From contig SMSL01000002.1 in assembly GCA_007859995.1 (NCBI GenBank), positions 1-64,000 of the forward strand: a stretch of DNA of 64,000 bases, given 5' to 3'. Source of the DNA: Candidatus Brocadiaceae bacterium S225. GTDB lineage: Bacteria > Planctomycetota > Brocadiia > Brocadiales > Scalinduaceae. The notes under the pieces were generated by a model. The model saw nothing but the letters and a program-made list of their open reading frames with translations, was not told the DNA's origin and searched no databases. The position numbers and the translations under genes were made by a program. Below, in pieces: positions 1-64,000 of the stretch; within the stretch, counting starts at the first letter, position 1; each line of letters opens with the position of its first letter.

Positions 1-100
1 CAAAGAGAGCTGTCATTAACCAAAATATAACAATATATAATTAACAGACAAATTTACAATTCTATAACAAAAACCTTGTCAACCAAATTCTAAGATATTT

Positions 101-355
101 TCAGAATATTTTCGATGAATAGTTACAGAGAATTTTTCTTAATTCCATATCATTTGCTGACAGGCTATAGAGTTTCTCCCTCTCCTCCATCTTTTCCACC
201 ACCTGGGTCACAGGCATTACCTCCATTTTGCTAAGCGCTTTTTCTTTTTGAAGAGCGACTTGAGTAATGGGCATTTCCTTCAAGCCTAAGAGTTCAGGCA
301 CCTTGCACCCTGCAAGAAATAAGATGGCTATGGATAAAATAAAAGTTTTTCTCAT
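101..355 (-). CDS. small lipoprotein, unknown function
   Basis: An 84-residue protein with a short basic start (MRKT), a hydrophobic stretch and a clear lipobox (LAGC, cysteine about residue 17), so it is predicted to be exported and lipid-anchored. The mature part contains two copies of a short phrase (MPITQV and MPVTQV, separated by a charged helix), suggesting an internal duplication. A GAGAAA-type ribosome site precedes the ATG. I recognise no family. It lies downstream of the surface-protein gene on the same strand but beyond that gene's terminator, so it is probably a separate transcript. Confidence 0.6.
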   Translation of the reverse strand: MRKTFILSIAILFLAGCKVPELLGLKEMPITQVALQKEKALSKMEVMPVTQVVEKMEEREKLYSLSANDMELRKILCNYSSKIF

Positions 356-530
356 TTTTTCTCCTTGATAGAATGGTAACTATAGAGCGATCCCCATAAT
401 AAGGTATACATGTTGTTCTATTTCGCGGTCATCGTACTATATATGCCTAAATAGTCAAGTATATTATTCCCCCGTATTTAGTTATATTAATAGTAAAATT
501 ATCTTTACAGTGCATACAGAATTTACCAAT

Positions 531-568
531 AAAAAAAGGAGGGGACTATTTATAAGCCCCCTCCTTTT
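531..568 (-). terminator. intrinsic terminator of the surface-protein gene
   Basis: An 11-bp perfect G/C-rich stem (AAAAGGAGGGG with CCCCTCCTTTT) with a loop of about 11 nt, followed on the minus strand by a run of T. It lies about 45 bp beyond the stop codon of the large surface protein. Confidence 0.85.
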
Positions 569-614
569 ATTTCATCCTCGTAATTAAAGGATTACTTACC
601 ACTACTTCTTAACG

Positions 615-3600
615 CTAATTGTGACGTTTCTTGTGATGTTTCTTGTGACTTTTATTATCACAATTTTTATGGCTTCTCTTGGAATCTTTCGAGTGGCTTT
701 TCTTGTATTTGCGTTTATGATGACCACTGCCGCTGTCATCATCATCACTACTGCCATCATCACTACTGCCATCATCACTGCTGCCATCATCACTGCTGTC
801 ATCATCACCGAGTTCATCTACCGGGCAAAGCACGCCACCTTTCAAGCTGGCCCCTTCAAGCACGGTGAAGTTTCCAAACACTGAACCAATACCAATTGGT
901 TTTGAACAACTGGTATGGATCCTGGTTTCAACGCCACTACTATCAGTGATGGTGATCTCGGTGCCAAGAGTTTCATTATCAGTGCCTATAAATGAGAACG
1001 CACCAAGATGATCAACATTTTCAGCAAATACTACATCTTCATTCTTCTGCGTCACCAGAATAAAGCCACTAGCGCCACCGTTCTCCAGTTTAAGACTGGT
1101 AACCTTTCCTTCACAACAGTCATCGTCACTGCTACTGCTGTCATCATCAACACCGTCATCAATGATTTCGTCAACCGGGCAGAGCGCGCCGCCTTTCAAG
1201 CTGGCCCCTTCAAGCACGGTGAAGTTTCCAAACATTGAACCGATACCAATTGGTTTTGAACAACTGGTATGGATCCTGGTGTTAAGACAACCATTCACAA
1301 AGATACTGATCTCGGTGCCCAGAGTTTCTTTATCAGTACCGACAAACGAAAATGCACCAAGATGATCAACATTCTCAGCAAATACTACATCACCATTCTT
1401 CTGTTTTACCGTAATAAAACCGGTATCACCACCGTTCTGCAATGTAAGATTGGCAACCTTTCCTTCACAACAGTCTTTGCCGCCATCGCCGTTCTGCGGT
1501 GAGCAGAGAATACCGCCGTTCCGGCTCTCCCCGCCAATGACCTCGAAAGAGCCACTGACAAGACCAGGCCCGATAGGTTTCGAGCAACTTGTATGGATCT
1601 TGGCGTTAAGACGACAACCCAAATAGAGGCTGATCTCGGTATTCTTCAAGTTGCCATCGTTGTCATTCACTATTTCAATATCAAACTGATCACCACTGTT
1701 GAGTGGGGCTCCGCTATCAAAAATCACCTGGCATGGTTTCTTTTGCTTTACCTTAACTACTGCCGGGTTTATTCCGTTATACTGAAGTGTGAGCCTGGTT
1801 ACCTTTCCATCGCAATCACCGCATATCAATTTAAAGCAGAAGTCAGCATTGAGAAAACTCTCTCCTGCTGCCAGATCAACATTGACAGTTGTTGCACAGC
1901 TACCGGGTTCTTTACCGGCAGGGGCTGTTGTCACATCCACCGTAACATCGCAGACGCCAGCTGGTACATCCGTAAACAGGTACGCACCAACATCGTTTGT
2001 AATCTGCATGTCAGTATAAACAGTCCCATCAGGAGCGGTACAAGTCAGGTTTACCGCTACTCCCTCTATACCTGGTTCACCAGGATCCTGTACACCATCG
2101 TCATTGAGGTCACACCAGACGAAATCACCTACTTCACTTAAAATTGTCTTGAAGCAGAAATCTGCGTCCAGGTAACTCTGTCCTGCACCAAGCTCAATAA
2201 TATTCGAGATTGGACAATTAGAGCCTTTTTCTTTACCAACAGGTACAGTTGCCAAATCCACTTCAACAACGCATTCTCCGGGAGGTACGCCTGTGAACAG
2301 GTACTCGCCGTCGGCATCTGTAGTCTGCATATCAGTATAAACAGTCCCATCAGGTTCAGTACAAGTCAGGTTTACTACTACTCCCTCTATACCAGGTTCA
2401 CCAAAGTCTGCCACACCATCATCATTAGTGTCACACCATACCAGATCGCCAATCACACCTGACTTAATCCTGAAGCAGAAGTCTGCATCGAGATAAATCT
2501 GGCCGGGTTGAAGCTGGACACTCACTATTTGCGGACATATACCCGGTTCTTTGTCAGCTGGTGCAGTATCCACCTCCACTGTGACCGTGCAGGAACCAGC
2601 CGGTACGCCGGTAAACAGGTACATTCCATTTGCATCAGTCGTCTGTATGCCTTCAAAAAGTACCGTACCATCTGTGCCCAGGCACTTCAGGACAACGTCC
2701 ACACCCGCGATACCAGGTTCGTCAGGGATCTGCTGTACGCCATCGTTATTAACATCATAGAAGACCGTGTCTCCTATCTCGCCTAGTTCCCTGAAGCAGA
2801 AGTCCACATCGTTGTAAATCTGTCCTGCCGCCAACTCGACATTAACAGTTGTTGGGCAGTTACCGGGTTCTTTATCAAAAGGTGCGGTTGAAACATCCAC
2901 CGTAACATCGCAGCTACCAGCTGGTACATCCGTAAACAGGTACAAACCATTTATTGCTGTAATCTGCGTGTCAATATAAACAACCCCATCAGGGTCAGTA
3001 CAAGTTAGTTCTACCGTCACCCCCGTGATACCAGGCTCACCAACATCCTGCACACCATTGTCATTAAGGTCACAGAAGACCGTGCCGTCAATTTCACCTG
3101 TTTCACTGTCAATTTCCCCAGATGAGTCAGCTGTGGAAATGGCCAGCGCGAGCCATGAATGTCCAGCTGCAGTTCCTATGAGCTCAACCCGGGCGTCATT
3201 ATTAGGGCCGAGGCTGGGAACATCGTTCTGGTCTATATGGTATATTCCACCATCCAGTGAAAGGCCATATAACTCACCATCGATAGTCGACCTGTCCATT
3301 CCATTTATCTTCGGTCTTGGAAGGAATGGTAGCGCACTTGGATCATCGTCTAAAAAACCTATGTGCGTCATATTAGCGTCCGGGGGATATATGTCGGTGT
3401 CAATTGACTGGAAATCCATACTGGGGAAATTGTCGTTTGCCAACCACACGTCTTTTGTTGTATCAGCGGCCATCGTTCGTACTACACCTCCGCCAATCCC
3501 CGGGCTAACTGTCTGGACAGGAGTTGCAGAAATTGGATTACCTATTGGATCAGTAGTATCAAAATTATTAATTTTGTAAATTGTGGGAGTATAGCTGTCG

Positions 3601-3977
3601 AAATCCGTGACCCAAAGTTCAGTTCCATTGAAGTTGAAGTCCGCCGCCTCAATCTCTGTTTTGTCCGGAACGACGATACCCATATTACCTAAAGGCGTTT
3701 CTATTCCGGTTGCAATTTCTATTCTATAGAGATTTCCATTTTGATCTGTTCCATAAAGGTTTTTACCAGCCAGATCAATGGCTAAGCCCTTGAACGGAAC
3801 TGAGAAAGTAAAAGAATCAAATGGTGATGGTTCAATTTGGCCAGTTTCTAAATTGATCAAGCGAATTTCATTTGCATCATTGCTTCCATATCCAACAATA
3901 GTTGTTTGTGCATTCACGGATCTTGTCAATCCTGACAAAGCAACTAACAATCCGGTGATTAATAATAATTTTTTCAT
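615..3977 (-). CDS. large secreted SdrD-B repeat surface protein (putative adhesin)
   Basis: A 1120-residue exported protein. Residues 1-23 form a signal peptide ending at VNAQ. Residues 24-290 resemble a beta-propeller-like sensor/adhesin head. Four SdrD-B/Cna-B-like domains of about 105 residues follow (about 292-715), each with a Ca-binding type loop (D-x-N-x-D-G-x-Q-D then GEPGI) and paired cysteines ending in DFCF. Three related Cys-rich modules come next (about 716-1055; CCEGKV start, IHTSCSKPIG middle). The last 65 residues are an Asp/Ser/Gly run followed by a Lys/His-rich basic tail with no sortase motif or membrane anchor. SdrD-type folds are rigid stalks on cell surfaces. The gene follows the pilus operon but has its own riboswitch/terminator leader and 3' terminator, so it is likely regulated by c-di-GMP. 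How it is retained on the surface is unknown. Confidence 0.85.
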   Translation of the reverse strand: MKKLLLITGLLVALSGLTRSVNAQTTIVGYGSNDANEIRLINLETGQIEPSPFDSFTFSVPFKGLAIDLAGKNLYGTDQNGNLYRIEIATGIETPLGNMGIVVPDKTEIEAADFNFNGTELWVTDFDSYTPTIYKINNFDTTDPIGNPISATPVQTVSPGIGGGVVRTMAADTTKDVWLANDNFPSMDFQSIDTDIYPPDANMTHIGFLDDDPSALPFLPRPKINGMDRSTIDGELYGLSLDGGIYHIDQNDVPSLGPNNDARVELIGTAAGHSWLALAISTADSSGEIDSETGEIDGTVFCDLNDNGVQDVGEPGITGVTVELTCTDPDGVVYIDTQITAINGLYLFTDVPAGSCDVTVDVSTAPFDKEPGNCPTTVNVELAAGQIYNDVDFCFRELGEIGDTVFYDVNNDGVQQIPDEPGIAGVDVVLKCLGTDGTVLFEGIQTTDANGMYLFTGVPAGSCTVTVEVDTAPADKEPGICPQIVSVQLQPGQIYLDADFCFRIKSGVIGDLVWCDTNDDGVADFGEPGIEGVVVNLTCTEPDGTVYTDMQTTDADGEYLFTGVPPGECVVEVDLATVPVGKEKGSNCPISNIIELGAGQSYLDADFCFKTILSEVGDFVWCDLNDDGVQDPGEPGIEGVAVNLTCTAPDGTVYTDMQITNDVGAYLFTDVPAGVCDVTVDVTTAPAGKEPGSCATTVNVDLAAGESFLNADFCFKLICGDCDGKVTRLTLQYNGINPAVVKVKQKKPCQVIFDSGAPLNSGDQFDIEIVNDNDGNLKNTEISLYLGCRLNAKIHTSCSKPIGPGLVSGSFEVIGGESRNGGILCSPQNGDGGKDCCEGKVANLTLQNGGDTGFITVKQKNGDVVFAENVDHLGAFSFVGTDKETLGTEISIFVNGCLNTRIHTSCSKPIGIGSMFGNFTVLEGASLKGGALCPVDEIIDDGVDDDSSSSDDDCCEGKVTSLKLENGGASGFILVTQKNEDVVFAENVDHLGAFSFIGTDNETLGTEITITDSSGVETRIHTSCSKPIGIGSVFGNFTVLEGASLKGGVLCPVDELGDDDSSDDGSSDDGSSDDGSSDDDDSGSGHHKRKYKKSHSKDSKRSHKNCDNKSHKKHHKKRHN
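1830..3104 (-). repeat. four tandem SdrD-B coding repeats
   Basis: Four in-frame copies of about 315 bp inside the surface-protein gene, clearly related at DNA level (for example the shared segment coding for VNLTCT and DGTVYTDMQ). They suggest expansion by duplication and could change copy number by recombination. Confidence 0.8.
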
Positions 3978-4283
3978 TGTTTATCCTTGCTTTAAGTATC
4001 TTCCTGAAAAATAAAGTCTTATTATTCTTTCTGCTATACCTCTATTTATTTATTCATTTTTTTTTATTTTCTCCGATAGATTAGAAAAATATTTACGATT
4101 ATTTTAGTGTATATTTATTTGTAGATGATGGTATTTATCTTATGTGTTCAACTTATCTGATTAATAGTATTTTGTCCGACTTTATTGATGCCTTTTCTTC
4201 CTTGATATTCATAACCATAAACGATTTCAAACCAAACTTTGTTTTCCGGTTACTGAAGATAAAAGTCTCATACTTTCCCTTCA

Positions 4284-4326
4284 GAAAAAAAGACCCGGAT
4301 CAGAAAAATATTTCCGACATGGGCCT
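4284..4326 (-). terminator. riboswitch-linked intrinsic terminator
   Basis: On the minus strand AGGCCC pairs with GGGTCT and, inside it, TCGGAAA pairs with TTTCTGA. A run of seven T follows. It sits between the aptamer at 4368-4449 and the surface-protein start. The 5' arm (GAAGGCCCAT) is also complementary, with one G-U pair, to ATGGGTCTTC inside the aptamer, which gives a plausible antiterminator. Confidence 0.8.
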
Positions 4327-4367
4327 TCTTATGCCTTCTATTAATGCACCAGGTAAGCTACAATCGG

Positions 4368-4449
4368 TTAAGACTGGTAACCTGGCATTCTTTCTATGGA
4401 AGACCCATGGCTTTGCGTCCCAACTTCACAGTTGGTTTGCCTTTTTCAG
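4368..4449 (-). promoter_or_regulatory. c-di-GMP-I (GEMM-I) riboswitch aptamer
   Basis: Read on the minus strand, it has the GEMM-I signature in order: GGCAAACC, a 6-bp hairpin CCAACT/AGTTGG closed by a GUGA (GNRA) tetraloop, GGGACGCAAAGCC, a second hairpin region containing GGGTCTTC, and CAGGTTACC. The AAGG before CAAACC fits the A/G positions that contact c-di-GMP in known aptamers. It lies in the leader of the surface-protein gene, just ahead of an intrinsic terminator. Identification rests on consensus recall, not on a covariance search. Confidence 0.87.
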
Positions 4450-4528
4450 AAATAAGAAAGTTCAGCTATAACACTTATCAGATACGAAATGATAAGCTAT
4501 ATTTTTTTGTTAATCTGCCTTGTTTAAA

Positions 4529-5119
4529 TTAATAAACATACTTGATAACTCCAAGTTCATCTTCAGCTCCTCGTAATGAGAGATTCCGTTTCTCATTTTC
4601 TTTTCCTAATAAAACTACATTTTCCGTTTCTATCTCCATTACCTGTTCTTCACCTACCCAATCCCCTTCCTTAACCCATACACCGTTGATATTTGCCCTG
4701 ACTATATTACCGCCTTGAAAAATACCGTTTACACTGCTTGCCACAACTCCCTCTTTCCATTCTGCATATTCGGAATATGAGCCTACCGTCTCTGCCTTTT
4801 CCTCAAATCTTACACCTGAAGGCAGCGAAAATGGGTTACGATATGCAGTTACTTTTTCCATGGAGTTATCATCGGTTTTTACCTCTTCACCGTTTAAGGT
4901 AGTGAGGCAGGCACCAAGAGTTCCAGAGATGATAACGGCCGGTATAAGGAGGAATTTAGCCCTGATTTGCGATGTAAATTGGTATGATATAAACTTTCTT
5001 AATATTGGATTTTCTGACAGTAATCCACTATCGGGATTCATAAAAACGCTGATGGTACCATTCAGCCTGGCATATAGGTTATTTAATTTCCGGAATACTG
5101 AGTCACTTGACAATCGCAT
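4529..5119 (-). CDS. pilP: PilP-like pilus assembly protein
   Basis: A protein of about 196 residues, last gene of the pilus operon. It has a hydrophobic segment near residues 56-72 ending in LGAC, then a disordered linker and a beta-rich domain (VNGIFQGGNIVRANINGVWVKEGD-type pattern, broken here by my paraphrase) typical of PilP/GspC homology regions. In the pilus machine PilP connects the inner-membrane PilMNO complex to the secretin. An AAGGAG site lies 9 nt before the ATG at 5119, which is why I prefer it to the ATG at 5128. It overlaps the end of pilO by 17 nt. The unusually long N-terminal extension before the membrane segment is odd for the family. Confidence 0.7.
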   Translation of the reverse strand: MRLSSDSVFRKLNNLYARLNGTISVFMNPDSGLLSENPILRKFISYQFTSQIRAKFLLIPAVIISGTLGACLTTLNGEEVKTDDNSMEKVTAYRNPFSLPSGVRFEEKAETVGSYSEYAEWKEGVVASSVNGIFQGGNIVRANINGVWVKEGDWVGEEQVMEIETENVVLLGKENEKRNLSLRGAEDELGVIKYVY

Positions 5120-5726
5120 TATTGACATCTCCTTTCTTACTATACATGTTTATTTTCATATTTGATGTTAACCTGGGATATTTCTTTTCACCACCGCTTA
5201 TATCCAATCTTTCAACAACAAGGAAGGTTTCCAGATGCTGAATAGTCTCCATGAAGGCTTCCAGTTTGTCATATTTACCTCGCAGGCTGAGGTCCAGCAC
5301 AGTTCTGGTAAAGGCGGGCGCTTGAACTTCAGATGGTTTTTCCGCTTCTTTTCCAGTACCACTAATTTCAGCCGGTGGTGGTTCATGGACAGTAGAATAC
5401 ATATTGATAACTTTTAAATCCAACCTTTTAGCCTCGTCCTCAATTGTTTTTACCAGTGAAATTATCTCTCCGCTTGTAGCTAATTTTGCTTTGAGGCTAT
5501 CAAGCTGTTCCTCCAGCTTTGCAACTTGTTCCTTCAGCGGCTTGAAGATGGCAACCTGTATTTTGGCATTTCTTATCTCACTATCCTTTGCTTCTATGTC
5601 TTTACGTATTTCAATTATTTTTTTCTGTGTGGGTTCGTAATAAAGCATATAAAACCCTGCTGACAAGGCTATTGCTCCGATAATTCCCATCATAATACGT
5701 TGTTTTTTGTCCAGCTTTGAAATCAT
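5103..5726 (-). CDS. pilO: type IV pilus biogenesis protein PilO
   Basis: A 207-residue bitopic inner-membrane protein: short cytoplasmic start (KLDKKQR), one membrane helix (about 11-29), a long coiled coil (about 30-95) and a C-terminal ferredoxin-like domain ending in a periplasmic strand-rich region. This is the classic PilO architecture and length. PilO dimerises with PilN to form the alignment complex. The start codon overlaps the pilMN stop by 4 nt (ATGA), so translation is probably coupled. Confidence 0.88.
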   Translation of the reverse strand: MISKLDKKQRIMMGIIGAIALSAGFYMLYYEPTQKKIIEIRKDIEAKDSEIRNAKIQVAIFKPLKEQVAKLEEQLDSLKAKLATSGEIISLVKTIEDEAKRLDLKVINMYSTVHEPPPAEISGTGKEAEKPSEVQAPAFTRTVLDLSLRGKYDKLEAFMETIQHLETFLVVERLDISGGEKKYPRLTSNMKINMYSKKGDVNNAIVK

Positions 5727-7444
5727 AAGATTTCACCTCCTATATAATTATATCGACAGCTAAGCTGGAATCTTAAGCCGTCTATTGTATAACTCTTTTC
5801 CTCCACTACGGAAATCATACGTACGTCATCAAATAGTGGAGAACCTTTCAGGGCTGCCATAAAATCGGACAGAGCAGGCCCTCTTTCATCCAGGAAGAAT
5901 GTAGTGCCATATATCTGGATAAATTTTTTCCCCTCCTGTTCATTAACACTGAGTTGTTCCAAACGTGTATTGTCAGGGGCGCAACGCCTCACCTCTTCTA
6001 ATATCCAGGCTGGATCCGCACTCTCTCTGAGGAGCGTCAGCGGTAAGGAACCTAGTTCTGTCTGCAGCTGCCCCTTTTTTACGCTTAAAGCTTGTGCCGC
6101 AATACTTATAGAATCTAGAGACGAGAACTCTTTTGTTTTTCTATCCAATTCCGCGCTGCTACCGGCCAGCTTAGCCGATACACTCCAGTAAATAACAAGC
6201 ATAATTAAAACCGCCACACAGCTCGGAGCAACTAAAGGCTTGATAAAGCCGCGATTCTTCTTTGCCGCCTTCTTCTTCAAACGAAGGAAACTCAGATCTT
6301 TGTTTTCCCATGCGGCTAACCCGAGAGGCATAACGAATGCAGATGCAACGTCCGCAATATCGTCTTTAGATATTCTTCCTGCAAAATCTACGGATTGAAA
6401 TGGATCTGACAACTCTATCTCTATTTCCAAATCACCGGCCAGGAATTCCCCCAAACCTTTCAATCCAGCGCCACCGCCGGACATAATAATCTGTTCTACC
6501 TTAGGTATCTGAAATTCTGTCGTGTAAAAATCGAAACTGGTTCTGATCTCACTTAATAGCCTCTCCAGAAAAGGCCTCATGAGCCTTGGTATCTGATTGG
6601 GCGACACACCTTCCTTTGTCGTCGTGCCGGTCGCTGTGGATGGTGGTAAGCCGTATTCGAATTTAATACCCTCAGCCTCTTCATAAGTAAGCGTACGCGA
6701 ACTTCCCTCCCCGGTTGCCAGGGGCTCTGTCATCAGGGAACTTGTAACCTCATCGCCACCCAGATTGATGGTCCTCGTAAATTCCAATATCCCGTTATTT
6801 AATAAACTAATGGTTGTCCTCTCATGACCGATATCCAGCAAGGCTATTACTCTGTCTTCACATGTTTTATTGCTGAGCTGGAATGCTTTCCATAAAACCA
6901 TGGGGGCAACAGTCACCGCTACAATCCTCAGACCTGCCGCACGGATAATAGATTTTTGCTGTTCTACTACCTCTTTGGGAGTTGCCGCAAGGAGGATATC
7001 CTGGTTTTTTACACCACCTACATCTTTCTCTCCAACAATTATATAATCCACTTCCAACTGTTCTACAGAAAAGGAGACCTGCTTTGTCGCCTCAAATGGA
7101 ATAACTTCGTCAAGCTCATCCTGAGGCATTGGGGGCATGGTAATACGCCTTACAAATACCTGAGATCCGGACACCATAACAACTACATCTCTGGCGGAAA
7201 TACCACCTTCGGCCAGACACTCTTTTATCAACTTTGCCACTGCTTCCGGGTCCCTTTCGGCAGTCCTCATTCCCGGGGGTAATTTCTTCTTTGCAAGACC
7301 TCTTACCTCAGGGCATTTACCGGTAAGGCTGAACTCCAGTACTTTTATCCAGTAACTGCCAATATCAATACCCAGCGTTGTGCGTCCACTACTTTTTTCC
7401 ATTTTGAATGATGAAAATTTCTGACCTAACATAGCGCTGTTCAC
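5723..7444 (-). CDS. pilM: fused PilM-PilN pilus alignment protein
   Basis: A 573-residue protein in which two normally separate pilus proteins are joined. Residues about 20-365 are an actin-like PilM ATPase domain (TLGIDIGSYWIKV phosphate loop, LLDIGHERTTISLL second loop, SGGGAGLKGL adenosine motif). After a Lys-rich linker, residues about 400-422 form one membrane helix and about 425-573 match PilN (coiled coil then a domain with APDNTRLEQL). PilM normally binds the cytoplasmic tail of PilN, so the fusion makes this contact permanent. It is coupled to pilO by a 4-nt overlap. Confidence 0.88.
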   Translation of the reverse strand: MNSAMLGQKFSSFKMEKSSGRTTLGIDIGSYWIKVLEFSLTGKCPEVRGLAKKKLPPGMRTAERDPEAVAKLIKECLAEGGISARDVVVMVSGSQVFVRRITMPPMPQDELDEVIPFEATKQVSFSVEQLEVDYIIVGEKDVGGVKNQDILLAATPKEVVEQQKSIIRAAGLRIVAVTVAPMVLWKAFQLSNKTCEDRVIALLDIGHERTTISLLNNGILEFTRTINLGGDEVTSSLMTEPLATGEGSSRTLTYEEAEGIKFEYGLPPSTATGTTTKEGVSPNQIPRLMRPFLERLLSEIRTSFDFYTTEFQIPKVEQIIMSGGGAGLKGLGEFLAGDLEIEIELSDPFQSVDFAGRISKDDIADVASAFVMPLGLAAWENKDLSFLRLKKKAAKKNRGFIKPLVAPSCVAVLIMLVIYWSVSAKLAGSSAELDRKTKEFSSLDSISIAAQALSVKKGQLQTELGSLPLTLLRESADPAWILEEVRRCAPDNTRLEQLSVNEQEGKKFIQIYGTTFFLDERGPALSDFMAALKGSPLFDDVRMISVVEEKSYTIDGLRFQLSCRYNYIGGEIL

Positions 7445-7516
7445 TCCGTTAATTATTATGTTGTATTAGGATTAAATTGTAAGAATATAGGTTTGTAATA
7501 AACCGTTACAACTACT

Positions 7517-8776
7517 TTAGTTTGCAGACACCGCCTCCTGCCAGGACTGTATCGTTATAGAGGGTATTGTCGCATTCATAGCGTTAAAAAAAATATCATT
7601 TATCTGGATAATTGAAGGATTTCCAGCTGCCCACAATTCATTTCCATTGCCATACTGAATTATACCTCCATCCATATTTGGGTCCGCTACACTCCCTCCC
7701 CCATTCATCTTAACATCTCCCTCACAGATTATTATACCGTTTACCTGCCAGTTGCCACCCAGAGATATATCTCCTTTTACCCAATAAATTCCATAAATTG
7801 TTTTGTTATTACATGGGCTGAGATCACCACTTATATATGTTATATTAGGCATTGTATTCGTTGGTGTATCGTAATAATAGCTACCGTTAGGGTAATTGTC
7901 GACGACAGTAGGATTATAATGCCCCTGATCTGCGGCTATGATCTTAAAAAACTCTTCATCTAAAGTGGGTACGGAATCAGCGGGAGTCTGGTATATCGTC
8001 TGTACCGGAAGTGTCCTACTCCCATCGGATGGGGCGGCAGAGGAGTCAGCATATGTGCCACTGGCAAATTCAACAGTAGAATCGACGGCGGTAATATCCA
8101 CGCCATCCTGCCAGACATTAAAAGCTCCGCTTCCACTTCCTCTGATACTACCTTCTGTATGTATACCTGGTTCTACTGCAGAAGCGCTGTTATCCGTAAC
8201 GTTCGCCTTGATCTTAATTTGTCGTTTTGCCACAGTAGTACCGTCTCTAAGGATTTTGCCGGTTGCTATTATGGTGTAAAGAGTGTTATTAGCAACACTA
8301 TCATCCAAATCATCATCGTACACGTCATCATCCGAACCGCTATCATCATCATCGTTATTACCACGATCAGTACCGGCAGGATATTCATCAACAATGGTAT
8401 TCGCAGAGGGGTATGGTCTTTCAACCCAGAACTCAGCAGTTTCGGTACCGAAGGACGATTCGACATTCGATACAACGAACGGAGCGCTCCTTGTGCCAGA
8501 TCCGCAAGCTGGAAAATCAGGACAACTACTGGTATCCTTAGATAGGAATCTGTACTTCGCATCCTGTAGTGCGAACATCGCAGCCGACTCAGCCAGAAAA
8601 AATGCCTTGTTAGAATTTACGGTCAAAGGTGCGGACACTTTCCAGCTTCCCATAATAGAGGTAAAAACTCCTCCCATTACTGACATAATCACCATTATTA
8701 CTATGATGGGAGCGATTGAAATCCCTTCACTTCTATTTAACAATTCCGCAAATCTTTTTAGGGATTTAGTTGTCAT
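7517..8776 (-). CDS. PilX-like pilus assembly protein with acidic insert
   Basis: A protein of about 419 residues with a PilX-type N terminus: short basic leader, a hydrophobic helix, then the NSNKAFFLAESAAMFALQDA pattern found after the membrane helix of PilX proteins. It lacks the GFTLxE prepilin cleavage motif, as PilX-type proteins often do. Around residues 155-175 there is an Asp-rich run (NNDDDDSGSDDD and onward). The C-terminal half resembles a right-handed beta-rich or bactofilin-like fold with many Gly/Asn/Ile residues. The ORF could begin at a TTG at 8818, but the ATG at 8776 is preceded by GAGAAA and gives a normal short leader. It is likely a minor tip component of the pilus. Confidence 0.7.
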   Translation of the reverse strand: MTTKSLKRFAELLNRSEGISIAPIIVIMVIMSVMGGVFTSIMGSWKVSAPLTVNSNKAFFLAESAAMFALQDAKYRFLSKDTSSCPDFPACGSGTRSAPFVVSNVESSFGTETAEFWVERPYPSANTIVDEYPAGTDRGNNDDDDSGSDDDVYDDDLDDSVANNTLYTIIATGKILRDGTTVAKRQIKIKANVTDNSASAVEPGIHTEGSIRGSGSGAFNVWQDGVDITAVDSTVEFASGTYADSSAAPSDGSRTLPVQTIYQTPADSVPTLDEEFFKIIAADQGHYNPTVVDNYPNGSYYYDTPTNTMPNITYISGDLSPCNNKTIYGIYWVKGDISLGGNWQVNGIIICEGDVKMNGGGSVADPNMDGGIIQYGNGNELWAAGNPSIIQINDIFFNAMNATIPSITIQSWQEAVSAN

Positions 8777-8957
8777 AGCTTTTCTCAGTTTTATTTCTTC
8801 CTTCAGAATACTTCGCAAAACAGTTGCCAGTTTTGATGATACTGGGATATAGGATACTTTACCGGTCTTTTTTCCGGCTCAGTTGGTATTTTAAACAGTG
8901 TGTAGGGTATTTAAACATTTTTACAAATGCGATATCAGCTGTGAGCGAATAACTATT

Positions 8958-8990
8958 GTAAGGGTGGATTCGCTTCGCCTAATCCACCCA
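8958..8990. repeat. palindromic repeat (GGGTGGATT family)
   Basis: Inverted arms GGGTGGATT and AATCCACCC around a CGCTTCG-type loop, in the gap between two minor pilin genes. The same arm sequence forms the internal hairpins of the MITEs at 15.7, 41.5 and 44.9 kb. It is therefore a solo or reduced relative. Confidence 0.7.
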
Positions 8991-9008
8991 CAATACTAAA
9001 CATCAGGG

Positions 9009-9554
9009 TTATAGATTTCTGGGTAAGACATATGTTACCCATTCAGAACCATCGTTTGCTCCTGGAGCACTCTCAAATTCCATTTGTATAGTATACCTAC
9101 TACCAACACCCCACGTAGCGCTAAACAGTTTCATATTCGTTGCTATAACATTACCTATAGTAGGATTAAATGGCCACGGAAACCCCGTAACATCAGCATC
9201 GCTCTGCCGCCTCAATGTGTGTGTCGCTGGATTCCGAATATACAATACAAATAAATTAGGATCTGTACTTGAGGTAATACTCTTTTTAAAAAATAGTTGA
9301 TTAGGCTGCGCAGAATAGACGACAGATGCCTCTCTTAACTCTCTATTGACTTTGTCCATAGACCGTACCGCGTCATCACTCATCTCTTTCCTCACCTGCA
9401 TATCCCTTTGCGCGACTATACATTTGGTAAGGACCCCGAATACAAAAATTCCGAGAATAGAGGCAAGTACAATCACCATAACCATCTCCATCAGAGTGAA
9501 GCCGGCCTCTCCTTTTTGAGGAGATTTATTTCTATATTTTTTATTGATAGGCAT
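9009..9554 (-). CDS. minor pilin (prepilin-type, PilW-like)
   Basis: A 181-residue prepilin. A 17-residue basic leader ends at AG before FTLMEMVMVIV, where PilD would cut and N-methylate the Phe; Glu5 of the mature protein is kept (FTLME). The hydrophobic helix runs to about residue 45, followed by a charged helix (MQVRKEMSDDAVRSMDKVNRELREA) typical of PilW/GspJ-type minor pilins. It lies 15 bp after the preceding minor pilin in the operon. Assignment to PilW is by position and this helix only. Confidence 0.8.
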   Translation of the reverse strand: MPINKKYRNKSPQKGEAGFTLMEMVMVIVLASILGIFVFGVLTKCIVAQRDMQVRKEMSDDAVRSMDKVNRELREASVVYSAQPNQLFFKKSITSSTDPNLFVLYIRNPATHTLRRQSDADVTGFPWPFNPTIGNVIATNMKLFSATWGVGSRYTIQMEFESAPGANDGSEWVTYVLPRNL

Positions 9555-9568
9555 TTTTATTTGATAAA

Positions 9569-10012
9569 TTAATTGTAAAAGTCATCTGTTAGAAGTTCCC
9601 ACATAGAAAAACTCGATATACCAGGGTTGGCTATGGTTACAGTAACCCTGATTAATTCTGTAGGTGTAGCGGAATTGTTAAAACTACCAGCAGATTGAGT
9701 GACATATTCAGTAACTCTCTCTTTATCATAAGTGCGGCCTTTCTTTGTAACTTGAGTATTAGCGGTTCCAATGAGAGTCTTCATGCCATTGTAACCATCA
9801 CTTCTTACCTTTTCTAACTCTCCCACAGCAATATACGTGGCCGTGTTATATATCTCCGGCCGGGTTGCCTGCTTTAAGTTTGAAATAAATGGCAGGATAA
9901 GTGAAGAGGAAAGAGTGCCGATTATTACCATGACAAAAATGAGCTCCAGTAACGTAAAACCTTTCTCTGACTTAACTTTCTCCATTTTAATATTACAAAA
10001 CTTAATCCGCAT
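9569..10012 (-). CDS. minor pilin (prepilin-type, PilV/MshD-like)
   Basis: A 147-residue prepilin with the cleavage motif KGFTLLELIFVMVIIG and mature Glu5. A short helix after the hydrophobic segment (AVGELEKVRSDGYN) matches the segment following the membrane helix in PilV/MshD/GspI-like pilins. No good ribosome site is visible; an alternative ATG lies at 9985 and would shorten the leader. It belongs to the group of three minor pilins plus the PilX-like protein that usually prime pilus assembly. Confidence 0.78.
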   Translation of the reverse strand: MRIKFCNIKMEKVKSEKGFTLLELIFVMVIIGTLSSSLILPFISNLKQATRPEIYNTATYIAVGELEKVRSDGYNGMKTLIGTANTQVTKKGRTYDKERVTEYVTQSAGSFNNSATPTELIRVTVTIANPGISSFSMWELLTDDFYN

Positions 10013-10293
10013 TCTTGCTACCTAACCTGGACAATCCAGAGTCAAACAGAATTTGTAAATTACAAAATTCAAATCACAAACAACAAACAAATATCAAATT
10101 ACAAGGTTCGAATGACCAAGATCAGTTTTTTTGTTATTTCTTGTCCGCCCGTGCCGGTTCTGACGGGAGGCTGTTCAGACACAATATAAGAATTTAATAA
10201 TGAATGTTTTGCTAAAAATGGTCAAAAAATTTCATTATGGGACTAATGTAACTTCTCAGTAGGATGAGGCGATCAACTTGTTATATAATTACG
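10013..10293. other. intergenic spacer with AT-rich repeat debris
   Basis: A 281-bp gap inside the pilus operon. It holds a low-complexity run built from CAAAT/TTACAA units (about 10050-10105) of the kind that recurs near 20.0 and 20.6 kb, and no credible gene. I see no terminator, so read-through is expected. Confidence 0.5.
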
Positions 10294-10770
10294 TCAGGGA
10301 ATACTGACCGTTCCTGTTATGTTCGACACCGTAACCTGTTCATTGGATCCTCCGGAGGAGATTGCAAGAGTCCCACCCCCTCCCGTAATAGGTTCACCAG
10401 CGGCATTGAATGTAAAGACACTGTCGGCAGAGCCTGCATTAAAGATTGCTTTTGAACGTGGCGGTAACTCTCTTGGCTGAGTTATCCCTGAAATAGTGTA
10501 AGTATTTGAATCTGCGACAAAAGTAATGGTCGTTTGTCTATACTTGCACATTGCCAACTCCTGTGTGTAGCGAATATCAGATTTCGCCTGCCTGGCGGCG
10601 TTATAGACATCGATATTGCTAACATTATCAAATTTGGGCAGGGCTACAGCTGCCATTATCCCCATAATCACTATAGCAATTATCAGTTCAATCATGGTAA
10701 AACCTTCTGCATTGCTATTCACTGCTTCCCGAAATTTTCTTTTTACCGTTTTTTTCATCTTCACACACAT
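10294..10770 (-). CDS. minor pilin of the GspH/FimT type
   Basis: A 158-residue prepilin with a 22-residue leader, cleavage motif EGFTMIELIIAIVIMG and mature Glu5. The helix continues into NAARQAKSDIRYTQELAMCKYRQTT, the pattern characteristic of GspH/FimT pseudopilins, followed by a small beta domain. It sits second after the major pilin. GspH/FimT proteins act at the tip of the initiating complex with the other minor pilins. Confidence 0.82.
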   Translation of the reverse strand: MCVKMKKTVKRKFREAVNSNAEGFTMIELIIAIVIMGIMAAVALPKFDNVSNIDVYNAARQAKSDIRYTQELAMCKYRQTTITFVADSNTYTISGITQPRELPPRSKAIFNAGSADSVFTFNAAGEPITGGGGTLAISSGGSNEQVTVSNITGTVSIP

Positions 10771-10779
10771 TAAATATAA

Positions 10780-10895
10780 GGATTGAGGAATTTAGGTATT
10801 AAAGCATTAAAACATGTGATCCATCGTCCATGGTTTTAATGTATGGACATTTTTCTCTACTCCGAAATCCTGATAATCCCTCAATTCCTCAATCC
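10780..10895. repeat. 116-bp imperfect palindrome between pilin genes
   Basis: The outer arms GGATTGAGGAATT and AATTCCTCAATCC are perfectly complementary over 13 bp and enclose AT-rich DNA with further short inverted repeats. It lies directly downstream of the hairpin that follows the major pilin. Confidence 0.65.
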
Positions 10896-10914
10896 TTTAG
10901 TTTCCCAAACATCA

Positions 10915-10955
10915 AGGTGGGCAAAGGAATTCTCCAAGAACTCGTTTGCCCACCT
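10915..10955 (-). terminator. strong hairpin after the major pilin gene
   Basis: An 11-bp perfect stem (AGGTGGGCAAA with TTTGCCCACCT) 18 bp after the pilin stop. There is no T-run, so it is more likely an RNA-stabilising or partial-attenuation hairpin than a full intrinsic terminator. It would let the major pilin be made in excess over the minor pilins downstream. Confidence 0.6.
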
Positions 10956-10972
10956 GAACAAGGTAAAATAAT

Positions 10973-11407
10973 TTATTCAGGAAATTTATTTGCTGTCTCA
11001 GTTAGCAAAGCAGGGGTATCGTCAACTTTAGCTGTCCAATCCCAGTGGAACTGGCTATTCTTATAATCCAAAATAATTTCGTCACCTGCGACATTAGATG
11101 CAATCTCTCCTGATGCAGGGTCATCGGTTGCAACAGCTTGTAAGGCTATGCCAGAAGTAAATGCAGTGGCGGACAATACGCTGGCTAGAGTATAATTATT
11201 TCCATTAATAAGGTAATCAGAATGTGCTGCGGATATAGAGGAACTAAGGGCGCCTCCAACTCCCCTGGCAGCGCTGAGTTTTGCGGAATCGGACAGACTC
11301 AGAAACTTAGGTATGGCAACTGCTGAAATGATACCCAGAATAACAATTACCATGATAAGTTCGATAAGGGTAAAACCCTTCTCATTATTTTTACGTTTTG
11401 ACTTCAT
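10973..11407 (-). CDS. major type IV pilin (PilA/MshA-like)
   Basis: A 144-residue prepilin with a short basic leader (MKSKRKNNEKG) cut before FTLIELIMVIVILGIISAVAIPKF, with mature Glu5 and the Pro22 kink of major pilins (AIPKF). The globular domain is about 100 residues and has no cysteine pair. The longer reading frame from a TTG at 11485 is unlikely: the ATG at 11407 has AGGAG 7 nt upstream. It follows pilC after about 195 bp and precedes a strong hairpin, a layout expected for the most abundant subunit. Confidence 0.85.
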   Translation of the reverse strand: MKSKRKNNEKGFTLIELIMVIVILGIISAVAIPKFLSLSDSAKLSAARGVGGALSSSISAAHSDYLINGNNYTLASVLSATAFTSGIALQAVATDDPASGEIASNVAGDEIILDYKNSQFHWDWTAKVDDTPALLTETANKFPE

Positions 11408-11601
11408 TTTTTTCTCCTGTTTAAAGATTATAAAATTACTTAATTTGCAACGTACACACGTCTTTAACAGCATATATGTTGGCAATGCTGTTCGATTTAG
11501 AATGCTTTTCTATGCCATCCTCCTCCTTTCTGAACTTCTAAAAATAGAGCCATTTATTAATTTTGAAAAAATCATTCAACAGAAACAGATTTTTAGCTGA
11601 T

Positions 11602-12822
11602 TTATCCACCTCTCTCGGCCAGCTTGACAAGATCCCACATAGGCAGGAATATAGCCAACATAAGGAAGAGCACCGCCGCGCCAAGAAAGGCCAGAAGTAT
11701 AGGCTCGATAAGGCTGGCTATATTTTTGATAGAGTAATCAACTTCCATATCATAGTACTCTGAAACCTTCACCAGCATATTGTCTAACTCTCCGGATTCC
11801 TCTCCTGCGGACATCATCTGTATTACCATTGGCGTAAAGAAACTGGATTTTTTCATAGTTGCAGCAACGCTCTCGCCCCGTTGCACACCTTCTCTGAGAT
11901 CAACAATAACCTCGGATATCGGGATATTTTCCACTACTTCCGAGCATATCTTCAGGTTCTCCAGGATTGATAATCCGCTTCGATTGAGCGTAGACATAGT
12001 CCTGGTGAAAACAGACATTGCAATCTTGAGAAAAATAGGCCCAAAGACAGGGACCTTCAGCTTAATCAGATCCAATTGACGGCGCCCTCTATAGGTCTTA
12101 GTATATGCTTTAAAGGCGAAAAACAGACATCCTGTCCCACCAAAAAGAACGTACCAGTAGTTGGTAAAAATGTGATTAGCCGTGATCAACATCCTTGTTG
12201 CCAGGGGAAGTTCAAGGTCAACTTGCGTAAAGATACTCATAAAGTTGGGAACTACGAATTTCATAAGTATAAGTATCGCTATTAACATAGCGCTTACAAC
12301 TATCTTCGGATATCGTGTAGCCGCCTTTATCTTCGCCTTGGTTTCTGCCGCGTGTTCTGCCAGGGAGGCAAGCCTCTCAAGGATATTATCGAGTGTACCG
12401 GAAGCCTCACCTGCTTTTATCATGTTTATGTAAAGGCCCGAAAACACTTTGGGGTGCTTTGCAAGTGCATCAGAGAAAGATGCTCCGGTCTGGATTTCTG
12501 CCGCTACTTTAACGAGTATTCCCTTGAAGGTCTTGTTTTGCATCTGTTCTGCAAGGCCCTGGATTCCTGAGAGCAAAGGTATCCCGGCGGAAAAGAGGGT
12601 GGCAAGCTGACGGTTAAAAACGATGATGTCCTTGTCAGTTACCTTCTGCTTTAAGAAGCTTATAGAAAGGCCCTTCTCCCTGACCTTGCCTTCTTCCACT
12701 CTAACCGGTATATATCCCATTTCGCCCAGACGAATCCTGGCGATACCCACCTCTGGTGCGTCTAAAACACCCGCAACAGCCTTACCAAACCTGTCTCTTG
12801 CCTCGTATTTAAACACAGACAT
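11602..12822 (-). CDS. pilC: type IV pilus inner-membrane platform protein PilC (GspF family)
   Basis: A 406-residue protein of usual PilC length. Residues about 1-65 form the small N-terminal GspF extension (FKYEARDRFGKAVAGVLDAP). Two copies of the cytoplasmic GspF helical domain follow (about 70-195 and 270-395), each with the family signatures GEASGTLDNILERLA and GEESGELDNMLVKVS, with membrane helices at about 172-192, 220-240 and 375-395. PilC transmits the rotation of the assembly ATPase to the growing pilus. The gene overlaps the response regulator by 14 nt. Confidence 0.93.
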   Translation of the reverse strand: MSVFKYEARDRFGKAVAGVLDAPEVGIARIRLGEMGYIPVRVEEGKVREKGLSISFLKQKVTDKDIIVFNRQLATLFSAGIPLLSGIQGLAEQMQNKTFKGILVKVAAEIQTGASFSDALAKHPKVFSGLYINMIKAGEASGTLDNILERLASLAEHAAETKAKIKAATRYPKIVVSAMLIAILILMKFVVPNFMSIFTQVDLELPLATRMLITANHIFTNYWYVLFGGTGCLFFAFKAYTKTYRGRRQLDLIKLKVPVFGPIFLKIAMSVFTRTMSTLNRSGLSILENLKICSEVVENIPISEVIVDLREGVQRGESVAATMKKSSFFTPMVIQMMSAGEESGELDNMLVKVSEYYDMEVDYSIKNIASLIEPILLAFLGAAVLFLMLAIFLPMWDLVKLAERGG

Positions 12823-13213
12823 TAGTCACCTCTTTTTCTGAACTATCAAGATATTTTTCAACCGTATCTATGAGCATGTTCAAGTCGTAAGGCTTTGCTA
12901 TGTACTCATTCCCACCGCATGCAAGGCCCAATTCCCTGTCTGTATCCTGAATTTTTGAACTTACAAAAATAACAGGAATATGTTTAAACCTGGCATCAAA
13001 CTTAATCAGTCTGCAGAAATGATAGCCGTCCATTTTTGGCATCATAACGTCCAGTATAATGAGTTGCGGTTGCTTGCCGTTTACCATTGTCAATGCGTCT
13101 TTTCCATTTGTTGCCATAGCGACTTTGTGGCCTTTTGCCTCCAGGGCAAACTTTAATGTTTCGGCGCTATAAAGGTCATCTTCTACCAATAGTAATTGTT
13201 TATTCTCTTTCAT
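12809..13213 (-). CDS. single-domain response regulator
   Basis: A 134-residue stand-alone receiver domain. Visible residues: acidic pair Glu11/Asp12/Asp13 (LLLVEDD), phosphoacceptor Asp55 (IILDVMMPKMDG), Ser85-Ser86 at the Thr/Ser switch site, and Lys107 (AKPYD). It has no output domain, so it probably works by protein contact, like PilG/PilH or CheY. It is translationally coupled to the upstream kinase (ATGA overlap) and overlaps pilC by 14 nt, so the two form a dedicated two-component pair of the pilus operon. Confidence 0.92.
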   Translation of the reverse strand: MKENKQLLLVEDDLYSAETLKFALEAKGHKVAMATNGKDALTMVNGKQPQLIILDVMMPKMDGYHFCRLIKFDARFKHIPVIFVSSKIQDTDRELGLACGGNEYIAKPYDLNMLIDTVEKYLDSSEKEVTNVCV

Positions 13214-14967
13214 TTATATAAAGGCAGGGTAAAAACAAAGTTACTGCCATCTCTCTCTTTACTTTCTACCCATATCCTTCCTCCCTGTGCTTCTACAATA
13301 TCTTTACAAATGCTTAATCCCAGCCCTATGCCATAGTGTTTTTTTGTTGCGGCATTCTCTACCTGATAGAATTTTTCAAATATCTTAACCTGCTCCTCAA
13401 GGAATATGCCTGGCCCATTATCCTTAACGCTGATTTCTACCTCACCTCCCGTAGATTTAGCGCTTACTGATATTTCTCCGCCATCATGGATAAACTTAAA
13501 AGCATTGTCTAGAAGGTTTAATAACACCTGTCTTATCCTGTTTGTATCTGCAAGGACCGGAGGAGTATTTCCATTATTATTGACAAAGGAGATTTTTTTT
13601 TCATCAGCTTTGAACCATTGGCTTTCCATTGCACTCTTTATAACTTTACTGAGATCCACCTTCTCACGCTTTAATGGTACTTTTCGTATTTCTGACATGG
13701 CTATATCCATAAGTGTAGTACTCAGGTTTGATAGATATTCAATACCGTCGTTTATTATATGCAAGAACTTCTTCTGGGAGTCAGTGTTTGGTCCTGGTAT
13801 TTCCTGGAGTAAGAGATTTATTGAATTTTTCATAGATGTTATAGGTGACAGCAATTCGTGGGACGCTACAGTTATGAATTCTGACTTGATCTGTTGAAAC
13901 TCTTTATCTCTTGTAATATCTTTGAACACGACCAGGCAGCCTCTCTTCTTCTTATGGTTAAACTCCCCATTTATTTCGGTGCAGTCTACCCTTATTACCC
14001 TGGTTTCCGGTGTCTGAATGGTTATCTCTTGAGAAGTAAGCGTGTCCGCCTCTCCTTTCAACCATGCTGGTATATCCTTCAGCCCTGTTCTATTCAACAA
14101 TGCTATCGTATTTTGCTTATCAATCGCTTTGTTGATATTCCAGTCCAGCATCCATTTGACGGCAGGATTAACTACTACTGAGTCGTCGTCTTGAGTGATT
14201 ATTATCACCCCTTCAGATAGATTTTCCACGGCAAGGTTAAGCATTTTCAGGTTTTCAGTGAATCTGACCTCCTGAGTAACATCCTTGTTACTGTTAATCA
14301 TAGAGATCGCATTCGACGCAAAGATGGCAAAGGATTTGAGTAACCATTCATCATGTGGCGTAAACCGGCCTTTTCCTTTTTTATTTACAACCTGAAGTGC
14401 TCCAATCACCTTATTATCTTTTTGTTTTACCGGAATGCACAAGACTGTCTCTGTTTTGTATTCCAGCATATTATCAATTTGAGGATCAAACAGAGGGCTT
14501 TGGTAAGCATCTTCAAGGTTGATAGATTCTGACGCCTTTGATACATAGCCGGCTAAACCAACGTTACGTGGCAGGCGTATTTCTCTGGTTTCTTCATTGT
14601 GGATAAAAAAACATTTGAATTCATTGGCGTCTTCATCAACCAGGAACAGGTTGCACATATCTGACTCTAATATTCGTTCGGCTTCAGCCATTATAAAATT
14701 GAGCAGGGATGTCTGTTCACTACATTGAAGTATACCAATAGATGCGTTAAAAAGGCGTGCCAGCTTCTGTTCCGTCTTCCGCGTAATGTTGAGAACGCTC
14801 ATAATTAAATCGCTTGTTGTATGGCCTAAGTCGATTAGTATATTTCCCAATGCCTTACCATTTGCCTTCTGTACCTCCAGCGCTTCTTCTATCTGGCATT
14901 CATTTACCATCTTCTTTTCCATTAATAACTGCCCGAACATCTGTCTTTTCTCTTCTTTAATCATCAT
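13210..14967 (-). CDS. histidine kinase with GspE/PilB-type N domain, GAF and PAS
   Basis: A 585-residue soluble kinase. Residues about 8-60 (FGQLLMEKKMVNECQIEEAL, then GKALGNILIDLGH) match the helical N domain of GspE/PilB/MshE assembly ATPases, which in MshE-type proteins can bind c-di-GMP and in GspE binds the platform partner. A GAF domain (about 75-230), a PAS domain (about 235-350), HisKA with FITVASHELLSPITSM (His about 365) and a HATPase with DNAFKF, DNGPGI and GIGLGLSICK motifs follow. There is no membrane segment. It is the first gene of the pilus operon, behind a riboswitch-like leader, and overlaps the response regulator by 4 nt. Confidence 0.9.
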   Translation of the reverse strand: MMIKEEKRQMFGQLLMEKKMVNECQIEEALEVQKANGKALGNILIDLGHTTSDLIMSVLNITRKTEQKLARLFNASIGILQCSEQTSLLNFIMAEAERILESDMCNLFLVDEDANEFKCFFIHNEETREIRLPRNVGLAGYVSKASESINLEDAYQSPLFDPQIDNMLEYKTETVLCIPVKQKDNKVIGALQVVNKKGKGRFTPHDEWLLKSFAIFASNAISMINSNKDVTQEVRFTENLKMLNLAVENLSEGVIIITQDDDSVVVNPAVKWMLDWNINKAIDKQNTIALLNRTGLKDIPAWLKGEADTLTSQEITIQTPETRVIRVDCTEINGEFNHKKKRGCLVVFKDITRDKEFQQIKSEFITVASHELLSPITSMKNSINLLLQEIPGPNTDSQKKFLHIINDGIEYLSNLSTTLMDIAMSEIRKVPLKREKVDLSKVIKSAMESQWFKADEKKISFVNNNGNTPPVLADTNRIRQVLLNLLDNAFKFIHDGGEISVSAKSTGGEVEISVKDNGPGIFLEEQVKIFEKFYQVENAATKKHYGIGLGLSICKDIVEAQGGRIWVESKERDGSNFVFTLPLYK

Positions 14968-15030
14968 AACTTGTTACTGCCTGATTTTTTTTCGGTTACT
15001 TGAGATAAGAATTCTATTTTTCTTTTCCAA

Positions 15031-15074
15031 TAAAAAAGACCCAATACCAGAATATCTATTCTGACTTGGGTCTT
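15031..15074 (-). terminator. riboswitch-linked intrinsic terminator ahead of the pilus operon
   Basis: On the minus strand AGACCCAA pairs perfectly with TTGGGTCT; inside, CAGAATA pairs with TATTCTG. Six or more T follow. It lies 64 bp before the kinase start. Its 5' arm GAAGACCC is an exact complement of GGGTCTTC in the upstream aptamer. Confidence 0.82.
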
Positions 15075-15661
15075 CTTGTGTGCCCGATGCTGAACACTGA
15101 ATATTTAAGTATTCAATCGTACCAAATGACGAACGTAAAACTGCCAGCTCCACCGGGACAATTTAGCTTTGCTATACGCCGCTTGAATGTCTCTATTTAA
15201 CCTGCACTTCAATATGTCCAGTGGGTGCTGTAATATCATTCGAATATTTGGTAACCCGGCTTTCTTTTTATTGAAGACCCCTGGTTTTGCGCCCCAACTT
15301 CACATTTGTTACTAGAGCACTTAATGTTCCAAAACCTTTTAATCCTGAAAATTAATTTTATTATGAATTTAAGTACCAGTGATTAAATATGTTATAAAAG
15401 AAAATGTTATAATTTTTAAAATAGATGTGAGGATGGAATAGTAAAAAACGCGGCAACGGTGTGTAATAATGAAACACACAGGGTTTAAAATGGGAATGCA
15501 TTTATTTTTCAGGTATGTTCCGCGTTATTATCATTTTGATCTAAATTTGCATCTTTACTTCACACCCACACCCTTTAATCGAATACATCAGAAATTTCAA
15601 ATTTCTAAGTCTGATGGAGCATACTCATTTTTACCATACCATATAAGGGTCGTTTATTGTA
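15075..15661. other. leader and spacer upstream of the pilus operon
   Basis: 15075-15240 is the linker between the aptamer and its terminator on the minus strand, and I see no gene in it. 15319-15470 is AT-rich and should hold the promoter, but no hexamer pair is convincing. 15595-15620 has a short inverted repeat (CATCAGA with TCTGATG). The reading frames here are weak. Confidence 0.5.
15241..15318 (-). promoter_or_regulatory. GEMM-I-like (c-di-GMP-I type) riboswitch aptamer, divergent
   Basis: On the minus strand it has a GUGA tetraloop flanked by the AGTTGG arm, then GGGGCGCAAAACC, a second hairpin region with GGGTCTTC, and CGGGTTACC. This is clearly the same layout as the aptamer at 4368-4449. 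The 5' strand is degenerate (AACAAAT where the other copy has CAAACCAACT) and GGGAC is GGGGC, so ligand affinity or specificity may differ. It precedes a strong intrinsic terminator and the kinase-PilC-pilin operon. Confidence 0.65.
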
Positions 15662-15770
15662 GGGAGCATTCCCATTTTATTGTATATAAAAGAGGTGGAT
15701 TCACTTCGTTTAATCCACCCTACCTCGTGCACCATACGTTTGCTTACTTGTAAGGGTGGATTAAGGACGA
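15662..15770. mobile_element. partial copy of the 168-170 bp MITE
   Basis: One intact end (GGGAGCATTCCCATTTTATT) and about 100 bp of body nearly identical to the complete copies at 41476-41643 and 44843-45012, including the hairpin GGTGGATT/AATCCACC. The sequence then diverges into related GGTGGATT-type hairpins (to about 15868) and the second end is missing. Confidence 0.75.
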
Positions 15771-15955
15771 AGGACGAATCCACCAATAATAGATCACGAT
15801 TGAAGGTGGATTCGCTATCGCTTCCCCGGACAAAAGCGCCGAGGACTTTAATCCACCCTTATACGCTAATATCAAAAGTCGTTGGGTTTTTGCTTTTTAA
15901 AACCCAACCTAATTTTAGAGGAAGTTTCAAGAAAATAGTTCTAATTCTGCATGCC

Positions 15956-16300
15956 TTATCTACCGCCAATTGTCACATCTTTGATCCTGATATGTGGTCT
16001 GCCATCGCTTACATGCAGGTGAGACTGTCCGCCCTTACCGCAACCACCGAGCCCTCCGAACAGGACAAAATCGTTGCCAATTGCGTCAATATTCATTAAT
16101 GTTTCAAACACATCACCTGTCGGTTTTTCATTCATTTTAGCTGCCGTTTCTCTTGAGTGTACCCGGTTGGTCAGGATTCCACCTTTACGATAAAACTGCC
16201 TTCCAGATTCGCGAAGTAGAGCGTACTGTGGGAATCCACATATCTTACACAGGAAGTCTGAAACTTCTTTGAAGATGAGATTATGACAAACTAAATTATT
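15956..16300 (-). pseudogene. tldD: decayed tldD copy with internal deletions
   Basis: Relative to intact tldD at 35266-36627 this keeps the last 33 or so codons (VFETLMNIDAIGND onward, ending in TIGGR), a middle block (GILTNRVHSRETAAKMNEKPTG) and a frameshifted 5' block around the segment coding for YVDSHSTLYFANLEG. Two internal stretches are gone; one deletion joins short similar sequences (ACAGG-AATG and ACGGGTAATG). The catalytic HExxxH region is missing, so it cannot be an active protease. The 3' flank is also shared with the intact locus, so the piece arose by DNA duplication followed by decay. Confidence 0.85.
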
Positions 16301-16304
16301 TTTA

Positions 16305-16332
16305 TTGACAAAAGCACTCCTTATGCTATTTT
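16305..16332 (+). promoter_or_regulatory. possible sigma70-type promoter
   Basis: TTGACA, 16 nt, TATTTT, located 46 bp before the ATG of the small exported protein that opens the first efflux cluster. It lies at the edge of the tldD remnant. Confidence 0.4.
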
Positions 16333-16377
16333 CGAATGTCATAGTTTTATATTTTAAATCACTGTAACCCATAAAAT

Positions 16378-16776
16378 ATGTTCAGCAAAACAATCAAGAA
16401 GAGAAGCTATGTGCTCCTGATATTGTTCGCATTTTGTTTATCAAGCGCGACTTTAGGCAGTTCCCTGCTATTTGGATCTGATGCACATTTTCATCAAAAC
16501 AATGTGCATGTTCACCGCACTGATAAGGATCATGGTCTTGGAGAGTCAGACCATAAAGATGCAGACATAATCTTGTATCTTGATTATGTTATGGCTAATT
16601 CCGTTAATCAGGTTAACAACATACTTTCCGGCCTCAATCCTTATCTACATACTCATAAATTGCCTGATTACTGTTATAATTTGTCTAACAGTTTTTCGGG
16701 AATTCTGCATTATTCAAACAAGTGTAGTTTCTGTACTCATGATCTGTATCAACTCAAATCATCATATCTGATTTAG
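16378..16776 (+). CDS. small exported His-rich protein of the efflux cluster
   Basis: A 132-residue protein with a signal-type N terminus (KKRSYVLLILFAFCLSSATLGSS). The mature part carries many histidines (DAHFHQNNVHVHRTDKDHGLG, then SDHKD) and a C-terminal CSFCTH motif. This composition fits a periplasmic metal-binding or metal-sensing accessory, which agrees with its place 220 bp ahead of a TolC/MFP/RND efflux set on the same strand. I do not recognise the family. A protein of similar design opens the second cluster (34620-34970). Confidence 0.6.
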   Translation: MFSKTIKKRSYVLLILFAFCLSSATLGSSLLFGSDAHFHQNNVHVHRTDKDHGLGESDHKDADIILYLDYVMANSVNQVNNILSGLNPYLHTHKLPDYCYNLSNSFSGILHYSNKCSFCTHDLYQLKSSYLI

Positions 16777-16995
16777 GCAATTCATTCTGCCATTCTCTGC
16801 TTACTCAAATTTAATTATTACGATCCATTTAATTGATGGTATCTGACCATCTATTCTTACTCCATACTGAAGATGTTTTGCAGTAAGGGTATCAGGTCTA
16901 TTTGTGATGATGACCACAAGCGGAGGCGGCAAATCAACGACATATACACAGCTTTTATACACACTTTTTTCTATTATTAACAAGAGGTAATTGCC

Positions 16996-18288
16996 ATGAC
17001 CATGCAGAAATTATTATGCTTATCCATACTTACGCTCTCGGTATGTTATGTTGCGATATGTTCCGATAAGGCCCTGTTATTGTCTTATGCACTGGAATCA
17101 GATACAAAAACAGAATATCTAACGCTGGAAGATGCTGTAGAGATTGCCATGAATAATAATCCACTAATAAAGTCCAAGATACATAATATGGGTTCTTATG
17201 AAGGAAGAGTAAAACAGGCAGGGCTGTTGCCAAACCCGGCGATTGAATTCCTCACACAGGAAACGCCAACTAATAATATAGGTTTAGATCAGAGTCAGAA
17301 CTCTATTGCCTTATTCCAGAAACTGGAGACCGGAGGAAAGAGGAAACTGAGAGTTAAAGCAGCCGAAAAGGAGAAGAAGGTAGTGGAAATGGACCTTCAG
17401 ACTACAATAGCTGATATTACGGCACAGGTTAAAACGTCTTTCTTTAACGTCCTTACGACACAGGAGGAATTAAAATTTGCAGAAGAAACCTTAGAGATTG
17501 CTAAGAGCCTGATGTCTATTTCAGGCCAGAGATTCGAAATCGGAGATATTGCCAGGATTGATGTGCTGAAAGCGGAAATTGAATTGTCCAATGCTAAAAT
17601 GATGGTACAAAATACTGAAAGAAAATATCTTAATTCGACTAAAATGCTGCAGACCGTCATGGGCGTATCAGATATTGACGTGAATAAACTGTTTCCGATT
17701 TCTACTGCTGATACACCGTCACTAAATCTGGATGACCTGAATAATTTACTTTTAAACAACCATCCCGCACTGAAAGCCCGGAAGAGAGTTGTCGATCTTT
17801 CAGTAATAAAGATTACCGAGGCGAAGAGAATGGCTATCCCTGATATTAACGCGACTATCGGATACAAGAGGCTCTCTGCATCTGATGTCAATACTGTTCA
17901 GGCAGGAATAGAGTTCCCTTTACCAATTTTCAACAGGAACCAGGGTAAGATTATTGAAGCCAGGGCGTTATCCCACATGGCTAAAGATGACGTAGAGGTT
18001 GTTAGAAATCAATTACTACTTCAGTTGAGCAATGCATTTTCTTTATATACCTCTACCCGTGAACAAGTCCGTTTCTTCACCTATTCCATAATACCACAGT
18101 CGGAAGAATCCTTAAAGATTGCAAGGCAGGGATATAAGCAAGGTGAATTCGATTATCTTGAGGTGCTGGATGCTCAGAGAACATTGGCGAATACAAGAAT
18201 TTCTTATTTGAAGATTTTAAACAAACTTTTTTCTTCAATAACGGAAATAGAAAAGTTTGTTGGAGTTAAGATATCTGATATTAAATAA
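16996..18288 (+). CDS. TolC-family outer-membrane efflux channel (CusC/CzcC type)
   Basis: A 430-residue protein with a signal peptide, then two tandem outer-membrane efflux protein repeats. Family marks include LTLEDAVEIAMNNNPLIKS near the start, KQAGLLPNPAIEF, and the mirrored segment ARQGYKQGEFDYLEVLDAQRTLANTR near the end. The channel carries metal ions from the periplasmic adaptor out of the cell. A good ribosome site (AGAGGT) precedes the ATG. It is followed by a membrane fusion protein and an RND pump, forming one tripartite set. Confidence 0.88.
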   Translation: MTMQKLLCLSILTLSVCYVAICSDKALLLSYALESDTKTEYLTLEDAVEIAMNNNPLIKSKIHNMGSYEGRVKQAGLLPNPAIEFLTQETPTNNIGLDQSQNSIALFQKLETGGKRKLRVKAAEKEKKVVEMDLQTTIADITAQVKTSFFNVLTTQEELKFAEETLEIAKSLMSISGQRFEIGDIARIDVLKAEIELSNAKMMVQNTERKYLNSTKMLQTVMGVSDIDVNKLFPISTADTPSLNLDDLNNLLLNNHPALKARKRVVDLSVIKITEAKRMAIPDINATIGYKRLSASDVNTVQAGIEFPLPIFNRNQGKIIEARALSHMAKDDVEVVRNQLLLQLSNAFSLYTSTREQVRFFTYSIIPQSEESLKIARQGYKQGEFDYLEVLDAQRTLANTRISYLKILNKLFSSITEIEKFVGVKISDIK

Positions 18289-18440
18289 TTTATATTTACC
18301 ACGGAAAGTCACTATAAAATTAAAAACAATTTTTACACGAGGATATGTACATGATAAGAGCATCTATTTTTTATCAGCTTTGCAGCGTGCAGTATTTGCA
18401 TATTTATAAGCAACCTTTTTATCATTTAAAATCATTCACT

Positions 18441-19973
18441 ATGAATAAAGCAATTATTTCAATCATCATCGTTGCCGGCTTATTAGCAAGTTGCAATAAT
18501 GACATTCACGAACACGCTAATGCCGAATACGGACATCTACACGGAGATGAAACAGATGCAGGCGTTGCGCCCGAACCGCTTGCTTATACACTCTACACAG
18601 ATAAAACGGAACTATTTGTAGAGTTTAAACCCTTGATAGCAGGGAAGGTCTCAAAAGTTGCCGCCCACTTTACCCAATTAGGTGAAAAATTCAAAGCAAT
18701 TACGGATGGTTCTGTAACTGTTAGTCTAATCGGGAACGAGAAACAATTCACTGATAAAGCTGAAAAACCATCGTCTCCAGGTATATTTCGACTGGCTTTG
18801 AAACCTGAAGACTCTGGTACATATCAGTTGGTCTTTGACATTCAGACTAAGGAGTTATCTGACAAAATAACAATATCAAACATTGCTGTTTATCCTGACA
18901 CGAAAACCGCGCTAGAAAATCAGCAAGAACAAACAATCGGTGAAGAGATTGTTTATTTAAAAGAGCAGGCATGGAAGATAGATTTCGCTAATAGGGAAGT
19001 AAAAAGAGGGCCTTTTACCGAAATAATCAAAACCACAGGACAGATATTGCCTGCACATGGAGACGAGACAACCATAACCGCAAAAAGCAGTGGTATCATA
19101 ACATTCGGAAACAATAAAAAACTGGTTGGTTCTGCTGTTAAACCGGACGAAACCATATTTATAATTTCAGGGGCCGGTTTAACAGAAGGCAATGTACACA
19201 CGAAATACAAAGAAGCAAAAAACAACTATGAGAAAAGCAAAATAGATTTTGAAAGAGCCAAAGGTTTGGTAAAAAACAATATCATTTCACAAAAACGTTT
19301 TCAGGAAACACAACTCCTGCACAAAAATGCTCAAACTACTTTTAACACTATTGAGAAAAACTATACTGCTGGTGGACACAAAATCACGTCGCCAATACAC
19401 GGGTTTATAAAAGGTGTGATGATAAGAGAAGGGGAGTATGTTGAAATAGGTCAGTCCATCGCCACTGTTTCCCAAAACCGCAAGCTCATCTTAAAAGCCG
19501 AAGTGCCTCAAAAGTATTTTTCAAAACTCAATAGCATTTCATCAGCGAATTTCATAACCGCTTACGACAGTAAAATATACAGTACTGACAGTTTAAATGG
19601 CAAGCTCATCTCATATGGAAAAAGCGCTGACAATAACGCTTATTATATCCCAGTAAATTTTGAGATTAATAATAATGGAGAAATCATTCCCGGTTCTTTT
19701 GTAGAAGTTTTATTAAAAACAGATGTGATTAAAGAAGCGTTGGTAATACCATACTCAGCGCTTATAGAAGAACAGGGCAATTATTTTGCTTATGTGCAGA
19801 CATCAGGCGAAGGATACCAAAAGCGTGAATTAAAACTCGGCGACAATGACGGTATGAATGTACACGTGTTGTCAGGCATAAAGGAAGGTGAAAGAGTAGT
19901 TACCAAAGGGAGCTATCAAATTAAATTAGCAACAATGTCAGGTAAAATGCCTGCTCATGGACATGAACACTAG
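18441..19973 (+). CDS. RND efflux membrane fusion lipoprotein (CusB/CzcB type)
   Basis: A 510-residue lipoprotein adaptor with lipobox LLASC at about residues 12-16, then a His-rich segment (IHEHANAEYGHLHGDE). An N-terminal extra domain (about 40-170) precedes the usual lipoyl/barrel-sandwich halves, a coiled-coil hairpin (YKEAKNNYEKSKIDFERAK) and a C-terminal beta domain ending in GHEH. I prefer the ATG at 18441 over the upstream one at 18345 because it gives a normal lipoprotein signal. There is no Shine-Dalgarno site, unlike its neighbour upstream. Extra N-terminal domain and leader style resemble Bacteroidota adaptors, so transfer is possible. Confidence 0.87.
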   Translation: MNKAIISIIIVAGLLASCNNDIHEHANAEYGHLHGDETDAGVAPEPLAYTLYTDKTELFVEFKPLIAGKVSKVAAHFTQLGEKFKAITDGSVTVSLIGNEKQFTDKAEKPSSPGIFRLALKPEDSGTYQLVFDIQTKELSDKITISNIAVYPDTKTALENQQEQTIGEEIVYLKEQAWKIDFANREVKRGPFTEIIKTTGQILPAHGDETTITAKSSGIITFGNNKKLVGSAVKPDETIFIISGAGLTEGNVHTKYKEAKNNYEKSKIDFERAKGLVKNNIISQKRFQETQLLHKNAQTTFNTIEKNYTAGGHKITSPIHGFIKGVMIREGEYVEIGQSIATVSQNRKLILKAEVPQKYFSKLNSISSANFITAYDSKIYSTDSLNGKLISYGKSADNNAYYIPVNFEINNNGEIIPGSFVEVLLKTDVIKEALVIPYSALIEEQGNYFAYVQTSGEGYQKRELKLGDNDGMNVHVLSGIKEGERVVTKGSYQIKLATMSGKMPAHGHEH

Positions 19974-20035
19974 TGAAATTTTGAATTATGAATGTTAAAT
20001 TTTGAATTTTAAATGGTAAAGGAGAAGATATAAAA

Positions 20036-20383
20036 ATGAAAAAGGGAAATATAATTCTTGATAAATCATTTGATTTCGCTTTAAGCATTATCGAGCTGTA
20101 TAAAAAAATGATTGAACAGAAAGAATATATTCTTTCGAAACAAATTCTCCGAAGCGGAACAAGCATTGGAGCTAATGTTGAGGAATCAACTGCTGCTATA
20201 TCTAAAAAGGATTTTACTGCAAAAATGTCTATTGCATCCAAAGAAGCAAGAGAGACAAGATACTGGATAAGATTGCTTGACAAAAGCAAACTGGTGAATA
20301 TTGATTTCAATACCCATCTTAATGATATAGAACAACTCATCAACATTCTCACTGCAATTGTTAAAACCTCTCAATTGAAATGA
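20036..20383 (+). CDS. four-helix bundle protein (S23/23S rRNA-intervening-sequence type)
   Basis: A 115-residue all-helical protein with the family signature: LDKSFDFALSIIELYKKM, SKQILRSGTSIGANVEESTAA and ASKEARETRYWIRLL. Such proteins were first found inside 23S rRNA intervening sequences but are widespread as stand-alone genes of unknown function. Here it has its own AGGAGA ribosome site and is wedged between the membrane fusion protein and the RND pump of one efflux set, flanked by AT-rich TTTTGAATT repeats, which suggests insertion as a cassette. Confidence 0.9.
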   Translation: MKKGNIILDKSFDFALSIIELYKKMIEQKEYILSKQILRSGTSIGANVEESTAAISKKDFTAKMSIASKEARETRYWIRLLDKSKLVNIDFNTHLNDIEQLINILTAIVKTSQLK

Positions 20384-20416
20384 CGAACTTAAATGAAATG
20401 TGAAATGTTCTAAAGC

Positions 20417-20583
20417 AAAAAACCGTATCCTCACGCAAAGCCGCTAAGATCGCAAAGAATAAAATTGCCGAGAAAATATACGAATATTTATGAACCATGA
20501 CTCACTTTTTCTCTCTTAGCGTTCTTTGCGGCTTTGCGTGAGGATGTTTTTACTAAAAACCCGCCCGTAGGGCGCTAATTCAA
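20417..20583. repeat. large palindromic repeat, copy 1
   Basis: About 165 bp. The arms begin CCGTATCCTCACGCAAAGCC and end GGCTTTGCGTGAGGATG, perfectly inverted over at least 16 bp, followed by a conserved tail with GCCCGCCCGTAGGGCGC. The core between the arms is the reverse complement of the core in copy 2 (28503-28674), while the tail has the same orientation in both copies. Confidence 0.88.
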
Positions 20584-20614
20584 CATTTAAAATCCAAAAT
20601 TTAAAATTTCTACC

Positions 20615-23600
20615 ATGTTAAATAAAATAATACAATACGCCTTACATAATCGCCTAATGATTATCGTGGCATCAGCGCTGCTTTTGATAGCGGGTATTTA
20701 CACGGCTTCTAAAATGGAGGTTGATGTATTTCCTGACCTTACTGCGCCAACGGTAGTAGTGTTAACCGAAGCGCACGGAATGGCTCCGGAAGAAGTTGAA
20801 AAATTAGTAACTTTCCAGATTGAAACGGCAGTCAATGGCGCCACCAATGTGCGTCGTGTAAGGTCATCATCTGCGGCAGGAATATCAATTGTCTGGATAG
20901 AGTTTGAGTGGGGAACAGATATTTTTAAGGCCCGGCAAATAGTTAGCGAAAAGCTGACAACCATTGCTGAAAAGCTACCACTGGGAGTTGGAGACCCTAC
21001 ACTTGCACCTCAATCATCCATTATGGGTGAAATCATGCTTATTGGTTTATCATCAGATAGCACAACCCCAATGGATTTAAGAACAATTGCCGACTGGAAT
21101 ATCCGGCCAAGGTTATTGGCGACAGGAGGAGTATCGCAGGTCATTGTAATTGGCGGAGAATACAAGCAATACCAAATACTTGCGTCACCTCAAAAAATGA
21201 AATATTACAACATCTCATTAAACGAACTGCTGAAAGCAAGTAAAGAAAGTAATCTTAATGCCTCAGGTGGTTTCATGAACGAATTTGGTAATGAATACAT
21301 CATAAGAGGTCTTGGAAGAACAAACAAAGTGGAAGAGATAGGCAATACCGTAATCAAGGTTGTCAATAATGTTCCGATAAAAATAGAGGATGTTGCAGAG
21401 GTTAACATTGGTGGAGCAATCCCTAAAATCGGAGACGGTTCACTTAAAGCAAGTCCGGCAATTATTATGACCGTAGCAAAACAGCCGGGAACTAACACAT
21501 TGGAACTCACAAAAAAAATTGATAATGCTATTATAGAGATTGCCAAAACCCTGTCTTCCGACATTAAAATCAACACCAGAATATTTCGTCAGGCTGATTT
21601 TATTCAGGCTTCTATAAGCAATATTCAAAAAGCGCTGATAGAGGGTTCTATCTTTGTAGTTATCATTATGTTCCTGTTCTTAATGAATTTCAGAACTACC
21701 ATCATTTCTATTGTTGCTATTCCCCTTTCACTTATAGTTACAATCATTATCCTTAAATTATTAGGCTTAACCATCAATACCATGTCTCTCGGCGGAATGG
21801 CAATAGCCATTGGCTCTCTGGTAGATGATGCAGTTATTGATGTGGAAAACGTCTTTAAACGTCTAAGGGAAAATGCACAAAAAAGTATTGAAGTACGAAA
21901 AAACACACTTGTTGTCGTTTATGATGCATCAAAAGAGATTCGATCTTCAATTTTTAAGGCAACTCTTATTATCATCGTTGCATTTATTCCTTTGTTTTTT
22001 CTTAGCGGAATGGAGGGAAGAATGTTGCGGCCTCTGGGTATCTCCTTTATCGTTTCTCTGTTTGCATCCTTAATGGTTGCGGTAACACTTACCCCTGTGC
22101 TTTGCAGCTTTATGCTTACCAATGATAAAATGCTTTTAAACCAGGCAAAAGGAAGTTGGCTGGAGAGATGGCTTAACCGATATTATCATTTCGCGTTAGA
22201 AAAAGTAATGAAAATTAAAAAGACAGTGCTTGGATTATCCATAGTGTTTTTCATTATAGCGGGTTTTCTCATGTTTGGTTTGGGTAGAAGTTTTTTGCCG
22301 GAATTTAACGAAGGCACGTTAACGGTAAGCGCTGTCAGTATGCCGGGCATATCACTCAAAGAATCAAATAAAATTGGAAACAGGATTGAAAATATTCTGC
22401 TGTCGATCCCGGAGATCTCAATTACTTCACGCAGAACAGGAAGGGCTGAATTAGACGAACATGCACAAGGGGTAAATGCCGCTGAAATTGATGCTCCCTT
22501 TGTTCTGACAGAAAGAAGCAAGGATGATTTTATGAAGGAAGTTCGAGGGAAATTAAGCGCTGTTACTGAAGCGAACATCACTATCGGGCAACCTATAGGG
22601 CACCGTATTGACCATATGCTTTCAGGTACAAGAGCCAACATAGCCATTAAACTTTTTGGTACAGACCTGTCCAAAATGTTTTCTCTCGCCAATCAGATAA
22701 AGCGCAACATTGAAGGCATAGAAGGGCTTGTGGATATCAGTGTGGAGCAGCAAATAGAAATTCCGCAAGTACAGATAAAAGCAAAAAGGAATATGCTTGC
22801 CAAATATGGTATTTCTATAGGACAATTTACCGAATTTATTGATGTTGCCTTTGCAGGCGAAAAGGTTTCTCAGGTTTTTGAAGACAACAAAAGTTTTGAT
22901 TTGATATTGCGGTTTAATGATGAAAACAGGGGAAAAATAGAAAATATCCGTAACGTTTTAATCGATACCAATATCAAATCAGGTAAACAATCCAGAATTC
23001 AAAATTCAAAACTTAAAATTCCTTTACATTATGTAGCTGATATTATTTCAACAACAGGCCCCAACACCATTAACCGGGAAAATGTACAGCGAAAAATTGT
23101 GGTTTCAGCCAATGTAGCCGGGCGTGATTTAAAAAGCGTAGTAAACCAGATCAAAGGAAATATAGATGATAATGTTCAGTTACCGGAAAACTACCGGATT
23201 CAATACGGCGGACAATTTGAAAGTGAAGCAAAGGCATCGAAAGTATTATTCTTCACCTCTTTAATGTCTTTACTCATTATATTCCTTTTGCTTTATCAGG
23301 AATTTAAAAACATCAAATTTGCAGGAATTGTTTTTCTCAATTTACCCCTGGCGCTGATAGGTGGAGTCTTAAGCATTTGGTTTACATCGGGAATCATGAG
23401 TATTCCTTCTATCATTGGATTTATTACTCTGTTTGGAATAGCAACACGTAACGGGATATTATTGGTTTCACGCTATCAGGTATTGCAGGGTCAAGGTGTT
23501 GCTTTGTATGAAACTATCATTAAAGGCTCTTTAGATAGGCTCAACCCAATTCTAATGACTGCCTTAACGACTGCTTTGGCACTAATTCCATTAGCAATGA

Positions 23601-23737
23601 CAGGCGACTTGCCTGGAAACGAAATACAGAGTCCAATGGCAAAAGTGATTTTAGGAGGCTTACTCAGTTCAACCCTTTTAAATATATTTATCGTTCCTGT
23701 TGTTTTCTACATTTCAAATGTTAAAAAAGAAGAATAA
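20615..23737 (+). CDS. heavy-metal efflux RND pump (CusA/CzcA family), pump 1
   Basis: A 1040-residue inner-membrane proton antiporter with the full RND layout: 12 predicted helices and two large periplasmic loops. The HME start motif is present (KMEVDVFPDLTAPTV). The TM4 signature reads AIAIGSLVDDAVIDVEN, closer to the monovalent Cu/Ag (CusA) pattern than to the DFG pattern of Zn/Co/Cd pumps, though the second Asp is unusual. Within the second loop, residues about 789-805 form an insertion (SRIQNSKLKI) coded by an AATTCAAAATTC repeat. No Shine-Dalgarno site is visible. It completes the tripartite set with the genes at 16996 and 18441. Confidence 0.92.
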   Translation: MLNKIIQYALHNRLMIIVASALLLIAGIYTASKMEVDVFPDLTAPTVVVLTEAHGMAPEEVEKLVTFQIETAVNGATNVRRVRSSSAAGISIVWIEFEWGTDIFKARQIVSEKLTTIAEKLPLGVGDPTLAPQSSIMGEIMLIGLSSDSTTPMDLRTIADWNIRPRLLATGGVSQVIVIGGEYKQYQILASPQKMKYYNISLNELLKASKESNLNASGGFMNEFGNEYIIRGLGRTNKVEEIGNTVIKVVNNVPIKIEDVAEVNIGGAIPKIGDGSLKASPAIIMTVAKQPGTNTLELTKKIDNAIIEIAKTLSSDIKINTRIFRQADFIQASISNIQKALIEGSIFVVIIMFLFLMNFRTTIISIVAIPLSLIVTIIILKLLGLTINTMSLGGMAIAIGSLVDDAVIDVENVFKRLRENAQKSIEVRKNTLVVVYDASKEIRSSIFKATLIIIVAFIPLFFLSGMEGRMLRPLGISFIVSLFASLMVAVTLTPVLCSFMLTNDKMLLNQAKGSWLERWLNRYYHFALEKVMKIKKTVLGLSIVFFIIAGFLMFGLGRSFLPEFNEGTLTVSAVSMPGISLKESNKIGNRIENILLSIPEISITSRRTGRAELDEHAQGVNAAEIDAPFVLTERSKDDFMKEVRGKLSAVTEANITIGQPIGHRIDHMLSGTRANIAIKLFGTDLSKMFSLANQIKRNIEGIEGLVDISVEQQIEIPQVQIKAKRNMLAKYGISIGQFTEFIDVAFAGEKVSQVFEDNKSFDLILRFNDENRGKIENIRNVLIDTNIKSGKQSRIQNSKLKIPLHYVADIISTTGPNTINRENVQRKIVVSANVAGRDLKSVVNQIKGNIDDNVQLPENYRIQYGGQFESEAKASKVLFFTSLMSLLIIFLLLYQEFKNIKFAGIVFLNLPLALIGGVLSIWFTSGIMSIPSIIGFITLFGIATRNGILLVSRYQVLQGQGVALYETIIKGSLDRLNPILMTALTTALALIPLAMTGDLPGNEIQSPMAKVILGGLLSSTLLNIFIVPVVFYISNVKKEE

Positions 23738-23821
23738 TTCCATGTTCTGCAGAGAGATTATTAATAGTCTCCTGCCTGGGTTGATTAAGGTGTCGTATCA
23801 TGAATCCATTTGTAAGAGTAG

Positions 23822-26800
23822 CTATGAAGCACGGCTTTTCTTTCCGATAGTAACATACAATGCCGGAAGTACAAACAAGGTTAGCAAAGTGCAAGTCGTT
23901 ACACCACCAATTACAACGGTAGCAAGCGGACGCTGAACTTCGGCGCCAACACCAGTTGAAATAGCCATTGGTATAAACCCAACCGCATCAGTGATTGCGG
24001 TTGCCATTACAGGAAGTAAACGTTGATTGGCTGCTGCCTTAACAGCTTCACCAAAGACAAGACCTTCCTTCTTTAACACTCTGATAGTGGATACCAAAAT
24101 TTGACCATTAAGAACGGCAATACCACTGAGGGCTATAAACCCAATAGCGGCGCTTACACTGAAAGGCATGCCTCGTCCCCATAGAGCAAAAACACCTCCA
24201 ATAATAGCAAAAGGAATACCTGTATAAATAATTAATACATCAACAAGATTTTTAAGGCTGAAGTACAGCATCAGAAATATTAGTAATAGTGCAACAGGCA
24301 CGACAATCATAAAACGTATTCTGGAACGTTCAAGGTGTTCAAATTGACCTCCCCACTCGATTACATATCCATCAGGTAGGCTCAATTCGTTCTCAATACG
24401 AGATCTGGCCTCCTGCACAAACGAGGCTATATCTCTCTCCCTGACATTGCATTGTACCTTTATTAAACGACGTCCCCATTCCCGATTTATGGTTGAATAA
24501 CCTTCCGTTTCTCTGACTTCAGCTAAATTACGAAGCGGTAAGATTAGTCCTGATTCAGTGGGGATGAGTGTGTTAGCCAGGGCATCTACATCTGTACGTT
24601 GTTTTTCGGGCAACCTGACTACAAGCGGAAATCTCCTCTGTCCTTCAAAGATATCACCTGCCCGATAAGCGCCAACCGTTTTAACGAGATCAAGCACGCT
24701 GCTTGCCGGGATTCCGTATCTTGCAATCTGATCCTGGTTTACAATCACTTGAAGGGTAGGTTGTCCGGTAATCTGTTCCCCGGCAACATCTGAAACACCT
24801 TTAACGTCCTTGAGGATTTCCTGCACTCTATTGCTGAGACGAACCAGTTCTTCAAAGTTGTCCCCATAAATCTTAACACCCACGTCTGATCTGATGCCGC
24901 TAACCATCTCGTTCAAGCGCATTTCAATGGGTTGGGTAAAGATCATGTTTACGCCAGGCAAGTCTTCAAGCTCCTCTTCCATTTGCCTGATTAGATCAGT
25001 CTGAGTTCTCGCGCTTTTCCATTTGTTTCTGGAATTAAGCGTGATAAAAATGTCTGTAAGTTCTATACCCATTGGATCTGTCGCAACTTCAGCCGTTCCG
25101 ACACGGCTCCAGATATGTCTGACCTCATCAGGAAAAGCCTCCAACAACAATCTTTCAATTTTCGAATTGTAGGCAACTGCCTCTTCTATAGATACTCCGG
25201 CCAGGCGTATAGTGTTAATGACGATAGAGCCTTCTCTAAGTTTTGGTATGAATTCTCCTCCCAATCTGGTTCCGATAAAGGCAGTACCTATCAGTAAAAT
25301 AAACACCGTACCAAATAGTACATATTTCCATCGGAGTATCATTGCAAGTGCAGTTGTGTATCCTCTTTTTAAGGTGCGTTCTATAAAACTCTCTTGTTCT
25401 CTTATTTTTCTTGGTAAAAAATAATAAGACAATATGGGTGAGAGTAATATGGCAATTGCCAGCGCTCCGGTCATGGCAAAGATAAATGTCCATGCCATTG
25501 GCTTGAACATCTTTCCTTCAATATCTTCCAGTGCCAGGATAGGGAGAAAGACAATTATGATAATACCCATGCCGAATATAATGGGACGTATAACCTCTTT
25601 ACCGGATTGAGATATGCTTTGAAGGCGTTCGATATTTGTCAATGGTCTTCCTAAATGCTGTTGCTTCTCGTTTAGTTTCCGCATATTTATTTCTGTCATT
25701 ACCACAGAACCATCTACAATAATACCAAAGTCAATAGCCCCCATGCTTAACAGGCTGGCAGCTATGGAAAATTCATACATGCCAAAAATAGCAAAAAGCA
25801 TTGAAATTGGAATTGCGATTGCGACAAGTAAACCGACTCGAAAATTACCCAATATCAGGAATAATACGAGAATTACCAGTATTGCCCCGTAAACCAGATT
25901 ATGCTTTACGGTATTGATTACCTTGGATATAAGATCAGTGCGGTCGTAAACAATCTCCACCTTTACATCTTCCGGCAGGGATTTACTGACAATATCAAGA
26001 CTCTTTTTTAATCCTTCAGTTACCTTTTTGCTATTTTCACCCATTAAGGCAAAACCAAGTCCCAGGACTACCTCTCCTTGACCACCTGCAGTTACCGCTC
26101 CTCGACGGATTTCGTGTCCTATTGCCACTTCTGCGACATCCTTGATATAGACCGGAGCGCCTTTGTGGGCCTTCAGCACAATGTTTTCTATCTGTTCGAT
26201 TGTGCTGACCCGGCCCAGTCCATGCACAAGCAGAGATTGTCCTGCTGATACGACTCGTCCACCGCCTACATTATGATTATTTTGAGCAAGCGTTTCAAAT
26301 ACCTTGTTTAGCGTAAAATTGTATTTTACCAGAGACTCAGGTGAGACGATTACCTGGTATTGCCGTTCAAAACCTCCCCATGAATTAACTTCAGCCACCC
26401 CAGGCACCTTTCTGAGTTCTGGTTTTATAATCCAGTCATGAATGGTCCTGAGTTCATCCAGCGTCCGATCAGGATTTGAAGATCGTAGAATATAATGGAA
26501 AACCTCTCCAAGACCGGTGGAGATAGGGCCCAATTGCGGACGGTCTATACCTTCAGGCAGATCAACACTTATAAGCCGTTCAATAATGAATTGACGGGCA
26601 TCATAAATGTTCGTGTTGTCATCAAATGTTGCAACAACCTGAGACAGACCGAACTTTGATATAGAGCGTACATTAATAAGACCTGAAAAACCGGATATGG
26701 ATAGTTCAATTGGCAGTGTTATTTGCTGTTCAATTTCCGATGGATTAAGATTAGACGCAACGGTATTAATCTGAACCTGTACAGGAGTAGTGTCCGGGAA

Positions 26801-26911
26801 TGCGTCTATAGGTGTGTGAATAAGAGCACGAATGCTGATACCAATAAATACGGCAAATAGTATCAGGATAAATATCCTGTTTTTCAGAGAGAATTCTATA
26901 ATTTTATTCAT
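23822..26911 (-). CDS. heavy-metal efflux RND pump (CzcA family), pump 2
   Basis: About 1029 residues, complete RND architecture with HME start HTPIDAFPDTTPVQVQ. The TM4 signature is AIDFGIIVDGSVVMTEI, the DFG-x3-DG form of divalent-cation (Zn/Co/Cd/Ni) pumps, but the final Asn of the usual MEN/VEN is Ile here. The ATG at 26911 lies inside the last codons of the preceding adaptor gene, so the two are translationally coupled; a GTG at 26917 is an alternative start. It converges on pump 1 with an 84-bp gap. Confidence 0.92.
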   Translation of the reverse strand: MNKIIEFSLKNRIFILILFAVFIGISIRALIHTPIDAFPDTTPVQVQINTVASNLNPSEIEQQITLPIELSISGFSGLINVRSISKFGLSQVVATFDDNTNIYDARQFIIERLISVDLPEGIDRPQLGPISTGLGEVFHYILRSSNPDRTLDELRTIHDWIIKPELRKVPGVAEVNSWGGFERQYQVIVSPESLVKYNFTLNKVFETLAQNNHNVGGGRVVSAGQSLLVHGLGRVSTIEQIENIVLKAHKGAPVYIKDVAEVAIGHEIRRGAVTAGGQGEVVLGLGFALMGENSKKVTEGLKKSLDIVSKSLPEDVKVEIVYDRTDLISKVINTVKHNLVYGAILVILVLFLILGNFRVGLLVAIAIPISMLFAIFGMYEFSIAASLLSMGAIDFGIIVDGSVVMTEINMRKLNEKQQHLGRPLTNIERLQSISQSGKEVIRPIIFGMGIIIIVFLPILALEDIEGKMFKPMAWTFIFAMTGALAIAILLSPILSYYFLPRKIREQESFIERTLKRGYTTALAMILRWKYVLFGTVFILLIGTAFIGTRLGGEFIPKLREGSIVINTIRLAGVSIEEAVAYNSKIERLLLEAFPDEVRHIWSRVGTAEVATDPMGIELTDIFITLNSRNKWKSARTQTDLIRQMEEELEDLPGVNMIFTQPIEMRLNEMVSGIRSDVGVKIYGDNFEELVRLSNRVQEILKDVKGVSDVAGEQITGQPTLQVIVNQDQIARYGIPASSVLDLVKTVGAYRAGDIFEGQRRFPLVVRLPEKQRTDVDALANTLIPTESGLILPLRNLAEVRETEGYSTINREWGRRLIKVQCNVRERDIASFVQEARSRIENELSLPDGYVIEWGGQFEHLERSRIRFMIVVPVALLLIFLMLYFSLKNLVDVLIIYTGIPFAIIGGVFALWGRGMPFSVSAAIGFIALSGIAVLNGQILVSTIRVLKKEGLVFGEAVKAAANQRLLPVMATAITDAVGFIPMAISTGVGAEVQRPLATVVIGGVTTCTLLTLFVLPALYVTIGKKSRAS

Positions 26912-28430
26912 GTACACAACCTGCTCCCAGACGAGACTTGAGGAATTCTGACTTTAATGTAAAGCTCCCTTCTACAACTACCTTTTCATGAATCGAGACT
27001 CCATCAAGAATCTCAATTTTATCGCCGTTTCTACTACCAGGCACAATACTGCGAATTTCGTAAAGATCGTCCGATAGCTTGACAAACAGGAAAGACCTAT
27101 TATTGAATCGCTGTATAGACTCAACAGGTACGTACAACACTTTGTTAAATTGCTCGGATAAAAGTGAAACCTGTCCAAACATCCTATGTTTTAACAGGAA
27201 CTCAGGGTTTTTTACCATTGCGCGAGCCTTTAACATCCGGCTTTCTTCTTCTATATGAGAAGCCACCCAGATTAAGTCTCCACGCAGCCTGGTTCCGGGA
27301 AAGCTATCAAAGCTTGCTTCGACCGTATCACCGACCTTGAAAGAGGATAACATGTATTCAGGGATAGAAAGTTCAAGCCACATTGTAGATAGATCTGCCA
27401 GTGAAAAAAGGGTGTCACCCCGCCCGACAGCCTCACCAATAACGGCATTTCTTTCAATAATCGTTCCTGAAAATGGGGAACGGAGGGGAATAGTTGAAGA
27501 GCTTGATCGGGTGTCAATAATCTCCTGAAGTTCCGCTTCTGTGAGTCCGTAATTTAGAAGTTGTTGGCGACTTGTATTCGTGGTGTTTGTAGCCACCTGG
27601 TATTCTGTCAACGCTTGTTGGTACTCATGTTGTGAACATATCTTCTTTTCAAATAACCCTTTTTCCCGGTTATAAACAAGCTCCTTTAGTGTTTGATTTG
27701 CAATGGCAGTCAGGTAATCTACCTTTGCGCCTGCAATTTCAGATGAAACAATCTCGACAAGGACATCACCTTTAGACACATATGCACCCACATTTACAAG
27801 GACCCTTCGAATAACTCCTGATGTTAACGGCGTTATACGTGCAAGGTAATTCATGTTGTAGGTAACCTGACACAAAACACTATGGGTGGCAGCAGGCTCA
27901 CCTTCATCCGGGGCAGTAGCAATCACACCTGCTTTTACTGCGGACTCCGGTGATTTTAGTCTTACCTTTAAGCCTTCGCCAGGTATTAGTGAGGCCGTTA
28001 ATTCCGGGTGACATATCCCACACTCTTGCTCAGGCATCCTATGCTCTTCACAATAAAGCTCTGCTGATGGTACTTCACTGTTATTTAGTTTTAACTCAGG
28101 ATGGCAGATAAAACATTCGTCTTCATAGACACTATGTCCATTGCACCACAGTCTTTTTGGATTTTGACTGGATTTTTCTGCTTTGGCGCCTGACTCCGGG
28201 CGACAAATAAGACATTCGTCCTCATAAACACCGTGTTCCTTACACCACAAACGATTTGAGTCTCGGATAACACCTTCCGTTTGCTTATTATGAACTTCAT
28301 TTGCGTAACAGTTCATATCCCCAGATAATAGATTCGGGGACAAGTATTGAACCTGTAGACAAAGTAATGCCGCAAAAATAATTCCTGAGAAACAAAATAC
28401 CCGGTTTATCATATGTTGTTTATTTTTCAT
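26904..28430 (-). CDS. RND efflux membrane fusion protein with triple Cys/His metal-binding repeats
   Basis: A 508-residue adaptor. After an N-terminal membrane/signal segment (about 8-28) there are three tandem repeats of about 38 residues (about 60-160), each with the pattern C-x2-H ... E-(D/Q)-E-C-x-I-C-(R/H)-P-E. These resemble heavy-metal-binding modules. Then come the barrel-sandwich, a coiled-coil hairpin and beta domains typical of CzcB/CusB. The repeats probably capture metal in the periplasm and hand it to the pump. It is coupled to pump 2 by overlap and has no TolC partner of its own next to it. Confidence 0.88.
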   Translation of the reverse strand: MKNKQHMINRVFCFSGIIFAALLCLQVQYLSPNLLSGDMNCYANEVHNKQTEGVIRDSNRLWCKEHGVYEDECLICRPESGAKAEKSSQNPKRLWCNGHSVYEDECFICHPELKLNNSEVPSAELYCEEHRMPEQECGICHPELTASLIPGEGLKVRLKSPESAVKAGVIATAPDEGEPAATHSVLCQVTYNMNYLARITPLTSGVIRRVLVNVGAYVSKGDVLVEIVSSEIAGAKVDYLTAIANQTLKELVYNREKGLFEKKICSQHEYQQALTEYQVATNTTNTSRQQLLNYGLTEAELQEIIDTRSSSSTIPLRSPFSGTIIERNAVIGEAVGRGDTLFSLADLSTMWLELSIPEYMLSSFKVGDTVEASFDSFPGTRLRGDLIWVASHIEEESRMLKARAMVKNPEFLLKHRMFGQVSLLSEQFNKVLYVPVESIQRFNNRSFLFVKLSDDLYEIRSIVPGSRNGDKIEILDGVSIHEKVVVEGSFTLKSEFLKSRLGAGCVHE

Positions 28431-28502
28431 TTTATTAATACCTGTATGAATAAATTTAAATGTATTTCCTTTTTAAGTCTTCAGCTTAAAATATGTTATA
28501 AC

Positions 28503-28674
28503 AAAAACAAAAAACCGTATCCTCACGCAAAGCCGCCAGAACGCTAAGAGAGAAAAAGTGAGTCATGGCTCATAAATATTCGTATATTTTCTCGGCAGTT
28601 TTATTCTTTGCGATCTTTGCGGCTTTGCGTGAGGATGTTTTTACTAAAAGCCCGCCCGTAGGGCGCTAATTCAA
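28503..28674. repeat. large palindromic repeat, copy 2
   Basis: About 170 bp. Same arms and same-orientation tail as copy 1 at 20417-20583, but the core is reverse-complemented. The last bases of the tail (TAATTCA) run into the stop codon of pump 3, so the repeat abuts the gene end. Confidence 0.88.
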
Positions 28675-31600
28675 CCTTTCTTAGTTATTTCATTATTACG
28701 TGAATTTTCTATCTCTAATGGAACAGAGAACCATTTGAAAAGTGCCGGGATAACCAGGAGTGTCAAGGCTGTAGAAGTGACCAGTCCACCGACAACAACT
28801 GTAGCAAGCGGCCTTTGTACATCGCTGCCCGTACCGGTTGCAAGGAGTAAAGGGATAAGTCCCAGTGCAGTGGTTACCGCCGTCATCAGAACCGGGCGCA
28901 ATCGAAGACATGCACCCTTAATTGAAGCTTCGTCTATTGAATGCCCGTCACGAATGAGCTGTTTTAAATAAGTCAGCAATACCATGCCATTTTCAAGTGC
29001 AATCCCAAATAACGCAATGAAACCAACTGAAGCCGGTACGGATAGGTTTTGGCCTGTTATCCACAAGGCAATTATTCCTCCTACCAGTGCCAGAGGAATA
29101 TTGAGAAGAATAAGAAGAGTGTTCTTGAGTGAACCAAAATTGCTGAATAATAACAGGCTTACGATAAGGATTGTGGCCGGAATCACCACGGCAAACCGTT
29201 TGTTCGCCTCCTGCTGAAGCCGAAATTGCCCACCCCATGTTACGATATAACCGGGTGGAAGATTCACCATATTATCAATTGCCTGCTGCGCCTCTTCCAC
29301 AAATGATCCGATATCCCTGCCCACGACATTACACTGTACCGTAATAAATCGTTGTGTATCTTCCCGCATAATCTGACGGGGACCTACTATCTCCTGTATC
29401 TCCGCCAATTCCGCCAGAGGCACGACTTTACCATCAGGAGACTCAATCAACAGGTTTTCAATATCTTCACGTGTGCGTCGTGCATCCGGTTCGTAACGTA
29501 CCAGTATATCAAAGCGACGGATCCCTTCGAATATCTGGCCGGCGATTTCACCACCCACAGCAGCCTTTATCACCTTCTGTACATCTACCAGGTTAATACC
29601 ATAACGGGCAATGGCTTCCCTGATCGGACGAATGAGAAGCTGTGGTTTACCACTGACCTGGTCTGCCTGGACATCAGCGGCGCCACGAACATTTCGTACT
29701 ACGCCGGCTATTTCATCGGCCTTGCTCTTCAATGTATCCAGATCACGCCCGAATAGTTTAATCGCCAGTTCAGCTCTTACACCTTCCAACAACTCATCTA
29801 CTGTCATTTCGATCGGCTGAGTCAGGTTACTCAGAATACCCGGCATTACCCCTAGTTCTTCCCTGATGAGTTCCTCGATATATTCCTGATCTCCTTTTCT
29901 ACGCCACTCTTTTTCTGGCTTCAGGAGCACATAGATTTCTGCGGAATTGATCGGATCTGAATGTGCTCCAACCTCACCCCGTCCAATTCGGGTGACAACC
30001 TCCCTGATCTCCGGTATGTTGAGCAGTTTACGTTCCACTACCATGGTCATACGCTTACTCTCTGTTAAAGCGATTGACGGGGCCATAGTTAGACGTACGA
30101 CTATCGTCCCTTCCTTCAGTTTGGGGGTAAATTCTGAACCGAGTCTGGGGTAAACCAGACCACCGAGCACAAGGAGCACTACTGCCAGAATAATAGCATA
30201 GATGCGTCTTTGAACAAAAAACACGACAAGTGGTCGATAAGGAATCAGTAATATCTTTACAACTAATGATTCGCTTCCCTCCTTTTTACCTTTCTTTGAT
30301 CGAGGCCTACGCATTAAATAACTGCTCAATAGCGGAGCCATCAGTATGGCAAAAACCAGCGAACCCAGCATTGCCAGGGAGACAGTATAGGCCAGTGGCT
30401 TGAAAGTCTTACCCTCAACTCCCTGGAGAGTGAATAATGGCAAAAAGACTATAACAATAATAAATATGGCAAATGTGATAGGGCGGGCAACTTCTTTACA
30501 CGCCCGGGCTACCACGTGTATCCTCGGTTCATTTGGATCTGCTTCCCGGAGAAGACGATCCACATTTTCCACCATAACAATGGTGCCATCTACCATCATG
30601 CCAATAGCAATTGCCAGCCCTCCCAGAGACATTAAATTTGCTGAAAGATTGTAGTAATACATGGCAATACATGCAAACATGACAGAAAAAGGAATGGCTA
30701 AGGCAACCACGAGACTGGGGCGAAAACCACCCATGAAAACAAGTAAGACCAGGGCTACCAGTACAACACCCTGAATCAAGGCATTTCTCACGGTACTGAC
30801 GGATGCCTCCACTATATCTTTCTGTTGGTAATAAGGAACAATTCGAATACCATCAGGCAGGATTTTATTTATCTCCTTTATCTTCTCTTCCACACGTTTG
30901 ATTACCGTCGAGGCATTTGTTCCGAATAGTTTGATAACCATACCTGCTATCACTTCTCCTTGCCCGTTTCTCGTCTCCAAACCGCGTCGAACCGCTCCTC
31001 CAATCTGTATATCGGCAATACTATTAAGATATACAGGGCGGCCATCTACCGTTTTAATAATAATTTTTTGAAGATCATCAATACCGTTTGCCAGTCCTAC
31101 TGATCTCACAATGAACTCTTCGCGGTTTTTCTCTATAAATTGTGCACCGACGTTAAGATTATTAGCATTTACACGTTCTATAATTTCCTGGAGGGTAACA
31201 TCATAACGCAGCAAGCTTTCAGGCAGGACAACGACATGATACTGTTTTTCATAGCCACCAATACCCAACACCTCCGTTACGCCCGGCACGGTCTGCAGGT
31301 TTAATTTGATTACCCAATCCTGGATGGTTCGCAGTTCCTCAAGTGAATATTTTTCAGCTGTATCTTCCAGATAATAAAACAGGATCAGACCCATGCCTGT
31401 AGATATGGGGCCCATTCCAGGTTCACCAAAGCCTTCAGGGATCTGGTCACGGGCTTCCTGTAATCGTTCGTTGACAACCTGACGACAGAAATAGATGTCC
31501 ATACCATCCTTAAAATAGATGTTTATCACGGAAAGGCCAAAGTTAGAGACACTTCTAATTTTTTCCAGCCCGGGCAGCCCGGTCATAGCCATCTCAATAG

Positions 31601-31799
31601 GAAAGGTGACGTATTTCTCTACTTCCTGCGGGGCTAATCCTTCGGTGGTTGTAAATACCTGCACCAGGTTCGGAGAAACATCCGGAAAAGCGTCAACTGG
31701 AAGCTTCCTGTAACTGTAATAACCACCGGCGATGACTATTACGGTGAAAACTATCATCAGCACTTGATTTTTAAGTGAAAAATCAACTAATCTTTCCAT
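28671..31799 (-). CDS. heavy-metal efflux RND pump (CzcA/CusA family), pump 3
   Basis: A 1042-residue RND pump with start motif KLPVDAFPDVSPNLVQ and full-length double-loop topology. The TM4 signature is LAIAIGMMVDGTIVMVEN, an AIG-x3-DG-x4-VEN form intermediate between Cu/Ag and divalent classes, so substrate cannot be fixed from sequence. It follows its own adaptor (31818-33008) after 18 bp and the TolC gene before that, completing a tripartite set. Its stop codon is contributed by, or overlaps, the palindromic repeat downstream. Confidence 0.92.
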   Translation of the reverse strand: MERLVDFSLKNQVLMIVFTVIVIAGGYYSYRKLPVDAFPDVSPNLVQVFTTTEGLAPQEVEKYVTFPIEMAMTGLPGLEKIRSVSNFGLSVINIYFKDGMDIYFCRQVVNERLQEARDQIPEGFGEPGMGPISTGMGLILFYYLEDTAEKYSLEELRTIQDWVIKLNLQTVPGVTEVLGIGGYEKQYHVVVLPESLLRYDVTLQEIIERVNANNLNVGAQFIEKNREEFIVRSVGLANGIDDLQKIIIKTVDGRPVYLNSIADIQIGGAVRRGLETRNGQGEVIAGMVIKLFGTNASTVIKRVEEKIKEINKILPDGIRIVPYYQQKDIVEASVSTVRNALIQGVVLVALVLLVFMGGFRPSLVVALAIPFSVMFACIAMYYYNLSANLMSLGGLAIAIGMMVDGTIVMVENVDRLLREADPNEPRIHVVARACKEVARPITFAIFIIVIVFLPLFTLQGVEGKTFKPLAYTVSLAMLGSLVFAILMAPLLSSYLMRRPRSKKGKKEGSESLVVKILLIPYRPLVVFFVQRRIYAIILAVVLLVLGGLVYPRLGSEFTPKLKEGTIVVRLTMAPSIALTESKRMTMVVERKLLNIPEIREVVTRIGRGEVGAHSDPINSAEIYVLLKPEKEWRRKGDQEYIEELIREELGVMPGILSNLTQPIEMTVDELLEGVRAELAIKLFGRDLDTLKSKADEIAGVVRNVRGAADVQADQVSGKPQLLIRPIREAIARYGINLVDVQKVIKAAVGGEIAGQIFEGIRRFDILVRYEPDARRTREDIENLLIESPDGKVVPLAELAEIQEIVGPRQIMREDTQRFITVQCNVVGRDIGSFVEEAQQAIDNMVNLPPGYIVTWGGQFRLQQEANKRFAVVIPATILIVSLLLFSNFGSLKNTLLILLNIPLALVGGIIALWITGQNLSVPASVGFIALFGIALENGMVLLTYLKQLIRDGHSIDEASIKGACLRLRPVLMTAVTTALGLIPLLLATGTGSDVQRPLATVVVGGLVTSTALTLLVIPALFKWFSVPLEIENSRNNEITKKG

Positions 31800-31817
31800 G
31801 TTAATCTCCCAAATGTT

Positions 31818-33008
31818 TTAATGTGCATGTCCGCCTCCTTCAAGGCCGCTTCTTTCAAGCTCAGATTTAAGCGTAAACCCGCCTCTGCTAATGTACTGTT
31901 CACCTCTGTCCAGACCTGATAATATCTCTATACTCTCTCCATCCTTTCTACCTGTCTTTACCGGACGTGGTTCAAACCCGTCTTCGGTCTTGACAAAAAT
32001 AACATTTTTTTCCTGAACGACTAACAATGCGGTACGAGGCACTGCAATTTCCACTTCAAATTCATCGACAATAACCTCACCCGTTACGAAGGCGCCTGGA
32101 CGCCAATCACCTTCAGAATTATTCAAAATTATTCGAGCGGTTGAGGTACGTGTGGACTCTTCCACAAAGGGAGTGACATAATCAATCCTGGATTTAGCAC
32201 TGTGTTGGCCTTGTTGCTCTTGTATGGTAACAGGTTGACCAACACGAACTGATTTCAGATCTTTCTGATAGACCGTTAAATAAACCCAGACAGTACTAAT
32301 GTCTGCAACCGCAAAAACAGGTATTTCGTCATTCACCTTTTCGCCCAGCGTAATATGCTTGTTGATAACGGCTCCGCTGAAAGGTGATGTTATTTCGAAA
32401 CGGCAAATGTCTTCTGTACCATGCTTGAGTTCATTTACATATTCTTTTGAAAAACCCAGAGACATGAGCTGATGTTCCGATTCATGAAGCTGGATCCTGG
32501 AACTTGCCAAATTTGTCTGAGCATTCAGATATTCGCGTTCCGAAGTAATATTCTTATCCCATAGTTTTTTTTCACGATCATAAGTCGCCTCGGCCAGGGC
32601 AACTGTTTCAATACCTGCAAGATAACTAGATTTAGCAGATGCAAATTCTTTGCTGTCAATAACTGCCATGACGTCACCTTTCAGTACCTTATCACCTGCC
32701 TTTTTGTAAACTCCACGTACAATGCCCGGAACCCGAGGTACAATATGTACAAACCTGTCCGGGTCATAAACAACCTCACCCGGCAAGTTCAAGGTAATAT
32801 ATAGCTTTCCGGGAAGAGCTTCTGCTGCTTCTACATCAAACTCCTCCATTTCCTGTGGAGAAATTTGTACTCTTTGTTTTTCTCCATGTCCCTCATGTTC
32901 TTCATGTTCCTCAGCCTCTGTCATTTCCGTTGTTGGCTTTTTGCATGAAAACTGAAAAAAAAGCAGCAACAATATAATCAAAACCCTAAATAATCGCATA
33001 TTCATCAT
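31818..33008 (-). CDS. RND efflux membrane fusion lipoprotein
   Basis: A 396-residue adaptor lipoprotein (FQFSC lipobox near residue 22). The segment after the lipid anchor is Glu/His-rich (EAEEHEEHEGHGEK) and the C terminus ends GGGHAH, both likely metal-binding. Barrel-sandwich, coiled-coil hairpin (about 120-185) and beta domains follow the CusB/CzcB plan. GAGG lies 7 nt before the ATG. It is the second gene of a TolC-MFP-RND set on the minus strand. Confidence 0.9.
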   Translation of the reverse strand: MMNMRLFRVLIILLLLFFQFSCKKPTTEMTEAEEHEEHEGHGEKQRVQISPQEMEEFDVEAAEALPGKLYITLNLPGEVVYDPDRFVHIVPRVPGIVRGVYKKAGDKVLKGDVMAVIDSKEFASAKSSYLAGIETVALAEATYDREKKLWDKNITSEREYLNAQTNLASSRIQLHESEHQLMSLGFSKEYVNELKHGTEDICRFEITSPFSGAVINKHITLGEKVNDEIPVFAVADISTVWVYLTVYQKDLKSVRVGQPVTIQEQQGQHSAKSRIDYVTPFVEESTRTSTARIILNNSEGDWRPGAFVTGEVIVDEFEVEIAVPRTALLVVQEKNVIFVKTEDGFEPRPVKTGRKDGESIEILSGLDRGEQYISRGGFTLKSELERSGLEGGGHAH

Positions 33009-33051
33009 TTTTTTACCTCAAAAGTCTTAGTCCATCTGTTATAACAATCAA

Positions 33052-34350
33052 TTATAGCATTAATTTCATTCCCGAAACGGTCTCAAGGTTTATAATGGCA
33101 TTATTGTAATCAAGCAATGCATTTAAATATGCAGCTCTAGCCTCTAAAAGATTCTTTTGCACGGTAAGGAATCCGATAAAATCAATCTTACCTTCTTTAT
33201 ATGATATTTCGTTTAGCTTCAGGCTTTCGTCAACCTTCGGTATAATTTCATCAGTATAGATAGCTATACTGCCTTTTGCCGCCATAAATGTACGATATGC
33301 GGTCTCAACTTCCTTTTGAATCTCTAACTGCTTCTTTTTGATATTTATGTTTGCCGTGCTTTTAGCTGTCCGTGCTCTTTTAAGTTCGGACTGCTTTCTG
33401 TCCCATACCGGTATGGATATAGATACAGACCCGCCTACGATATCATCCATTCTTTCTTCTCTACCGAAGAAACCTGAAAGGCTTGGATTAGGAACTATTT
33501 CTGCTTTACGGAGTGATATTTCATTAGATGCTCTTTCCTTCTCAAAACTAATTGCCATCAAGTCAGGTCTTATCTTGTAGGCAGAGGCTAAAAGGTCTTC
33601 AATACTTGTCTGCAACTTCTCATAAGACAGGTTACCCTCTATATTTAATATTTCGTCCCTGGGTTTGCCCAGAAGGAGTTTCAAATTCAAGAGACTGTTT
33701 TGATAGCTACTCTCTGCAACAAGAAGCTGTTGTCTTGCCTGTCCATGGCCTATGTTTATAGAATTGAGTTCCAATACGGATATTGCACCGGCTTTGTATC
33801 GCTCCCTGGTAGCATCCCATAACTTTTCAAATATACTTTCGACATATTTGCGAAGTTTCAAAATTTCTAAGGCAGTTAACGCCTCATAAAAATTAGTTTT
33901 GACCATTGCGATAACGTTTCTTTCTATGTCAGCAATTTCAAATTTTACCCTTTCAATTAATTTGTCGGATACGTTTATCCGTTTTCGTCTCTGTCCATAA
34001 ACCTGAAACTCCTGAGACAATGAAAACGAATAGTCTGTAGTTCTTTGCCCATCAGGCCCATCTCTTTCCCCAATCCTGCTGTTTAATTTAGGATTCGAAG
34101 GGAAAAGCAATGATGCCTTAATGCGGTCTGCCTCTGTCGCGCCCAACTTATTTCTTGAAGCAGCGATCTGTAAATTATTTTCAAGTGCTATGTTGATGCA
34201 TTCTTCGAGATTGACAGTTGCATCTGTTGTCTCTTCCCGCCGGGTCGGTTCAGAGACCTGAGCCATTGACACATGAGAAGCCAAAAAGAGTAGAGACGCT
34301 ATTAATGTTACAACAGTTACGTGTTTAATATTATGTACTGAATAATTCAT
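33052..34350 (-). CDS. TolC-family outer-membrane efflux channel
   Basis: A 432-residue TolC-type protein with signal peptide, two efflux-protein repeats and family segments VNLEECINIALENNLQIAAS near the start and LNEISYKEGKIDFIGFLTVQKNLL near the end. An AGAGGT ribosome site precedes the ATG, almost identical to that of the channel gene at 16996. It heads the second efflux set and, as the only channel there, may serve both pump 3 and pump 2. Confidence 0.88.
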   Translation of the reverse strand: MNYSVHNIKHVTVVTLIASLLFLASHVSMAQVSEPTRREETTDATVNLEECINIALENNLQIAASRNKLGATEADRIKASLLFPSNPKLNSRIGERDGPDGQRTTDYSFSLSQEFQVYGQRRKRINVSDKLIERVKFEIADIERNVIAMVKTNFYEALTALEILKLRKYVESIFEKLWDATRERYKAGAISVLELNSINIGHGQARQQLLVAESSYQNSLLNLKLLLGKPRDEILNIEGNLSYEKLQTSIEDLLASAYKIRPDLMAISFEKERASNEISLRKAEIVPNPSLSGFFGREERMDDIVGGSVSISIPVWDRKQSELKRARTAKSTANINIKKKQLEIQKEVETAYRTFMAAKGSIAIYTDEIIPKVDESLKLNEISYKEGKIDFIGFLTVQKNLLEARAAYLNALLDYNNAIINLETVSGMKLML

Positions 34351-34619
34351 TTATTACCTCTTGTTAAAAGTTGTTTACTGAAGATCTCTATAGATAGTTT
34401 TAGATACGATTTCCGCAAAATATGGAGTAATATGGGAAATACATACTCATCAGTGATATCCTGAATAAATTATTTACAATTACTTGAACCATAAAATAGC
34501 TTACTTTTTACTTAATCACGGCGTAAAAGTGTAAGTAATTGTAGATCGCTAAACGAAAACTTTTTCGTAAGTTCAGTGACAGTTTAAACAGGAAAGTACT
34601 TTAAATGAAAATGAAAGGG

Positions 34620-34970
34620 CTAAAGAGTTGATTGAGGAGGACGGAAAAGTGTTTTTACGAAGAGTTTCTTGTAAAGAGCATCTTCATCCATTGAAAAAGC
34701 TTGAGGAGTGTTGTCAAAATGAAAATTAATATCAGTTAATTGATTTGTAAAGAAATGTGAAATGGTGCAACAAACTGAGCAATGATGGTATGGCTCGTCA
34801 GGGAGAACGGGACAGTTATGTTCATTACAGGAATTTGTACATCCCGAAGGAGCAGAGCCTATTTCTGCTTTATTGTAGCTATCATGTGAAGAAACAACCT
34901 CCGGAAGAATTGAAAAGCAAAATACAACAACTAAAAAGGCCTTGAGTAATCGGGCTTGTTTTAACTTCAT
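34620..34970 (-). CDS. small exported Cys/His-rich protein of the second efflux cluster
   Basis: About 116 residues with a signal segment (LLKAFLVVVFCFSILPEVVSS) and a Cys/His-rich middle (CTNSCNEHNC, then YHHCSVCC). It probably binds metal in the periplasm. I prefer the ATG at 34970 because the ORF's first six codons add nothing to the signal peptide. The gene lies 270 bp ahead of the TolC gene on the same strand, the same position that the His-rich protein at 16378 holds in the first cluster. No known family recognised. Confidence 0.6.
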   Translation of the reverse strand: MKLKQARLLKAFLVVVFCFSILPEVVSSHDSYNKAEIGSAPSGCTNSCNEHNCPVLPDEPYHHCSVCCTISHFFTNQLTDINFHFDNTPQAFSMDEDALYKKLFVKTLFRPPQSTL

Positions 34971-35265
34971 AATAACTATAGACATCATTCAGGGGCGTCT
35001 CTGCAATAATTACAATTGAAGACGAACATAATTTAAAATACAGTAACTTAAGTAATAATCACAATATTAAGTTAATGTCAAGTGCCTTTTTTAGAAAATA
35101 GAAAAAATGGACAAAACCACTGGTAAAATAATAGTTTTACAAAAGCTGCTATAATGCCCATGATTCTATACCGGTTGCCATTCTCCTTCTCTAATTTTAC
35201 CATTTCAACAGGGTTTCTAATGCATTTAAAGAGGAAGTTTCCGGAAGATTCTAATTCCGCATGCC

Positions 35266-36627
35266 TTATCTGCCGCCAATTGTCACATCTTTGATCCTGA
35301 TATGTGGTCCGCCGTCGCTTACACGCAGGGGAGACTGTCCGCCCTTACCGCAACCACCGAGCCCTCCGAACAGGACAAGATCGTTGCCGATCGCATCTAT
35401 GTTCATTAATGTTTCAAACACATTACCCGTCAGTACTACATCACGAACCTGCTCACAAATCTTTCCGTCTTTTATTTTATATGCTTCCTCTGCACTGAAA
35501 GTAAACATTTCTGTATTCGTCTGGCCGCCAAGCGATCCCTTTGCGTAAATGCCGTCGTCTACACCAGCCAACATCTCTTCAAACGTTTGATCGCGGGGTT
35601 CCATATACGTATTGGTCATACGAACAATCGGTTCACAGCCATAACTGATGGCCCTTGCATTTCCTGTTGGTTTCTCATTCATTTTAGCTGCCGTTTCTCT
35701 TGAGTGCACCCGGTTGGTCAGGATTCCATCCTTTATCAGGTATGTTTTTTGAGTGGGGGTTCCCTCACTGTCATACTTATTATAACCCGCCTCTCCTACC
35801 AATGTGCCATCATCTACAATAGATAATTCATCGGAACCGAAGCGTTTTCCGATTTTCATGATCTCACAGAGTTTTTTGTTTTCATAGATAAAATCGGCTT
35901 CGCTCAGATGCCCAAATGCTTCGTGTGTAAAGACGCCGCAAAGCTTCGGATCAATAATTACGGTATATTTACCGGCATCCACGGGTTTCGCGGAGAGTAA
36001 ATCTACAGCTCTCTTTGTAACCTCTTCACAACTTTCCTCGAAGTTTTCAACGTTACTATATCCCCTGAGATCTCCAATTGAATTATATGCCTGCTGCACA
36101 TCCATGCCGTCCTTTGCCATCGCCATAACTGAAACACCACAGAATATATTTTCACATACGATAAAACTGCCTTCCAGATTTGCGAAGTAGAGCGTACTGT
36201 GGGAATCCACATATCTTACACAGGAAGTCTGGACCTTCTTTGAAGATAAGATTATGTTGTTGTATTTTTGACATAAATCGTGTTTGTCAATAAGCGATAC
36301 GTCTGCCGGGTCAATATCAACCTGCGGTTTTACAACATCGTTAATCACACCTGTTTCTGCCAGTGAAACGTCCTTATTACCAACCCGCATTGCCTGCTCA
36401 CATGCCATTTTGACGTAGCGAGGTAAATTTTCAATATCATTGAAAGCTACAAATCCCCATCCTCCATTGATGAGCGCACGTACGCATCCTCCCATCATAC
36501 TGCTTTCACCTATGCTCTCCAACTCCTTGCCTACATAAGAGACTCCGGTCCCTCTTCCCTCATTGATACGTATCTCTATATGATCCGCCTTGGCGGATTT
36601 TAAAGCGTTTTTAATCAGTTTTTCCAT
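35266..36627 (-). CDS. tldD: TldD-type metalloprotease
   Basis: A 453-residue TldD/PmbA-family protein of normal length. The zinc motif is present in GVFTHEAFGHLSEADF (HExxxH), and the C terminus has the glycine-rich GGLGGCGKGG segment of the family. TldD works with TldE/PmbA to degrade unfolded or leader peptides; no tldE is in the window. The start codon overlaps the end of ligA by 13 nt. A decayed partial copy of this gene lies at 15956-16300. Confidence 0.93.
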   Translation of the reverse strand: MEKLIKNALKSAKADHIEIRINEGRGTGVSYVGKELESIGESSMMGGCVRALINGGWGFVAFNDIENLPRYVKMACEQAMRVGNKDVSLAETGVINDVVKPQVDIDPADVSLIDKHDLCQKYNNIILSSKKVQTSCVRYVDSHSTLYFANLEGSFIVCENIFCGVSVMAMAKDGMDVQQAYNSIGDLRGYSNVENFEESCEEVTKRAVDLLSAKPVDAGKYTVIIDPKLCGVFTHEAFGHLSEADFIYENKKLCEIMKIGKRFGSDELSIVDDGTLVGEAGYNKYDSEGTPTQKTYLIKDGILTNRVHSRETAAKMNEKPTGNARAISYGCEPIVRMTNTYMEPRDQTFEEMLAGVDDGIYAKGSLGGQTNTEMFTFSAEEAYKIKDGKICEQVRDVVLTGNVFETLMNIDAIGNDLVLFGGLGGCGKGGQSPLRVSDGGPHIRIKDVTIGGR

Positions 36628-38669
36628 TTTAGTTTCTCCTTAACCAACTTTTCAAATTCCTCTTCATTCAAGATTGTTGTACCAAGCTTCTCTGCCTTTT
36701 CAAGTTTTGATCCTGGTGATTCGCCGGCAATAAGGAAATCTGTCCTGCCGCTTACGGTTGACGATACCCTGCCACCAAGGTTCTTTATTATATCTTCTAT
36801 CTCCTTCCGTGTATATCCATTTAGAGTTCCTGTTACGACAAAAGACTTTCCTGATATATCAGAAACCGTATTTGTTTCCTTATGTGAGGCATTAACATTA
36901 ACACCTGCTGCCTTTAGTTTATTGATAACGTCTTGTGTATGGCTGTTTGAGAAGAAATCTACTATGCTTTTTGCGGTGATGCTGCCAATTTCAAAGATTT
37001 CCTCCAATTCTTCAACAGGCGCATTCATAAGTTTGTCAAGTGTGCCGAAGTGTTTTGATAATACTTCCGCCGCATGAGTACCAATATTCTGTATTCCTAA
37101 AGCACAGATCAGGCAGTGTAAATCTCTGGCCTTGCTTTCTTCAATTGCATTGAGCAGATTTTGAGCAGATTTTTTCCCCATTCTTTCCAGTGGAACAAGG
37201 TCGTCAAATTTCAGTGAATAGATATCAGCATAGTCTTTAATAACCTTTTTATCTACTAACTGTTCGATCAGGGCCGGACCAATACCCTCTATATCCATTG
37301 CGTTTCTACTTGCAAAATATATGATTCTTCTTTTCGCCTGTGCAGTACAGAGGGGATTATAGCATCTCAGATAAACCTCTTCTTTAGTAACATCGCCTCC
37401 ACAGGCAGGACACCTTTCCGGCACACCAAACCGTTTCTCGTTACCGGTGCGTTTCTCTTTCATAACCTTAACTACCTGGGGGATAATCTCTCCCGCTTTC
37501 CGGACAACGACGTAATCACCTACGCGAATATCCTTTCTCTCAATTTCATCGAAATTGTGAAGTGTCGCCCTGCTTACCGTTGTGCCGCTGAGCGGAACAG
37601 GGCTTAATTCCGCTACAGGAGTTAATGTGCCTGTTTTACCAACCTGCACTGTTATCGCCTCGATTTTTGTGGTTGTTTCTTCCGGGTGGTATTTGTATGA
37701 CATAACCCCGCGCGGTGCCTTACTGGTTGAGCCCAGTTTATTATGAAGTGCTAATGAATTAATCTTAATGACCATTCCGTCTACCTGGTAATCAAGATTA
37801 CTCCTCTTTGTTTCCCAGGAATTGCAGTATGAGACAGCTTCGTCTATATTCTTACATAATTTATAGTGTGGGTTTACGGGAAAGCCAAATTCCTTTATAG
37901 CTTCAAGACATTCAATGTGGCTGGTATATTTGCCGTTTCCGCCATACCCAAAGGCATAGGCAAATAAGCGGAGGGGTCTTTTGGCAGTGGTATGAGGATC
38001 AAGGAGCTTAAGGGAGCCTGCGGCTGCGTTTCGGGGATTGGCAAATTGAGGTTCACCGGCTTCTTCACGTCTTTGATTCAGCATCTGAAATCCCTTGTTC
38101 GGCATATAAATTTCACCACGGATTTCAATTTCCGGTGGTATCCTGGTATGATTTGCGCATAAAAATCGTAAGGGTATGTCCTTTACCGTTCTTAAATTCG
38201 TTGTGACGTTATCTCCTCTGAAACCATTACCCCTTGTGGCGCCACGTGTGAAAACTCCATTTTCATACCACAGCGTAATTGCGACACCATCAATTTTATG
38301 TTCTACAACATATTCTATATCATCGACCTGCCCGACTACGTCATTCAGGCTGACATCTTTTAACATCCGCCTGATTCTTTTGTCAAATTCTCTTAATTCC
38401 TCGTCTGAGTACGTATTTTCAATGCTGAGCATAGGTATCCTGTGTTCAAATGGTGCAAATTCTGAAACAGGTTCGCCGCCTACGCGTTGAGTTGGAGAAT
38501 CAGGTGTGATAAATTGCGGGTAGGAACTTTCAAGATTTCTCAGTTCTATCATCAGTTGATCATATTCATAATCCTCAATCTCCGGCATATTATCGACATA
38601 ATATTTTCCATCGTGGTATCGTATTTTTGCGCGAAGGTTTTCAATCTTCTCAATCACGTTCTTATTCAC
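36615..38669 (-). CDS. ligA: NAD-dependent DNA ligase LigA
   Basis: About 684 residues, normal LigA size. Domains in order: Ia (YYVDNMPEIEDYEYDQL), adenylation domain with the nucleophilic lysine in EHKIDGVAI, OB fold, a four-Cys zinc finger (CPACGG then CYNPLC), helix-hairpin-helix repeats (about 490-600) and a C-terminal BRCT domain. I place the start at the GTG at 38669 (an AAGGA site about 11 nt upstream); the reading frame stays open to 38774 but the extra 35 residues do not match the family. It overlaps tldD by 13 nt. Confidence 0.95.
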   Translation of the reverse strand: MNKNVIEKIENLRAKIRYHDGKYYVDNMPEIEDYEYDQLMIELRNLESSYPQFITPDSPTQRVGGEPVSEFAPFEHRIPMLSIENTYSDEELREFDKRIRRMLKDVSLNDVVGQVDDIEYVVEHKIDGVAITLWYENGVFTRGATRGNGFRGDNVTTNLRTVKDIPLRFLCANHTRIPPEIEIRGEIYMPNKGFQMLNQRREEAGEPQFANPRNAAAGSLKLLDPHTTAKRPLRLFAYAFGYGGNGKYTSHIECLEAIKEFGFPVNPHYKLCKNIDEAVSYCNSWETKRSNLDYQVDGMVIKINSLALHNKLGSTSKAPRGVMSYKYHPEETTTKIEAITVQVGKTGTLTPVAELSPVPLSGTTVSRATLHNFDEIERKDIRVGDYVVVRKAGEIIPQVVKVMKEKRTGNEKRFGVPERCPACGGDVTKEEVYLRCYNPLCTAQAKRRIIYFASRNAMDIEGIGPALIEQLVDKKVIKDYADIYSLKFDDLVPLERMGKKSAQNLLNAIEESKARDLHCLICALGIQNIGTHAAEVLSKHFGTLDKLMNAPVEELEEIFEIGSITAKSIVDFFSNSHTQDVINKLKAAGVNVNASHKETNTVSDISGKSFVVTGTLNGYTRKEIEDIIKNLGGRVSSTVSGRTDFLIAGESPGSKLEKAEKLGTTILNEEEFEKLVKEKLKWKN

Positions 38670-39237
38670 ATTTATTCTCGTCCTTAGCCGGAAAAATACG
38701 GAAACTTTGAGCCGAAATGCCGGAATATGCAACTGTGGCCTCAAATCGTACCCATTATTTTTTAAATAATACACAAGCTTTAGATGAAAGACAAAGGTAT
38801 TTTATTTACTGTTGTAGATTACACAATACCATTCAAAACAAGGGTTTTTGTATATCAGGAACCCGTAGGGCACGACACCTCGTGCCCTTACAACGGAACC
38901 ATTTGACAAGCCAATGTCAAAGTGATACCAACCATTGCGAGTTTAAATAGACAGTTATGTAGTGTTCTCCCCTTTCCTTATAAGCGAAAAACCTTGACAA
39001 TAAAATCTGTTTTTTATAGACTCTAAGGCTTATATTTTAAAGATATTTATAAACCCATTGCGGGATGATTTTTTACCTGCCTTCACATTACTTCCCGCCA
39101 GTGCGGGCAACATAACCATTTTAGGTCAGGGACATAGATTCAGGGGCGAATTACTCATTTCTGTTTAAATAATCTTAAAATCTTTCTGTAGCCAATTTTG
39201 TTAATGAATCATTAACTTTAAATGTTAAGGGGTTGTA
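38670..39237. other. intergenic region with palindromes and a candidate promoter
   Basis: Divergent spacer between ligA and the SPOR-like gene. It holds a hairpin repeat at about 38873-38899 (AGGGCACGA with TCGTGCCCT), a short palindrome CCCGCCAGTGCGGG near 39092-39105 and the promoter-like element below. No gene is credible. Confidence 0.55.
38994..39020 (+). promoter_or_regulatory. possible sigma70-type promoter
   Basis: TTGACA, 15 nt, TATAGA; the spacing is short. It is the best candidate for driving the SPOR-like / small basic protein / aminotransferase genes, leaving a leader of about 210 nt. Confidence 0.35.
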
Positions 39238-40029
39238 ATGTTTGGAAAAGAAAAAGAGTCAAAAGAATTTTTTGAAGTATTCAAAAAGCCACAGAATGCT
39301 GAAGATAGATGTGACAGTAAAGTGCTTCAAAGAGATCAAGTGAATCCAACGGTTTTACCCCGACCGGATCATAGGAAAAGTGAAAATAATACAGTACCCG
39401 GCACTCACGTAAATGAAAACAGAGAGACGGAACGACTGGGTTGGATTAGGGACTCACGAAAAGAGGGAGAGGTTCCAGCCGAAACAATAAAAACGAGAAG
39501 GCCGTCTCGCAATGAAATTGTTATTAAACAGGAAACTTTGATTTTCGGCGCATTAGGTGCGGTTTTTTTATCATTAGCGTGTTTTTTTGTAGGTTATAAA
39601 ATTGGCGTTAACAATGTATTAAATCCGGTGGCACTGGAGAAATCGGTTGAATATGAATATCCTGCGTCCGAGGCTGGGGTTAAGTCGATACCTGAGGGTA
39701 AGAAGATAAATGTTGTAAATTTATCAACAAAAAAACCCCCAATGGTAACCGACGAAATGGCTGGAAATATCAAATGGACTCTTCAGATTATATCCTACAG
39801 TGATACAAAACTACATATTAAGAAGGCACGTGATCTGGCAAAGGCTATCAAAAATATGACAAACTACAATACATTTGTCGCAAAGAGAGGTAAGGAAATT
39901 GTTGTATGTGTGGGTAGATTTAATTCTAAGGATAGTAACGAACTGACGACGGCTTTAAATGAAATCAGCAAGTTAGAGTACGAAGGAAGAAAGCAATTCG
40001 CAAGTAGCTATCCAATTCAGGTTCGATAA
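39238..40029 (+). CDS. bitopic membrane protein with SPOR-like C-terminal domain
   Basis: A 263-residue protein: a long charged cytoplasmic region (1-100), one membrane helix (about 103-122, LIFGALGAVFLSLACFFVGY), then an exported C-terminal domain (about 180-262) with alternating strands and helices (WTLQIISYSDTKLHIKKA ... KRGKEIVVCVGRFNS) that resembles a SPOR peptidoglycan-binding fold. The SPOR call is by pattern only. AGGGG lies 5 nt before the ATG. The next gene, the PVC small basic protein, begins 16 bp downstream. Confidence 0.65.
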   Translation: MFGKEKESKEFFEVFKKPQNAEDRCDSKVLQRDQVNPTVLPRPDHRKSENNTVPGTHVNENRETERLGWIRDSRKEGEVPAETIKTRRPSRNEIVIKQETLIFGALGAVFLSLACFFVGYKIGVNNVLNPVALEKSVEYEYPASEAGVKSIPEGKKINVVNLSTKKPPMVTDEMAGNIKWTLQIISYSDTKLHIKKARDLAKAIKNMTNYNTFVAKRGKEIVVCVGRFNSKDSNELTTALNEISKLEYEGRKQFASSYPIQVR

Positions 40030-40045
40030 GTAAGAAAGGGAAAAA

Positions 40046-40264
40046 ATGAGTATTGACAAAAGTCTTAAAACAATGGGTAAATTGGTCAGGCAGAGAAATG
40101 TTCTTACAAGACCGGAACGTATCAAATATTTAATGGATGAAGGTTTATGGGATGAGAAAAAATCTGTGTACGGTTTGCCCAAAGTAAAAATTATAAAGAT
40201 AAAGAAGAAGGCAAAGGTGAAAAAAGCTGCCGTAGCTACAGATGGTAAGGTAAAGGCTTCCTGA
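40046..40264 (+). CDS. small basic protein of the Planctomycetes/Verrucomicrobia/Chlamydiae group
   Basis: A 72-residue, strongly basic protein: MSIDKSLKTMGKLVRQRNVL, then TRPERIKYLMDEGLW and a conserved GLPKVK followed by a Lys-rich tail. From memory this matches TIGR04137, a family restricted to the PVC superphylum and thought to be ribosome-associated; the Lys/Arg-rich tail fits nucleic-acid contact. Its stop overlaps the next start (TGATG), so it is coupled to the aminotransferase. It is the best taxonomic marker in the window. Confidence 0.88.
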   Translation: MSIDKSLKTMGKLVRQRNVLTRPERIKYLMDEGLWDEKKSVYGLPKVKIIKIKKKAKVKKAAVATDGKVKAS

Positions 40265-41355
40265 TGATCGCCGATCGAATGCAGGGATTTGAAGCATCCG
40301 GGATAAGAAAGGTATTCGATCTTGCACAAAAGATTAAGAATCCGGTTAACCTCAGCATCGGACAGCCGGATTTCGATGTCCCTGAAGCGGTAAAGAACGA
40401 AGCAATAGAAGCAATACAAGGAGGCTTTAACCGATATACAAGAACCCAGGGCATACCAGAGCTTAGTGAAAAGATTCTGGAAAAAGCAAGAAAAGAGCGC
40501 GGTATCAAGGGCGAAAGCATAATGATTACTTCCGGTGTGGCCGGAGCTTTAACCCTTGCGTTTATGGTTCTCATAAACCCTGGAGATGAGGTTCTTGTGC
40601 CTGATCCGTATTTTGTGTCATTTAAACATCTTGTGAATTTTTGCGGAGGTAAGACAAGGTTTATTGACACATATCCTGATTTTGAACTCACCCCTGAACG
40701 CATCTTACCACTAATAAGCCCTCGCACTAAAATCCTCATTATTAACAGTCCGTCAAATCCTACAGGTGTAGTTTACAACCCGCAACGTCTTAAGGAAATT
40801 AGCGACATCGCAAAAAAACATAACCTGATAATTATTTCAGACGAAATATACAAGAAGTTCGTTTATGACATAGAATATCAGAGTATCGGAAAATATCATG
40901 AAAATACGGTAACCTGTAACGGTTTTTCCAAATCATACGCAATGACCGGATGGCGATTAGGCAGTGCAATTGGTCCTGCAAAGATTATTGATGAAATGAT
41001 GAAACTTCAGCAGTATACATATATTTGCGCTCCCTCATTTGCGCAGGTAGCCGGAGTAAAGGCCATGGATATTAATATGGATGCGTATGTAGAAGATTAC
41101 AGAAAGAAACGTGATTTCGTTTGTGATGGTCTTAAAGAGAGTTACAAGTTAATCAGGCCTGACGGTGCGTTTTATGCGTTTCCTCAAGTACCATGGGGAA
41201 CTGATGAGGAGTTCGTTACGGAGGCGATAAAGCATGATTTGCTGATCATACCAGGCAGTGTATTTTCAGAAAAGAAGACTCATTTCAGAATCTCTTACGC
41301 CGCAACGTTCGATACATTAGGGCGTGGAGTTGAAATACTGAACTCCATGGCATAA
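40264..41355 (+). CDS. class I/II PLP-dependent aminotransferase
   Basis: A 363-residue fold-type I enzyme of aspartate aminotransferase type. Visible marks: SIGQPDFDVPEAV near the start, SPSNPTGVVY (Asn binding the cofactor), SDEIYKKFVY (Asp/Tyr), the Schiff-base lysine in SKSYAMTGWRLG, and the carboxylate-binding Arg in FRISYA near the C terminus. It transfers amino groups between amino and 2-oxo acids; exact substrate not inferable. It starts inside the stop of the small basic protein gene. Confidence 0.92.
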   Translation: MIADRMQGFEASGIRKVFDLAQKIKNPVNLSIGQPDFDVPEAVKNEAIEAIQGGFNRYTRTQGIPELSEKILEKARKERGIKGESIMITSGVAGALTLAFMVLINPGDEVLVPDPYFVSFKHLVNFCGGKTRFIDTYPDFELTPERILPLISPRTKILIINSPSNPTGVVYNPQRLKEISDIAKKHNLIIISDEIYKKFVYDIEYQSIGKYHENTVTCNGFSKSYAMTGWRLGSAIGPAKIIDEMMKLQQYTYICAPSFAQVAGVKAMDINMDAYVEDYRKKRDFVCDGLKESYKLIRPDGAFYAFPQVPWGTDEEFVTEAIKHDLLIIPGSVFSEKKTHFRISYAATFDTLGRGVEILNSMA

Positions 41356-41438
41356 CCTGCCAGATTTCAGATTCACATCTTTCACTCCGCATTCGGAAAT
41401 AAGAAATTTATAATCCAGTACGGCTCTGTTTTGTATGT

Positions 41439-41450
41439 CCCCCCCCCCCC
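41439..41450. repeat. homopolymer tract C12
   Basis: Twelve consecutive C in the spacer after the aminotransferase. Such tracts slip easily during replication and sequencing; here it lies outside any gene. Confidence 0.7.
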
Positions 41451-41475
41451 TGAATCTCCATACTGCGTCGCCCTT

Positions 41476-41643
41476 GGGAGCATTCCCAATTTTTTGTAAA
41501 TCAGGTATTATACCTATGAATACGTGGATTCGGCCTCCGGCCTTAATCCACCCTTACAAATAAGCAAACGTATGGTGCGAGGTAGGGTGGATTAAACGAA
41601 GTGAATCCACCTCTTTTATATACAATAAAATGGGAATGCTCCC
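41476..41643. mobile_element. complete MITE, 168 bp, with 9-bp target duplication
   Basis: Ends are inverted repeats GGGAGCATTCCCA(A/T)TTT, and the element contains two internal hairpins built on GGTGGATT/AATCCACC. It is flanked by a perfect 9-bp direct repeat GTCGCCCTT (41467-41475 and 41644-41652). No open frame is present, so it must be moved by a transposase elsewhere. Nearly the same element is at 44843-45012. Confidence 0.9.
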
Positions 41644-41665
41644 GTCGCCCTTTAGCAGGCTATTG

Positions 41666-42553
41666 CTAAAAGAACAATTTTATGGTGCCGGTTTCCTTCT
41701 TTATACTTTCTTTCAGTGATTGTTGGAATCTGCTCAGATCAGACACATTCCAGTCTATTCCAAACGACTGGGATAGCTTTATCGCATCACCGTAGAAAAG
41801 TTCGGTCTGAAAATAATCCCCTTCTTCATCTTCAGCCTGCATTTCGTAAACATGGGTAAGAATATCGGCGGTATGTACAATTATCGGAAAGAGAGATTTC
41901 CTGTCCGCCTCCTGTGGGCGATGATGATAGCCGACTGCGGTTAGCAGATTTTCCGGAAACATCCACTTCTTCAGTAGTTTCATTCCAACTTCATCATGAG
42001 TCATTCCAAAGACATTTTTCTCGGCTTCAAAGGACGTGTATTTTATTTTCAAAGGATTCATGATTTCTAACTGCATCATAAATTCACTGGGAAATGTGAT
42101 ATACATGGCCAATTTCCCTATATCGTGAACCAGGCCTGCTACAAATAATTCACTGCTTTCGATTTTCAAATCAACAGCAATATTCTTTGCAGCAAGAGCA
42201 CAATAGAAGGAGTGCCTCCAGAATTTGTTAATGTCAAATTTCCCATCTCGCTTTAGATTCTTAAAACTCTCAAATGCAACGGAAGATATGACAAGATTCC
42301 TGATTTCCTTGAATCCCAATATGGTTACTGCGTGTTGCAGGGATGAAATTTCTCGTGTAAGTCCATAAAATGGAGAATTAGCTATTTTAAGTATCTTTGT
42401 AGTAAGGGATACGTCCGGACTAATAATCCCCATGAGGTCATTTGCTGAACTTTTCTGGTCAGCAGTGATTTCTATAACACGAAGAGCCACGGTTGGCAAA
42501 GTAGGTATAGATTTAATTCTGGCAATGAGTGTTGATGCTGCATGAGAGCTCAT
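41666..42553 (-). CDS. HDOD-domain signalling protein
   Basis: About 295 residues, almost entirely an HDOD domain: IPTLPTVALRVIEI at the start, LKIANSPFYGLTREISSLQHA in the middle and LVHDIGKLAMY, a partial HD motif. HDOD proteins act as non-catalytic signalling scaffolds, often beside c-di-GMP enzymes and two-component kinases, as here. I place the start at the ATG at 42553, which has GGAGG 10 nt upstream, rather than at a TTG at 42577. It ends 14 bp from the right target duplication of the MITE. Confidence 0.88.
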   Translation of the reverse strand: MSSHAASTLIARIKSIPTLPTVALRVIEITADQKSSANDLMGIISPDVSLTTKILKIANSPFYGLTREISSLQHAVTILGFKEIRNLVISSVAFESFKNLKRDGKFDINKFWRHSFYCALAAKNIAVDLKIESSELFVAGLVHDIGKLAMYITFPSEFMMQLEIMNPLKIKYTSFEAEKNVFGMTHDEVGMKLLKKWMFPENLLTAVGYHHRPQEADRKSLFPIIVHTADILTHVYEMQAEDEEGDYFQTELFYGDAIKLSQSFGIDWNVSDLSRFQQSLKESIKKETGTIKLFF

Positions 42554-42604
42554 GCTGGTAAATCCTCCAATTTTCAAATAATTTTGTAAAAATTACGGTT
42601 TAAT

Positions 42605-42711
42605 GCTTGTTTTTCTTCCTCACGCCAGGCGCCAAGAACGCTAAGAAAAAAACTACTTTACAAAAAATATATGCAGATACCTTGTTCTCTGCGACTCTGC
42701 ATGAAAATACC
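42605..42711. repeat. degenerate relative of the large palindromic repeat
   Basis: Contains CCTCACGCCAGGCGCCAAG, AACGCTAAGAA and TCTGCGACTCTGCATGAAAA, spaced as in the arms and core of the repeats at 20.4 and 28.5 kb but with many differences. It fills the gap between the HDOD gene and the c-di-GMP enzyme. Confidence 0.5.
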
Positions 42712-44328
42712 TCATTTTTTCTCACCAACCTTTCCACGTGCCTGCTCTAAAACCTCTGCCGGCACGGAAAAAAGTTCTTGTTTCTCAATGATATCAAAAA
42801 ACAAAGAAACCAGTGCCGGGTCAAACTGTGTACCGGCCTTATTTGCAAGTTCTACAACCATCTCTTCCGGAGATAGCTTCGCCTTATATAGCCGTCCGGA
42901 TAGCATAGCCGTGATTGCATCAGTCATCGCAAATATTCGAGCGCCAAGTGGGATTTCATTTTCTTTAAGCCCATCGGGATAACCGGTTCCATTAAAGTTT
43001 TCATGGTGATATTGAAGTATCGACTTTTCGTTGGCAAAAAAATCGAACAAGTCGATCAGTTCTGATAACATGTACGGATGGTCTTCAATCTCAATCCTCT
43101 CCTCTTTGTTTAGCACCTTGGTTTTAGCTTTTATAGTTTTTTTCAGCAAAACTTTAAAATTATCATGAAAATTTGCTGCACGTCGAAAAGTTTCAATAAT
43201 AGCGGGAGGAAGGGCAAGCCTTTCACCAATGAGTGTAATGTATCTCTTTACATCGTGATTATGTTGCTTGTGGTCCTCGCCACCTATGTCACGGGTTAAA
43301 AGCTCTAAAGATCTTATAGATGATTTTTTTGCTTTTTCTAAAATCACTGAAAGGTTTTCCTTCAGGTATCTTAAATTTTTGTCTTCACTGATTCTATTAT
43401 CCTCAGATATCCAGGGAGGCTTCGTGTAAACAGTAATCCTGTTTCTTCCTTCCGCCTTAGATTGGTAAAGAGCTTTGTCTGCACATGCTATAATCTCTTT
43501 ACCTTCTAATAATTGATGCTGTTTTAGAGATGCAATACCTATACTCACGGTTATCCTTGTTGAATTGAGACCATCTTCATACTTCTTTTTCTTACATGTA
43601 GCAAGAATTTTTTCAGCTACTTTTTGTGCCTCGGCGACACCTGTATTCGGGAGAAGTATCATGAACTCTTCTCCTCCATATCGAATTGGAATATCAGTTA
43701 TCCTTGCGTTTTGCTTTAATCCCGTAGAAAATTCTCGTAACACAAAATCACCAAAGACATGTCCAAAGGTATCGTTTACATCTTTGAAACAATCCAAATC
43801 AAGCAGCAGGCAGGATAAATCGGTTTGGTATCTCAGCGCACGGGCAAACTCCTTTTCAAGGATGTCTACCATGTAGTGACGATTGTACAGACCCGTCAAA
43901 TGATCAATGGTTGCCTGTTTTTCAAAATTGTCACGTACTGACAAAAGCTCTTTATTCAATTCAACAATACGCTTTCCAACCTTCAGGCGGGCTCTTAGTT
44001 CATTATGATTGAATGGTTTGGTAATATAGTCGTCTGCCCCCGCCTCCATTCCCTTGATATAATCATCCTGCCTGCCTTTCGATGTGAGCAGCATGATAAA
44101 CGTATATGGATCTCTTGCCAGTTTTCTGACCTTACGGCATATCTCTAAACCGTCCATACCAGGAATCATCCAATCAAGTATTAGAAGATTCGGTGGGTCT
44201 TCTGACTGAATAATTTTCCAGGCATCGAGACCATTCCCGCACGATACAACTTCAAAATCCATGTCTGCCAAAAACTTTTCCAATCTGCGCCGTGTTATAT
44301 TATCGTCTTCTGCAATTAATATTTTCAT
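42712..44328 (-). CDS. response regulator with GGDEF and HD-GYP-type domains
   Basis: A 538-residue protein. A receiver domain (1-120; Asp8/Asp9, phosphoacceptor Asp52 in LLILDWMIPGMDG, Lys in TKPF) is followed by a GGDEF diguanylate cyclase domain (about 135-305) with an intact GGEEF active site and the DHLTGLYNR start motif. An HD-GYP-like domain follows (about 340-520) with FHDN and HHENFNGTGYPDGL (HHExxxGxGYP). It may both make and break c-di-GMP, under control of phosphorylation. The gene is coupled by a 4-nt overlap to an Hpt protein. Some HD-domain metal ligands look altered, so the hydrolase half may be weak. Confidence 0.92.
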   Translation of the reverse strand: MKILIAEDDNITRRRLEKFLADMDFEVVSCGNGLDAWKIIQSEDPPNLLILDWMIPGMDGLEICRKVRKLARDPYTFIMLLTSKGRQDDYIKGMEAGADDYITKPFNHNELRARLKVGKRIVELNKELLSVRDNFEKQATIDHLTGLYNRHYMVDILEKEFARALRYQTDLSCLLLDLDCFKDVNDTFGHVFGDFVLREFSTGLKQNARITDIPIRYGGEEFMILLPNTGVAEAQKVAEKILATCKKKKYEDGLNSTRITVSIGIASLKQHQLLEGKEIIACADKALYQSKAEGRNRITVYTKPPWISEDNRISEDKNLRYLKENLSVILEKAKKSSIRSLELLTRDIGGEDHKQHNHDVKRYITLIGERLALPPAIIETFRRAANFHDNFKVLLKKTIKAKTKVLNKEERIEIEDHPYMLSELIDLFDFFANEKSILQYHHENFNGTGYPDGLKENEIPLGARIFAMTDAITAMLSGRLYKAKLSPEEMVVELANKAGTQFDPALVSLFFDIIEKQELFSVPAEVLEQARGKVGEKK

Positions 44329-44669
44329 TCAGCAAATTCCTTTAACGAATTCACCAGGCATTCTACCTCTTTCATCAAAGTTTCATAAGCCTCTTCAACC
44401 CCGTCCAGTTTGCTTTCCCTGCCCATCATCTCCAATTGTAAAGCCGCTTCAAAAGCGGCTTTTTCTTCAAAATTAGCAACAGCGCCCTTCAGCTTGTGGG
44501 TCGATCTCTCCAGGTCATTGCTGTTGCGTTTGTCAACAGCTTTTTTAATTCCGGAAAGTTGTTCCGGGATGTCGTTTATAAATATCTCTATCAGTTCTGT
44601 TAAAAACTCTTTTTCTCCATCAAATTTATTGAGTATCTCATCCTTATCAAATACTTTATTACTTTCCAT
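44325..44669 (-). CDS. Hpt phosphotransfer protein
   Basis: A 114-residue four-helix Hpt protein with phosphorylatable His58 in STHKLKGAVANF. Such proteins shuttle phosphoryl groups from hybrid kinases to response regulators. The ATG at 44669 has GGAAGG just upstream; the open frame continues to 44885, but its first 72 codons are MITE and repeat DNA and not protein-like. The stop overlaps the start of the REC-GGDEF-HD-GYP gene, its likely phosphorylation target. Confidence 0.88.
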   Translation of the reverse strand: MESNKVFDKDEILNKFDGEKEFLTELIEIFINDIPEQLSGIKKAVDKRNSNDLERSTHKLKGAVANFEEKAAFEAALQLEMMGRESKLDGVEEAYETLMKEVECLVNSLKEFAE

Positions 44670-44842
44670 TTGCCTTCCATTAAGATCAACATTGCTACTT
44701 ATGAATATGACTCCCGGGAGTTTAACAGGAGTTCGACTGTTCTTCCAGATAAATTTATGTCTGGTAATTACAATGTTAGATACACTTCGACTTCGCTCAG
44801 AGTGTGACACCATTTTCTGCCTCCATCCACCGCCTGGCAAAG

Positions 44843-45012
44843 GAGAGCATTCCCATTTTTTTGTATATAAAAGAGGTGGATTCACTTCGTTTAATCCACC
44901 CTACCTCACACCATACGTTTGCTTACTTGTAAGGGTGGATTAAGGCCGGAGGCCGAATCCACGTATTCATGGGTATCATTCCTGATTTACAAAAAATTGG
45001 GAATGATACCCT
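44843..45012. mobile_element. complete MITE, 170 bp, inserted in an Hpt gene
   Basis: Imperfect inverted ends around CATTCCCA(A/T)TTTTTTGTA, internal GGTGGATT/AATCCACC hairpins, and a perfect 9-bp flanking duplication CTGGCAAAG (44834-44842 and 45013-45021). It interrupts the Hpt remnant upstream: the last seven codons and stop of that frame (GIIPNFL) are element sequence. The body matches the copy at 41476-41643. Confidence 0.92.
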
Positions 45013-45287
45013 GGCAAAGTACTTCAAACTTCTCCAGCACTGTTGAGCAGGTCTTAATGTCCCTCGCTCCTGTCGCTTCTTCCAGTATTTTTGCGGTTTC
45101 AGTCAATATTGGATATCCATAGCTGCCTCCTGAACCTTTCATCTGGTGTGCAAGGCGGCGCAGGCCGTCATAGTCACAACCATCCAACACCTTGTGCATG
45201 GTCTTTATATCATCTTCCAACCCCGCAACAAATTCATCTATAAAGTTTCACCAGGTCTGCATCATCCGCAAGTTCAGAATAGACCGC
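44987..45287 (-). pseudogene. detached Hpt domain of the hybrid kinase, frameshifted and MITE-truncated
   Basis: Directly after the kinase's TAG stop the same frame reads on as AVYSELADDADLV, a typical Hpt domain start. One surplus base near 45240-45250 shifts the frame, and the next frame then continues as IDEFVAGLEDDIKTM through RRLAHQMKGSGGSYG, with the Hpt phosphorylatable His. The open part from a TTG at 45220 is 77 residues. Its tail is replaced by MITE codons. Removing the TAG, the extra base and the MITE restores a full Hpt domain fused to the kinase. A short Hpt peptide might still be made. Confidence 0.8.
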
Positions 45288-48200
45288 CTATGGTACCGCG
45301 TGTTCCGTTTCCTTAGATATTGTTTCTTCCTGATCTGATGCAGATGATAACCGTGGTTTTATTCCGTTACTCAGGCTCCCGTCTATTGCGTCGGCAAGTT
45401 TCTTTACGTTGATCGGTTTGGAAATATAGTCGTCCATACCGGAGTCAAGGCATTTTTCACGATCTCCTTTCATGGCATTGGCAGTCATGGCTATTATCGG
45501 GATGTTATGATTCCGAACGGCTGAATTCTCATCACGTATGATACTGGTCGCTTTGTAACCGTCCATTTTAGGCATCTGGCAGTCCATCAATATCAGATCA
45601 TAATCAAATTTTTCCAGCGATTCAATGGCCTCCATGCCATTAGTAACAACGTCCGCATGATATCCAAGCTTCTTTTCCAATATACGCAAGGCAATCTTCT
45701 GATTGACAATATTGTCCTCTGCCAGAAGTATTCGGACACGTTGTTTAAGATCCTTTGCCGGAACTATGCGGACGCGTTGTTTATGATCCTCTGCGATTGA
45801 ATATTGGGTAACTATTTTACCGGTTGTATCCTTCTCAATACTTGCAGATTTCCCGGAAACAATTCTGAGACAGTCAAATAACTGCAACTTTTTTACAGGC
45901 TTTATCAGATATGCTGCAAAGCCAAGCTCTTGAAAACGGTCCGCATCTCCACGTCTGCCAACGGAAGTCAGCATCACGAGAATTAGATCATGCAATTGTG
46001 ACTCTGCCTTGATCTCCCTGCAAAGCGATCCTCCATCCACATCCGGCATACAATAGTCCAGCAGGGCAATCTTAAATGGATCACTCTCATTAACAGCACT
46101 GCGCAGTCTCTTCATGGCTTCCTTCGCCGAGGCAGCCACCTCAACCCGACAGTGCCAGGATTCGAGATATTTTCTAAAAATATAGCGATTTGTATCGTTG
46201 TCATCCACAACCAGTACTCGCTTATTCTCTATATCTCCCAGATCGACTGGCGCCTGTTGATTAGCCAAAGGTTGTTTTTCCAACACTGCCGTAAACCAGA
46301 AGGTTGATCCCTTACTCTCTTCGCTTTCTACACCGATCTGGCCTCCCATTAACTCAGTAATCTGTTTTGAAATTGCCAATCCCAGTCCGGTACCGCCATA
46401 CTTCCTGGTAGTAGATGCATCTGCCTGAGAAAATGATTTGAACAGACGATCCATACTGTCTGCAGGTATGCCGATGCCGGTATCTTTGACATTAAACTGT
46501 ACGGTAATATGCGATTCTGTTTCTTCAACCATAATCACGCTGATTCCGACTTCTCCTCTGTCTGTAAATTTGATGGCATTGCCGGTAAGGTTAATCAAAA
46601 CCTGTCGCAACCGCCCCGGATCACCACGCAATAAGGGAAGAACTTTCGGACTGATAAAGCAGGATAATTCCATGCCCTTCTCATGTGCCTCGACGGCGAG
46701 GACATTAGCGACACTCTCCACGGCAACACGCAGGTCAAAATTTATGTTCTCCATCTGAAGCTTCCCGGACTCTATTTTTGAGAAATCAAGGATGTCATTG
46801 ATGATAGTAAGTAAAGAGTCTGCGCTGCCGTATACGGTAGCTGCATATTCATACTGTTCGGGAGTCAACTTTGTGTCCAGTAAAAGACTGGTCATACCAA
46901 TTATACCGTTCATTGGAGTGCGTATCTCATGACTCATGTTGGCCAGAAATTCACTCTTGGTTGTGTTTGCCGCTTCGGCTGCCTCTTTGGCAATACGTAG
47001 TTGTTCTTCTGCCCGTTTCCTTTCTGATACCCTGCCCAGTTGAGTAGCAAGGGTTGATATTGCCTGCAATAATGACTCATCAGGTTCTAACACTTCGGTG
47101 GAAAAGAACTCAAACACTGCTACAACCGTTTTTTGTTCCAAAACAGGAAAAGCAAACCCGCTTTTAACTATGAGGTTTTCTGCCAATTTTGCTCTGGGGA
47201 AATTAGAATCCATTATTAAATTTTTAATCCATGCGGGTCTCCCACTTTCCCATACCCGCCCAGGCAAGCCAATACCCTTTTCAAATGTAGTTGCTTCGGT
47301 AACATTCTTAAATGTTGCAAACCTCTCAACTTGATCAAAATACCATATATTTGAGGAAACCAGAACTTCTTTTGAATCCGGAACACATATATGCCCAACC
47401 TGAAATCCTGTAAACTCACACACCTTACCAAGGCATATCCGTCTGGCTTCTTCTACAGAATGCGCTTCATTGGCTGTAATCGTTATTTCCTGCAATAAAC
47501 GAACAAGCTTTGTTTCCTTATGTAATGCCGTTTCCGCGTTGTTCCGTGCACTCTCAGTATACTTTTGTAAAATACCTATGCTCAACACAGATGAGAGTTT
47601 ACTCAGAAATATTTCCTCACTCACCAGCCGCTTGTGACCTTCCCGCAGATACAGTACCACAACTCCGAGTACATTACTGCCCTGCATTATGGGCACGTTG
47701 TAGTGCCCATGCGGCTTCATACCTTCAAAGCGAATATCATGGCGCTCGTCTATGCAATCAGAGAATTGAATGTCACGTGTCGCTGCAGCGCGGCCGCACA
47801 TGCATTTCCCGAATGAGACCTGTGCGCATAACGTCTGCAGTTCAGGTTCAAGACGATGCTTTGTGACGAGATTCAGGGTCTCTTCCTGTCCTGTTTTGTC
47901 AGTTAGAAAGATACCTCCGTAGAGAGGAATATCCAGCCATGGTATAGAACTCAGTATCAAATCCAATGCCTGATTGAGAAATTCATGAATTGACAGAGGT
48001 TGATACGTCAGGCGCAGGAGTTTGCCGAGAATTTCCTCTGTAATCGCAATTTTCTCCGCTATTTTTTGAGCTTCGAATGCTTCCTTCATTTTGATCAAAG
48101 CGACTTTTTCACTCTTTTGAAAAGCTAAAGACATCTCTATCGGCACTTCAATCCCTTCTTTCGTTATTCCGGAAACTTCCATTATTCTGCCAATAGTTTC

Positions 48201-48974
48201 GGAGTTACCCGTCTTTACAGGCTTCTGCAGTCCCTCTTGGTGCTGCTTCTCAGATCTTTCAGGAATAATGACGGTAATAGGTTGTCCAATGATTTCATGT
48301 CTTGAATACCCGAACATCTTTGTTGCTGCTTTATTCCAGACACTAACTATCCCTTTTTCGTTAATGATGACAATGGCATCCTCTGCCTTTTCTATAAAAC
48401 TACAATAATTTTGTTCTGATTCCTTCAGCGCATTCTCTGACAATCTACGCTCTATTGCGATAGCCAGGATGTTTGCCACGGTCTGAATAAAGTTGACATC
48501 ATCTCTGGTGAACATAGTGGGCTTGCTTGTATGAGTGCCCAATACACCCCATGGGCCTCTCTTTCCGCGAATGACTACGCTCATCCCACTGACTACGTTA
48601 TGGTCGTGTAAAAGTGGTGGGTCTGAAAAACGTGTTTCCGCCTTCAGGTCTTTTACGATTACGGGTTCGTTAGATTTCAATGTGTAACCCGCCTGTGTAT
48701 CTAACCCGGCGTTTACTGTGATAGCTCCCACAATGCCTTCCTTCCAACCTACACCTGCCCGAAGTATCATGGCCTTGCCATCAGGCAGTAGTTCAAGTAC
48801 TTTACAGTATTCGTTGCCCAGCGTATCAGCAATGGTGCTCACCGCTTTGTTCATTATTGAAATTAAATCATCACCCAGGAGAGCCTCATGTGACAGGCGG
48901 GCTATGGCGTCCTGTTGCCTGGCATATATTTGTAATGTTTTTCTGCTCTCCTTGTCTTCCATCATTTTACTCAT
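45288..48974 (-). CDS. hybrid sensor histidine kinase (GAF-PAS-GAF-GAF-HisKA-HATPase-REC-REC)
   Basis: A 1228-residue cytosolic kinase. Order of domains: GAF (about 15-175), PAS (about 185-300, [16 protein letters not shown]), GAF (about 325-480), GAF (about 490-650), HisKA (about 680-745, [19 protein letters not shown]), HATPase ([26 protein letters not shown]), REC1 (about 925-1045, [13 protein letters not shown]) and REC2 (about 1080-1200, [13 protein letters not shown]). There is no membrane segment. A short tandem duplication (KQRVRI twice) lies between the receivers. The C terminus once ran into an Hpt domain that is now out of frame. Downstream genes (Hpt, REC-GGDEF-HD-GYP, HDOD) are the likely relay. 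Confidence 0.93.
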
Positions 48975-49007
48975 GGGTTCTGTTGGCGGATTCGCTTCGC
49001 TTATTTT

Positions 49008-49067
49008 ATGGAGTGTAGTGACCGTGTCACTGCTTTAAAACGCATCATCACGGATGATGCACTCCAT
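49008..49067. repeat. three-hairpin palindromic element upstream of the hybrid kinase
   Basis: Outer arms ATGGAGTG/CACTCCAT enclose two further hairpins, GTGAC/GTCAC and GCATCATC/GATGATGC (8 bp perfect). Together they can fold as a three-way junction. It lies 34 bp upstream of the kinase start, inside its probable leader. Confidence 0.7.
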
Positions 49068-49710
49068 ATTTCCCACTTAATTCAATATAGACAACATAAC
49101 ACTCTATTAATTTTTCTGTCGCACTGTTGCCATCACCCGTAAACGCTCTTACGATACCATTATCATTATTCGATATTGAGGTTTTTATACATAGCATCGT
49201 TTGAAAAGCAAAATAGCTGCCAACTTCGACTATCAAGAGTGTTTAATATCTGAACATTGTTACTTTGTTCTATCCATTAGGTAAACTCTTCGCGTCTTAT
49301 TCGTTGAATGAAAAATTATTGGAATGGTTTATGGAGGTTTTTATTGCATAACTATTTGTTTTGCAGATGTTTATAGCTATGAGTGAACAGGGGGGGGATT
49401 CCATGTTTAATGTAAATTGAAAAAAATATCATTTATGGAATGATTTTTTAAGATGGTGTAAATTTTAAAATAGTTTGTCAATAATCAGATAGATTGAAAA
49501 CAGGTATGGGTGAATATGGCAATTTTTGTTGTTATTTTAAACAGAATGCTTGCTTTTAAAGTGATTGTGTATCATTTCAATAGCACGAAGGGAATCAATT
49601 CCCAGAATAACATTTATGGGAAAATCGAGAATACTCTTGTATAATAATGTTCATTAATTAATCATTTATAATCCACTGTTATCAGTTATTTAAATACCAA
49701 GGGGAATATT
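49068..49710. other. intergenic region upstream of the multihaem cytochrome
   Basis: About 640 bp of AT-rich DNA with no credible gene (the 62-codon frame at 49048-49236 looks random). It holds a G8 run near 49390 and a TATAAT at 49640-49645 that could be the -10 of the cytochrome promoter; no matching -35 is clear. An AAGGGG ribosome site lies 7 nt before the ATG at 49711. Confidence 0.5.
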
Positions 49711-52128
49711 ATGAAAAATATAAAGTTATTTATCGTAGTTAGCTTGACAGTTTTTCTGGGAGTGGTTGGAGCGTGCAAGGCCGTACCGGAATCCGGAAGC
49801 GGGCAAGCTTCCAGCATTGAAAATGCAACTCCTGATTCCGGTATTACCCGGAGTGTCAGTGTCAAAAATATTTCCAAGGACATCTTAAACGTAGAGAGTG
49901 AAGATAAGGGTTGTATGTCATGCCATGAAGGGATTGAAGTTATTAACGACAGGATGCAGCCGTACCTCCTGCTATTTGCCAAACAGAAATATGGAAAGGG
50001 CCGGGGTTATGAGTGTGCCATCTGTCACGAGGGGGTTCCGTCATCCGGCAAAAAAGAAGAGTCACATAAGGGGCTCATTCCCAATCCGTCAAGTATGTGG
50101 GTCCTTCATGAGGGGAAAGGCTGCGCAAAGTGTCACGACGGTAAAGGGAGCATTACCACCTTAATGGGGAAACCACTTGAAAAGCCTGTTGGCGGGGAGA
50201 TAATGTCCGAGAATATGGCTACTCTGGATCCTTCCGGGACTCTCGGGAAAGATTACACGAACAGGCTGTCCAGATCGCTTCATTCCCTTCAGACGGGTAT
50301 AGCAAGCAAAAACCTCTCATCAAACGGCGTCGTTCCGAAGGGGACATTCCCCTATGGTAACTTTGACATGGTTGACACGGACGGCCCGGTTCCAGGTGTA
50401 GGCACCGATAAATTCAAGGAGTGGACGGAAAAGGCCATTAAGTTCGGATATCTTAGACGGCTTGACAGTGTGGAGGAGATACCGGATTTCAAGGAGGGTG
50501 TATCGGTATTCGGTTCAGAGGAAAAGGCCGGTTTCTCAGATACCTATAGGAAACAGTGTGCGCGATGCCATGTATGGGGAGAGGGGAGAAATAAAAGAGG
50601 TGATTTAAGGGCGTCAGGCTGTGCCGCCTGCCACATGCTCTATGGAAACGACGGGCAGTATGAAGGGAATGATCCGAATATTAAAAACTCGGGTGAACGC
50701 CCTCATCCGTTAAAACACCGCATTACTACAGCAATTCCGGCAGCTCAGTGTACTCACTGTCACACACGGGGAAAAAGGATAGGAACTACCTTTGCGGGGA
50801 TGTTTGAGTTTGATTATATAAAGGACGCCCATGCTGCTCCTTTTGATGAAAATGGGGAGGCACAGAAACCTCTCTTTACGAAAGAATATATGCATGTGCG
50901 GAAAGACGTACACTTTGAGAGGGGCATGCAGTGTGTGGACTGTCACACATCAATTGATGTACACGGTGACGGCAACATCTACCCGGCAACGTTATACCAG
51001 GTGGAGATCAGTTGTTACGATTGTCACGGGACACCGGAGAAGTATCCCTGGGAGCTGTCCGTAGGATACGGGACACCGGTAACATTGAATGGCGACAGGG
51101 GGACATATAAAAAAGACAACGTGGAATACATGCTTACCTCAAGAGGAAATGTAAAGCAAAACTGGAGAAGGGAGGGAGACACGTCATATGTCTACAGCAG
51201 ATTTACCGGAAAAAAACATGAGATACCTCTTTTGAAGAAAATAAAGCAGGCCGATACCTTCAAGACAAAGCAGGGCAAGGTCGCTATGTCGACTATCCAC
51301 AAACATATTGAGAAGATGGAATGTTACGCGTGTCACGCCACATGGGCTCCTCAGTGCTTTGGATGCCATATGGAATATGACAGAAGAGCAGAGGGCACCG
51401 ACTGGATCACTACTTCGAAAAAGGTTGATCCTGCAACCGGCAGGCAGACTGTAACAAAAAAAGCCGGTAACCTGTCACTGGAAAACCGCTCTTTTATGAG
51501 ATGGGAAAGCCCTATATTGGGAATGAATTTGAGGGAAAAGGTGTCACCGCTTGCCCCGGGCTGTCAGGTCTTCTACACCTTTATTGATGAAAATGGAGAG
51601 GTTAAGGCGCTTAATAAAACGTATACTACTTCGACGGGGCATAATTCTCCAACACTTGCCCCTTTGCAGCCTCATTCAATCTCACTGGTTGCCCGGACAT
51701 GTGAGGATTGCCACACCAACCCTAAGGCTATCGGATACGGCACAGGGAATTCAAGGAGCGCCGGGAAAATTCTTGGAGACAGCCCGCTCTTCCAGGATTT
51801 GTCTAAGGGTGTATATGGCGATATTCCCGGCGCGAAGACGGGTAAGTGGCAGGTTCCGAAGATTACCGGCTTTCCCTTTGCCCTGGACCAGTTGGTTACA
51901 CGGAGTGGCAAGCAGATTCAGAACATGCCGCTGCCTGAAGACAGGCCGTTAAATGAGAAGGAGAGGAATATTGTGGAGAGAGAAGGGTTGTGCATGGGAT
52001 GTCATCAATACCATGGAACTCCGGAGTGGGATAACATCATAAAGAAGTACGGCAGGGCGGAAACTCCGGAGCAGCACGAAAAGATCATTGAAGAAGCGTT
52101 CAAAAGCCTTCTAGATAAGGCGAAATAG
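49711..52128 (+). CDS. 12-haem c-type cytochrome lipoprotein
   Basis: An 805-residue exported lipoprotein (lipobox VVGAC, cysteine about residue 22) with twelve CxxCH haem motifs: CMSCH, CAICH, CAKCH, CARCH, CAACH, CTHCH, CVDCH, CYDCH, CYACH, CFGCH, CEDCH and CMGCH. No other catalytic domain is evident; a beta-rich non-haem stretch lies near residues 555-640. Such proteins move electrons in the periplasm or form catalytic oxidoreductases such as those of nitrogen metabolism. It fits the cytochrome-rich physiology of anammox planctomycetes, but the electron partners are not in the window. The next two genes (thioredoxin-like, zinc ribbon) follow closely on the same strand. Confidence 0.92.
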   Translation: MKNIKLFIVVSLTVFLGVVGACKAVPESGSGQASSIENATPDSGITRSVSVKNISKDILNVESEDKGCMSCHEGIEVINDRMQPYLLLFAKQKYGKGRGYECAICHEGVPSSGKKEESHKGLIPNPSSMWVLHEGKGCAKCHDGKGSITTLMGKPLEKPVGGEIMSENMATLDPSGTLGKDYTNRLSRSLHSLQTGIASKNLSSNGVVPKGTFPYGNFDMVDTDGPVPGVGTDKFKEWTEKAIKFGYLRRLDSVEEIPDFKEGVSVFGSEEKAGFSDTYRKQCARCHVWGEGRNKRGDLRASGCAACHMLYGNDGQYEGNDPNIKNSGERPHPLKHRITTAIPAAQCTHCHTRGKRIGTTFAGMFEFDYIKDAHAAPFDENGEAQKPLFTKEYMHVRKDVHFERGMQCVDCHTSIDVHGDGNIYPATLYQVEISCYDCHGTPEKYPWELSVGYGTPVTLNGDRGTYKKDNVEYMLTSRGNVKQNWRREGDTSYVYSRFTGKKHEIPLLKKIKQADTFKTKQGKVAMSTIHKHIEKMECYACHATWAPQCFGCHMEYDRRAEGTDWITTSKKVDPATGRQTVTKKAGNLSLENRSFMRWESPILGMNLREKVSPLAPGCQVFYTFIDENGEVKALNKTYTTSTGHNSPTLAPLQPHSISLVARTCEDCHTNPKAIGYGTGNSRSAGKILGDSPLFQDLSKGVYGDIPGAKTGKWQVPKITGFPFALDQLVTRSGKQIQNMPLPEDRPLNEKERNIVEREGLCMGCHQYHGTPEWDNIIKKYGRAETPEQHEKIIEEAFKSLLDKAK

Positions 52129-52156
52129 ACATTATTTTTTAATACAGGAGGTCAAA

Positions 52157-52708
52157 ATGGCTCTACTGAAATCAATCAATGTACCATTAGGGACTAAGGC
52201 AATCGATTTCTGCTTAAAGGGTATAGACGGGGAAATGCACTCACTTGCAGACTATGACGATAAGGACGTTTTAGTTATTGTAATTATGTGCAATCATTGC
52301 CCGTATGTTCAGGCGGTGGATGACAGGCTCGTTCAATTACAGGAAAAATTTGCAGAACGAAATGTCCAGCTTATCGGAATCAATCCGAATGACGGCATTA
52401 AATACCCGGAAGATAATTTTGATGGCATGATCAAGAGGGCCAAAGAGAAAGAGTATAATTTCCCCTATTTAAGAGATGAGGATCAATCCGTATCGAAAAA
52501 ATATCAGGCGCAATGCACTCCCGACATATATGTTTACAACAAAGAGAGGGAGTTGTGCTATCACGGACAGATAGATGACAACTGGCAGCATCCTGAAAAA
52601 GTAACGTCGCACGATTTGCATGATGCCATCCAGGCGCTGCTGGAAGGGGAAAAACCGTCTCCCAATCAATACCCGTCAATGGGATGTTCTATCAAGTGGA
52701 AGGAGTGA
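52157..52708 (+). CDS. thioredoxin-like / AhpC-TSA family protein
   Basis: A 183-residue redoxin of the thioredoxin fold, with the active-site region MCNHCPYVQAVDDRL (CxxC as C-N-H-C) and the family's cis-Pro region AQCTPDIYVYNKE. There is no signal peptide, so it is probably cytoplasmic. A GGAGG site lies 10 nt before the ATG, and it is 28 bp behind the cytochrome gene. Family members reduce thiols or peroxides. Confidence 0.88.
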   Translation: MALLKSINVPLGTKAIDFCLKGIDGEMHSLADYDDKDVLVIVIMCNHCPYVQAVDDRLVQLQEKFAERNVQLIGINPNDGIKYPEDNFDGMIKRAKEKEYNFPYLRDEDQSVSKKYQAQCTPDIYVYNKERELCYHGQIDDNWQHPEKVTSHDLHDAIQALLEGEKPSPNQYPSMGCSIKWKE

Positions 52709-52711
52709 TTA

Positions 52712-52891
52712 ATGAGTAAGAAACCGGAGCAAATAACAATAGAAGAGGAACTTCATATTTGTCCTGAATGTGGGTACGAGGATGGTTTTCACACTTCATT
52801 TGTACGGCAGACAAAAGAACAGTGTAAAATCATCCTGATATGCCCAGACTGCCATGCCCATTTTGATCCAAGCTGGGTCATTGATTTATAA
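52712..52891 (+). CDS. 59-residue zinc-ribbon protein
   Basis: A tiny protein with two zinc-knuckle pairs: CPECG near residues 17-21 and CPDCH near 44-48, spaced about 24 residues apart, a zinc-ribbon fold. It has a clear AGGAG site 6 nt before the ATG at 52712 and starts 3 bp after the thioredoxin-like gene, so it is the third gene of that operon. Function unknown; small zinc ribbons commonly bind nucleic acid or protein partners. Confidence 0.78.
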   Translation: MSKKPEQITIEEELHICPECGYEDGFHTSFVRQTKEQCKIILICPDCHAHFDPSWVIDL

Positions 52892-52936
52892 AGCCAGTGG
52901 AAGAGACAACCAATCATGTCTTTATGTGATTCTGTC

Positions 52937-52991
52937 AGTTCAATCTTGTAGATTGAACTAAACATTTCGGTTCAGGCTACAAACCTGAACC
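52937..52991. terminator. pair of hairpins between convergent genes
   Basis: Hairpin 1: AGTTCAATCT with AGATTGAACT, loop TGT (52937-52959). Hairpin 2: GGTTCAGG with CCTGAACC (52969-52991). They lie between the zinc-ribbon gene (+) and the cNMP-sensor gene (-). Neither has a strong T-run, so they may be bidirectional but inefficient. Confidence 0.5.
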
Positions 52992-53045
52992 TGAACCGGC
53001 ATAAGGTTTACTTAAAGGGGAACAAGGGCCGTCATTTTTTCCTCC

Positions 53046-54356
53046 TTAATCTTTCCGGAAATCTATCTTGGACAGTATCTTTGTGTTGATACCGTATTCC
53101 CGATCGAGATGCTCCATTTCCAGTTGGAAGATCAGCCAGTTTGTTGTCTCTCCATTTTCATTACATATTTCGTAAGCTATTTCCACCCCTTTTGCGCCCA
53201 TTGGGTTCTCTTTGTCAGCACGGAACAGATCCAGGATTTTGTGAGAAGACGTTTCCTCTCCTTTGAATTTGATGCCGGTATAACTGTAACCAATCATGGC
53301 CTCTTTCGCATTACTCATTTCAGGTGAATGAGCACTTATTACCTTTTTGTTACGGTCAAGTAGTAAAAGGCCTTTAATACCAAAATGTGCATGGCTTTTA
53401 TCTTTAAAAAAAATCCGCATTATATCGGTGATGGCTTTTAAATCTCCGGTCGCCAGGGGCCCGGTAATGGTTTTCGTTATATTCTGAGAGTCCTCGATAA
53501 TTCTGTTCTTGAACACTCCTTTTTTATAATCGAGGATCTTGCTCCCTCTGGAAAAATATGGGATGGTGAAAAAGATGGCGATTATCAACAGACAGGAAAA
53601 TACGATAGCAGAGACTGACCATTTTTTGATACGTTTGTACTTCTTTTCAAGGTTTTTGCTTTCTGTCACATCACGGCTAAAAAATATATAACCTTCCACA
53701 TTGTGATGGCCGTCATAGAGTACAGTGGTGCTGGTAGAAACATAGCGTTCATTTTTATCAGGATGTTTGACGACCAGTTCTTTTTCTCTTAATGAGTTTC
53801 CGGACTGTATATCCGCCATAAACTGTTCGTAATCTTGTTGATTATGATACAAATCTGCCAATGGATAACCCTTCATCTGCTCCCATGCCCGGCCGTGCAA
53901 TTTCTCGGCTGCCTGGTTCCATGAGAGGATGTTTTTATACTTATCGGCCATAACAATTGCGTCAGGAAGTTGATCATTAAACTCTTTGAGCCCGTGCATT
54001 ATACGTGTAGTCTCTTCGAGGCGTGCGGCAAGTTTCAAAGACATATGATACGCAATAGATGGATACTTATGCATCATTTCTTCGATCTGATCAGTGGGGA
54101 CCATAATGACAGTTACATCGGTCAGTGCCTTTACTGTTGCTGTTCTTCGTGCGTTCAGTAGGTAAGACATCTCTCCTACTGTAGTACCTGGTTCTGAAAT
54201 GTCGGCAATTTTTTTGTTGTCCTTAGAAACCTCAATGCGCCCATTGACAAGAAAATACATGTCTTGCGACTTGTCCCCTTGAAGGAATATGACCTTCCCG
54301 GCTGTAAATGAAACAGTATATTTTTGCATCTCCGGTATGTCGATAATATCCCGCAT
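53046..54356 (-). CDS. cNMP-binding / PAS membrane sensor
   Basis: A 436-residue protein. Residues about 10-125 form a cyclic-nucleotide-binding domain (GKVIFLQGDKSQDMYFLVNG, with a conserved GEMSYLLNARRTATV phosphate-binding cassette). A PAS domain follows (about 140-250, DAIVMADKYKNILSWNQAAEKL), then one membrane helix (about 260-278) and an exported C-terminal sensor-like domain. There is no kinase or DNA-binding output, so it may act by contact. It starts 12 bp after the lipoprotein gene of the mla operon and is probably co-transcribed. Confidence 0.85.
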   Translation of the reverse strand: MRDIIDIPEMQKYTVSFTAGKVIFLQGDKSQDMYFLVNGRIEVSKDNKKIADISEPGTTVGEMSYLLNARRTATVKALTDVTVIMVPTDQIEEMMHKYPSIAYHMSLKLAARLEETTRIMHGLKEFNDQLPDAIVMADKYKNILSWNQAAEKLHGRAWEQMKGYPLADLYHNQQDYEQFMADIQSGNSLREKELVVKHPDKNERYVSTSTTVLYDGHHNVEGYIFFSRDVTESKNLEKKYKRIKKWSVSAIVFSCLLIIAIFFTIPYFSRGSKILDYKKGVFKNRIIEDSQNITKTITGPLATGDLKAITDIMRIFFKDKSHAHFGIKGLLLLDRNKKVISAHSPEMSNAKEAMIGYSYTGIKFKGEETSSHKILDLFRADKENPMGAKGVEIAYEICNENGETTNWLIFQLEMEHLDREYGINTKILSKIDFRKD

Positions 54357-54367
54357 CTATTTTACCT

Positions 54368-54994
54368 TTACTTTCCTGCTAATGCCTTATGGATTGTCAA
54401 GCATATACCCTCTGACACCTCAGCCATTGCCTGGCTCATCGCTCGGGCCAGGGCCTTTGGATGTTTCTCTTCACACTTCTTTCTGGATGAAAATTTTTGT
54501 TGAAAGATGATCTTCTTGCTGACATCTGATGTTTCTACATCAAGTAAAGTTACGTTTACACTTAATACCGCTTCCCATTTATCTTTTGAATCCCACTCAA
54601 GAAACTCATCTATTAAACCTTCTACTATATGAGTGTGTGGGGTTTTACTATATGGCACATTGACCGCTTTAAAAAGACCACTTTCCCTGATATATCGAGC
54701 CAGGGAATATGATATCATGTCTGTGGGATTTGTCTTCCACTTATGATAGAAGTAGGAGGAGCGTTTAAACTCTTGATCTCTATAGACAATTCGACTGCTA
54801 TTAAGGGCCGGAGCAATGCTGAAATGCTCCACCTTTAGCACTGCCGGTACAGGTTTCAGGGTAGCTTTTTCAATTAAATCCGGAGCGTCATATTCCAGGG
54901 TATAATATTCGATTTTTTTATATTGCTGTTTGAGTGTTACGCAGCCCCCTGAAACTATTGAGAACATGATCAGAATAAAAATGGCAAAACGCAT
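54368..54994 (-). CDS. Mla/Pqi-type ABC auxiliary lipoprotein
   Basis: About 208 residues: a lipobox (VSGGC) near residue 19 and a compact domain that matches the auxiliary lipoproteins of MCE transporters (YYTLEYD near the start, VLKVEHFSIAPALNSSRIVYR, then KEWEAVLSVNVTLLDVE-type strands, quoted loosely). These lipoproteins sit at the inner face of the outer membrane next to the MlaD/PqiB tunnel. The ORF is open to 55087 but that would overlap mlaD; the ATG at 54994 gives a standard lipoprotein signal. Confidence 0.82.
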   Translation of the reverse strand: MRFAIFILIMFSIVSGGCVTLKQQYKKIEYYTLEYDAPDLIEKATLKPVPAVLKVEHFSIAPALNSSRIVYRDQEFKRSSYFYHKWKTNPTDMISYSLARYIRESGLFKAVNVPYSKTPHTHIVEGLIDEFLEWDSKDKWEAVLSVNVTLLDVETSDVSKKIIFQQKFSSRKKCEEKHPKALARAMSQAMAEVSEGICLTIHKALAGK

Positions 54995-55043
54995 AATTAT
55001 AACCTTTATAAATGACAGAGTTGTTTTAGCTGGTAACAGGCAA

Positions 55044-55937
55044 TTACTCATTAACATCACCAAGTTTTCTCTCTGGCGGTGGTTCACCGAACAGGAGTTG
55101 TGATGGATGGGCAGAGATTTGTTCCATTAAATTATCAAGGTTTCCTGTTGTTTTTTCAAGGTTTTGACCAACGACAGTCAGATGGTTACTGATGCCTGAA
55201 ATTTCAGTACCTGTCTGGCCTAATATATCTGAGGTCTTTTGCATAAGCCCGTCAGCGCTGTTTATGACCTTCTCCAGAGCAATTACATTTATTTCAAGAC
55301 CGGTAATAAGTTTTCCCCACCGTTTCTGATCAAAACTTTTGTTTATAATATTCAATGAAGTCTTAATATCATTTGATATCCCCTTAGCGTCAAAATCGTG
55401 TAATGATTGATCCAAACTATTCAGTGTAGTTTTTAAACTATCAGATATATTGACAATATCCAGGGTATTAAGTTTTTTTACGATATCATCTACGCTACGA
55501 AACAGTTCACTGATGTTTGATGGTCTTGACGCCAGCACACGATATTCTGTAGGGAATTTCAGGTCAGGGGAACTGGAATCAGTGGAACCATCCATAAGAT
55601 CCAGCTCAATAAATTTGCTGCCGGTAATCCCCACTGCTTTTTGCTGGGCTACCATATTCTCTTCAAGTGTAATATCTGCTTCTATCTTCAGGACAACCTC
55701 AATTAATTCGGAATCCGGGGCCAGGGCTATTCGTTCAATATGGCCAATAGTGACACCTCTATATTTTACCGGAGAGTCAATCTTGAGACCTTGAACAGAT
55801 TCGTTAAAATAGACAGCATAGAACCGTCCCTTCTCAAGAAAACGATTCATTCCCAATAAGATAATGGTTACCACTGCCAGGCCAATACCTGTGGCAATAA
55901 ATAATCCGACAAAAAATTTAGCTTTCTGATTAATCAT
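55044..55937 (-). CDS. mlaD: MCE-domain lipid-transport protein MlaD
   Basis: A 297-residue protein with an N-terminal membrane helix (about 9-29), one MCE domain (about 38-120, YFNESVQGLKIDSPVKYRGV, IGHIERIAL) and a long helical C-terminal part (about 150-290). MlaD hexamers form the periplasmic lipid-binding ring of the Mla ABC transporter. It lies 62 bp downstream of mlaF and before the auxiliary lipoprotein. Confidence 0.9.
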   Translation of the reverse strand: MINQKAKFFVGLFIATGIGLAVVTIILLGMNRFLEKGRFYAVYFNESVQGLKIDSPVKYRGVTIGHIERIALAPDSELIEVVLKIEADITLEENMVAQQKAVGITGSKFIELDLMDGSTDSSSPDLKFPTEYRVLASRPSNISELFRSVDDIVKKLNTLDIVNISDSLKTTLNSLDQSLHDFDAKGISNDIKTSLNIINKSFDQKRWGKLITGLEINVIALEKVINSADGLMQKTSDILGQTGTEISGISNHLTVVGQNLEKTTGNLDNLMEQISAHPSQLLFGEPPPERKLGDVNE

Positions 55938-55999
55938 AATTAAAACTGTAAAATTATAGAGTTACTGATCCTCACACAATATAAATGCCAGGGGAGTTG

Positions 56000-56794
56000 T
56001 CAATCAATCAGTAGATCATTATCTGATTCAATTTCACGATTGAAAAATTGTCTGACAAATGGGTTCTGACTGTTGTCACGTAAATATTGCGGTTGACCTT
56101 CTGCAATTATCTTTTTAACTCTCTTATCAAGCATTATAACACGGTGTGCAACCGAAAATATACTGGGAAGCTCATGTGTTACAATAACCATAGTCGTATT
56201 GTAACTGCCGTTGAGACGAATAATCAACTGGTCAAGCTCTGCCGATGTAATAGGATCAAGGCCTGCAGAAGGTTCATCAAAGAACAAAACCTTTGGATTA
56301 AGCGCCATTGCCCGTGCGAGACCAGCCCGTTTTTTCATTCCACCGCTGATCTCTGAAGGTAGATGGTCTTCATATCCGGTCAGACTTACCTGTGCAAGTT
56401 TCATTCTTACTATGTTATCAATTGAAGATGCCGGCAAATCGGTATGTTCCTGCATTGGCAGTGCAACATTTTCAGCTACTGTCATTGAGCTGAAGAGTGC
56501 ACCACTCTGAAAGAGTATACCGCACTCACGCAAAACTTGCTGAAGGTTACTTTCTCTGTTACTCGTAATATCGATACCATTAATTACTATATTTCCCGAA
56601 ATCGGATGATTGAGTCCGATGAGATGTTTCAGTAAAGTGGATTTTCCACAGCCACTCCCACCCAGGATTACAAAGATTTCACCTTCATACACTTTAAAAT
56701 TAATATGATTCAGTATCACATCTTCTCCGTAACCTGCCACCATGTCTATAACATTGATGGCTACTCTTTTTTCTTCTGCCGGTTTGTTAATCAT
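56000..56794 (-). CDS. mlaF: ABC transporter ATPase MlaF
   Basis: A 264-residue ABC ATPase. Walker A GGSGCGKST (residues 45-53), Q-loop LFQSGALFSSM, signature ISGGMKKRAGLARA (Mla-type, with the ISGGM-KKR form), Walker B VLFFDEPSAGLDP and switch His in VTHELPS. It powers phospholipid movement between the inner and outer membranes. It is 48 bp after mlaE in the same operon. Confidence 0.94.
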   Translation of the reverse strand: MINKPAEEKRVAINVIDMVAGYGEDVILNHINFKVYEGEIFVILGGSGCGKSTLLKHLIGLNHPISGNIVINGIDITSNRESNLQQVLRECGILFQSGALFSSMTVAENVALPMQEHTDLPASSIDNIVRMKLAQVSLTGYEDHLPSEISGGMKKRAGLARAMALNPKVLFFDEPSAGLDPITSAELDQLIIRLNGSYNTTMVIVTHELPSIFSVAHRVIMLDKRVKKIIAEGQPQYLRDNSQNPFVRQFFNREIESDNDLLID

Positions 56795-56842
56795 TGTTGT
56801 TTTATTTGATGTATAATACTTATTGTTTTAGTATTCTCCGCG

Positions 56843-57991
56843 TCATCCATTCCAATATCTCAGTATGACCACAAGAAGTGAATCGGTCAGGACAATCAGG
56901 AAAATGCTAGTCACCACTGCCGACGTAGTGGCCTGGCCTACTCCGGCAGCACCGCCTTTTACCTGGAATCCCCTGAGGCATCCTGTCCACGAAATGAGAA
57001 TGGCAAATATCCCACTTTTAAATACCCCCCAGAATACATCAAAAAGCGTGAGGGTATTTATCGTCTGGTTTATATAGCCACTGACGGTAAGGTCAAGCAT
57101 GGTAACACCCACCAGTAAGCCCCCGGCAATAGCAAAGAGGTCAGAGAAAAGGACCAGTACGGGCATTACTAAAAAAGCGGCAAACATGCGCGGCAGTACA
57201 AGAAAAAAATTCGGGTTAATGTTCATGGTATATAAGGCATCGACCTCTTCTGAAATTTTCATGGTGCCTATTTCGGCAGCAAAGGAGGAACCGGAACGAC
57301 CGGCCACAATAATGGCGGTCATGATTGGTCCCAGTTCGCGGGTCATTGAAATACCAACGAGCGAAGCCACATAAATGTTCGCCCCAAACTGTTGGAGTTG
57401 GACTGATGACATGAATGCCATTATCAAACCAAGTAGAAAACTGATTAAGCCAACAATTGGTAACGCATCAAGACCTACATGCTTCATTTTTTCTATCATA
57501 TCATTAAAGCGTAGTCCTCCGGGACGTCGCAAAAACATGAGAAAGGAGAAACATGTATCACCGAGAAATGTGAGCATAAACCTTATTTCGCTGCCTATAT
57601 TAAAAACAGAATCTCCCAGGTTAGCAAAAAGGCTTGATGATGTTTTATGTGTGGAGATAGGTTGTCGGCCCAAAACATCAAAGCGATGCATCGAGAGGAT
57701 TTCATTAACTTTTTCAGAAATATTTGTTAACGAAAAATTACCCCGTCTGTTACCCATCGCTCTCTTCAGTTCCACAAGCACGGAAACTCCGTAGTCGTCA
57801 AGGTCATTCAATTTTTCCAGATCAATTACCAGGTTATCCGGTTTGTGGGTCCGCAGCAGGACGTTGAACTCCTTTGTAAGCGGTGCGGTGTTGCTCACAT
57901 CCAATCGGTCTTGAAAATGGATAGTCAACTTACCAGCACCTTCCTGGCTGAAGCTATAGAAACGTGTAAGATTCTTACTCAAAACAGTCAT
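56843..57991 (-). CDS. mlaE: MlaE permease with fused N-terminal STAS domain
   Basis: A 382-residue protein. Residues about 15-110 look like a STAS domain (RLDVSNTAPLTKEFNVLL, LVIDLEKLNDLDDYGVSVL), which in E. coli is a separate protein, MlaB. Residues about 160-380 form the MlaE permease with family motifs GVSMTRELGPIMTAIIVAGRSGS and EVDALYTM. It has about five to six membrane helices. It begins the operon mlaE-mlaF-mlaD-lipoprotein-sensor. Confidence 0.93.
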   Translation of the reverse strand: MTVLSKNLTRFYSFSQEGAGKLTIHFQDRLDVSNTAPLTKEFNVLLRTHKPDNLVIDLEKLNDLDDYGVSVLVELKRAMGNRRGNFSLTNISEKVNEILSMHRFDVLGRQPISTHKTSSSLFANLGDSVFNIGSEIRFMLTFLGDTCFSFLMFLRRPGGLRFNDMIEKMKHVGLDALPIVGLISFLLGLIMAFMSSVQLQQFGANIYVASLVGISMTRELGPIMTAIIVAGRSGSSFAAEIGTMKISEEVDALYTMNINPNFFLVLPRMFAAFLVMPVLVLFSDLFAIAGGLLVGVTMLDLTVSGYINQTINTLTLFDVFWGVFKSGIFAILISWTGCLRGFQVKGGAAGVGQATTSAVVTSIFLIVLTDSLLVVILRYWNG

Positions 57992-58222
57992 TTCTCTTTA
58001 TAACTCTTCCTTAAACAGTTGGATCAGCAGATTATCGAAATACAGTTTCTCACTGATTTATAAATAAACGGTGAAGGTTAAAACTATTAAATCATAATGT
58101 CAATTTAAAAATGTGGTACAATGCAGCGAGTGTGGGGATGGATAAATAATGCAACTGGTATAAATCAACGATGCAAACCTCAGTGGCACGTTTCGACGTG
58201 TATTACAGCAATATATTTTTTT

Positions 58223-59179
58223 ATGAAGAAAATTCTTTTTTTAATTAATCCTGTTTCCGGTAAACTGGTCGGGCAGAGTCTGAAGGATTCTATTATTTCA
58301 GAGCTTGACGGAGTACTTGACCGCGGTTGTTTTGATATAGAGTATTCTGCGAGAGACATAGAAAAGCAGTGTAATAATCATCTCTCAAACTATGAGATTG
58401 TAGTGGTTGCCGGTGGTGATGGTACTATATCTCAGATTGTTAAAGTGATAGTCGGTTTAGAAAAAAAGCCGAAACTTGGCATAATCCCCATTGGCACCGG
58501 GAACGATCTTGCAAATTCACTTGGCATTCTGCATCTTTATAAATCCCAGGGATTGGGGCCATTGTTAAAGACGATACTGAGATGCAAAGTAGCAAAAATT
58601 GACATTTTGAGTCTGGATAATAAATGTATTTTCACAAACTATCTGGGAATTGGTAATGATGCAAAAATATCCTGTGACTTTAACCGGTTACGATATAAAC
58701 CGTTCCTCAGATACATTTCCAGTTGCATCTCTAACAAGGGCTTTTATGGGTTACTTGCACTAAAAAATATCTGTTACAGGATACCGTTTGATATTGAAAT
58801 CTGCTATCAAAATGAACTTTTAGAAACTGAGATAATTACCATCAATAAAGGATTTTGTGAGATTTTGATTACTGACACAAAAATGTATGCGGGCGGAGTG
58901 GAGATATCATCAAAGTGTAGAATGGATGACGGCAAGTTTGAAGTAACTGTTATTCGGGGTATGTGGGAATGGATACACCTGTTCTTTGCCATGTTGTGTA
59001 AAAAACCGCTTGACACTATAACCAGGAATCTCATACAGTTTCAGACTGATAGATTGGAATTGAATTTTACCGGAAATACTTTTTGCCAGGTTGATGGTGA
59101 AAAGTATGATAGTTTTGCTAACGGTGAAAAGAGATTGCTAGTTAACGTAGTCTCTTCTTGTGAAATGATTGTTCCATAG
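58223..59179 (+). CDS. diacylglycerol/lipid kinase of the YegS family
   Basis: About 318 residues; DAGK catalytic domain with FLINPVSGK at the start and the nucleotide-binding GGDGT motif in VVAGGDGTISQIV, plus IPIGTGNDLANSLG. It should phosphorylate lipids such as diacylglycerol. The ATG at 58223 begins the conserved KKILFLINP strand; the upstream ATG at 58121 would add unconserved residues. The gene is monocistronic, divergent from mlaE, and its stop lies inside a perfect palindrome. Confidence 0.9.
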   Translation: MKKILFLINPVSGKLVGQSLKDSIISELDGVLDRGCFDIEYSARDIEKQCNNHLSNYEIVVVAGGDGTISQIVKVIVGLEKKPKLGIIPIGTGNDLANSLGILHLYKSQGLGPLLKTILRCKVAKIDILSLDNKCIFTNYLGIGNDAKISCDFNRLRYKPFLRYISSCISNKGFYGLLALKNICYRIPFDIEICYQNELLETEIITINKGFCEILITDTKMYAGGVEISSKCRMDDGKFEVTVIRGMWEWIHLFFAMLCKKPLDTITRNLIQFQTDRLELNFTGNTFCQVDGEKYDSFANGEKRLLVNVVSSCEMIVP

Positions 59180-59249
59180 CACTGCAAAGTCAGCTTTGCA
59201 GTGCTATGGATAGTAGCTTGCTTCGTGTTTCCAGGTAACTCCTGGAAAC
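59174..59249. terminator. two strong hairpins between convergent genes
   Basis: Hairpin 1 has 16-bp perfect arms beginning CCATAGCACTGCAAAG, loop TCAG (59174-59209); the stop codon of the lipid kinase (59177-59179) lies in its left arm. Hairpin 2 has 9-bp arms GTTTCCAGG/CCTGGAAAC, loop TAACT (59227-59249). They lie between convergent genes and could stop transcription in either direction, though T-runs are absent. Confidence 0.6.
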
Positions 59250-59321
59250 AGTTAAAAGCATCTAATTTGAACAATAAGAGGTCACATACTCTGCCTTGAA
59301 TCAACGTGCGAAGCTCTGTTC

Positions 59322-60275
59322 TTAAAATGCCTTTTCACCAAAAGCGTTCTCAAATCGGTTGTTAAAAGATTCAGGGGTGAAATTGAAATTCTGCGGGCCA
59401 TAAACCTCCACGCAATAAGCAGCGGTGACTGCACCTATTTTTGCGGCATGGACGATGTCACAGTCTGACAAAAAGAATCCTTTTATTAATCCCGCTCTGT
59501 AGGCGTCGCCTGCCCCTGTAGGATCTTTTACAGAATCAACTTCGGCAGCAGGAATTTCAATATTTTTAGTTTGACCATGCTCTTTCATTATTACTACTGA
59601 ACCGTGTTCACTCTTAGTTTGTACAAGTATCTCCGTTTTCTCCAGAATATCATCAATCGTCATGGAGGTTTTCTCCTGGGTCAGCTGCAGCTCATAATCA
59701 TTGCAGATAAATATCTTTGATCCATCTATCATCTCTACTAGTTTTTCTTCATTCCAGGCGGGGAGAGACTGCCCGGGATCAAAGATATAATCTATTTTTT
59801 TCTGTTTATATATGTTGGAAAAATTATACATATCATCCAGATTTCCCGGTGAGACTATGGCAACCGTATTATCGTGTGCGATAGATTCAAAATCATAACT
59901 TGCGCCGAACTTCATCGCACCCGGATTGAATGCCGTTATCTGGTTATCCGACTGATCAGTCGTTATATACGCACCGGCGGTGAGTTCATCGTCTATGATC
60001 TTAACATTATCTGTAGGAATTTTATTCTTATTAAGCCATTCTTTATAAGACTCAAAATCGCGACCGGCAGTTGCCACTATTGTCGGGCTTTCACCAAGTT
60101 GTGCAAGGGCATACGCAATATTCCCGGCAGTACCTCCAAAGTTTTCCTTCAACTCATTTATCATAAAACATACATTTAGGATGTGTACCTTATCCGGAAG
60201 TATGTGGTCGGAAAACTTCCCGGGGAAGTTCATAATTCTGTCATAAGCCAGTGATCCAGAAACAAGAATATTCAT
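59322..60275 (-). CDS. PfkB-family carbohydrate kinase
   Basis: A 317-residue ribokinase-like protein with the N-terminal GSLAYDRI strand, the sugar-binding FGGTAGNIAYALAQLG glycine region and the C-terminal catalytic signature DPTGAGDAYRAGL. Closest in feel to the adenosine/sugar kinases of cyanobacterial type. Substrate cannot be fixed from sequence. It is a single gene between the lipid kinase and copA. Confidence 0.88.
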   Translation of the reverse strand: MNILVSGSLAYDRIMNFPGKFSDHILPDKVHILNVCFMINELKENFGGTAGNIAYALAQLGESPTIVATAGRDFESYKEWLNKNKIPTDNVKIIDDELTAGAYITTDQSDNQITAFNPGAMKFGASYDFESIAHDNTVAIVSPGNLDDMYNFSNIYKQKKIDYIFDPGQSLPAWNEEKLVEMIDGSKIFICNDYELQLTQEKTSMTIDDILEKTEILVQTKSEHGSVVIMKEHGQTKNIEIPAAEVDSVKDPTGAGDAYRAGLIKGFFLSDCDIVHAAKIGAVTAAYCVEVYGPQNFNFTPESFNNRFENAFGEKAF

Positions 60276-60417
60276 TTCTTCTCCTAATAAAAGCGTAAAT
60301 CCTCAACATGTTGAAGATTTATATCAATTTCTACAAAAAATAAGAGTTATTCAGGTATGATAACTAATAGCCTTTTGAAAATCTAGGAATATTAATGAAG
60401 TATCTTGTATGTTCGTA

Positions 60418-62601
60418 TCATCTTTTGTCGCTCTCTAATTTGAATCGTCTCAACCTTAAAGAGTTTGTTACCACTGACACCGAGCTGAATGCCATGGCGC
60501 CTGCTGCGATCATGGGATTAAGGAAGCCAAGTGCGGCGAAGGGAATTGCAAGGACATTATAGCCGAATGCCCAGAAAAGATTCTGTTTGATTATCTTCAT
60601 AGTCTGTCTGCTTAGTCTCAGTGCTTCCCACGCCTTGGTAATGTCACCCTTAACGAGCGTGATATTCGCGGCTTCCATCGCGATTTCAGTAGCCGTTCCA
60701 ATCGCAAAGCTGACGTCTGCAGTGGCCAGGGCCGGCGCGTCATTTATACCGTCTCCTATCATTCCTACGATCTTGCCGTTTTGCTGAAGTCTCTTTATCT
60801 CATCGCATTTGTCCGAAGGCGTGAGGTTCGCGTGCACGGTCTTTATGTTCATCTTTTTACCGATTGCTTCTGCAACTATCTCATTATCACCGGTAAGCAT
60901 AACTATTTCAACACCCATATCCTTGATCATTTGAATGGCATTTTTCGACGTTTCTCTGACCATGTCTCCAATGCCAAGGACAGCTTTTATCTCATTGTCA
61001 ATGGCCATAAAGGCAACGGTTTTGCCTTCACTTTTGATTTCCGCAGCTCTCTGTTCTAATCCCGATACGTCTATATGATTTTCTTCCATTAACCTTTCAC
61101 TGCCGATTAAAACAGTAGACCGGTTATAACTGGCCCATATGCCCATACCGGTAACAGCTTTGAACTCTTTTACCTCATTTATCTCTATATCAAGATCCCT
61201 GACATAGTTTACGATCGCCTTTCCTATGGGGTGCTCCGAATGCTGTTCGCAGCTTCCCATTATGTGTAAAAGATCATTTGCTTTTTCAGTTTCAATTTTT
61301 GTCATCTCTTTTTTATCATTCATTTTATGGTACAGATCTGTAACTCTTGGTTTTCCTTCGGTTATTGTGCCTGTTTTATCCAACACCAGCGTATTAATCT
61401 TATGTGCAAGTTCCAGGCTTGTCGCGTCTTTGATCAGTATTCCCGCTCCTGCTGCTCTACCGGTACCCACCATAACGGCAGTGGGTGTTGCAAGGCCCAG
61501 TGCGCATGGGCATGCAATTACCAGTACCGCGACTGCGGGAATGATTGCTTCATTAAAAGGTTTGCCTGTCAGCAACCATATACACAATGTTAACAATGCT
61601 ATGACAATAACGATCTGTACAAATACTCCTGAGACCTTATCCGCTAACCGTTGTACCGGGGCTCTTGATCCCTGCGCGTCTTCTACGAGTTTTGCGATAT
61701 GGGCCAGCACCGTATCCGCTCCGATCTTTTCAGCCTTCATATAAATCAGACCTGTTGTATTCACCGTACCGCCAAAGACCTTATCGTCTTCAACCTTTTT
61801 AGCGGGCATACTTTCACCGGTCAACATTGATTCATCAATGGAGGTGCTTCCTTCAGTTATTACTCCATCAACCGGTATCTTCTCTCCGGGTCTTATAATA
61901 AGCGTTTCTCCTGTCTGTACTTCAATTACCGGAACTTCTATTGTTGTGACTCCTCTAACCACACGGGCTGTCTTCGGCTGCAGATCCATCAGTTTCCTTA
62001 TCGCCTCACCGGCCTTACCTTTTGCCTTTGATTCGAAAAACCTGCCCAGCAGTATTAACGTAATTATTATAGATGCAGATTCAAAGTAAAGATCACTGCC
62101 TCCATTTACAAGGGTTATCACGCTGAAACCGTAAGCAGCGCCTGCACCCAGTGCAATCAGGGAGTCCATCCCCAGCGACCAGTGCCTGACCTGTTTCAGC
62201 GCGTTCCTAAAGAAACCGATACCCGGCCAGAAAATTACGGCAGTTGTTAATATGAGTTGACAAAGGTCGGAAAATTTGAAATGAAGCATAAACATGCTTA
62301 TTATGAAGACTGGTACGCTCAGTATTGCAGAAGCCAAAAACCTCTTCCACTCAGATTGTGTAATCTCTTCTTCGGATATAGAGGGAGCGCTCTCTTTAAC
62401 AATGTTATAACCCAGTCCTTCAATAATTTTGTGGATCTCTTCGGCAGGGACGCTGCCGGTGACGGTAGCTTTTCTTGTTGCAAAGTTAACGACAGATTCA
62501 CTCACTCCTTCGGCACTGCCAATAGCGGACTCTATCTTTTGTGCACATGAGGCACAGGACATTCCCGTTATTTCTACGGTTATATTCTTTAGTTTTAACA
62601 T
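60418..62601 (-). CDS. copA: copper-exporting P1B-type ATPase CopA
   Basis: A 727-residue P-type ATPase. One N-terminal HMA domain (residues 5-70, GMSCASC metal site), then eight predicted helices with the ion-site CPC in [18 protein letters not shown] in the actuator domain, DKTGTITEG as phosphorylation site and [15 protein letters not shown] as hinge. The CPC site and single CxxC domain indicate monovalent copper (or silver) export. It lies alone and may complement the RND pumps at 16-34 kb by moving copper from cytoplasm to periplasm. Confidence 0.95.
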
Positions 62602-62775
62602 AGTAATGGTTTATATCACTTTAAAGTAATTTTCAAGTAAAATTATTATAAAGTAGGCTGGTATCGGCTTCTTAATCTTAACTCATTTATATAGGAAATT
62701 CAATGTTGTTGATGTCATTCCCATGTCCGACCGCCTGATAATCATATCTTCTGGCTGGGATGGGAATATGGGAAT

Positions 62776-63063
62776 CTAGTTTCCACTTTCATTGTTCTGC
62801 TTTATAAGTTCCTTGATTTCTTTGAGTTCAAGTTCAATTTTATTGGCGCTTTTACTTGCTTTAAAAGCCATTATGATAAGTTTTACAGAAACCAGAAATA
62901 CACCCGCCTCTAATAAGATATCATGAGTAAAGCCCGTAAAAAATAGGGCCAAACTAAAAAATATTATAGTCTCTGTTTCTGTCTTTGCTTCGAGTATCTT
63001 TTGAGCACTCTTAATCTTTGTTTCGTCAAGAGAGATAGTAATTTTTTCTTTTAATGGTTTGCT
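62776..63063 (-). other. open frame of 95 codons with membrane segment but no usual start
   Basis: The frame reads KEKITISLDETKIKSAQKIL, which resembles a ribbon-helix-helix type N domain, followed by two hydrophobic stretches (TIIFFSLALFFTGF and EAGVFLVSVKLIIMAF) and a charged helix rich in Lys/Glu. No ATG/GTG precedes the first part; an ATG in another frame at 63066-63068 is 1 nt out of phase, so a one-base shift may have broken the start. A TTG near the first hydrophobic stretch is the only in-frame option. I treat it as a probable decayed or mis-sequenced small membrane protein. Confidence 0.45.
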
Positions 63064-63098
63064 TCATGTATTATATCTCAATGTACGTGCGATGGAAA

Positions 63099-63518
63099 TC
63101 ATTCAATAATAGCAATTACCTTTAAACCGGTATTTCTAGCTGCTTTGATTTGTCCTCTGTCAGAAGACACGAAATGTTCTGCTTCCCACTCTAATGCACA
63201 CGCAATATGTAATGCATCCATTGCCCGTAATGAATTATTTTCTAACAGGGTAATTGAACGAGCAATTACCTTTGGTGTTAAGTTAATAATTTGAGCATCT
63301 TCAACGTCTTGTAACAATTTGCTTTTTGCCAGGTTGTAATTTTGCGATGATAATATACTTTCATTTTTGTATCTTGCAAGACCAGAAATTATTTCCGGTA
63401 CTAATATCACGCTTATACCCAGGGAGGTTGTTTGTTGACATATTTCTTCTACTTTTTGACTGCCTGTTTCTGCAATATACCTTTTTGCAAAAGAGGATGA
63501 ATCGAATAAGACTTTCAT
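63099..63518 (-). CDS. PIN-domain toxin (VapC type)
   Basis: A 139-residue PIN-domain ribonuclease. Acidic active-site residues are in place: Asp6 (VLFDSSS), Glu in VLVPEIISG (near 41), Asp in LRAMDALHIA (about 101) and Asp in FVSSDRGQ (about 119). It cleaves RNA when not bound by its antitoxin. The start codon overlaps the stop of the antitoxin gene (TAATG), the standard coupling for such pairs. Confidence 0.9.
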   Translation of the reverse strand: MKVLFDSSSFAKRYIAETGSQKVEEICQQTTSLGISVILVPEIISGLARYKNESILSSQNYNLAKSKLLQDVEDAQIINLTPKVIARSITLLENNSLRAMDALHIACALEWEAEHFVSSDRGQIKAARNTGLKVIAIIE

Positions 63519-63751
63519 TACGCTCCGGATCTTCTTTCTTCAATAATCGCTTGAGATAAAGAGATTCCATTTAACGAGAGTTTCAAGGCAGGTTTTTTCC
63601 ACGAAGGAGAGGACAATTCTTCTGTTTGCAAGGGGGTTATCTCCGCAACCGGTTTACCATGGCGAAGGATATGTATGGTTTCCCCTTTTTCTACTTTCGT
63701 TATTAACTCAGAAGCATTTTTTCTAAACTCTGTAAAACTGACTGTTTTCAT
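63518..63751 (-). CDS. Phd/YefM-type antitoxin
   Basis: A 77-residue antitoxin: N-terminal Phd/YefM fold (VSFTEFRKNASELITKVEKG, then HILRHGKPVAEITP) and a disordered toxin-binding tail. The ATG at 63751 is preferred over 63757 since AAGGA then lies at proper spacing. Phd/YefM antitoxins bind DNA and repress their own operon; a 22-bp palindrome (63776-63797) just upstream is the likely operator. Confidence 0.9.
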   Translation of the reverse strand: MKTVSFTEFRKNASELITKVEKGETIHILRHGKPVAEITPLQTEELSSPSWKKPALKLSLNGISLSQAIIEERRSGA

Positions 63752-63775
63752 TGTCATTTCCTTGTATCAATTTAA

Positions 63776-63814
63776 AACTGTACATTATTGTACAGTTAGC
63801 CGTACGGTTGTCAA
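63776..63814 (-). promoter_or_regulatory. promoter and operator of the toxin-antitoxin pair
   Basis: On the minus strand: TTGACA (63809-63814), 16-nt spacer, TACAAT (63787-63792). The -10 lies inside the perfect palindrome AACTGTACA-TTAT-TGTACAGTT (63776-63797 read on plus). Antitoxin bound there would block RNA polymerase, which gives classic autoregulation. Confidence 0.75.
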
Positions 63815-63872
63815 TGAGTAAAAGATTTTGCGTAGCAAAACTACAATAAATTAGTGAAGGCGGTAAACTAAT

Positions 63873-64000
63873 TCATTTCCAGTAGCTGTCCCAGCGTTCA
63901 TCTACTTTTTTGATTATTCCATCTGTCATCACCAGTGGTGCGGGGTAACCTTTTTTCCACGTGGCATCAATTCCCATCTTGCCTTTGAACAGGGGACTAA
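63873..64000 (-). CDS. UbiD-family decarboxylase, C-terminal end (partial)
   Basis: The last 42 codons of a gene that continues beyond the window. The segment LFKGKMGIDATWKKGYPAPL matches the C-terminal region of UbiD-type prenylated-FMN decarboxylases (conserved K-M/L-G-I/L-D-A-T). These act in ubiquinone/menaquinone and aromatic-acid metabolism. Which member this is cannot be told from the fragment. Confidence 0.6.
   Translation of the reverse strand, partial: SPLFKGKMGIDATWKKGYPAPLVMTDGIIKKVDERWDSYWK

Follow-up and report, generated by a model that had tools for sequence, protein, structure and literature searches.

The closest described counterparts of the element reported here come from Vibrio cholerae, Bacillus thuringiensis and Clostridioides difficile. 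The c-di-GMP-I switches of V. cholerae act without termination (PMC6366702), and the ligand contacts of its Vc2 aptamer are G20, A47 and C92 (PMC4744006). Bc2 of B. thuringiensis is an ON c-di-GMP-I switch located before the collagen adhesion gene cap (PMC4933901). C. difficile carries class I OFF riboswitches, such as Cd1 before flgB, and turns its pili on via a class II riboswitch (PMC6366702). Both the presence of c-di-GMP-I aptamers before adhesin genes and the existence of OFF switches with terminators are, in consequence, already known. For anammox bacteria, whose growth takes the form of granules and biofilms, we found no c-di-GMP riboswitch described in the open-access literature.

Here we describe an element on the minus strand of a 64,000-nucleotide stretch of a Candidatus Brocadiaceae genome (the window), which is probably a c-di-GMP riboswitch that turns off transcription from within the leader of an SdrD-type gene. 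We give this reading a probability of about 0.66, and we infer the ligand, the direction of control and the SdrD target from the sequence. The element shares with Vc2 and Vc1 (RF01051) its fold, a P2 capped by a GNRA tetraloop (GUGA in the window), the bases G20, A47 and C92 (by alignment to the model), the interhelical C-G pair and a place in the leader of a secreted-protein gene, but it differs from them in being a terminator platform with predicted competition between P3 and the terminator. Like Bc2, it joins a c-di-GMP-I aptamer and a terminator ahead of a surface-protein gene, although Bc2 is an ON switch and the window element is predicted to be OFF. The Cd1-type switches of C. difficile combine the same aptamer class with termination and OFF logic, as predicted for the window upon ligand binding, but differ in their targets; moreover, the pili of C. 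difficile are switched ON whereas the subfamily near Brocadiales pilin genes described below is predicted to be OFF.

Identity and conservation of the aptamer

The host genome (2.96 Mb, 79% complete) contains seven GGDEF domains. Hydrazine synthase alpha is present in 39 of the 61 genomes of the order (Brocadiales, anammox), including most of those of the same genus, and was not found in the host genome at its 79% completeness. Two features are needed at this point:

4372-4450, minus strand: c-di-GMP-I aptamer (matches to RF03167 and RF01051, covariation over 14 relatives)
42712-44328, minus strand: REC-GGDEF-HD (HD_5) protein within the window, carrying one of the seven GGDEF domains and by its domain content an enzyme of c-di-GMP turnover

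The initial annotation had placed a complete GEMM-I core on the minus strand, and every motif that it named was found where it had been placed. Congruently, the RF01051 c-di-GMP-I covariance model matched 4372-4450 with 67.6 bits in a search of the genome (gathering score 35, E 4.8e-13). The c-di-GMP-I-GGC model, RF03167, also passed its gathering score of 59 in the window search (64.6 bits, E 5.7e-13), and the window element resembles this model in length and in its short P1, which in the window consists of three pairs, CUG/CAG. When 14 relatives were compared, 93% of the helix cells were paired, with values of 98.8% for P2, 95.7% for P3 and 66.7% for P1. Both sides had changed at 7 aptamer pairs, compared with 2.6 in shuffles, and the interhelical C-G pair was kept in all 14.

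The terminator and the predicted switch

Downstream of the aptamer lie the following features:

4399-4409, minus strand: P3 5' strand CAUGGGUCUUC, the predicted antiterminator strand (11 bp with 4318-4328)
4346-4386, minus strand: anti-aptamer hairpin that takes the P3 3' strand, GCCAGGU with ACCUGGUGC (best fold of the growing transcript)
4285-4330, minus strand: intrinsic terminator with its 5' arm GAAGGCCCAUG at 4318-4328 (folding; conserved in the related genome G051)
615-3977, minus strand: 1120-aa secreted protein with SdrD_B and DUF7467 (Pfam), the presumed target, with AAGGA, resembling a ribosome-binding site, before its ATG

The terminator had been described as following the aptamer at once. 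A strong one is present (−22.8 kcal/mol, z −3.6, with none of 200 shuffles as good), although it starts ~42 nt past the aptamer; a simple consensus terminator scan missed it. Its 5' arm and the P3 5' strand form an 11-bp complement of −19.4 kcal/mol, a value equaled by only 2 of 300 shuffled arms. In the best folds of the growing transcript, the 4346-4386 hairpin appears from about 102-110 nt onward, and at 134-158 nt the best fold is an antiterminator in which the hairpin of the P3 3' strand with ACCUGGUGC is nested within the duplex of the P3 5' strand and the terminator arm. This fold lies 9-16 kcal/mol below the bare aptamer in a model that omits the ligand and tertiary contacts, and once the terminator is complete the antiterminator is within about 1 kcal/mol of it, in energies with the same omissions.

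The mutually exclusive pairings computed for P3 and the terminator arm support the prediction of an OFF-type terminator platform. Without ligand, the P3 3' strand would be captured by the downstream hairpin and the P3 5' strand would pair with the terminator 5' arm; with this antiterminator formed, RNA polymerase would continue into the SdrD gene. When c-di-GMP is bound, P3 would be kept in the aptamer, the terminator arm would be freed and transcription would stop.

Upstream, about 24 nt from the aptamer, lies a dyad, CTTATCA-N9-TGATAAG (4474-4496, minus strand), which is kept in G051, where its two halves carry matching substitutions (TTATCG..CGATAA). It is perhaps an operator or a leader hairpin.

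A predicted OFF-type subfamily across Brocadiales

With a covariance model of the riboswitch subfamily, R1, the members reach much higher scores than do the other c-di-GMP-I elements in the order. For the comparison of terminators, 24 members with a plausible terminator were chosen, and in 21 of them the terminator 5' arm and the P3 5' strand give a duplex of −12 kcal/mol or lower; these members are related by descent and are therefore not independent tests of the design. The pairing arms are mostly (G)AAGACCCA, lie about 14 to 240 nt downstream and come from three Brocadiales families, and four ON-type terminator arms taken as controls reached about −1 to −10 kcal/mol against P3. Of the other three, L075 and L157 have no such complement, and that of L155 is borderline (−11.6 kcal/mol, with 71 of 300 shuffles as good). 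For some other members of the subfamily, such as L019 and L141, no terminator was found.

The downstream ORF picked for L010, L131, L141, L142, L143, L148 and L153 is of prepilin/PilX type, as it is for L095 by cluster annotation. Several of these ORFs start 0.2 to 0.8 kb away, so that their linkage is one of position only. Other downstream ORFs encode kinases, HDOD and TPR proteins, an AAA ATPase about 0.9 kb off, and exported proteins lacking assignment. Two copies precede signalling genes, namely a Cache/PAS/GAF/GGDEF set (L093, in G053) and a response regulator (L094, in G057). Some Brocadiales genomes are very rich in c-di-GMP-I matches; in one of 4.1 Mb (G017), RF03167 gives as many as 57 with an E-value no higher than 0.001, and several of these stand in tandem.

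A decayed second copy and a kinase remnant

The window holds a second copy of the leader at the head of a kinase/pilus operon, as well as a remnant that resembles the start of the same kinase gene:

15246-15321, minus strand: decayed second aptamer at the head of the kinase/pilus operon (model R1; alignment with the G050 leader)
15032-15077, minus strand: terminator of the decayed copy, AAGAAGACCCAAG...TTGGGTCTTTTTT (sequence; identical stretch in G050)
13210-14967, minus strand: histidine kinase, first gene of the type IV pilus operon and putative source of the remnant (Pfam GAF, HisKA, HATPase_c)
4150-4278, minus strand: putative remnant of a histidine-kinase gene start (broken short ORFs at 4227-4271 and 4153-4218)

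The 15246-15321 copy matches R1 with 42.3 bits (E 3.6e-10). It lacks the GGCAAACC region, since a 17-nt stretch with GGCAAAC is missing when compared with the intact riboswitch leader of G050 (L095), which precedes prepilin genes and with which about 400 nt of the decayed copy's leader align. The terminator and leader of the decayed copy remain intact.

The nearest relative of the 4372-4450 copy is found in G051 (L092), with an identity of 92% in the aptamer, 86% in the terminator and 65% in the linker. The terminator of this relative is followed by a 64-aa ORF that has no Pfam match and is 74% identical over 42 aa to the N terminus of the kinase; its counterpart in the window is shortened and broken. 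The remnant was aligned with this ORF and with the window kinase start (15020-14851). Taken alone, the direct comparison of remnant and kinase is weak (score 54.5, against a maximum of 56 in 1000 shuffles), and the assignment rests on the conserved-leader register. By eye, the N-terminal part of the kinase looks like the beginning of a GspE/PilB-type protein, and behind the G051 riboswitch this kinase-like N terminus stands alone (L092:123-317, minus strand). In the other genomes of the genus that were read, no riboswitch was found at the kinase head, and the kinase there follows an apparent end of a PilB-type gene.

Given the decayed copy at the operon head and the kinase remnant before SdrD, the intact copy looks like a duplicate of the pilus-operon leader that the SdrD gene has captured. 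The 64-aa kinase-like ORF of G051 and its broken version in the window likewise suggest that leader and kinase start have been copied together, as one unit, into other locations. We infer that a copy of the pilus/kinase-operon leader, carrying a truncated kinase start with it, was placed ahead of SdrD, while the aptamer at the operon head was partly lost.

The SdrD-type protein as the presumed target

The 615-3977 ORF is the next long ORF on the riboswitch strand, with no other gene between. The initial annotation placed this protein gene after the terminator; its ATG lies about 307 nt past the terminator, and the gap contains the kinase-gene remnant. The same annotation called the product a giant surface protein and a secreted stalk protein. 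At 1120 aa it is large rather than giant, and its signal-peptide-like N terminus, weak DUF4394 match, SdrD_B and DUF7467 domains and lack of a visible sorting signal do not support a stalk. As read from the sequence, the protein has no LPXTG signal and its C terminus is D/S-rich, then K/H-rich. With the cell-wall adhesins of the Sdr/MSCRAMM kind, which carry LPXTG, it has the SdrD_B repeats alone in common.

No close SdrD homologue was detected in 59 related genomes, and the pair of riboswitch and SdrD was kept in no relative examined. One repeat protein was found elsewhere, in Krumholzibacteriota, but its 13.9 kb of sequence holds no riboswitch, and SdrD homologues were discarded as support for the pairing. 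Regarding the proposal that the secreted protein is a direct c-di-GMP output, the riboswitch and its terminator hold, and the position of the SdrD gene makes it likely that they control it. Its position and the intact copy beside a decayed sister point to SdrD as the target.

Two layouts in one genome

Other copies in the host genome are built differently. L002-L005 have the layout of an ON switch, in that the aptamer's own 3' strand doubles as the terminator 5' arm; a PEP-CTERM protein follows L004, and FecR-type proteins follow L005. A divergent c-di-GMP-I copy, L007 (G000:C10:92501-92590, plus strand; 43 bits), has AGTCAAGC replacing GGCAAACC and precedes fibronectin-III proteins. No terminator was seen at L007, which is possibly under translational control.

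Discussion

The explanation that competes most directly with SdrD control is a working c-di-GMP riboswitch that does something else, be it as a gate for read-through from the end of the pilus operon, as a control of the short remnant ORFs alone or as a relic, with SdrD transcribed from a promoter of its own in 3978-4284. The pilus genes do finish just upstream on the same strand, the kinase-gene remnant sits between the terminator and SdrD, and no relative conserves the pair. A promoter-like site at 4098-4125 (minus strand) is weak and overall no better than chance. Against this stand the lack of anything but SdrD as the next long ORF on the strand, and a linker that drifts while the aptamer and terminator stay conserved; we consider such independence unlikely. 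An ON switch, in which c-di-GMP binding would prevent termination, would agree with the layout of L002-L005 and with Bc2 before cap (PMC4933901), but the window terminator does not overlap the aptamer, the ground on which ON logic was set aside, and the competing strand is the P3 5' strand, which the ligand would occupy. This makes an ON switch improbable.

A ligand other than c-di-GMP, such as c-AMP-GMP or another as in variant aptamer classes, is more improbable still. The GGC variant is the best Rfam family by E-value and its gathering score was exceeded; however, its consensus is GGGACGCGAA where the window reads GGGACGCAAA, with a G in the model in place of A47, and its 3' end is cUGCc rather than UUACC. 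From the name and the model consensus, we take the G replacing A47 to be the distinguishing pocket base of c-di-GMP-I-GGC. The pocket of the window aptamer is therefore of the canonical c-di-GMP-I kind, and the GGC variant was rejected as its ligand class. Riboswitches for c-AMP-GMP (GEMM-Ib) have an A, not a G, at position 20, so this class was rejected as well. Both G20 and A47 are canonical contacts of c-di-GMP (PMC4744006). Given this pocket and the seven GGDEF domains that the genome encodes, the element is best read as a c-di-GMP output.

Less ordinary than the riboswitch itself are the platform shared by a whole subfamily near Brocadiales pilin genes, the occurrence of opposite layouts within a single genome and the apparent duplication of a leader. 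A tentative reading, to which we give slightly less than even odds, would unite them: Brocadiales would have an OFF subfamily, largely at pilin genes, in which the GAAGACCCA arm competes with P3, and an ON subfamily, in which the P3 3' strand itself acts as terminator arm and which in the host genome would serve PEP-CTERM and FecR-type exported proteins. The logic of each would be fixed and opposite, and in the window a surface-protein gene would have captured a duplicate of the OFF leader of the pilus operon, with the original falling into decay.

The initial annotation gave the switch no direction. The OFF state predicted here at high c-di-GMP implies that the SdrD-type protein would hardly serve as a plain biofilm adhesin made when c-di-GMP is high. 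The conserved platform yields a testable list of genes predicted to be repressed by c-di-GMP, including a secreted repeat protein adjoining pilus genes, and the two copies in one window illustrate how a ready-made switch may be acquired through leader duplication. If the two-subfamily reading is true, one ligand would flip cells from piliated to matrix-making, the opposite of pilus control in C. difficile.
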